A stretch of 64,000 nt of DNA. Source: Enchytraeus crypticus (lineage: Eukaryota; Annelida; Clitellata; Enchytraeida; Enchytraeidae). Where the stretch lies: NCBI GenBank assembly GCA_905160935.1, contig CAJHZI010000742.1:1-64000 (forward strand), read 5' to 3'. A program made the position numbers and the translations under genes. Shown in pieces: positions 1 to 64,000 of this stretch (its first letter is position 1; every line of letters begins with the position of its first letter). The notes below the pieces were generated by a model. That model saw only the letters and a program-made list of their open reading frames with translations, did no database searches and was not told where the DNA came from.

Positions 1-1109
1 ATATATATATATATATATATATATATATCTGCATTTAGGCTTTAGTTGATTCAATCTCTAAGTCTGAGAGTCCGATATGAAGTGAATAATAAGACATGAT
101 AATAAACCGATAACAAGCATTGTAATGGTAAGATATCTATAAATCTATTGTCATTGCACAAGCGATCATTTACCAATTTCAGTCAATTTGATAAATACCT
201 CGCTGCTGTAGAGAGTAATTTAGCGACAATGCAAGTAAATTATGTAATTAACCCACCCGTTGGCAAGCCAAGCATAGCTATCTGACAGTAATGATGAGCA
301 TTGTTAGAGCTTGTTCGCTGATCAGGTAGCATAGCCCAAATGTGCATCTCGTCCTGGGACTTTTCTTTTTGCACCAATTAACCAGACTATTCAAATATTA
401 ATTATTATTTTATTATTATCATTATTATTGTTATTATTTTTATTATTCAGATAGTAGTTTCTTAGCCTCTCCTCTCGCGGTGCAGGAGACAAGAGATTTC
501 CCTATGTCCATTGACTTTGGCTTATATAATAGGGAATTCTGTAATAGGAAATTTGTCTAGATTGACTAAAAATATTCAACATGCAAAATCCCGATCAAAA
601 AATTATTAAATTCCAATTAACCTTAATACATTGGCCTATATAATGAAGTCACGGAAGGATTGGTAATCGCAAATGGCCGACATTATGCATTATATATTAA
701 TTCGTGATGATATTAGATGATATAGCATCCTCAGTCATATACGGCGAAGGAATACACCGAAGAAAAAGTTGAAATATGCCTTGGACCTTAATATGTCTTA
801 ATCTTCAAAAATGTTCACTTTGTAACCAAGCATAAGGGCTTACATTATGATTTAAAAATTCATTGAAAATACTTTAAGCCTAACTTACAGGGTTAACAAC
901 ATTTTAGTATAACGATGTAATGGGTAGATGAAATAATATCAAAAGATCACTGGCTGACAATTCTTTGGTGTTAAACAGGAGTTTAGAAATTTAAATTTAA
1001 AAAAGACGTTAATGGATGCCTAGAAATGCAATGTTCGTCGTCGTAGGGTGATATTTGAGGTGAGATGATATTTGAGGTGGGGCGTTGCGAGAGAGGGATG
1101 TTTTGCAGC

Positions 1110-1158
1110 GATAGGAGTTTACTCTCTTTCTCTCTCTCTCTCTTTCTCTCTCTCTCTT

Positions 1159-1189
<31 letters not shown>

Positions 1190-1240
1190 TTCTCTCTCTC
1201 TCTTAGTGCACTGCTTACTGGCAGGTCCATGGTATATTTA
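1110..1240 (-). repeat. (CT)n tract fused to LINE 3' end
   Basis: A long interrupted (CT)n run is followed by the reverse complement of the LINE terminal sequence (…CCAGTAAGCAGTGCACTAAG), seen here as TTAGTGCACTGCTTACTGG. On the - strand the order is LINE end and then a (GA)n tail, as in the other copies at 3205, 44199 and 60016. Confidence 0.7.
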
Positions 1241-1417
1241 CAGGGGTTTACTGTACAGAACTTCTGCAAGTAGTGTACAGATTTGGAGGCACCTGTGGCT
1301 ATTGTACTGGGTTATAGAACATTTATAAGTAAGAAGTGATCAACAGAAATTTGAACATCTGATGAACTGAAATAAGTGAAATCATAAAGCATAAATATTT
1401 TTTCAAGTTAGCGGTTA

Positions 1418-2325
1418 ATAATAATGACATTATTAATAATAATGAAATTATTATTAATAATGATGACATTATTATTAATAATGATGACATTATTATTAAT
1501 AATGATGACATTATTATTAATAATGATGACATTATTAATAATGATGACATTATTATTAATAATAATGACATTAATATTAATAATGATGACATTATTATTA
1601 ATAATGATGACATTATTAATAATAATGACATTATTAATAATAATGATATTATTAATAATCATGACATTATTATTAATAATGACATTATTAATAATAATGA
1701 CATTATTATTAATAATGACATTATTAATAATAATGACATTATTAATAATAATGATATTATTAATAATAATGACATTATTAATAATAATGATGATTATTAA
1801 TAATAATGACATTATTAATAATAATGATGATTATTAATAATAATGACATTATTAATAATAATGATGATTATTAATAATAATGACATTATTAATAATAATG
1901 ATGATTATTAATAATGATGACATTATTAATAATAATGATGATTATTAATAATGATGACATTATTAATAATAATGACATTATTAATAATAATGATATTATT
2001 AATAATAATGACATTACTATTAATAATGACATTATTAATAATAATGACATTATTAATAATAATGATGATTATTAATAATAATGACATTATTAATAATAAT
2101 GATGATTATTAATAATGATGACATTATTATTAATAATGATGACATTATTAATAATAATGACATTATTAATAATAATGATATTATTAATAATAATGACATT
2201 ATTATTAATAATGACATTATTAATAATAATGACATTATTAATAATAATGATGATTATTAATAATAATGACATTATTAATAATAATGATGATTATTAATAA
2301 TAATGATTATGATAATAATAATAAT
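1418..2325. repeat. AT-rich tandem array (AATAATGACATTATT-like)
   Basis: About 0.9 kb of TTATTAATAATAATGACA-type units of varying length (roughly 12, 15, 18 and 21 bp), with GATGATT and GATATT variants. The core AATAATGACATTATT is nearly its own reverse complement, so the array can fold back locally. It reads open in several frames on both strands only because most units are multiples of three and lack stop codons. The low-complexity M/L/I/N peptides are not proteins. Confidence 0.9.
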
Positions 2326-2399
2326 TAACCGGAGCGTAGAGGAATTATTTTAAATATTTCTTTTTCATCTTTCTTTTAATTAAATAAAGTCTTTCTTTT

Positions 2400-2500
2400 A
2401 TCTTATCTTTTAGCCCAGGGCCCTATGCAGCCCAGGGCAATAAAAATAATAATAATGATAATAATAATAAGAATGATAATAATATTAATAATAATATTTT
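2400..2500. repeat. Short dispersed repeat R6 with (AAT)n
   Basis: The segment around GCCCAGGGCCCTATGCAGCC, followed by (AAT)n, has a diverged relative at 30575-30620 (CCGGGCCGTATACAGCCCAG), which also lies beside an (AAT)n tract. Two copies are enough to call it dispersed but not to classify it. Confidence 0.45.
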
Positions 2501-3204
2501 TATTTTTTGAATTGAATTGAATCATATTTATTTCACTTTAGGCTACATCATACGCAAGAAATACATGAGATAATGTGAAAAAGAATTTTATGCCTCGTTT
2601 GTAAAGAATCCGGGCTTAAACAAAGCAGTTAATTGAAGGAATGTTACGGAAACAAATTACCAACATACTGCTCGTATTTACTGCTAAGCATCTTAACGTT
2701 TATCATCTCATCAATTCGCTGCAAGTTTCTACACCTTTTATATCGTTTTTGGATCAGGCTTCATTTTCTCCACTCCGCACTCTAACATCAAAGTTTTAAA
2801 TACAGCTTTACAGCTAGACTCGTAAGAACTCAGCAGGTTGGACAGATTAAAGGTGTTTCGGGTATCAAGAATGTAAGCAATAAAAGAATAGCGTTACAGT
2901 TAAGCGATGCACACTTCTGTCTACCTGTTGTGAAGAAGTGATGTTTTGTAAAATTTTTGCAAAAATTTTTGAAGAATTTATATTTTGTTAAAAAAGTTAT
3001 CAAATGAACAGATAATAAACCCTACCTACGTTATTTCATACGATTCTTTATGCAATTTTCTACTTTATGATATTTCATTACAATTTGTAAGGTCTTGATA
3101 GTTAGCTTTCGAATTTTAAATAATACAGTCTATTTTACTTCTTTGCGAATGCTAAATCACGACTAAATTTTTTTAAATTTTCATTAAGACATACATAGGC
3201 CTAA

Positions 3205-3455
3205 ATGTATTAAGAAATAGGAAGAACGGTTGGATAGTACACATTCTAAGGGGAGAAGGTCTATTAAAAGAGGTCACAGAAGGTAGAATAGAAGGAAAAA
3301 GAGGCAGGGGCAGGCCGAGATTAGGTATGTTAGATGATTTAAAGACCCACACTCATATGTGGAAATGAAGAGGAAGACTGAAGACAGAGAAGAGTGGAGG
3401 CGTTATATACCATGGACCTGCCAGTAGGCAGTGCACTAAGAAAGAGAGAGGCCTA
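3205..3455 (+). mobile_element. LINE (non-LTR) ORF C-terminus and 3' end, relic
   Basis: One frame reads NGWIVHILRGEGLLKEV, then EGRIEGKRGRGRPRLG and MLDDLK. After one frameshift it continues with MKRKTEDREEWRR and YIPWTCQ and reaches a TAG stop at 3425-3427. This block (Trp/His-Ile-Leu-Arg, Glu-Gly-Arg-Ile-Glu-Gly-Lys-Arg, Arg-Gly-Arg-Pro-Arg, Asp-Asp, then a basic Arg-Glu-Glu-Trp-Arg-Arg end) is familiar as the C-terminus of invertebrate LINE polymerases. Only about 13 nt separate the stop from an AAGAGAGAG tail. The copy is 5'-truncated and dead. Confidence 0.85.
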
Positions 3456-3894
3456 CACGAAGATACTCTCGCAGACAAGCAATGCGCACACACGGACATG
3501 CACACATATACGCATACATAATACACATGTTACACACACACAATACATTCTTTATCCACCCTTAACTCTATCGTGCACATCGAAAAATCATGACTTTAAA
3601 GCAAATTTAACAGTCACTCGTCAAAACTGTCGCACGCCAACGCTTAGAACTTTACGAGCAACTTACAAAGTATAGAAACTTCTCCAGCTGAGATATAGCA
3701 TCACACAAATACAGCATCCTCTGATCCTTGCTCAAACAATGTTGACCAAACGGATCTAACACCTGCATTTCAGCAAGAAAAGTCGTACTTAGAGTTAAAG
3801 CATCAGGTGTAAAAGAGGAATGGATGAAAAAAGGAGTAGTTAATAGCTAATACATGTACATTATAGAAAACTGATCGTCCATGATACTACTCTC

Positions 3895-4207
<313 letters not shown>

Positions 4208-4977
4208 CTCTTATATTCTAATACTCTTTTAGAAACGGGCAGTTTTAGTTCATTACCGTTACTGCCGAAATGTTACTATCTGATCAGCGAGGCAGAAAAT
4301 CTAAATTGTCTCATCTAAGATTAAACTCAATATTTGACGAAATAAAAAGAGTTTAGACAGACTAATAAGAAAATGTTAATGATTCTTAAAACTAATTTAA
4401 AAGAAAGAGATTGAGATTTATACTTATCTTGAACCTATCCTAGGGTGAAGGTGTAGGCCCTGTATTGTAGCAGTGAGACTCGATGTAAAATCAATATTGC
4501 GTTCAGTAAATAAAGCACGGTATATTTTTCCTGCTGAAACATATTTTTAATATTATAAGTTTTGTGTCAGGGCTACTACATAATATTCTTTGTCCATAAT
4601 ATCATAAATAACAATAAGACAAAAATAAAAAAAATAAAAAAAATAATAGCAATAATAAGACTCCGGTGATTATAATTTTTTTGGGCCACAGTGGAAAAAA
4701 TATAAATACATAAATAAATATTAACAGCAGCATTCATAAGACAGATTAAGCAGAAACTGCGAGACAAAATGGAAAACCCGATGCGAAGCCACTCTCTCCC
4801 AAGCTAAGGGAAATAGGTACATAGCAATGAGGCTTGATGAAAGCTTGAAATTTGTGACAGGTTCAACTCTCTGGTCATCGGCGTCTCTCTATGAACTAAA
4901 GGCTATAGCCTGTCTGTGATTATGTGAATACTGAGCGTGGGACCATGTTAGCGACAGAGAAATACAGAAAGAAACAA

Positions 4978-5004
4978 ATGGAGAGAGAGAGGGCGAGAGA
5001 GAGA

Positions 5005-5042
<38 letters not shown>

Positions 5043-5100
5043 AGTAGAGAGAAAGAAAGAGAGAAATAAATAAGGGGAGAGAAAGAGCGAAAGAGAGGAG
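4978..5100. repeat. (GA)n / (GAAA)n microsatellite
   Basis: Purine-only stretch of GAGA and GAAAGAAA units. No gene signal. Confidence 0.9.
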
Positions 5101-5419
5101 ACAGATTGCAGAGATCAGGGTGTATTCATGTATTGTAGGGGATGCAGTGATGGGAGAGTTATGCAGATATAATGTTGAAATAATTCAATTATAAGAATGT
5201 AATTGGAAATTTCGATGCAGACCTTTTCTCAAAGAAGACAGTTTCTAAGCACTTCTGACGAATTCGATAAGGTTCACCAATTTGATAACATATGATCTGA
5301 AAAAGATTTCATTCACATAAATCTCATAAAGACTAACTCACTTGTCTTCGACAATTTCGAGTAAGGGTCTGGATATATGTTCTATTTTCCATGTACATTA
5401 AAACATCTTCAGTCTCTTC

Positions 5420-5440
5420 ATGTCTCACTCTCTCTCTCTT

Positions 5441-5473
<33 letters not shown>

Positions 5474-5505
5474 TTCTTTCCATATATATATATATCTCTC
5501 TCAAT
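5420..5505. repeat. (CT)n microsatellite followed by short (TA)n
   Basis: CTCTCTTTCT units running into a short TATATATATA block. The approximately 900 bases that follow hold no recognised element. Confidence 0.85.
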
Positions 5506-6415
5506 GAAAAACTATTTTCCTGGTAGGCCTATTAAATTATCCATAAAAATCTATCCATACGCTCTAAAACGCCTAAATATTCTTGACAAAATATTTTAAA
5601 ATTGGTGATTCCCTAAAGGCCCTAATTTTCCACTTCTGTGAAACAATGCAGGGATAACTTATCATTGGGTTTTTTTAATTGAAAGCTCATACGGTAGTAT
5701 TAAAATGTCTTTTATATTTAAAGTAGAGTAATTACGCAGTATTTAGACTATTGTTACTTTCAAAATTATTTGAATGTGAAACATTATAGGCCTATCTGTA
5801 TTGAGCCACTAAATATATTTATGTATGAATTAATTGTAATAAAGAAAAATATTTATATAGAATTAGGATAGTTTACTGTTTATCAAATTAATGCCAATCA
5901 ATATGTAATTACTGCCCTCTTAATATTGAAAGCAGAACGTCTAATCGAAATTGGAATAATATTATTATAACAGTTCCTATGCGCAAAATCAGAGAATAAT
6001 GTGGCTTGGCGCATTAAAAAATGGATCTTTCGATTTCAAAACATTACAGGTGTGCATGTAGGGCTTCATCCTTCACGTGGACAAGTGGAGAAGAAGCCTG
6101 CTGAAGCGTGTGTAGGGAACGACCGGAGTAAAGAAGACAGGAAAGCTAGAGTAGATCTGTCATCTATGAATGTTACGCAAGCTGATAACTGCCACTGGGA
6201 ACATATCACTGGAAGTTGAGCCCTGGCCAATAGAAATCCAGGAAATATTATCTCCCTAAACTTTCAACCAATCAGAAGCTACCGTTTATAGTGAAAATAG
6301 TGTCATAAGCTTAAAATAGTAAAAATCACTTAAATGTTTGGATATAATTATATCTTAACTAATAACTGGAAATTGATGATATCTGATGATACTAGATTAT
6401 AGGTTGATGAAAAAC

Positions 6416-6443
6416 TATAAATACCAGTGTTATACATTCAGTT
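6416..6443 (+). promoter_or_regulatory. TATA box and initiator of the homeobox gene
   Basis: TATAAATA at 6416-6423 is followed 24 bp later (from its first base) by TTCAGTT at 6437-6443, a good initiator match with the A at 6440 as the likely start. This would give a 5' UTR of about 170 nt before the ATG at 6611. The spacing is at the short end of normal. Both are matches to known core-promoter patterns and are not proven by transcript data. Confidence 0.5.
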
Positions 6444-6610
6444 GTACATTAGTGAAATTTCTTCAGTTTGGTTAGCACAATTGCAGTAAGACATTTTCAT
6501 TTAGTAATCCCATTTGACAGAACGCATTGGATACTAGTATTCTTGGAGTGATAGTATAACTGTTAGATAGAGCTGCTTCATAAAGTATATGCTTCAGACT
6601 CAACACAGTT

Positions 6611-6665
6611 ATGGATATATTTGACAAGGAACGAAATTTGCCTTCTGGCTACATGATGAATCCAG
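6611..6665 (+). CDS. Homeobox gene exon 1
   Basis: 18 codons plus one base, from ATG to the donor CCAG|GTAAG. The start was chosen because it lies downstream of the TATA/initiator pair and joins in frame to the exon at 10193. It ends in phase 1. Confidence 0.75.
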
Positions 6666-9600
6666 GTAAGTTATACTAACATAATGACACTTTATTTTGA
6701 TTAATTGAAGTATAGGCTAAGCAATTTTTATTAGAATTTAAATATATACATTTGAAGGGTTTGACCCAATATGAGATTGTAATGAACACGAAGGATATTT
6801 ATGGGACAATTCCGCTTCACAATCTACAATCAATCAGTGGGTAGCTGAATTCCAGCGAAGTAGGCGAGTACCGTTCAGGACGCCCGGTCGAGATCTGTAG
6901 GCCTACCGAAGAAAATATTCAACCAATCCAGGATATGATACAAAATGATAGACGATTCAGCATCAGATACGTAGTTGATAGTCTTAAGTGTTGATGGCCT
7001 GGTTTGTGCACATTTGAGTGTATTTTTGAAATAAACATAGTTCTCTCTCTCTCTCTCTCTCTTAAGTTGTCATATTGCACGACCCATCATATTATTACTG
7101 ATGGTTTGGGTTACAACAAGGTGTGTGCTAGATGGGTTCCACGAATTTTTACAACTGAAATCAATCAAGTAGGACTAACAATTTCCCCGTGAATATCTCG
7201 ATCTGTACAGAACAGCCCAGGCAAAGTTTCTTCGCAGATATGTTACAGATGAGACTTGGGCTCTCAACTTTTTTGTAAAACAAAATCCATAGTTCATCAA
7301 TTTATGCAGTTTAACGTTACACCCTTTTCTATCTCTCTCTGTCTCTCTCTCTCTCTGCGTTCTGTCAAGTAGCAGATCCAAGGTACTGATCATTCTCAGA
7401 ATTTGAATTCACACTCTATAAAGGCACCCCATATATCAATAAGTTAATCCCTTCACAAAATGCAACTACTCATTCACACCTTGCGCATTCCCTGCTTGAG
7501 AAAATATGGCTTCTGGGCGGTGGCTTCCCGTTGCTTTCTTCACCTCTTGCCAAGTAGCCCTTTCGACACTTGTAGTTAACAATAATTCTATTCTTCATGG
7601 GAACTCGCTGCGACTTCAATGACATAGGCCTATTGAAAATGATATCTCCTAATTGAAATTTGGACAAATTTAGTGAAATACTGAAAATGGAATTTAATTT
7701 AATTTTGCACAACTTTAATAAAATACTGAAAATCATATCTAATTGAATTTTGTACAACTTTAATGAAATACTGAAAATGGAATTTGCAAAATCTGAAAAT
7801 GGAATACTGAGAATGGAATTGTGATATACAGTGTATATCACAATATGAACGCCAACGGCTACTGAATGCGTTGCCAGCGTCGATCGTGTGGGAATTGAAT
7901 ACTTAAATCAAAATTCAATGTTTCAAAGTTCAAAATTGACTTTTCAATGAAAATGTGAATAAAAATACTAAATTAACTTCTGCCTCAATCATCGTAAAAT
8001 GAATAAACTCCATGTTGAAATAAATGTATTTATCTTGGACTCGCTGATCTTAAATGAACGTAACTATGAATTTAGACAGTGAAGCGGAATAAGTAAATTG
8101 AAGATATCAATTGATGAATATTTCAGTTGTGGATTTCAATCACTGCTAAGTGAGAATGCTTGAAAAATTTCTCCTCTCTCTACTAATCACACTTGCTTGC
8201 TAAGTGATACTATCGTATACATATATTTCTTGTGATTATTTTATATTAGCTGCAATTAATTTTGATTTAATTAACCTGATAATGCGTACTCACAGAGTAT
8301 CCAACTGTTTCATAATATCACATTCTTCTTGATTTATTCGTTTTCTCAATCATTAATGTAATTATCTTCCGTCGTTTTTATTAATTTTAATTTCATTTTA
8401 CGATTTATTGAGTTATTTATTTTTTCAACTAATCGGGATTTTGATCTAGATAGTTGTCTCCTCTCATGAAATCTGAATAATTCAACATATGACGCATTTG
8501 ATATGTCTTCGACACTGCGTGCACACGTGATTTCAGGGTTGAGTTTTCTGGGGGAGGGAGTTGGGGGATTCGATCCCCTTGATAGATGTGTGACCCCTTA
8601 CTAAAGTTTAAACTCTCGGGTTTTGCCATCCCCTATTACAAATTATTTTGAATGACGGGTTGAGAGCTGGATACAGTGTTCTCTACTCTTTAACTGCCTT
8701 TATGCACAGAATAAATAATGTCATAAATTGATTATTTATCTGTGTTTAAATACATTTCCAATCAAATCTTCCATACAAAAATTTAGATATCACTAAAGCC
8801 AAAACTAAAGCCAAAGCCAAGTTTAACGTCGGTTTCCTGCTCGATATTATTTCAGTTACGGTAAAGCACTGGATTAGAACTCTGCACCTGTAGAACAACA
8901 TGCCAACATGCCACCTGCTCTGCCCTCAGCGTCGAGTCTAGATTGTTATTATAAGAATTATACATCTATCAATTTAATGCATAAGCTACATTATAAATAA
9001 AATAATGTAACTTATGTTTCCTGTTCAAAACATAAATTGCTCGACCGAAATTTAAATTGAAGATTTTATTACGTATTAGGCAAGTGTGCTATCAATGGGA
9101 CCATTCATTCGCTAGAACCATACAATTCCCATATTTGCATTTTTATACATCTATACATACTGTTTTAGTTGGTGATATTATTTGCTATCTATTCGTAGGC
9201 GGATGTTTCATATGTTAAATCCGATGAACTTGATAACATATACACATTATACAGTACTTCACAACACGGCATTTATAGACCTAATCAATTTGTGAAGTTA
9301 ATTAGTTAAAGTTATTATTAAATTGAAGTTATTAGTACTTAAATACTAATGAAACTAATGAAGAAAATTATGAACTATTATCATATTGTCATACTTCAGT
9401 CTTGATTTTAATGTCCTGAAGGATTGCACCAATAATATTTAAGTTTTGTTCATGTTTAATTTAGGTACATTAATTAAGTAAGGTACTGCAGATGTTTAGT
9501 AATTTGACGGAATTCAAAAATCGTCATAATCGTCTTCTTCGTCGTAGTCGTCGTCAGCGTCATCATCATCATCATTATCATCTTATTAAATAGTTATTAA

Positions 9601-12435
9601 TGATTCTGTTTTTAAATGTATAATTGTGCATACTTATTATCATTAATTTTCTTTATTTTGAATTTCTTTATTTCAATTCTTTAATTTTTACTTTATATTT
9701 TCATTTTAAGTTCACCATGGTTCACATTTGGTTTATGTTCACTTATTACATTTACTTGATTGTTTGCATTGATTGTGAACTGTACAGGGTTGAATGACCC
9801 TTTTTGGTGATCTAAATAAATAAATAAATAAAATAAATAAATAAAATCTTCCCCTGAATCACAATTTAAGTAGGGTCGGGATAATAAAATTGTGTAGCGT
9901 GCTATTTCTGTAGCCTATGAGCTCACCAAACGAATACCCTTTCTGACGTTGGTTTAGATTGTAGTGCTTTGCCACCTTTTCACGAAATATGCAATCCACG
10001 GCTGGTCTATATTTTTTCAGCAAACGCAGATATAGCGCGGGGATTTGCCGATCAAACATATGCAACATCTTTTGTGCATTGTTGCATACCTTGACTAAAT
10101 CCTAGGCTAATTTTGTAAGGTGATTGATTCGGAAAACAGGATCTATGTAATTAAAAAGCCTATATTTACTACTAATTGTTTTTCTTGCGCAGCCGGTCTA
10201 TCGTCATGCATGTACGCCAACTCGAATGCTTCAGTGTTCAACGAAGCGCCAGGAAGATACTACCAGCAAGCCATGAAGCCTTCACATCAAACACAACGAC
10301 CTCAGCAACCTTGCCAATATGTCCGTCATATGCCTCCATACCGAGGAGAGCTACAGGCTTCATGTCAAGTGACGAATGCATCTGAAATCAACAGAAATTT
10401 TTGTCGATTTGCTTCCAATGAACAAGCATTCTGCGGTGCTAATGATGCCACCATGGGCATTGCGAATTGCAGTCTCTCCCAGGAACAGATGGCATGCAAA
10501 TATCAACAAAACACGCAGAATGAATCAAATCTTGGAAACCAGATGATGCTAAATGATCACCTGAATCAGGGACTGCAGTTAAGACGCCAAGCTTTGAATG
10601 AGAGCTGGGCGTTTAATCAGCCAAATTCAATGAATCTGAGAGTGGCATCAGCAGGCCATTTTGGATCATCTCAGTTTGGATTCGGAGAGCCAACTCAGTA
10701 TCATCAGATGTTTCCACATCAAGCCCTGTCCAGTGCTTCTAGCCAGATTTCATCCCCAAACCTTGGAGTAATGCAGCAAGAGACGCTTCAAGACTCTCTC
10801 ATGCTGCATAATGACCAAGCTGTCATGCAAGGAAGACTGGGGATGCAGAATCCACTCTATCGTCATCAGGAAATGATGATGCACAGATTTGAACGATTTC
10901 AGCAGATGAATCAAGTTCCAGTTCCGCCAAACGCTTTGGAGCATCACAGCAACATCAGCATCGATATTCCACAGTATATTTATGCTACTGGTTATCCCAG
11001 CAATATGGTGTGGGACGGTAAGACTGCTCAACGGAACTGGGGTGACTCGGGATTGCAGGAAGTTCAAATGGCGGAACTGCAAGAAGGAGGAGATAATTCG
11101 ACGGCTTCTCAGAATCTTCAAGATGTCTGGAAAGAGGAACCAAATCAAACTGGAGAAACGAAAAAGCCCAAGTATAAGAAAACTAAGAAGGTTATTCCAG
11201 ACAGAACTGCGAATTGTTTGCTACAGCAAGCACTAAATACCAATAAAGGTTACCGAGGCGAGAAGTTCGAGTACAGCTATGATCAATTAGAACTTTTCGC
11301 TAAGGCTTATGAATACACGCGCTACCCTTCCTGTGCCCAGAGAGAAGTTCTTGCTCTACGAATGGGCATTACAACGGGCCAGGTTAAAACATGGTTCCAG
11401 AATCAAAGACAAAAGGACCACAAGACCAAGAAAACTAACTCAAACAAGGCATACAATATCAACAAAAACAAGGAAATGCAAAAAATACAATACTCAGATC
11501 CAATTAAGCGTAGCAAATTAAACAATATCATAGGCGCAGTCCTAGCAGAAATGAAAATGGCAGAAAGCCTGGAAAAGGCAGAAGCTTCGAAGGTTAACGG
11601 ACAAGCAGGAGCCTCAATTTATCAAGACGACAAGAAGAAATCCATTAATAATAAATTCTTGCGTCTTGATAGCGAAACCATCGCCAGAATAGTTAGTCAG
11701 AGCATCGGCGCAGCACCTCAGGTAAACCAGAGGAACTCTAGTGAGGTAGTGGAACAGGGACACCGTTTGAACCGTGTATGTGGGACAGAGATGACAAATT
11801 CAACCCCTCAGAATGACGCACGGTTGGGTAGTGATGAATCCGGTGAACCAGGACGTCTATCAGTCCAATCCTCGTCATCCGGGATCTCGTCATCCTCATC
11901 CAACAAGCCTGCCGCATCTTCACCATCGGAAGGGTCATCTCCGCCTCTCTCTCCGTCCACGTTTTTCTCGTCCACTACAAATCCGCAAGGGTCGTCATGT
12001 CTTCCAGCGCTCTCGTCATCTGAAATTTCAACATCATCATCGTCGTGGTCATCATCAGTAGCAGCATCCTCAACTGTTCCTCTTGCTACCACATCGCGAA
12101 TGTCCTCAAGGTCCGTGATTCCTCAGTATGGTCAGAGAATTGTCCAGAGAACTGTTCAGGTGGATGAACCTGTTTGGTCAGGACTACCGAAAATACTGGA
12201 CATGGCCGGACCCCCAAATGTAAAAATGACCGAGATGCCACATCAGACGAAGGTCGATACAAAAGTTAACAAAATAAGTTACTCTACAATGTCAGAGCTA
12301 CAAGTGCCAAATGTATTGGATATGCCTGGTCCGCCCAATGCTCTGACGCCTTCATGTCTGAATGCTAGCGAAGGCTACATTGTCTTTCCTCTGGCACAAT
12401 TTAAGTTACATGTTAATTATAATAATTATTATTGA
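6611..12435 (+). CDS. Divergent homeodomain transcription factor (two exons, 765 aa)
   Basis: Exons 6611-6665 and 10193-12435 join in phase 1 (CCAG|GTAAG donor; TTTCTTGCGCAG acceptor). The split codon gives Ala19, and the N-terminus reads MDIFDKERNLPSGYMMNP. Residues 19 to about 370 are rich in Gln, Met, Asn and Ser. A 60-residue homeodomain spans about 372-431 with Trp48, Phe49, Gln50, Asn51 and Arg53 in place, but Gln at 52. Its recognition helix reads QVKTWFQNQRQK. Next comes a basic Lys/Asn segment, a Ser-rich stretch (about 577-655), and two copies of LDM[AP]GPPN near 687 and 727. It should be a nuclear sequence-specific DNA-binding protein. The class is unclear: there are no three-residue-loop (TALE) insertions, the RYPSCAQRE loop is PRD-like, and the helix resembles vertebrate Nanog, probably by convergence. 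Targets are unknown. Confidence 0.88.
6825..7290 (+). pseudogene. Decayed mariner-type transposase fragment
   Basis: Three frame-shifted pieces line up in family order. First is an N-terminal HTH part: INQWVAEFQRSRR, then RSGRPVEI, then EENIQPIQDMIQNDRRFSIR. Next is KVCARWVPRIF, with HHIITDGLG before it. Last is KFLRRYVTDETWAL, which corresponds to the mariner VTGDETW motif holding the first catalytic Asp. A (CT)n insertion (7042-7061), several frameshifts and stops, and loss of the C-terminal half show it is dead. It lies in the sense orientation inside intron 1 of the homeobox gene. No terminal inverted repeats were identified. Confidence 0.88.
7345..7460 (-). mobile_element. LINE 3' end, family 2
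   Basis: The reverse complement shares TTGTGAAGGGATTAAC, a TATGG-like block and the terminal GGATCTGCTACTTGAC/ACGCAGAGAG motif with the copies at 12568-12690 and 55985-56106, and it ends in (GA)n. It is truncated at the 5' end, with no coding block. Confidence 0.5.
8790..8930 (-). repeat. Probable degraded SINE-A copy
   Basis: Repeated AAAGCCAA followed by TTTAACGTCGGTTTCCT matches the 3' core of SINE-A in reverse orientation. The tRNA-like head is too diverged to confirm. Confidence 0.4.
9855..10085 (-). repeat. Dispersed repeat family D
   Basis: The block ACGAATACCCTTTCTGACGT, followed by GGTTTAGAT, a CGCCTTTTACGACA-like segment and a GCGGGGATTT end, matches copies at 34140, 38085, 43818 and 46055. 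Here it sits just upstream of the homeobox exon 2 acceptor. Confidence 0.65.
10193..12435 (+). CDS. Homeobox gene exon 2 (homeodomain, tail, stop)
   Basis: The terminal coding exon encodes residues 19-765 and ends at the TGA at 12433-12435. The homeodomain occupies 11251-11430, and the Ser-rich region about 11865-12100. The open frame runs back to 10120, but 10120-10192 carries the polypyrimidine tract and acceptor, so that part is intronic. No AATAAA lies within about 1 kb downstream. Confidence 0.92.
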
Positions 12436-12567
12436 TATGTCGATACAAAGCCCGTTCCGAAACAGGTGACAGAGCTTAAACTGACAAGTGAAAAGGCAAA
12501 TCACCTCAGAAGTCGTAATTTGTCAAGGCAATAGGCTATAGTTTAGGTATGGGTAAGGCATAACCTC

Positions 12568-12690
12568 TTGTGAAGGGATTAACTCGTTGATCTATGGAGT
12601 GCTCTATATGAAGCGTGAAAGCAGACGCAAGAGTATGAATATGTATCGTGGACCTGCCACTCTGCAGAACACTAGAAAGAGAAAGATTAG
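12568..12690 (+). mobile_element. LINE 3' end, family 2
   Basis: GAAGGGATTAACTCGTTGAT, a TGGAGTGCTCTATATGAAGC block and GTGGACCTGCCACTCTGCAG, followed by CACTAGAAAGAGAAAG. The same order occurs at 55985-56106 and, reversed, at 7345-7460. Confidence 0.6.
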
Positions 12691-12887
12691 ACTAAGTCTA
12701 ATGCATTTTAATATATTTTATTAATATATTTTTCTTTACAGGTTTTTTATTATGCAATATTTGTATAGTGGTTGCCTTTGTGATGCATTTATTATCACTA
12801 TTGTATTCGGTTATCACTGATACATTCTGTTATCACTGATATATTCTGTTATCACTAATGTGTTATGCTATCACCCATATACTCGCA

Positions 12888-13007
12888 AGTGTGAATATGT
12901 ACTATGGATCTGCCGCCTTTATAACACTAGATAGAGAGAGCAAGAGAGAAAGACTGAGAGGGAGAGAGTGGGAAAGAGAGTGTGTGTGTGAGAGAGAGAG
13001 AGAGAGA

Positions 13008-13067
<60 letters not shown>
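12888..13067 (+). repeat. LINE end followed by (GA)n microsatellite
   Basis: TATGGATCTGCCGCC, then ACACTAGATAGAGAGAG, runs directly into about 130 bp of (GA)n with GTGTGT interruptions. This is another LINE-end/(GA)n pairing. Confidence 0.7.
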
Positions 13068-13069
<2 letters not shown>

Positions 13070-13378
13070 GGAAATCATCAGCAATGAGGAGTCATTAGAA
13101 TTGTATATAACGAGGCAATATTTTACATGAATTGAATATTTCTTTGTAGTATTTGAAATTGAATGCAAGAAAAATATATGTATATACATCATTCATCATT
13201 CTATAAACAGTACACAAGTGTATATATATATAAATATATATACAAGTATGTATATATATATATATATATACATGTATATATATACATGTATATATATATT
13301 TATCACATGTTTTTCTTTATGTTCAGCTAATTTCTGATATTTGATGCTTCTTAGCGGAAGATCGAATATGTACAATTG

Positions 13379-13381
<3 letters not shown>

Positions 13382-13437
<56 letters not shown>

Positions 13438-13473
13438 TATATATTTCTATATATTTATTGATATATAATAATA

Positions 13474-13521
<48 letters not shown>
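13382..13521. repeat. (TA)n microsatellite
   Basis: Two long TA runs broken by TTCTATATATTTC-type segments. The apparent I/Y-rich peptide is not coding. Confidence 0.95.
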
Positions 13522-13526
<5 letters not shown>

Positions 13527-14427
13527 AGTAATGACTAATTATGGCTAATAAATACACTTACCATTTGTACATGATCTGGTATATACGAAAGCAATAATCC
13601 TTCGGAGACAATCTCCAATCAATGATAAAATATTGTATATCTATAGAGATCTTTGGTTCAGACACTAATATTCCTTTTGTGACTTTATTAGTTTATATTC
13701 ATTGTATGATTGTCTATGGTGGTATATTCATATTCGACCTGTGAACAAACATATCAGTGAATTATCGGGTTAAAAGTAAATCGAAGCCCGCTGCGACAGC
13801 TAATTTATATGTTCATGAATACTGTCCCGCGATTTGCTTGTGTAGCTTTCTAACTATTGCTGCGTGTGTCTCGTTACCTAATATGCCTAAGGTTATGTCT
13901 TCTTGCATCCCTTCTCCCAAACGTTCATACGCTTTCGCTCTTTGTATCTCTACTTATATCTCTTCTTATTACATTATCCATTCGTCTATACTCTTTCATT
14001 CCTTGTATCTCTTCCTCTATCTCTTCCCATGGTATTATCCGTCCATTTGAGTTTTTCTCTTTGTCATATCGGTGATGCCTCAAAAGTTACTTTAAAAGCG
14101 GGCACCCAACAGGACGAGTGGTCTTAGTCAATGTCTTAGTGATCCGAGTGTTTAAGCCCCGGTTTAGTTGCAATTATTATAATTATTTGCCCTGTCTTCG
14201 CGCCCAGGTATATTGTTTTATCCTTGTAGTTAGCACACTTGTATACGATTATCACAAATTATTTGTTATCGCTGTTTGATGTATACTAGTGATGAATCGT
14301 TTAGAATATAATAGTTATAATAATAATAAATAAATTATAATTATAATAATATTATTATTTTAATAATAGTTGTTTGTTATAGTTGCTTATTATAATGCGT
14401 TCGTGTGAGTTAAAGTAAAAAAGCAAA

Positions 14428-14665
14428 CACGCGTTATAGTGAAATGATCAACTATGTTGATATCTATCACTTTTAATACCACACATGTTTAAACCGTTAG
14501 GCAAATTAGTTCAATTTTCGTATAGCCAGTCCAGTGAATGTCCGATATTTTACTCTTAGATCAGCGCGGCTGGGATTCGAACCCACGAGGGTTCAATTTA
14601 CCTAATGATCCGTCATTTAAAACTTCATAACGCTACCCCTTCGCTATTGAGACATTCAATGAATT
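14428..14665 (-). repeat. SINE-B (tRNA-derived)
   Basis: The reverse complement begins with an A-box-like AATAGCGAAGGGGTAACG and carries GGGTTCGAATCCCAGCCG (B box). It ends with CATAGTTGATCATTTCACTA. It matches the copies at 18512, 30785, 39635, 54609 and 56710. Confidence 0.85.
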
Positions 14666-15311
14666 ATTCTGAGACTTGGGCGTCGTAGGGTATTGTGACC
14701 AAAGTCAATCACCGGTAGCCTATCTACCTAACATCGAGTAGAAATTAGCTATTACTCGATACATTAAACCACATAAGAACAACTTTAATTGCACAATATA
14801 TATATATATTGATATATTAATATATTGTATAATATTTATTTTGTATGATCTTAACGCCAAAGTAAAAGTATTTCACAAAGTGAATACAACTGATTATTCT
14901 TTTAATCACTTGAGCGTTCTTTGACAAGAGATACAACAACAGTAATAATATTCGAACGAACATTGTTCAATGCACAAAATAACAAAATTACTAAAAATCA
15001 CTTAGCTTATCAGTCCAGATGGCAAAATTGGTCCGAGGAATATTAATCCAAGCCTTCTCGATATACACGCAAGTCTGCACTCCATGATAATTAGCAGAGT
15101 AAGGGCAGCGTGATACCAATAGTCTAGCGATCTCTAGCGCGAGAGATCATAGTTCAAATCTAGGCTTTGTACGAGCCAACACAATGGGGCTTAAGGATGG
15201 ACTTACGATTAAGGGAGCGGACTTATAACAGGCTGACACAACAGTAATGGTCTTTTTGTGACGATGTTGAGGTTATGTAGGCCTACTTGATAGAGTATGA
15301 CTAGTGAGTAG

Positions 15312-15492
15312 TAGTGATAAGAGGTGTGGCTAGTGATAAGAGGTGTGGCTAGTGATAAGAGGTGTGGCTAGTGATAAGAGGTGTGGCTAGTGATAAGAGG
15401 TGTGGCTAATGATAAGAGATGTGACTCGTGATAAGAGATGTGACTCGTGATAAGAGGCGTGGCTAATGATAAGAGGCGTGGCTAGTGATAAG
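15312..15492. repeat. 19-bp minisatellite
   Basis: About nine tandem copies of GTGATAAGAGGTGTGGCTA, with point variants (GATGTGACTC, GGCGTGGCTA) in the later units. Confidence 0.95.
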
Positions 15493-15837
15493 CTTATCTG
15501 ATCTGATAAGACGTAGAGAGGGAGCCCACCTGCATACACTAAACTCTCACGATTAAGTTATGAGTAGTTTGAACACGTGGAGAAGCTTTATTGACTGCGG
15601 GTAAAATGTATCTAACTAATTACATAGGGTTCCCATTCTGTAAACTTTCTAGTATTAATAAAACAAATAGGTCCTGCATTACGAATTATAAGGCCGGTGT
15701 GAGAATAATTTGGTTTCGAACCAATATTATACAGCATGCGATTTCTATCATTTAAGCAATCTGATAAATTTCAAATTTGTTCTAAAATCAAACATTAAAT
15801 TGTCGTTATCAGTGGGGATTATACTTTTTGCACGTCT

Positions 15838-15890
15838 TCCTCTAGTGCACTGCGTAACGGCAGGTCCGTAGCATATAACTCTTCCAACCT
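15838..15890 (-). mobile_element. LINE 3' terminal fragment
   Basis: CTAGTGCACTGCGTAACGGC, then AGGTCCGTAGCATATAACTC, matches the 3' end of the reverse-transcriptase relic at 48690. Only the end remains. Confidence 0.6.
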
Positions 15891-16158
15891 ATTCACTTGC
15901 ACATGTAATGCCACATTATTGCTCCATGTTGATTTTTAGTATTTTGTGATGTTCTACAATAAATCGATAGATCAACTATTATTGTATGGTGGTGCTACAG
16001 GCGGCAACAGAGCAATAGAAGAAAGAAATTAAATGTTAGTTTAAGGCATAGTCACTTGGTCAGTGCTTTAAAACAAGACAAATTCAAGTCAAATTGAACT
16101 ATACGCCTCAATGTAGTGCAAGCAAATGATCTGGTACCTACTATTTACACGATACTCA

Positions 16159-16300
16159 ATAGTGGCTGGAGCCAGTGGCGATGTCGGTAAGATATTCGAC
16201 CGCGGATTAGTACGTGAGGAATTCAAATCCTGGGCTCGCCTGTCACTGACATCGCTTTCGAGTGAGGAAACTGACGTAAATTTAAGCTTTTGAGCTTTTT
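16159..16300 (+). repeat. SINE-A (tRNA-derived, shared core)
   Basis: The head GGCTGGAGCCAGTGGCGATG is followed by ACCGCGGATTAGTACGTG and a B-box-like ATTCAAATCCTGGGC. The core GTCACTGACATCGC then GAGGAAACTGACGT follows, and the element ends near AGCTTTTGAGCTTTT. Confidence 0.85.
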
Positions 16301-16876
16301 TACTAAGAAATCGAATATTACAAAATCGACTTGAAAATACAAAATATTTCAATAGAGAACCAGGCACTTACTTGTTCACGGTCGTAGTAAATCTGTAATA
16401 ATAGTTTGGAAAAAATTAAAAGCAGGTTCTATTGAAAAATCCAATTTGAATTTAATTTGAATAAAAGTTTAATAAAAGTTGAAAAAGATTTTCCCTTGAA
16501 ATAATTCTAATTTACTCATGAAATAGTTGGTTTTAAGGGTATATTAAATTTCTAAATCACATTTATGAGATTTTAAAGTTAAAAAGTTTCGATAGCACAG
16601 ATATAAGTGTAAGATAATAGTATATATGATTTCGTGTTCAATAAGGCTAAACTTTTCAATATATTTACTTCGTCAGTTGACGACAATTTTAATGCTGAAG
16701 TACTTTCTAAAACTTTTAAAGTCATAGAGAGTGTTTCGCGATGCTGAGCGAAATCCTGTAATGTCGACTTTGACTTCATTCATTGTGCAATTGTGTTTAT
16801 ATCATGGTGTTTCCTACTACTAAAGTTAGTTCAAAGCTGAGAAATATTATAGTATAAATTATTGCCTCTGGATTAA

Positions 16877-16943
16877 AAGCTGTTAAAGCTAAGGTTAACG
16901 TCAGTTTCCTCACTAGAAAGCGATGTCAGTGACGGACGAGTCC
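16877..16943 (-). repeat. SINE-A fragment cut by a DNA transposon
   Basis: The reverse core GGTTAACGTCAGTTTCCTCA with GCGATGTCAGTGACGGACGA stops at AGTCC, exactly where the hAT-like element starts. The head is not evident on the far side. Confidence 0.75.
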
Positions 16944-17593
16944 AGGGGCGGATCCAGGAATTTTTTAAGGGGGCCGGAATATTTTTTGAGAGTGTACATA
17001 TTTTTGCTTACGCCCGCCTTCTTCGGGACATGTGACGCAACCAGACAAATTTCTGTGGGGGGGGGGGCTCAAAATTTGTTCACTACAGCGTGCGGCTCAT
17101 GGAATGAGTGTATCCCCGTACTTTACCCCCCCCCCCGCTCATACCCGTACTAAAGTACTAAAGTCAGGGGAAAATTTTTTCCCTTCAATGCATTAGTTAT
17201 GCATTGGTTCAAGTGAAAATTGAGAGCTAGTGAAACGGTTAACATTTTTCGGGCCCCCTTCCATTATACAGGGCTCCTAGTATATCCTACAAAAAAATCG
17301 AGCTATTGGAACTGCTTTCCCTATCGTACCCCCCCCCCCTCATCAGGCTCCCTAACCACTGCTATTGCTAACATATTTACACATCGAAATTGCTCTAGAA
17401 ACAATGAAACTATACCCTGTCATACCCTCCACCCCGCCCCATCCCGCCCCACCCCTAACCACTGCCATTACTAACATATTAAAAACTTCGAAATTGCCAT
17501 AGAAACAATGAAAATATGGTTTAAAATTTTTATTGGCGGACCTAAGGGAGGGGGGGGGGGCGGGCCCCTGGGCCCCCCTGGATCCGCCACTCT
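16944..17593. mobile_element. hAT-like non-autonomous element (650 bp)
   Basis: The ends are inverted repeats: AGGGGCGGATCCAGG on the left, and CCTGGATCCGCCACTCT on the right (reading AGAGTGGCGGATCCAGG in reverse). Flanking 8-bp sequences ACGAGTCC and ACTAGTCC differ at one base and fit a hAT-size target duplication. The interior is rich in C and G homopolymers, contains a diverged direct duplication (17350-17412 and 17452-17517), and shows no transposase. Confidence 0.75.
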
Positions 17594-18195
17594 ACTAGTC
17601 CAAGACACAAAAACAAACTGTTGTCAACGTCTAACTGTCAACGTCAAACTGTGGTTATCGTCTGTATATTAAAAAACACAGACCACAGTTGACTAGAGAA
17701 AAGTTTGAGAACGACTTGAAATTTGCGTGAGCTGCAGAGCGTAGGATAACTGATAACAATCAGTGGCCAGTTTCCGATAGTAGTTACGATCTTACATTAG
17801 CCAAAGTAAAGTTTAATATTTGCAAAATAATATATCAAATTAAATCAGATCGAATTTACCACTCAAATTGATTTAATATTCGCGTTAGTTTTATATATAT
17901 ATATTATTGAGACAGTATGCTAATTTTTATATTTAACTTATTGAAATTTGGAAGAAATTGAAATTTGTATCCGTTAATTTGAGATTTGGCAGATTTAATA
18001 GGCCTGTTCAAAATTTACTTATTGCCTATAGAGTTTACGTGGAGTTTACTATATATATATATATATATATATATGTTTCTATTTTATAGAATTTTCGTCG
18101 ACAACTAGTAACACATTACTTTAGTTCAGATGAATCATTGAGATTTCTAAAATTTACTTTTATTTATACTGCATATTTTCTCTAATCATCGAATT

Positions 18196-18330
18196 TCTAA
18201 GGCTAAGGTTAACGTCAGTTTCCTCACGCGAAAGCTATGTCAGTGACGGGCGAGCCCAGGATTTAAACCCCGCACATACTGATCGGCGGTCTAATATCTT
18301 ACAGACATCGCCACTGGCTCCTGCCCGTGT
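18196..18330 (-). repeat. SINE-A
   Basis: Reverse copy: GGTTAACGTCAGTTTCCTCA, GTCAGTGACGGGCGAGCCCA, ATTTAAACCCC (B box reversed) and CATCGCCACTGGCTCCTGCC. Nearly full length. Confidence 0.85.
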
Positions 18331-18511
18331 CAAATTGTGTGTGTCGATACTGAGAGGATTCTTTTTAAAATTATTATCTCTTTCTGCAATCAAATATCAT
18401 TTCTATGCAAAAACTGTACTAAAGTTATTGTAGAGATTAAGATTAATTTAACTAGTCAATTGGTTGGTTAAGTTAGTATTACTATAAAATTATTAAGTAA
18501 AATCACGAATT

Positions 18512-18745
18512 ATAATGTAATGATCAACTATGTTGATATCTCTCACTTTGCATAGGCCTACCAAATGTTTAAACCGCTAGGCAATTTAGGCCATTTTCCG
18601 TATAATCAATCCAGCGATTGTCCGAGATTTTATTCTTAGATCAGCGTGGCTGGGATTCGAACCAACGAGTTTTCAATTCTCCTCAGGGTCTGTCTTTTAA
18701 AACTTCATGACGTTACCCCTACGCCATTAAGTTATTCAAATTAAA
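18512..18745 (-). repeat. SINE-B
   Basis: Reverse copy with GTAATGATCAACTATGTTGA, GGCTGGGATTCGAACCAACG (B box reversed) and CGTTACCCCTACGCCATTAA (head). About 300 bp further on, gene 2 begins. Confidence 0.85.
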
Positions 18746-19045
18746 TAGTATTAGTAATTTAACATTAGATTTGTTTGGTGATGATACCATCTTTCACTGG
18801 GATACACAAATTTTTATATCAACACCTGTAGATATTTAGGCCTTACACTATTTTATTGTATCAAGTAGAATCATGGAGGTTTTAATTATCTTCTAAGAGG
18901 TTTGCTTTTCATTGATTTCAATTAAGACTATATCACGTTATTACTTGCTAATTCAAACATTTCAAATGTGATTCCTTTTACTTAAAACAGCTTTTAAGAA
19001 TATTAAAACATATATCAGGGAGAATCTCAACAGTCAGAATAGAAA

Positions 19046-19234
19046 ATGACTTCTCAATATCTACGTTACGTCATCTCTTTTCTGATTTTCATGATGACGT
19101 CACTTCTGGGGGAGGGGAGGAAGATTGTGAGGGACGGGTCAAAGACGAAGGCCTGCTGCTGGCCCACAGAGTTCACCGCTAGGGTGGGACGCCTAGCCGG
19201 GCTGCCAGTGGGCGGAGCTCCCGGAATATTGGAG
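19046..19234 (+). CDS. Ependymin-like exon 1 (signal peptide)
   Basis: 63 codons from ATG. The donor is GGAG|GTATTG (phase 0). It holds the signal peptide and the CCWPTEF start of the mature chain. The ATG follows a purine-rich AGAATAGAAA context. Confidence 0.75.
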
Positions 19235-22200
19235 GTATTGTCTATAAAAGTCATTACGTCACAGCTCACGTGACGGCGCTACAGCTGACAGTTGTTTGTT
19301 GACAAATAAAGCATTGAACATAGTGATAATTGCTAGTAATATTATAAAATGTCACTATATTAAATTTTCAATTGATTTCAATATTTTATATTATTTTATC
19401 ATCCTAAAATATATATTACAAGCAATTTACCTTTTTCTATCTTTTAATGAGAAAATACACCTGAAAGCGATTGTATTGTGCATTTAAAATGTAATATTAA
19501 TAGATCAAAAATGCAACAACCATATTTGTTTACAAACAAACCGTGTCGTATTTGCATATTTTGGCAACTTAGAAGTTAGAGACGAATTTTTAACATGAAA
19601 AATTAACACTTTACTATTTCGAGGAATCCAATAATGCTACAATACAACTAACCCATATTCCATTAGTAATGTAGGGCTACACATGTAGCACATTAACTAT
19701 ATAATTGCTAATACGTAAATTAAAACTTGTATTACATTAACATATACATGAACGTTTGCGGTATGTATAAACGTGAATTTTTCTCAGATTAGCTGTTCTC
19801 TCACACATATTATAAAGATAAACTGTTTGTTATAAAGATCTGTTAAGATAATTTGTTAACTTCTACTCTATAGGAAGAGATGATGTTAGAATTTGACTAC
19901 ACGGGAGCCAAATGGGGATTCTGGATGAGGGACAAATACTTCTTTCACGAATATACTGAAATGATCTATACTGAAGAATTCGGCCAAGTGGTACGAATGC
20001 TATAGAGATCTAGTATTAAATTTATCTCAAGAGCTGAAACGATCTACATGTATACCTGGATAATTCAATGAAGTAATTTAATAGCAAATGCAGCCGAGTT
20101 ATGAATTAGAAGTTCTTCATTAGAAATTATATGCATTCGAGAATTGGGTGAAACTGTGAGAAATAATCATTTAAACATTCCTTTTCATTTCTAAATCTTA
20201 AAAAAATAGTCTATTTTAATTTTTTTCTAAGTTTCATTTTCTTTGGTATGGAAGCTAGTAAAAGCATGCGATTTTATGCTTCCATTAGAGGTTTCTTAAT
20301 GAACTTGTAATTTACTATACATGAACAATAGTCTACATGTATAACGTTATCCCTGTCATGCTGCGACTTCTTTATCTATACTATATGTCTATAGGCCGGT
20401 ATTGTTGAATATCTAGTATAGGCCTATGCATTATTATTATGTCTGTTTCTATTTTATATATTTCCCGGTTCGTATTATTTCTCAGTGAGTCCCTCTCTTT
20501 CTCCTCTCTCCCCCCCCCCCCTCTCTCTCTCTCGCTCTATCTGCTTGTCAGTGGTTAATGTTTTCTTTCTGTTTTTTACGTGTTTATGTCTTTTTCACCT
20601 TATTCTCTATTTTTTCAGTCTGTCTCATTACAGCATCACCCGATTCTCTATTTTCTCTCTCTACTTCATTACAGCCGTACAAACAAAGGCTTTTAGTTCC
20701 TATTTTACTATGGTGAAAATTGTATTTATTTCTTGTTCCCATTCCAATTTCTATTCCGTGATAGTTAATAATTTGTCTATAGTTACGTTATAATTCTGGA
20801 TTTAAGTAGAATTCTTTATGAAAAAAGTAAACTGCATCGATTTTTTTGTACAATATTTCAGAGGAAGGCGAGCACGGCAAACTTTCAGGGCTGTGTAACC
20901 AATCACATCATGAGAGTTCAGCAAATGCACATACCGTGTATACCAGGTTAGTTGTTTGCTAGGAGAGGGTTGGAGCACTTGGTTTAACATGCGCGTCAGT
21001 ACGCGAAATAGCGCTTCGAAAAGCAACTTCGGGTTCGGTATGTACTTAGAATAGTGACCATAATGCAGGACCGACAGAGTGGCCATATTGGAGGACAGAC
21101 CTGAGCATCTTGGAAGACTGGCTGAGTGGCCATTTTGGAGGACTGGCTGAGTGGCAGTATTGGAGGACTGACCTAGTGACCTTATTGGATGACCGACCGA
21201 GTGGCTATTTTGGAGGACCATATGGCCATATTGGAGGACCTACCGAGTGACCATATTGGAGGACCGAGTGGCCATATTGAAGGACCGACCTGAGCATCTT
21301 GGAAGACTGGCTGAGTGGCTATATTGGAGGACCGACCGAGTGACCATATTGGAGGACCGAGTGACCATATTGGAGGACCGAGTGACCATATTGGAGGACC
21401 GAGTGACCATATTGGAGGACCGAGTGACCATATTGGAGGACCGAGTGACCATATTGGAGGACCGAGTGACCATATTGGAGGACCGAGTGACCATATTGGA
21501 GGACCGAGTGACCATATTGGAGGACCGAGTGACCATATTGGAGGACCGAGTGACCATATTGGAGGACCGAGTGACCATATTGGAGGACCGAGTGACCATA
21601 TGGAGGACCGAGTGACCATATTGGAGGACCGAGTGACCATATTGGAGGTCGGACCGAGTGCTAACAGATTTGAATTATTTAATTCACACAGTCACAACAT
21701 TGAAAGATTTTTCCTAATTCTGCGCCGACTTCAATCATTTGCAAGTAATTAATCATATCAAAAGACAACAATTACCTTGGAGGAGGAAACTTAAACTACA
21801 AAAGCAACAACTGAGCAACTAAGCTCTGTAACACGTGTCATGTGAGCAAAAACGCGAACAAACAAGCTCCATGGTCTTTTATTTTTACCCAATCATTGCT
21901 TCTCTCTCTCTAATCTTTGTCACTTCCATATGAAGAAGGCAACAATGAGTATAATAATAAGAACACAGCGACTTAACAGAAATTCAAGCAAGAAATCACT
22001 TATCTAGGTCCAAACTTTGAAGAGACATGCACTAATTTCAATGTGAATAAAACATCAGCCTTAACGATGTAGCCAAGCACACGGGATGGTATGAATACAA
22101 TTACATAAAAAGTGGTAATGAGAGAATGTTTATTTGCACCGTTGTACTTATCAACCTTTAGCTGATCTGAGTAAAAAAATAAATAGATCTTAATCTCTCT

Positions 22201-25200
22201 CACTCTCTCTATTTTTCTTCTCTGTCAATTTCAACTGCAACTGCTCTCACTTGCTCTCACTTAGTTCATCTGCTTCATACCTCTTTAATTTTATTATTTC
22301 TCTCGTTTTTTCTCCCCTCCCTCTCTCGCTCTATCTCTTTCTTTCATTTATGGTACTTGATATATTTATTCTTGATCCTCTTTTAATCCAGCTAGAACTT
22401 AAAATTTGTTGATTCGTAATTCTATCCTCTTTCTATGACTTTTTATTTGTACCATTTCGTCACTATCACGGACACCTAGACATTGATATATCGTTGCTTG
22501 CTTAAACTAACATCATTCACCAGGTGACAGTATGATTAGGTCGCAACTATCAAATGGAACTATCATAAAGCTGACTAACCTTATAGAAATGAATACTGTT
22601 TTAGTCAAGACAAAACATAAAACTAAAGCTAAAGCTAGCCGCCTGATACCTAAACATGTTTGATAAGAATGTGGGTAACGCATTTGGAAGAGATTTACCA
22701 ATCAGTTTAAAATAATATTGGTAATAATAAAGGTTTAACATCCGTTTCCTCATACAAGGATGGTGTCAGGGACGTCCACCCTCATCGCATGTCACTACAA
22801 ATCGATTCGTCCCAAACGATCTGAAAAAACACGTGCTGAAGAGAAAGTAAAAGATCCTAAACGGTGCCGGTCCGGTGATAAAAGAAAAGTCAGGAATGTT
22901 AAAAATGTGCATCTTAACATTCATGTTCTCTATCAAACCTGACAAGTATAGTGTTGTACTAAATATATTTCAGATTGGGCGGAGCACGTGGAGACAGGCT
23001 ACATAGGTGAGGGAAAGAACAAGGCCTGGTACGACACCTGGAAGTGGCAGTTCAACTCCACTCAGAACAACGAGAAGACGACCATCAGCGTGGTGGGCTC
23101 TTACTACCACGACAACTGCCTGCCCATGTCTGAAGTGGCATGGTGGACAGCAAGCGACTGTGAGTAGAGAACTGCTCGGTGCCTTGTTGATTATATGTAT
23201 TAGATTAAACTAATTAAATTAATTAATTAAATAGAATTAAATGTAATTAGAGAAAGATTGATCGAATGTGGTACAACATTTTGTAGTGATGTGTGCTGTG
23301 GGGACGTCCCTGATATCATCCCTGGATGAGAAAACGGACGTTAAGCCTCTATTATTATTACTATTTATATGTATTAAATAATGTATTGGGCTGAGCCGGT
23401 GGCTTGTTGGCAAGTAGCATAACAGCGGATCAGTAGGTGGAGGGTTCAAATCCAGCGCTCTTCCCGTCACTGCCATCCTACTCGAGCAGGTAACTGACGT
23501 CAACCTTGTCTTTAGCTTTTTAGCCTTTATTATACTATTATATGCAAGATGCAACTAGATAATGGTAACAAATCATTGCCGTCCTATTCTTAGATAAAAT
23601 TTTAGAAAATAAAGGGATTAGATGAATATTTCAAAATCAGATGAAATAATTGGAATATTTCATTTTATGTAGGTCCACTAAAGTCGGAATAAATATTAAA
23701 ACCTATCAGAGAAATTATATTTAATAATTCTCATAGGAATTAATGATTGTTTGCTTATTGCAGTTGACTACACAACTTACATAAGTTTTCTAGACTTCGA
23801 GAAGGGATCTGCATTAGATGAAAGTAGATCACCATTTAAAGAACTCGAGTTGTATTATGATTGCGAGGACAGCTACACTAAGGTATAAATCTGATTAGAA
23901 CCAGTAATAGAAAATAGTACACATATTTAATTATATTATTTATATAGATCTATATTTAATTATATTCAATACACATAATTTTATTTGTTCCTTGAATTAA
24001 CTAAATCCGAAATATGTAAGCGCTCCTATGGCCTGTATCTTCCGTTCGCACAACCGTTTCCATATTTCGCTTTTATATTTGCTTTACCTGCGCTTTTGAA
24101 TGTTTGATGTGACGAATAAATAAATAAAAATAAATAAATCATACATATTTATTTATTGCCCTATGTTAGGAGACTTTCTAAACTAAAAGATCACAATTGA
24201 CAATTAAATTAACAACAGCTAACAGCTAAAAACTAAGTGGTTGACTTCATTTTTTTCCATTGAGGTCAAGGCATGATAATCGTGAAAATGCTCAAGTCGG
24301 GGGAGATGGGAGAATCGTGTTTGCCATCAATGACTCTCAATCTACGTGAAAATGTTTTGGGACATCTCTGCTAACCAAATTCAACATCCTTACTTTATAA
24401 TACAAATATTAATACTATTGAAGATATCGGCAATAATATTAAAGACCAGGGCTGTAGCATCAAAGGCATATTGTCTGATTGTAGATAATCCATGGCTAGC
24501 CCATTCGCAGGCATGATTTTGCAGGCGTAAAAGAAGAAAAACACGATTTAGCGATATTTAGCAATAACATATGCTTCTAAGCGAACTTAATTGATCAGTT
24601 AATTGATCGGGTAATTGGTCGAGTAATTGATCAGGTAATTGATCAGGTAACTGATCAGTTAATTGATCAGTTAATCGATCAGTTAATTGATCAGGTAATT
24701 GATCGGGTAATTGATCAGGAAACTAAATGTTCAGGCAAGCGATCAGGTAATTGATAAGGTAACATATCGGGTAATTGATCAAGTAATTGATCAGTGAATG
24801 TATCATTTAATTGATCATGTAATTGATCAGTGAATGCATCATTTAATTGATCAGGTAATTGATCAGTGGATGTATCAGGTAATTGATCAGGTAATTGATC
24901 AGTGAATGTATCAGGTAATTGATCAGGTAATTGATCAGTGAATGTATCAGGTAATTGATCAGGTAATTGATCAGTGAATGTATCATTTAATTTATCAGGT
25001 AATTGATCAGTGAATGTATCATTTAATTGATCAGGTAATTGATCAAGAAGTTTATTAGGTATCTGATCTGTTAATATACCAGATAACTGTTCTGGTAACT
25101 GATCAGATAATTGATCTGGTAAAATAATGGGGTAAAATAATCTGGTAATTTACCTGTTAATGGATGACTTCAGCGGGCTAATTATGTGGTTTTGATTTGG

Positions 25201-25742
25201 CAATTGATCGGATAATAGACCACGTAACTGATCAGATAATTGATCAGGAAATTGTTCGGATAATTTAACAGGTAACTGTTCAGGTAGATGATCTGACAAT
25301 TGAATAGTTAATTGATCATGTAGCTGCTAAAGTAATTTGCTCAGGTAATTTATCAGGTAGCTTATAAGGTAATCCACCTGGTCTGCCTTAGACGTATTAA
25401 TTTTGATTTTTGAGGACAAACCGGATATTTGAGTTTCCCTAATACTTAATTCTCTGTAAAATTAAGTTAAGTTTGGTAATACCTAATATTCCCAATAATC
25501 AGCTGCAATTTCGCTAGACTTGATTTAACATCATAGTATTTCTATAATTAAATTAATTCCAATCACAGTTCTAAATGTTTAATTTACTATGCTTATTTTG
25601 ATCTTTGTTACAGACGGATGCAATTGACGCAAGCCCAGACGCTTTCTTTGACGCCATTTATCTCAAGCATAGGATCCACAGCGCTAATTATATCATAATC
25701 CTGTCGGATTCCTTAGGGACAGCTGGGGAACCATCTGCATAG
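19046..25742 (+). CDS. Secreted ependymin-related-like protein (six exons, 274 aa)
   Basis: Exons 19046-19234, 19874-19990, 20862-20946, 22974-23159, 23764-23882 and 25614-25742 join in phases 0, 0, 1, 1 and 0 without a stop. A signal peptide is clear (a basic start, a hydrophobic core SFLIFMMTSLL, then GEG). The mature chain has CCWP, an FDYTGAKWGF strand, FQGC and HIPCIP, WYDTWKWQFN, then NCLPMSE, SFLDFEKGSALDES and YYDCED. This order (early Cys-x-Pro, mid Cys, a Gly/Asn-Cys-x-Pro, an F-x-D-F…G-x-x-D-x-S block and a late Cys) fits ependymin-related proteins, which are secreted and often expanded in molluscs. The family call rests on pattern, not alignment. There is one Asn-x-Ser/Thr site (NST) in exon 4. 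The exact ligand or role is unknown. Confidence 0.78.
19874..19990 (+). CDS. Ependymin-like exon 2
   Basis: 39 codons, acceptor CTACTCTATAG, donor AAGTG|GTACGA (phase 0). An alternative donor one codon earlier (19987) is possible. Other frames of this segment contain stops. Confidence 0.8.
20862..20946 (+). CDS. Ependymin-like exon 3 (85 bp)
   Basis: Acceptor TGTACAATATTTCAG, 28 codons plus one base, donor ACCAG|GTTAGT. It encodes FQGC and HIPCIP, and the split codon makes Asp with exon 4. Without this exon, exons 2 and 4 do not share a phase, which strongly supports it. Confidence 0.78.
21062..21660. repeat. 21-bp minisatellite in intron 3 of the ependymin-like gene
   Basis: Units ACCGAGTGACCATATTGGAG(G), about 13 nearly identical copies in 21340-21650, preceded by diverged and longer variants (GGAAGACTGGCTGAGTGGCC type) from 21062. 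Seven-codon units without stops make it open in several frames on both strands. It lies wholly inside an intron and is not coding. Confidence 0.95.
22722..22905 (-). repeat. R2 element (shared SINE core, (ATT)n tail)
   Basis: Reverse orientation: AATAATAAAGGTTTAAC, TCCGTTTCCTCATACAAGG, then TGTCAGGGACGTCC, then a family-specific body with CCTAAACGGTGCCGGTCCGG. It ends just before exon 4 of the ependymin-like gene. Confidence 0.75.
22974..23159 (+). CDS. Ependymin-like exon 4
   Basis: Acceptor CTAAATATATTTCAG, donor GCGACT|GTGAGT (phase 1). It encodes the Trp-rich segment WYDTWKWQFNST and the NCLPMSE block. It is much more GC-rich than its flanks, as expected of a conserved exon. Confidence 0.88.
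23250..23350 (+). repeat. R2 element
   Basis: TAGTGATGTGTGCTGTGGGG, ACGTCCCTGATATCATCCCT, GGATGAGAAAACGGACGTTA, then ATTATTATTA tail. Sense orientation. Confidence 0.75.
23391..23528 (+). repeat. SINE-A, divergent copy
   Basis: GGGCTGAGCCGGTGGC head, GCGGATCAGTAGGTGGAGGG with TTCAAATCC (B box), then a diverged core CCCGTCACTGCCATCCTACT and GGTAACTGACGTCAACCTTG. Confidence 0.75.
23764..23882 (+). CDS. Ependymin-like exon 5
   Basis: Acceptor TTGCTTATTGCAG, donor ACTAAG|GTATAA. The split codon with exon 4 is Phe. It carries SFLDFEKGSALDES and the late Cys (YYDCED). Confidence 0.88.
24100..24150. repeat. (AAAT)n retro-tail
   Basis: TGTGACGAATAAATAAATAA-type A/T tail, comparable with 9810-9846. 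The parent element was not identified. Confidence 0.5.
24588..25370. repeat. TTGATCAGGTAA minisatellite in intron 5 of the ependymin-like gene
   Basis: 12-bp units AATTGATCAGGT, with a 24-bp higher-order form that alternates with AGTGAATGTATC in the middle (24780-25040). The units diverge toward the right edge. The TGATCA palindrome is kept in most units. Confidence 0.92.
25614..25742 (+). CDS. Ependymin-like exon 6 (terminal)
   Basis: Acceptor TTGATCTTTGTTACAG, 42 codons, stop TAG. It encodes SPDAFFDAIYLKHR and a short tail ending GTAGEPSA. Confidence 0.83.
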   Translation, partial: TDAIDASPDAFFDAIYLKHRIHSANYIIILSDSLGTAGEPSA

Positions 25743-25791
25743 CAATGCCTCTAGAATTGCTAATTAAACAATAGTTCACAATCTGCGTATA

Positions 25792-25797
25792 AATAAA
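25792..25797 (+). promoter_or_regulatory. Polyadenylation signal of the ependymin-like gene
   Basis: AATAAA 50 bp after the stop codon, within AAATAAATAACGATG. Confidence 0.55.
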
Positions 25798-26539
25798 TAA
25801 CGATGTTTTACTTATATGAATGGGTAAAAATAGAAAATTAAAAATATGTTAAAATACTTTTAAACTAATTTATTGACTTTTAAAATATTCTTCATTTAGA
25901 GGATACTCTAACAAATATATAAACTACTTTTTCAGATAGATTAACCTGGGATCTATTACTAGCAATAATTGTAACAAAATTTCAATAATTTGCTATCTGT
26001 AATGTTTATTAAATAAACTTCAGCAGGGTTATCCCAGGATGTGTCGAAAAAATATTTCTAACATAGGCCTATTTTTGTTTCAATACTTTTAACTTCAGAA
26101 TTGCGCAGTTTAAAAATTTGCTTGCAAGAACTTCATAAATAGAGTATCTTTCCGTTACTTATATTTAAACAGCTAAAATGGCTTAATTAAAATTCAGATA
26201 TCATGAGTATAAAGTCCACAGCCCTAGAGCAAATATTTACTTGGTGAATGCATATTAATCGGACTGATTTTCTGGATTTTGGAATTTGCACCGATTATAT
26301 GTTATGGACATCCTTTTTGCTCGCAGGTTTAGATTTGTCTCAATATTGCTCGATGTTGTCATTGATAAATGTAGCTTCTAATTGTTGTTATAATTTTTGT
26401 TATCAAGTCGTGAAAAGACTTCGAGGGGTAAGTGTCTCTACAACGGCTACTGGCAGTTGCTAATTGAAATACTAAGATTAATGCAGTTTAGTTAAAGCAC
26501 CGCATTTCGCATATATGTACTTATTCAAACAATAAATCG

Positions 26540-26680
26540 ATAAGAATTTAAAGTCCGGTTCCTCGCCATAAGGCAATGTTAGGGACGACTCTTACAGACT
26601 CTGCACAAACCGGCATCAAAACACCACACGATGACAATTGCGTACTAAGACCACCAGAGAAGCGATTTCGAAGGATCTAA
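26540..26680 (-). repeat. R5 element (shared SINE core)
   Basis: Reverse copy: AAAGTCCGGTTCCTCGCC, AAGGCAATGTTAGGGACG, then GCACAAACCGGCATC and ATCAAAACACCACACGATGA. Confidence 0.75.
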
Positions 26681-27467
26681 GAATTTTGTTACAATTTCCA
26701 TCTCTGTATAAAAATTGATTTTTCAGAGAAGGCGAAAAGCACAAAAAATTAATTTCTTACGAACAAGTTAACAACCATATGTAACATAGATTTAATTAAA
26801 ATGTATATATTAAAATTGAAGAATCTATCAAATTTTAATTAATAATGTATGTTACGTACTTTAAAGATTTTTAGTAAAGCAATTATATAGGCATAATAGA
26901 AGATATATATATGGAAGATTCTCTCGAGCTGCTTTATTTTAAGAGATTTGTTTTTCTTTTGCACAAGCAAACGCCGGGGAAATATTATTTGTGAAAAGCA
27001 ATTACATGTACAATTGAAAAGGAAGCATTAAATTAAGTTGAATATGCACCTGCTGTGCGGTAGATTGAGTTTCCGGAATTTTTACAGCAACAAGCTAATT
27101 TAACGTAGATGTTATTGCTGGTATGGATCGATAGTAGTACTCCTAAATAAAGTTTAGTCTCATAAAGTATATTTGAATGTAGTTTAATAATTTCCTTTAA
27201 TATATTGTTAATATATTAACTTGTCTCTATTATAAACAAGTGTTATACTCGGGTGTGGTTGGACCACTGCAGAATAGGGCAATCGCAAACAATCTGCAGC
27301 GTGTACATAAGAGGCGACTAATATAATTAATTCACATGAGAACATCCTGTGCACAGGTTATGAGCCAAGTTTCTATGTACATTTATAAATGCTTCAGCAA
27401 TCCAGCTTGCTTTATATATCTATATACACGTTAATATATTTTTAAATGCTATATATTCTATATAGAT

Positions 27468-27662
27468 TTCTAAGGGGGGAAAGTCTATTAAAAGAGGTCA
27501 TAGTAGGTAGAATGGAAGGAAAAGGGTAGAGGCAGGCCGATATTAGCCATATTAGATGATTTAGAGATCCAGTCATATGTGGACATGATAAGGAAAGCGG
27601 AAGACAGAGAAGAGTGAAGGCGTTATATACCTTGGACCTGCCAGTAGGCAGTGCACTAAGAC
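27468..27662 (+). mobile_element. LINE C-terminus and 3' end, relic
   Basis: The same block as 3205-3455: AAGTCTATTAAAAGAGGTCA, then GGAAAGCGGAAGACAGAGAA, then CCAGTAGGCAGTGCACTAAG. An R2 element follows directly, so the (GA)n tail is nearly lost. Confidence 0.8.
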
Positions 27663-27667
27663 AGATA

Positions 27668-27850
27668 TATATATATAATAAAGGTTTAACGTCCGTTTCC
27701 TCATCCAGGGATGATGTCAGGGACGTCCCCAACAGCACACATCACTACAGATCAATTCACTCAGACCAATCTGCGAAAGAAATGTGCTGAGGAGAAGTAA
27801 GGTCCTAAACGAAAGCCAGTCCGGTGATCAAGAAATGGTCAAGGTAGATT
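27668..27850 (-). repeat. R2 element
   Basis: ATAATAAAGGTTTAACGTCC, TCATCCAGGGATGATGTC, then ATCACTACAGATCAATTC and CGAAAGCCAGTCCGGTGATC. It abuts the LINE end on the left. Confidence 0.8.
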
Positions 27851-27858
27851 GATTTTTT

Positions 27859-27898
<40 letters not shown>

Positions 27899-27931
27899 CC
27901 TATACTCTCTTATTTCTCTCTCTTTCTCTCT

Positions 27932-27983
<52 letters not shown>

Positions 27984-28689
27984 TATATATATATAATATA
28001 TACATGTATCCGAGCAAAAGAGGCTCATATCTAATTAAACAATTATAAGCAACTTTTGTAGTAAATCTGCAGCATTCTGCTTGAAAATGATATTCGATGT
28101 AGTCAATTCGAAAAATAATTATAACAAGAGTACTCTTGGCTAATTTTATCATTTCATTCCCAATTAGATCAAAATTCATACGTTGCGGCGCGTTAATTTA
28201 TAACTACATAGGTCAGCATTCTCAATTAAGTCAAAACCCTTCTCTCCAATTTCTAGTCACGTCATTGAATGCATCTGTGGCTGCCTGAAAATGAAGAAAT
28301 TTGAGTAAGTTTAAATCGGGAATTGGAACAAGTTAGTGAAAATCTTCAAAGATCTCTCAATTAGTACTCGTAAAATTAAAAATGTACATTATTAAAAATA
28401 AAAAATTGCAAATTATATATTATAAAATATACATTATAAAATGTGCATATTCGTTAATTTAAAATGTACAACCAGTAGTTAGCTTTAGAGAATTTTGCAA
28501 GGATATTTATCTACTCGATACATCCATTTCTACCTCAATTTTCTCCTTGAAAATATTACAAATAAGTGAAAACAATTTTACGTGAAGTTGTGCCGAACTC
28601 ACGATTAATGAAGAACAAATTGCTTTCCTCCTTAGTTATGATTTGAAATACAGAATATAATTCGAATAATAATAATATAATAATAATAA

Positions 28690-28870
28690 TAAAGATTTAA
28701 TGTCCGTTTCTTCATACAATGATGATGTAAGGAACGAAATGTGGAACCTACACCCGTGGTATCTATTTTAAAGAGGGCCGACATGCGGGTCTTTTACAAA
28801 TCACGCTCTCGACACTAATTTAGGAACATTAGTGGTGCAATTCCGGTATCGAAAACCCTCATCGATTTTG
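28690..28870 (-). repeat. R2-like element, variant body
   Basis: (AAT)n, then AAAGATTTAATGTCCG and TTTCTTCATACAATGATG. The body (GAGGGCCGACATGCGGGTC) differs from other R2 copies and may belong to a related family. Confidence 0.6.
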
Positions 28871-30784
28871 TGCTGACCGATATAATATAAAATAAAATAC
28901 AGTTTCCCTCTTTTCTGAGTCTATGCTCAAATTTATGTCTTCAAATTTATGGGCGTGCTATCAATCCATCTGCATTTAAAATACTTTTGTACGGATTTAT
29001 TATTGCATCCTAGATGCACCTAGGGGAAATATATTTGACGTTACAGTCTAAAAGATTTTACTTGAGAGAAGACTTAGTGTTGTCTCTAATTTTACTGTGT
29101 CAGTCATATTAGAGCTACCCGTGACTTGAATTTCCAGGGAAATAGCGGCTGTATCTGAAGTCTCTAAATTTATGTACTCCTTCTGATTTGATTGGTTTAG
29201 CGAATCCGCATTAATACTGAAAGCTTTCCATTTTTACACAACCGTAGAAGTAAGTTTGCAAAACATTGACAGGTACTAATTAATAAACAAGTATATATAA
29301 ATATCTCTCAGAAAAATACATTTTTCTTATAGCAAGTAGTACATATTTGTACCTACTTTTGCATTCCCTCAAAGCTGAGAACTACTTTTTATAATACTTT
29401 GGATATTTAACTTTCAAATGATAAGTTTAATTTTTACACCTAAATGCCACAACGAGATAATTTTTAGTAATTTGATGAGTTGTAAATGAGGCACCAATAA
29501 TTAGGAGATTAAGAAAAATATATAGTGTCAAGACAACTGCTATTAATTGAGAAATCCTTTTTGATTTTCATGATATTAATACGACGAATGCGACGAATTT
29601 AATGATTTACAAATAATATCATTATAGCTGAATGATAAATGTTCGAGAATGTTGTATGGGTGAAATGACATATTGGATGCCATTCAATTCGATGGAGGTA
29701 CGCGAATTGAAAATATGAACGGCATTGATACAATTAAAAATGATTACTAACAGGGGTTGTTAAAAAGTGTCAATAGCACTGAAGCTTAAGTTGTGTTCTG
29801 TAGTTCAAAAGTCATGAAACTAACAGCTACGCTAGTAGTAAAAGTTCAAAATATTCTTTTAGCTACATTTTAAATTAAAATAAAGTAGCAGCTACTTCCT
29901 AACTATTTTCACACAAAGGTTTTTGAAGAAAATTGAGCAATACAATGCAGCAGTAGGCCAATGTATTTTCTGGATTTTCCATAACATAATTGCCCCTCAA
30001 AGACCTATCCTAATTACAATTGTAGGCCTACTCTGCAGGAGGAGACAATTATTAATAAGCACTAACGAAGCTTCTGAATTTTCTGATAGATTTTGCAGAA
30101 ATCAGTCGACTAGTAGCAAATAAAGCAAATTTCATTAGTTGATCAGGAGTCACATGGCTTCCTAATTCACAAATAAAAAAGTGTAAAATTAAGGAAACTG
30201 TCTGTTGAGGTCTATCTAGTATTAAAACTGAACATTTATTTTATTAGTTTTATTGTTCCTTCAACAATTGCGTTTACATCGAAACAATGATATCCAATTA
30301 AAGCCGGTAGGCTTTGAATTATCGAGAAGTTCAAACCTAAAACAATTCGCCTGTGAATTTCTTGCGTTTGATACATTGCTCAACTTCAGTCCATTGTGAT
30401 AGAATTGAAATTTAGTCTAAAGTACATCGATCTTGCAATTCATGTATAGAAGTCATGAACAGTAGCTTATCATAAAATCTGCAAGTAATAGCATTAGCCT
30501 ACTTTCATATATTGTATACTCACACTAATAATAATCATAATAATAATAGTAACAATAATAATAATAACTATTTTATTTTTAACCCCGGGCCGTATACAGC
30601 CCAGAGCATTAAAATACCCCTATAGAACGAAAGTTACTATAGTTTTTGATCGCGTAGAAATCCTTGACATTGCTTTATGATGAGTAACCGGACGTTAAAT
30701 TCATATTGATTCTTGACCATGGAAGAGCCAAACATAATAAAATGTAGCGAATCAACAATGTGTAACAGGTAATGTCGAGGAAAT

Positions 30785-31035
30785 AATAACACGCATTGTA
30801 GTGAACTGATCAACCATGTTGATATCTATCATTTTTAATACTACATGTTAAATCCGTTAGGCAATATATTCCGTTTTTCGTGTAACCAGTCTATTGAATT
30901 TCTGAGATTTTACGATCAGATCAACGCCGCCGGGATTCAAACCACGAGAGTGCAATTCACCTCAAGGTCTGTCATTTTAAACTTCTTGACGTTATCAACG
31001 TCTCTAACCACTACGCTATTGGGATATTCTGAAAT
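30785..31035 (-). repeat. SINE-B
   Basis: Reverse copy with CATTGTAGTGAACTGATCAA, GCCGGGATTCAAACCACGAG (B box reversed) and CTAACCACTACGCTATTGGG (head). Confidence 0.8.
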
Positions 31036-31396
31036 GAAGCATTTGATACAATGATAACTATCTGATGGAACAATTGCAAGAAATCTAAGGATAGAATTAT
31101 ATAATGATTTGGCAAAAATTGTGTTCAAAACTGGCTTCCAGCCGTGCAAGTATACTATAGGAAGTAGAGTTGAACAGACACGGGATATCCTTTTCCTTCG
31201 TTAATATCTTTAAACGATGGAAAAAGATTGTTTAAGGTTGTTCATAGAAACAACCTTATTAAGTATCAATTATATAATACCGCTAGCAGCAAGGTATATT
31301 TCGCGGCATAAAACTCAGAATAATTCCTGCATCAGAGCTTAAACAGTACTGAAGTATCTTTATAGTCTTCGAACATACTCATTTTGTAAATCAAAT

Positions 31397-31402
31397 TTTA
31401 TT
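31397..31402 (-). promoter_or_regulatory. Possible polyadenylation signal of the GPCR gene
   Basis: AATAAA on the - strand about 170 nt after the stop codon at 31574. It is the only canonical hexamer I saw close by. Confidence 0.3.
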
Positions 31403-31573
31403 TCTAAAATTATTTATAATTAAAACCCAGATCTGGTTTCGGACTAACGCAGTTTTGGAAATAAATAATATTGTGTCCAAACCTTTTTGCAAAAATTGTG
31501 ATAAATTAAATCTTGTTAATTTACTGAGAAAGTCGTTAATAATGAATATATAATAGAATAATTATAAAGAAAA

Positions 31574-58167
<26,594 letters not shown>

Positions 58168-58586
58168 CTGAGGAATATTACAAACATTTAAGATGATTTT
58201 GTGTTTTTTCGTTTGTTTCTGACATTTTTACAAACAAATTTAAATAGCGTTTCAAAAGATACAAAAATTACCGATTCTAAATGAAGTTGTTATAAGAATA
58301 TTCTAGTCTAGCTATTTTTTAAATTGATCTAAGATGTTTACATGAGACTCTGAGAAATGGCTTTTAAAGTTTATTTTAGCTGCTATTTATTGTGATTTGC
58401 GAAATTAAACGAGTATAATGCAACAATTGGACATATAAATGCAATTTCAGGGTTAACCAAGACACTAGGCACTAGTAAGAAAGTAACTGTAGAAATCATA
58501 AGAAAATTGCCTGCAGAGTATGAAGTCAATAATAAAGGTGACCCTTTATAATCAATAGAATAAATTATTTAATCAAAAGCGTAACA

Positions 58587-58713
58587 AAGCTAAGGTTAAC
58601 GTCAGTTTTCTCACTCGAAAGCGATGTCAGTGACGGGCGAGACCAGGATTTGAACCCATCACATACTGATCCGAGATCGAATATCTTACCGACATCGCCA
58701 CCGGCCCCAGCCA
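58587..58713 (-). repeat. SINE-A
   Basis: AAGGTTAACGTCAGTTTTCT, GTCAGTGACGGGCGAGACCA, GATTTGAACCCATCACATAC, CATCGCCACCGGCCCCAGCC. Confidence 0.9.
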
Positions 58714-58954
58714 GAATCAGTTAAATTTACAACGTAATTTCTTCTACGAGGAAATGAAGTCTCAAATGTCAATTTTACTTCATATTCCATTGCCATATCT
58801 TAGCTTAGGAAGAGCACTTCCTTTAAATCTTGCATCAGCTGACCTGCAGGTATCAATCCAATCGTTAGTACCACTGGATCAGCTTGAGAAATCATTTATT
58901 TTTGCATACCTTTACACACACATGAATATCTGTTTTGGCACCACATTATTATCT

Positions 58955-59020
58955 TTACGTCCCTGACATTGCCTTGTGGCGAGCGACCAGACTTTAAATG
59001 CTTAGTGAATGATTGATTTC
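58955..59020 (+). repeat. R5 3' end
   Basis: TACGTCCCTGACATTGCCTT, GTGGCGAGCGACCAGACTTT, AAATGCTTAGTGAATGATTG. Confidence 0.7.
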
Positions 59021-59298
59021 TTTCTTAGTTTCGTATTAGTCGTTTCATACGGCAGGCGCAGATACGTGCAGTGTAGTTTTAATGTAGTTGTAATGTAATC
59101 TCATCTCTACGGGTTACAGGCAAACACTGGTTACTCAGTAGTTAGCACGACCTAACTAAATCAACAATCTTATCGCAAGTCTATTACAAAGGCTGCATCT
59201 TTAAAGCAACATAATGCGATATAGAAGTTCCTAAGTTGAATAAAAGTTTCTAAGCTGGTGATTAAACGGTATCTACTCTGGTCAATTTAAAACAAAAC

Positions 59299-59393
59299 AA
59301 TTAAATTTTACAGTTATTTTGATAGATAAATGTGTTTTCAAAAGAATCATTGACGGTGATTCATTAACAAAACTTGTTAAATCTGGCTGAAGC
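59299..59393 (+). repeat. Arm 1 of a 95-bp inverted duplication
   Basis: From AATTAAATTTTACAGTTATT to TCTGGCTGAAGC. It matches the reverse complement of 60346-60440 with a single mismatch by eye. Confidence 0.92.
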
Positions 59394-59524
59394 GAATTTA
59401 TTAAAATTTTGCCGTTTGCTTTAATTTCACATTTCAAGGATAAACTATATAACTGCAATTTCATGACTTGCATTGAATTCTGAAGCTGACACGATTGATG
59501 TTTAGGTGGTCAAATAGTGCTTAA

Positions 59525-59690
59525 TATAGGCAGGTAACCTAATGCATTTTACGTTAGGGAGGTAACATAATACATTTTACGTTAGTCAGATAACACAATG
59601 CACTTTACGTTAGGCCGATAACATAATGCATATTATGTTAGACAGGTAACACTATGCCCTTGCGTCAGGCCAGTAACGCATTACATTAAG
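59525..59690. repeat. About 30-bp minisatellite
   Basis: Four to five copies of AGGTAACATAATGCATTTTA + CGTTAGGC, followed at 59690-59785 by degenerate (TTACA)n. Confidence 0.85.
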
Positions 59691-60015
59691 ATGACTATTA
59701 CATTAAGACATTACATTACATACATTACATTACATTCATATATTACATTACATAACATACGTTACATTAAGACATTACGTTAATATGAATATTCATGAGG
59801 TTAATTCGAATCCCCTATATTCGACTCACGACTGAAGTTATCAGATTTGACTTCCATGTCCATAAGACCAATAAATAGAACACAATAAAATAACATAATG
59901 GATAATAGAATGACAGGATGTAAATGGATATTGAATATTTATACTTAAATCATTTCCAGTCACGTACTCCATCATGGATTCTTTTAGTCACAACGTACAT
60001 TTAACATGTTTTAAT

Positions 60016-60077
60016 AGTGGAGGCATTATATACCATGGACCTGCCAGTAGGGAGTGTACTAAGAGAGAGAGAGAGAA
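60016..60077 (+). mobile_element. LINE 3' end with (GA)n tail
   Basis: GTGGAGGCATTATATACCAT, GGACCTGCCAGTAGGGAGTG, TACTAAGAGAGAGAGAG. Only the last about 50 bp of the element remain. Confidence 0.8.
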
Positions 60078-60216
60078 TATCGAATCAGAGAGAATAACAC
60101 CCATCAATCATTTTTAGGAAAATTTATTTATTTATCAAAATAACTGTAAAACTTACTTGAATAATGTAATTTGATAAACCTCATCATGGATGATAATTTC
60201 GTCATGACGTAAAAAA

Positions 60217-60354
60217 GCTAAAGCTAAAAAACTAGGGTTAACGTCAGTTTCCTCAATCGAAAACCATATCAGTGACTGGAAAGCCCATGATTTAAACCCC
60301 GAACATACTTATCCGCGGTCGAGTATCTTACCGACGTCGCCACAGGCTTCAGCC
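60217..60354 (-). repeat. SINE-A
   Basis: AGGGTTAACGTCAGTTTCCT, GTGACTGGAAAGCCCATGAT, CGCGGTCGAGTATCTTACCG and CGTCGCCACAGGCTTCAGCC. Its first bases overlap arm 2 of the inverted duplication. Confidence 0.88.
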
Positions 60355-60440
60355 AGAGTTAACAAGTTTTGTTAATGAATCACCGTCAATGATTCTTTTG
60401 AAAACACATTTATCTATCAAAATAACTGTAAAATTTAATT
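60346..60440 (-). repeat. Arm 2 of a 95-bp inverted duplication
   Basis: Reverse complement of 59299-59393, about 950 bp away. It includes the first 9-12 bp of the adjacent SINE-A head plus its flank. Confidence 0.92.
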
Positions 60441-61489
60441 TTTAAAACTCAGTATACCCCTTGTCAGATAAATATTTCTAATCAAGTCATTTTATATTTA
60501 GTCCATAAAAATAGAGTTCATTTATTGATTTCTTGCATGCGTAATCCAGACCTTGACTGTTGGCAAAATCCATCATTTGGAAGCGGAAGAAAGTGCCAGT
60601 GATTTTCCTCAATGGGTGGTCGAAAGAAATTACAAGTTACTGATGTGCAGAAGTGAAAAGGAAGTTGATAAAATATCGTATGTCTGATTACACATATCTC
60701 TCTGTACTGGAGAGAAATTCTTGCGCCTGGATGCCATTCATTTTTCTCTTTTTGCAAAGAAAACATTCATTGAAATTTTTTGGTTTTGGCCAATAAATTT
60801 ATTCCAATTCCATTCAATTATCACCTTGATTTTCAGATTTTTTTATTATAAAGCTAATTGTAATTTTCTCGACTCAATGTATTTTTATAAAGTAGAAATG
60901 ATAAAGATTTCTATAAAAAATGTGAATGAATTACGAATTAGTCTAATTATTTAACTTCCTGCATAATTTGAAAGATACCTGCTTTGCGTTCTACAACTAA
61001 CGAAAATTAGACCGATGATTTTTCTAAGTCACTCATCTGACCAAAACATCTCTGCCGTAACACCGTTTTAAAACTAATCAAGTGATAGCACAATATTCCG
61101 GTTGACTACATTAGGTAAGATTGTAAGAGATGGGCTCAGATAAAACAGTCCTTGACGTCTCTTTTATTAGAAGCAAAATATTTTTAGAAGTTTAACCATC
61201 ATTTGGGTTGTATCGAAGTTATGTAATTTCTTTGAAATTTTACCTAGATATTTTAGTAAAAATATACTAGGCCTACTAATCAGGATTTTCAGGATTGGTG
61301 GTTTCGATAATAGCTACTTAGCTGACCCGCAGTTAACTTACTCTCTAGTTTCTTCACATTTAGCCAATATGTAACAATTTGAATACACAATCATAGGTAG
61401 TTTTAGTTACTTCAGTAATTTTTTAGTATTAAAATTTGTATTCAGCCTAATAATATTGAATTGCTTCACGTACAATTTTTTACATCTCT

Positions 61490-61522
61490 CCCTCTCGCTT
61501 TCTATTTCTTTCTTTCTTTCTC

Positions 61523-61566
<44 letters not shown>

Positions 61567-61575
61567 TCTCTCTAA
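61490..61575. repeat. (CT)n microsatellite
   Basis: TTTCTTTCTTTCTCTCTCTA followed by CT units. No LINE terminus at its edge. Confidence 0.9.
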
Positions 61576-62241
61576 TGAGAGATATTGCATATTCTGGTGA
61601 AAGTGTTGTAAAAAGCTTTAATTTTGAATCGCATTAACCTTTGCCTTACTAATAACAGTTCAATAGGCAATTAAATACTGCATTAACAAGTTTTTTCATC
61701 CAATAGGCCTATCCATGAGCTGTAAAAAGAACATAACCCTCTTTTATGTAATTCCCTATCTTATTTTCTGGAGTTTGGATTAAGCATCTTTTTTGGACCC
61801 AAGTTGCTCATCGGTATGTATTTGGTTCAATAATGATCGATAAAGTCATTGACAACAGTAGCATTCAAATTGCTATTGTTTTTTTTCATTCATCCTTTTT
61901 ATTTGTTTTCCATGTCACTAAAAAACAACAAATACAGCATACTTAATTAGAAACTAAACTAAAAACCAGAAAGAGGTTTACCAATGGCAACCGTGCACAT
62001 CAATTATTGCCCATAAAGTAAGGTAAATAAAATATAGTTATATAAATTTAAAATAAAAGATAGTCTACTTACACCTTAGTCTTAAGGTAATAAAATTCAA
62101 GTTAACTAAATCAATATTGAGCTAATATGTTGTTGCTATAGCTGTTACTGTTATTAGCTAATATTTTGCTAATTGTTTAATACTGTTGTTGTTAGAGTTC
62201 TGATAATTAGCTGGTTCAAGATACATATTCCTATTCCTATT

Positions 62242-62372
62242 CCTGGCTTGAGCCGGTGGCGATGTCGGTAAGTTATTCCATCACGGATCAGTATGTGCGG
62301 GGTTCAAATCTTGTACTCGCCCGTCGCCGACATCGCCTTTGAGTGAGGAAACTGACGTTAACATTTGCTTTT
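62242..62372 (+). repeat. SINE-A
   Basis: GGCTTGAGCCGGTGGCGATG, CATCACGGATCAGTATGTGC, GGGGTTCAAATCTTGTACTC, core with GTCGCCGACATCGCC and GAGGAAACTGACGTTAACAT. Confidence 0.9.
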
Positions 62373-63149
62373 TCTTACAGTCTGCTGTGAAGATCCAGAA
62401 CTTTATTAACTGCATGACAAAATTTCGCGCATATTTGTGAAAAACATCTCCAAGACAAAAAGAACCAACCTTGCACTGCATTGCACCAGTTTAAAGACAG
62501 AAAATTACAGTAGCGAGATATGAAGATTATCTCAGACACTAGGCTGCGTTCATTTCTACAAAATGGTTGATCCAAATAAATTATATTTTGCCATCGATAG
62601 CAACATTGCACAATTCTTTAAATTTATTACTTGTTCGAACGCTATCAAATTTTACATTCATATACTGTAGTAAAGCGATGAGATTTCTAATGTTGTGAAA
62701 TAGGCTACTCCGCTGCTTCGTTTCTCTTCAACTACTTTATTTCTGGATGTATTTGTGGTTTTAGTAATTATCATGCAGTGATACCTTTATATAAAAATAT
62801 AGCGTGTTTGAGAACCACAAGAAAACTGATTTCAATTAAATTACGAATAGTTTATTTTCACGCTAATTGGCATGTTCCGAATGAACTAATTATCCGTTAA
62901 TTAATATAATTTCATGACTATTAAAATAATTTTTTCTGTAGAAGGCACGTCTTTCAAAACATTTTACTTTTTCATATTTGTAAATTATTGCATAGAAAGG
63001 GTTTTAATAAGAAAATGTCTCCTATTTTCAGTATAAAATATAAAAATATATAATACTCAATACAACAGACTCCGATATAACAAGTATTCTTATTAATACA
63101 TCTTTTTCATTCTCTGTTATGCTGAATGCTTGCAATCGAAGAGCGCAAT

Positions 63150-63315
63150 ATCAAATGATAACAAGTAATAGAAAAAAAGGTCAAGTGAAATCAAATGATA
63201 ACAAGTAATGGAAAAAAATGTCAAGTGATATCAAATGATAACAAGAAATAGAAAAAAAATGTCAAGTGATATCAAATGATAACAAGTAATAGAAAAAAAG
63301 TCAAGTGATATCAAG
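63150..63315. repeat. About 40-bp minisatellite
   Basis: Four copies of ATCAAATGATAACAAGTAAT + AGAAAAAAAGTCAAGTGAT with small indels in the A-run. Confidence 0.9.
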
Positions 63316-63476
63316 AAATTTAAAATTTCAAGTAATAATTAAATTTCCAACTCGAAACCGAACGCATTGATCCTGCAAAATGATCACAAGAGTTTTATAT
63401 TTTAATGACGGTTCATCCAGTATGATATTAAATTGTGTTTTCTTTCGTGGACATTGATACTCCACGCCCGGGAAAG

Positions 63477-64000
63477 GTTGATGCTGCTGATGCTACTGAT
63501 GCTATTGATGCTACTCCTGCTAATAATGCTATTGATGCTACTGATGCTACTTATGCTACTGATGCTACTAATGCAACTAATGCTACTAATGCAACTGATG
63601 CTTCTAATGCAATTGATGCTTCTAATGAAACTGATGCTTCTAATGCTACTGATGCTACTGATGATACTGATGCTTCGAATGCTACTGATGCTTCTAATGC
63701 TACTGATGCTACTGATGATACTGAGGCTACTAATGCAACTAATGCTACTAATGCAACTAATGCTACTAATGCAACTAATGCTGCTAATGCAACTGATGCT
63801 ACTGATGCTATAGATGCTACCGGATATGCGGATGGTACTAATGCTACTGATGCTATTGATGCTACCGATGATGCGTATGGTACTAATGCTACTGATGCTA
63901 TTGATGCTACCGATGATACGGATGGTACTAATGCTACTGATGCTACCGATGCTATTGATGCTACTGACGTTTTGAAGCCTTGTTTTACTCCACGTCCTAT
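63477..64000 (+). CDS. Possible exon: (Asp/Asn)-Ala-Thr tripeptide repeat, open to window end
   Basis: In the frame with codons at 63480, 63483 and so on, the array reads DAADATDAIDATPANNAI, then many DAT, NAT, DAS, NAI and DDT units, with GYADGT and DDAYGT inserts. It ends with DVLKPCFTPRP, which is unique sequence at the edge. This frame is open from 63432 (TAA at 63429) to 64000. Most changes keep Ala (GCT/GCA) and Thr/Ser in place. NAT is an N-glycosylation sequon if secreted. There is no ATG in frame, so it would need an upstream exon (a weak acceptor lies at 63476). The alternative is a plain microsatellite: a second forward frame is also open to 63813, and tri/9-mer repeats stay open by chance. 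Confidence 0.3.
63481..63970. repeat. GATGCTACT array (3/9/18-bp periods)
   Basis: About 490 bp of GATGCTACT and AATGCAACT units, with an 18-bp period AATGCTACTAATGCAACT locally and a 45 to 60-bp higher-order unit (ATTGATGCTACCGATGATGC…GGTACTAATGCTACTGATGCT) near 63820-63960. Confidence 0.95.

Follow-up and report, generated by a model that had tools for sequence, protein, structure and literature searches.

A predicted two-exon gene of Enchytraeus crypticus, a small annelid living in soil, encodes a protein whose homeodomain carries in its recognition helix the same ten residues, QVKTWFQNQR, as human NANOG in the PDB. The predicted gene is intact, its homeodomain is complete, and it is a real, unusually divergent homeobox gene of a known kind. 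We consider it probable that this is a functional, fast-evolved orphan of E. crypticus, a cryptic homeobox duplicate whose parent class has been blurred, with a paired-class (PRD) parent somewhat preferred to an NK-class one. The likeness of helix 3 to Nanog is best read as convergence. The first-pass annotation had attributed the same string to vertebrate Nanog, correctly, and had suggested that the gene may be a lophotrochozoan one; the source animal is an annelid of the class Clitellata, so 'lophotrochozoan' was right as well.

The gene lies in the window, by which we mean the whole stretch of DNA analysed, 64,000 nucleotides that form the start of contig C644 (198,362 bases). Its second exon falls within a stop-to-stop frame (10111-12435, +) that is open over 774 codons, where about 1e-21 frames of that length would be expected by chance in the six frames of the window at 34% GC. 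Exon 1 and exon 2, spliced in phase 1 (6611-6665 + 10193-12435), give a predicted protein of exactly 765 amino acids, the length given in the first-pass annotation. The features are as follows.

6416-6442, + strand: possible core promoter made up of two words, with a putative role
6611-6665, + strand: predicted exon 1, with ATG at 6611, 18 codons plus one base (MDIFDKERNLPSGYMMNP) and donor CAG/GTAAGT
6666-10192, + strand: predicted phase-1 intron
10193-12435, + strand: predicted exon 2, with acceptor ...TTGCGCAG; it completes the split codon and continues for 746 codons and the stop
11161-11190, + strand: basic stretch KKPKYKKTKK ahead of the homeodomain, a candidate nuclear localisation signal
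11251-11430, + strand: homeodomain (Pfam PF00046), 60 residues, amino acids 372-431, in a single exon and without insertion
11380-11409, + strand: QVKTWFQNQR of the recognition helix, at positions 44-53 of the homeodomain
12196-12219, + strand: LDMAGPPN, first copy of the C-terminal motif LDM[AP]GPPN
12316-12339, + strand: LDMPGPPN, second copy of the same motif

The possible promoter combines TATAAATA (6416-6423) with an initiator-like word, TCAGT (6438-6442, +), and the TATA word begins 24 bases upstream of the A in TCAGT. Three residues are abundant in the predicted protein, namely Ser at 11.9%, Gln at 9.0% and Asn at 8.0%; by eye, exon 2 is laid out as a Gln/Asn-rich N-terminal part, the homeodomain and a Ser-rich tail. 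That the gene is a non-functional or unexpressed copy, as the unusual divergence of its domain might suggest, is very unlikely, given the 774 open codons in a region of 34% GC, the intact splice sites and the core homeodomain residues that have been kept.

Intron 1 also holds what by eye seems to be the decayed remnant of a mariner-like transposase, in broken frames (window 6760-7320). Two inverted repeat arms of 58 nucleotides, 74% complementary and 5 kb apart (7424-7481 and 12545-12602), lie one in intron 1 and one behind the gene, and may represent a dispersed repeat present in two copies. Elsewhere in the window there are tandem-repeat frames at 24715-25149 (-), 21182-21752, 1366-1837 and 63409-63813, of which the first matches Pfam DUF2267 at 4e-7, most probably an effect of its repeats. 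ARAGORN found nothing in the window, and Rfam nothing in the window nor in 14 of the 16 loci fetched by then.

Pfam recognises the homeodomain at 1.7e-13 (50.6 bits; cut-off 22.9). Nothing else in frame 10111-12432 exceeds the Pfam cut-off there: Homeobox_KN matches below threshold, and there are no LIM domains and no paired domain. The 60 residues include Trp48, Phe49, Asn51 and Arg53, by which we assign the domain to the homeodomain superfamily, and Gln50 is kept as well; the same four are named among the conserved homeodomain residues in PMC5575656. The spacing is canonical, without the three-residue loop insertion of the TALE type. Helix 3 has Gln50, Asn51, Gln52 and Arg53; the complete domain, its helix string and the Gln at position 52 are all present as first described. 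Several residues are rare among 57 reference homeodomains (among them 29 ANTP, 22 PRD and 6 LIM): Lys5 and Gln54 occur in none, Phe16 in one, and Tyr20 and Gln52 in two each.

How far does the likeness to Nanog extend? Identity is 11/17 over residues 42-58 and only 7/41 over residues 1-41, or 18/60 overall. Over residues 1-41, four of the 57 references score below Nanog, and 49 score higher than, or rank alongside or above, it; in a smaller set of 39 references Nanog is tied lowest. When BLOSUM scores are taken across all 60 residues, it ranks 32nd of 41 references, and among PDB sequence matches NANOGP8 stands far down at 1e-5. Of seven residues named for Nanog-DNA contact or binding in PMC5575656, five (Y25, Q30, T47, N51 and R53) are the same in the annelid homeodomain, whereas Cys28 and Gly43 replace the Leu28 and Lys43 of Nanog; Gln54, furthermore, stands where Nanog has Met. 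Outside the domain the proteins differ in length (305 amino acids in NANOG versus 765). The C-terminal tryptophan repeat of NANOG, described as a Trp at every fifth residue (PMC5446312), is missing from the predicted protein, since only two Trp (637 and 680) follow the homeodomain. Trees were built with 43, 59 and 67 rows, and in none of the three is the domain sister to Nanog, which in the 59- and 67-row trees groups weakly with Bsx inside ANTP, apart from the annelid sequence. The first-pass comparison with Nanog therefore stands for the helix string, which is identical; it is otherwise shallow, confined to helix 3, and Gln52 is found elsewhere too. Nowhere else in the protein does the sequence point to close kinship with Nanog. 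We thus rejected Nanog orthology as the best reading on the low identity over residues 1-41, the BLOSUM rank and the trees. That the gene truly belongs to the Nanog family, as an invertebrate member, is extremely unlikely, even with the identical string, five shared contact residues and an AU test that does not reject the pair (p 0.22 and 0.48 in the 43- and 59-row trees). A text search of the literature for the exact string QVKTWFQNQR returned no match.

Neither component of the string is peculiar to Nanog. Gln52 occurs in LMX1A; the two of the 57 references that have it are Nanog and Lmx1b, and it is reported in LIM-type sequences of Trichoplax, Clytia, Hydra and Loa loa (PMC9495127). A second homeodomain with Gln52, which is paired-like, is present in the same genome (L001, below), and because both LMX1A and L001 have the residue it is no hallmark of Nanog. 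Among the 36 correctly anchored homeodomains in 40 fetched stretches of this genome, none has it; the count leaves out three that were wrongly anchored (L028, L030 and L031, which we take to be Six-type) and one without the tryptophan (L027). The eight residues QVKTWFQN recur in four references, Nanog, Hhex, Tlx1 and Bsx. Three Tlx-type homeodomains of the same genome (L032, L033 and L035) read QVKTWFQNRR, and an NK-type helix is therefore one substitution away from the Nanog string. Given that several NK-type homeodomains contain QVKTWFQN, and that Gln52 recurs in unrelated classes, the string would have arisen independently in the annelid gene.

Scored against class profiles built from the references, the domain reaches 39.6 bits with ANTP, 34.1 with LIM and 23.3 with PRD. 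PRD minus ANTP is thus -16.3 bits, a value that neither class attains in its leave-one-out range. The two parts of the domain lean in opposite directions: residues 1-38 slightly to PRD (7.6 versus 3.4 for ANTP), residues 39-60 to ANTP (36.2 versus 15.7 for PRD), with a helix 3 score inside the ANTP range. Over residues 1-41 the nearest references are Prd, Pax3 and al, at 15/41 each, and the PDB matches are led by DUX4, followed by an engrailed chimera and aristaless. Over the whole domain the best single reference is NK-type Bsx (23/60); several paired and NK types come next at 22, and in the set of the 67-row tree the highest identity is to an ANTP-class domain of the same genome (L017, 38%). 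The homeodomain thus resembles paired types over residues 1-41 and NK types in helix 3, and its branch in the trees is long.

The paired-class features (compared with aristaless, Prd, Pax3 and DUX4) include Arg31-Glu32 and Pro26, the latter found in 22 of 22 PRD and 6 of 6 LIM references and in none of the 29 ANTP ones. In contrast, Gln44, Lys46, Thr47 and Gln52 stand where the 22 PRD references typically have Arg44 (21), Gln46 (20), Val47 (19) and Arg52 (21), and the protein has no paired domain. An intron between homeodomain positions 46 and 47 is common in the PRD class, though not universal; it is absent from the predicted gene, whose homeodomain lies within one exon. The opposite derivation, from a diverged NK-like gene of the ANTP class, would have helix 3 inherited from a relative of the Bsx, Tlx or Hhex kind and Pro26, Glu32 and RE..LALR acquired by convergence. 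We regard it as possible. It agrees with the QVKTWFQN helix of those references and of the three Tlx-type domains, with the profile totals, with the identity to Bsx and L017, and with the free trees, but it has to account for Pro26, for the nearest PRD references over residues 1-41 and for a homeodomain that falls inside the ANTP group in none of three trees.

None of the three trees puts the domain inside the PRD, ANTP or LIM group, and its end branch measures 1.26, 3.02 and 3.37 in the 43-, 59- and 67-row trees, respectively. The 43-row tree contained a CUT row and a POU row whose alignment is probably off by one residue, both left out of the 59-row tree. Where PRD and ANTP part in the free trees, the domain stands with ANTP (93/78, 92/89 and 96/87). 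AU tests on the 43- and 59-row trees reject neither a union with PRD (p 0.19 and 0.45) nor one with LIM (0.51 and 0.49), nor the pairing with Nanog already mentioned; sixty columns are too few to decide between these classes. The first-pass view that the domain fits no class cleanly is thus borne out by the profiles and the trees alike, none of which places it firmly inside a known class.

The domain is joined in all three trees to the second Gln52 homeodomain, with support of 93/85, 98/88 and 97/87 (43, 59 and 67 rows).

L001 / L002:3644-5609 (contig C694): homeodomain of paired-like type that has Gln52 and is split at 46/47 by a predicted intron

The two have Gln52, Thr47, Pro26 and Lys18 in common; they are identical at only 22/60 positions, and differ in the 46/47 intron, predicted in L001 and absent from the gene in the window. 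Outside the homeodomain, a comparison of the protein with L002 gave no convincing match. L001 is paired-like by PDB comparison, with balanced profile scores of its own (67.8 PRD, 72.9 ANTP). The join may be long-branch attraction, helped by the common Gln52. Because L001 is paired-like by that comparison and has the predicted 46/47 intron, we lean slightly to a PRD origin for the gene in the window, which is favoured over the alternatives by only a little. It is unlikely that the two genes found an undescribed clitellate family, in which the helix would have converged on the Nanog solution (Thr47, Gln50, Asn51 and Gln52), so that the factor would prefer DNA sites as Nanog does and might act in early embryos or stem cells. 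L001 also has a basic KKRPGRP stretch after its homeodomain, and a frame upstream of it (L002:958-1689) contains repeats of a NTGNPLQGLSHPSL-like unit.

The genome searched has 802 contigs and a total of 524,188,772 bases. With E limited to 0.01, the search gave 46 matches, the gene itself and 45 others, of which 40 were fetched for residue counts. The best of the 45, at 41% identity and 3.2e-6, is at the level of an ordinary homeodomain, and no close unsplit paralogue was found within that threshold. L001 is not among the 46 because such a search sees intron-split domains poorly. A tandem homeobox cluster was rejected, as the stop-to-stop frames of contig C644 (at least 25 amino acids, E up to 1) hold no second homeodomain; its neighbours on that contig include an ion-channel gene (Ion_trans_2, 1.3e-23), besides frames that match kinase and ANF-receptor families. 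In the viral and prokaryote collections tblastn gave no relatives, and 8 and 26 stretches, respectively, agreed with a sequence pattern only. A homeodomain on contig C379 (L027/L057) was tried as a sister and rejected, being identical at 20/60 positions and standing beside Ventx on an unsupported branch of the 67-row tree (41/0).

That C379 domain (L057:1894-2238) is itself very divergent, with Tyr at position 48 (VKLYFQNARA), and an overlapping open frame (1218-2003) ends inside it. Three near-alike domains (L017-L019) are presumably NK1-type. Hox-type homeodomains lie on different contigs (L036, L041, L047-L049 and L052-L054), and three are labial-like; contig C551 has three of the Hox-type domains (L047-L049), one labial-like. 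These domains agree with the multiple Hox homologues reported for E. crypticus (PMC8460440). The same genome paper gives 160 homeobox genes in an assembly of 525.2 Mb, 910 scaffolds and 35.4% GC, and places Hox1, Hox3, two Hox5 variants and Hox7 on scaffold scf7180000023640.912933.

Divergent spiralian homeobox families, Lopx and novel PRD clades, are described from annelids and molluscs (PMC6118893, PMC5322547). Compared by description only, these lophotrochozoan clades resemble the gene in being lineage-restricted, with cryptic ancestry and a divergent homeodomain. Membership in one of them is a possible but less likely reading; such families do exist in both phyla, and Lopx is reported to have a C-terminal motif of its own (PMC6118893, Barton-Owen 2018). 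In the earthworm lineage, 11 PRD duplications in seven families have been inferred (PMC4758240, Zwarycz et al.), and these fit the reading of a clitellate duplicate.

On the preferred reading of a fast-evolved duplicate, the gene would act as an ordinary sequence-specific transcription factor. The protein would enter the nucleus by way of the basic stretches beside the homeodomain, and helix 3 would bind sites of the TAAT type, with Asn51 reading the core adenine and Gln50 and Thr47 the neighbouring bases, while Lys5 would take the place of the usual Arg5 in the minor groove. The Gln/Asn-rich and Ser-rich low-complexity flanks may regulate transcription, and the repeated LDM[AP]GPPN is a possible dock for a cofactor. 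An early-embryo role is plausible by analogy, because the oyster novel PRD2 and PRD4 genes are reported to be expressed from egg to blastula, others being late (PMC5322547, Paps 2015).

Lophotrochozoans are known for divergent, lineage-restricted homeobox genes, some of them recruited to the earliest stages of development (PMC5322547), and the gene in the window is an additional annelid case. It also serves as a caution, since homology is poorly judged from a run of ten identical residues in helix 3. Should helix 3 determine binding preference, the gene would provide a natural test for an independent origin of the Nanog-helix specificity.
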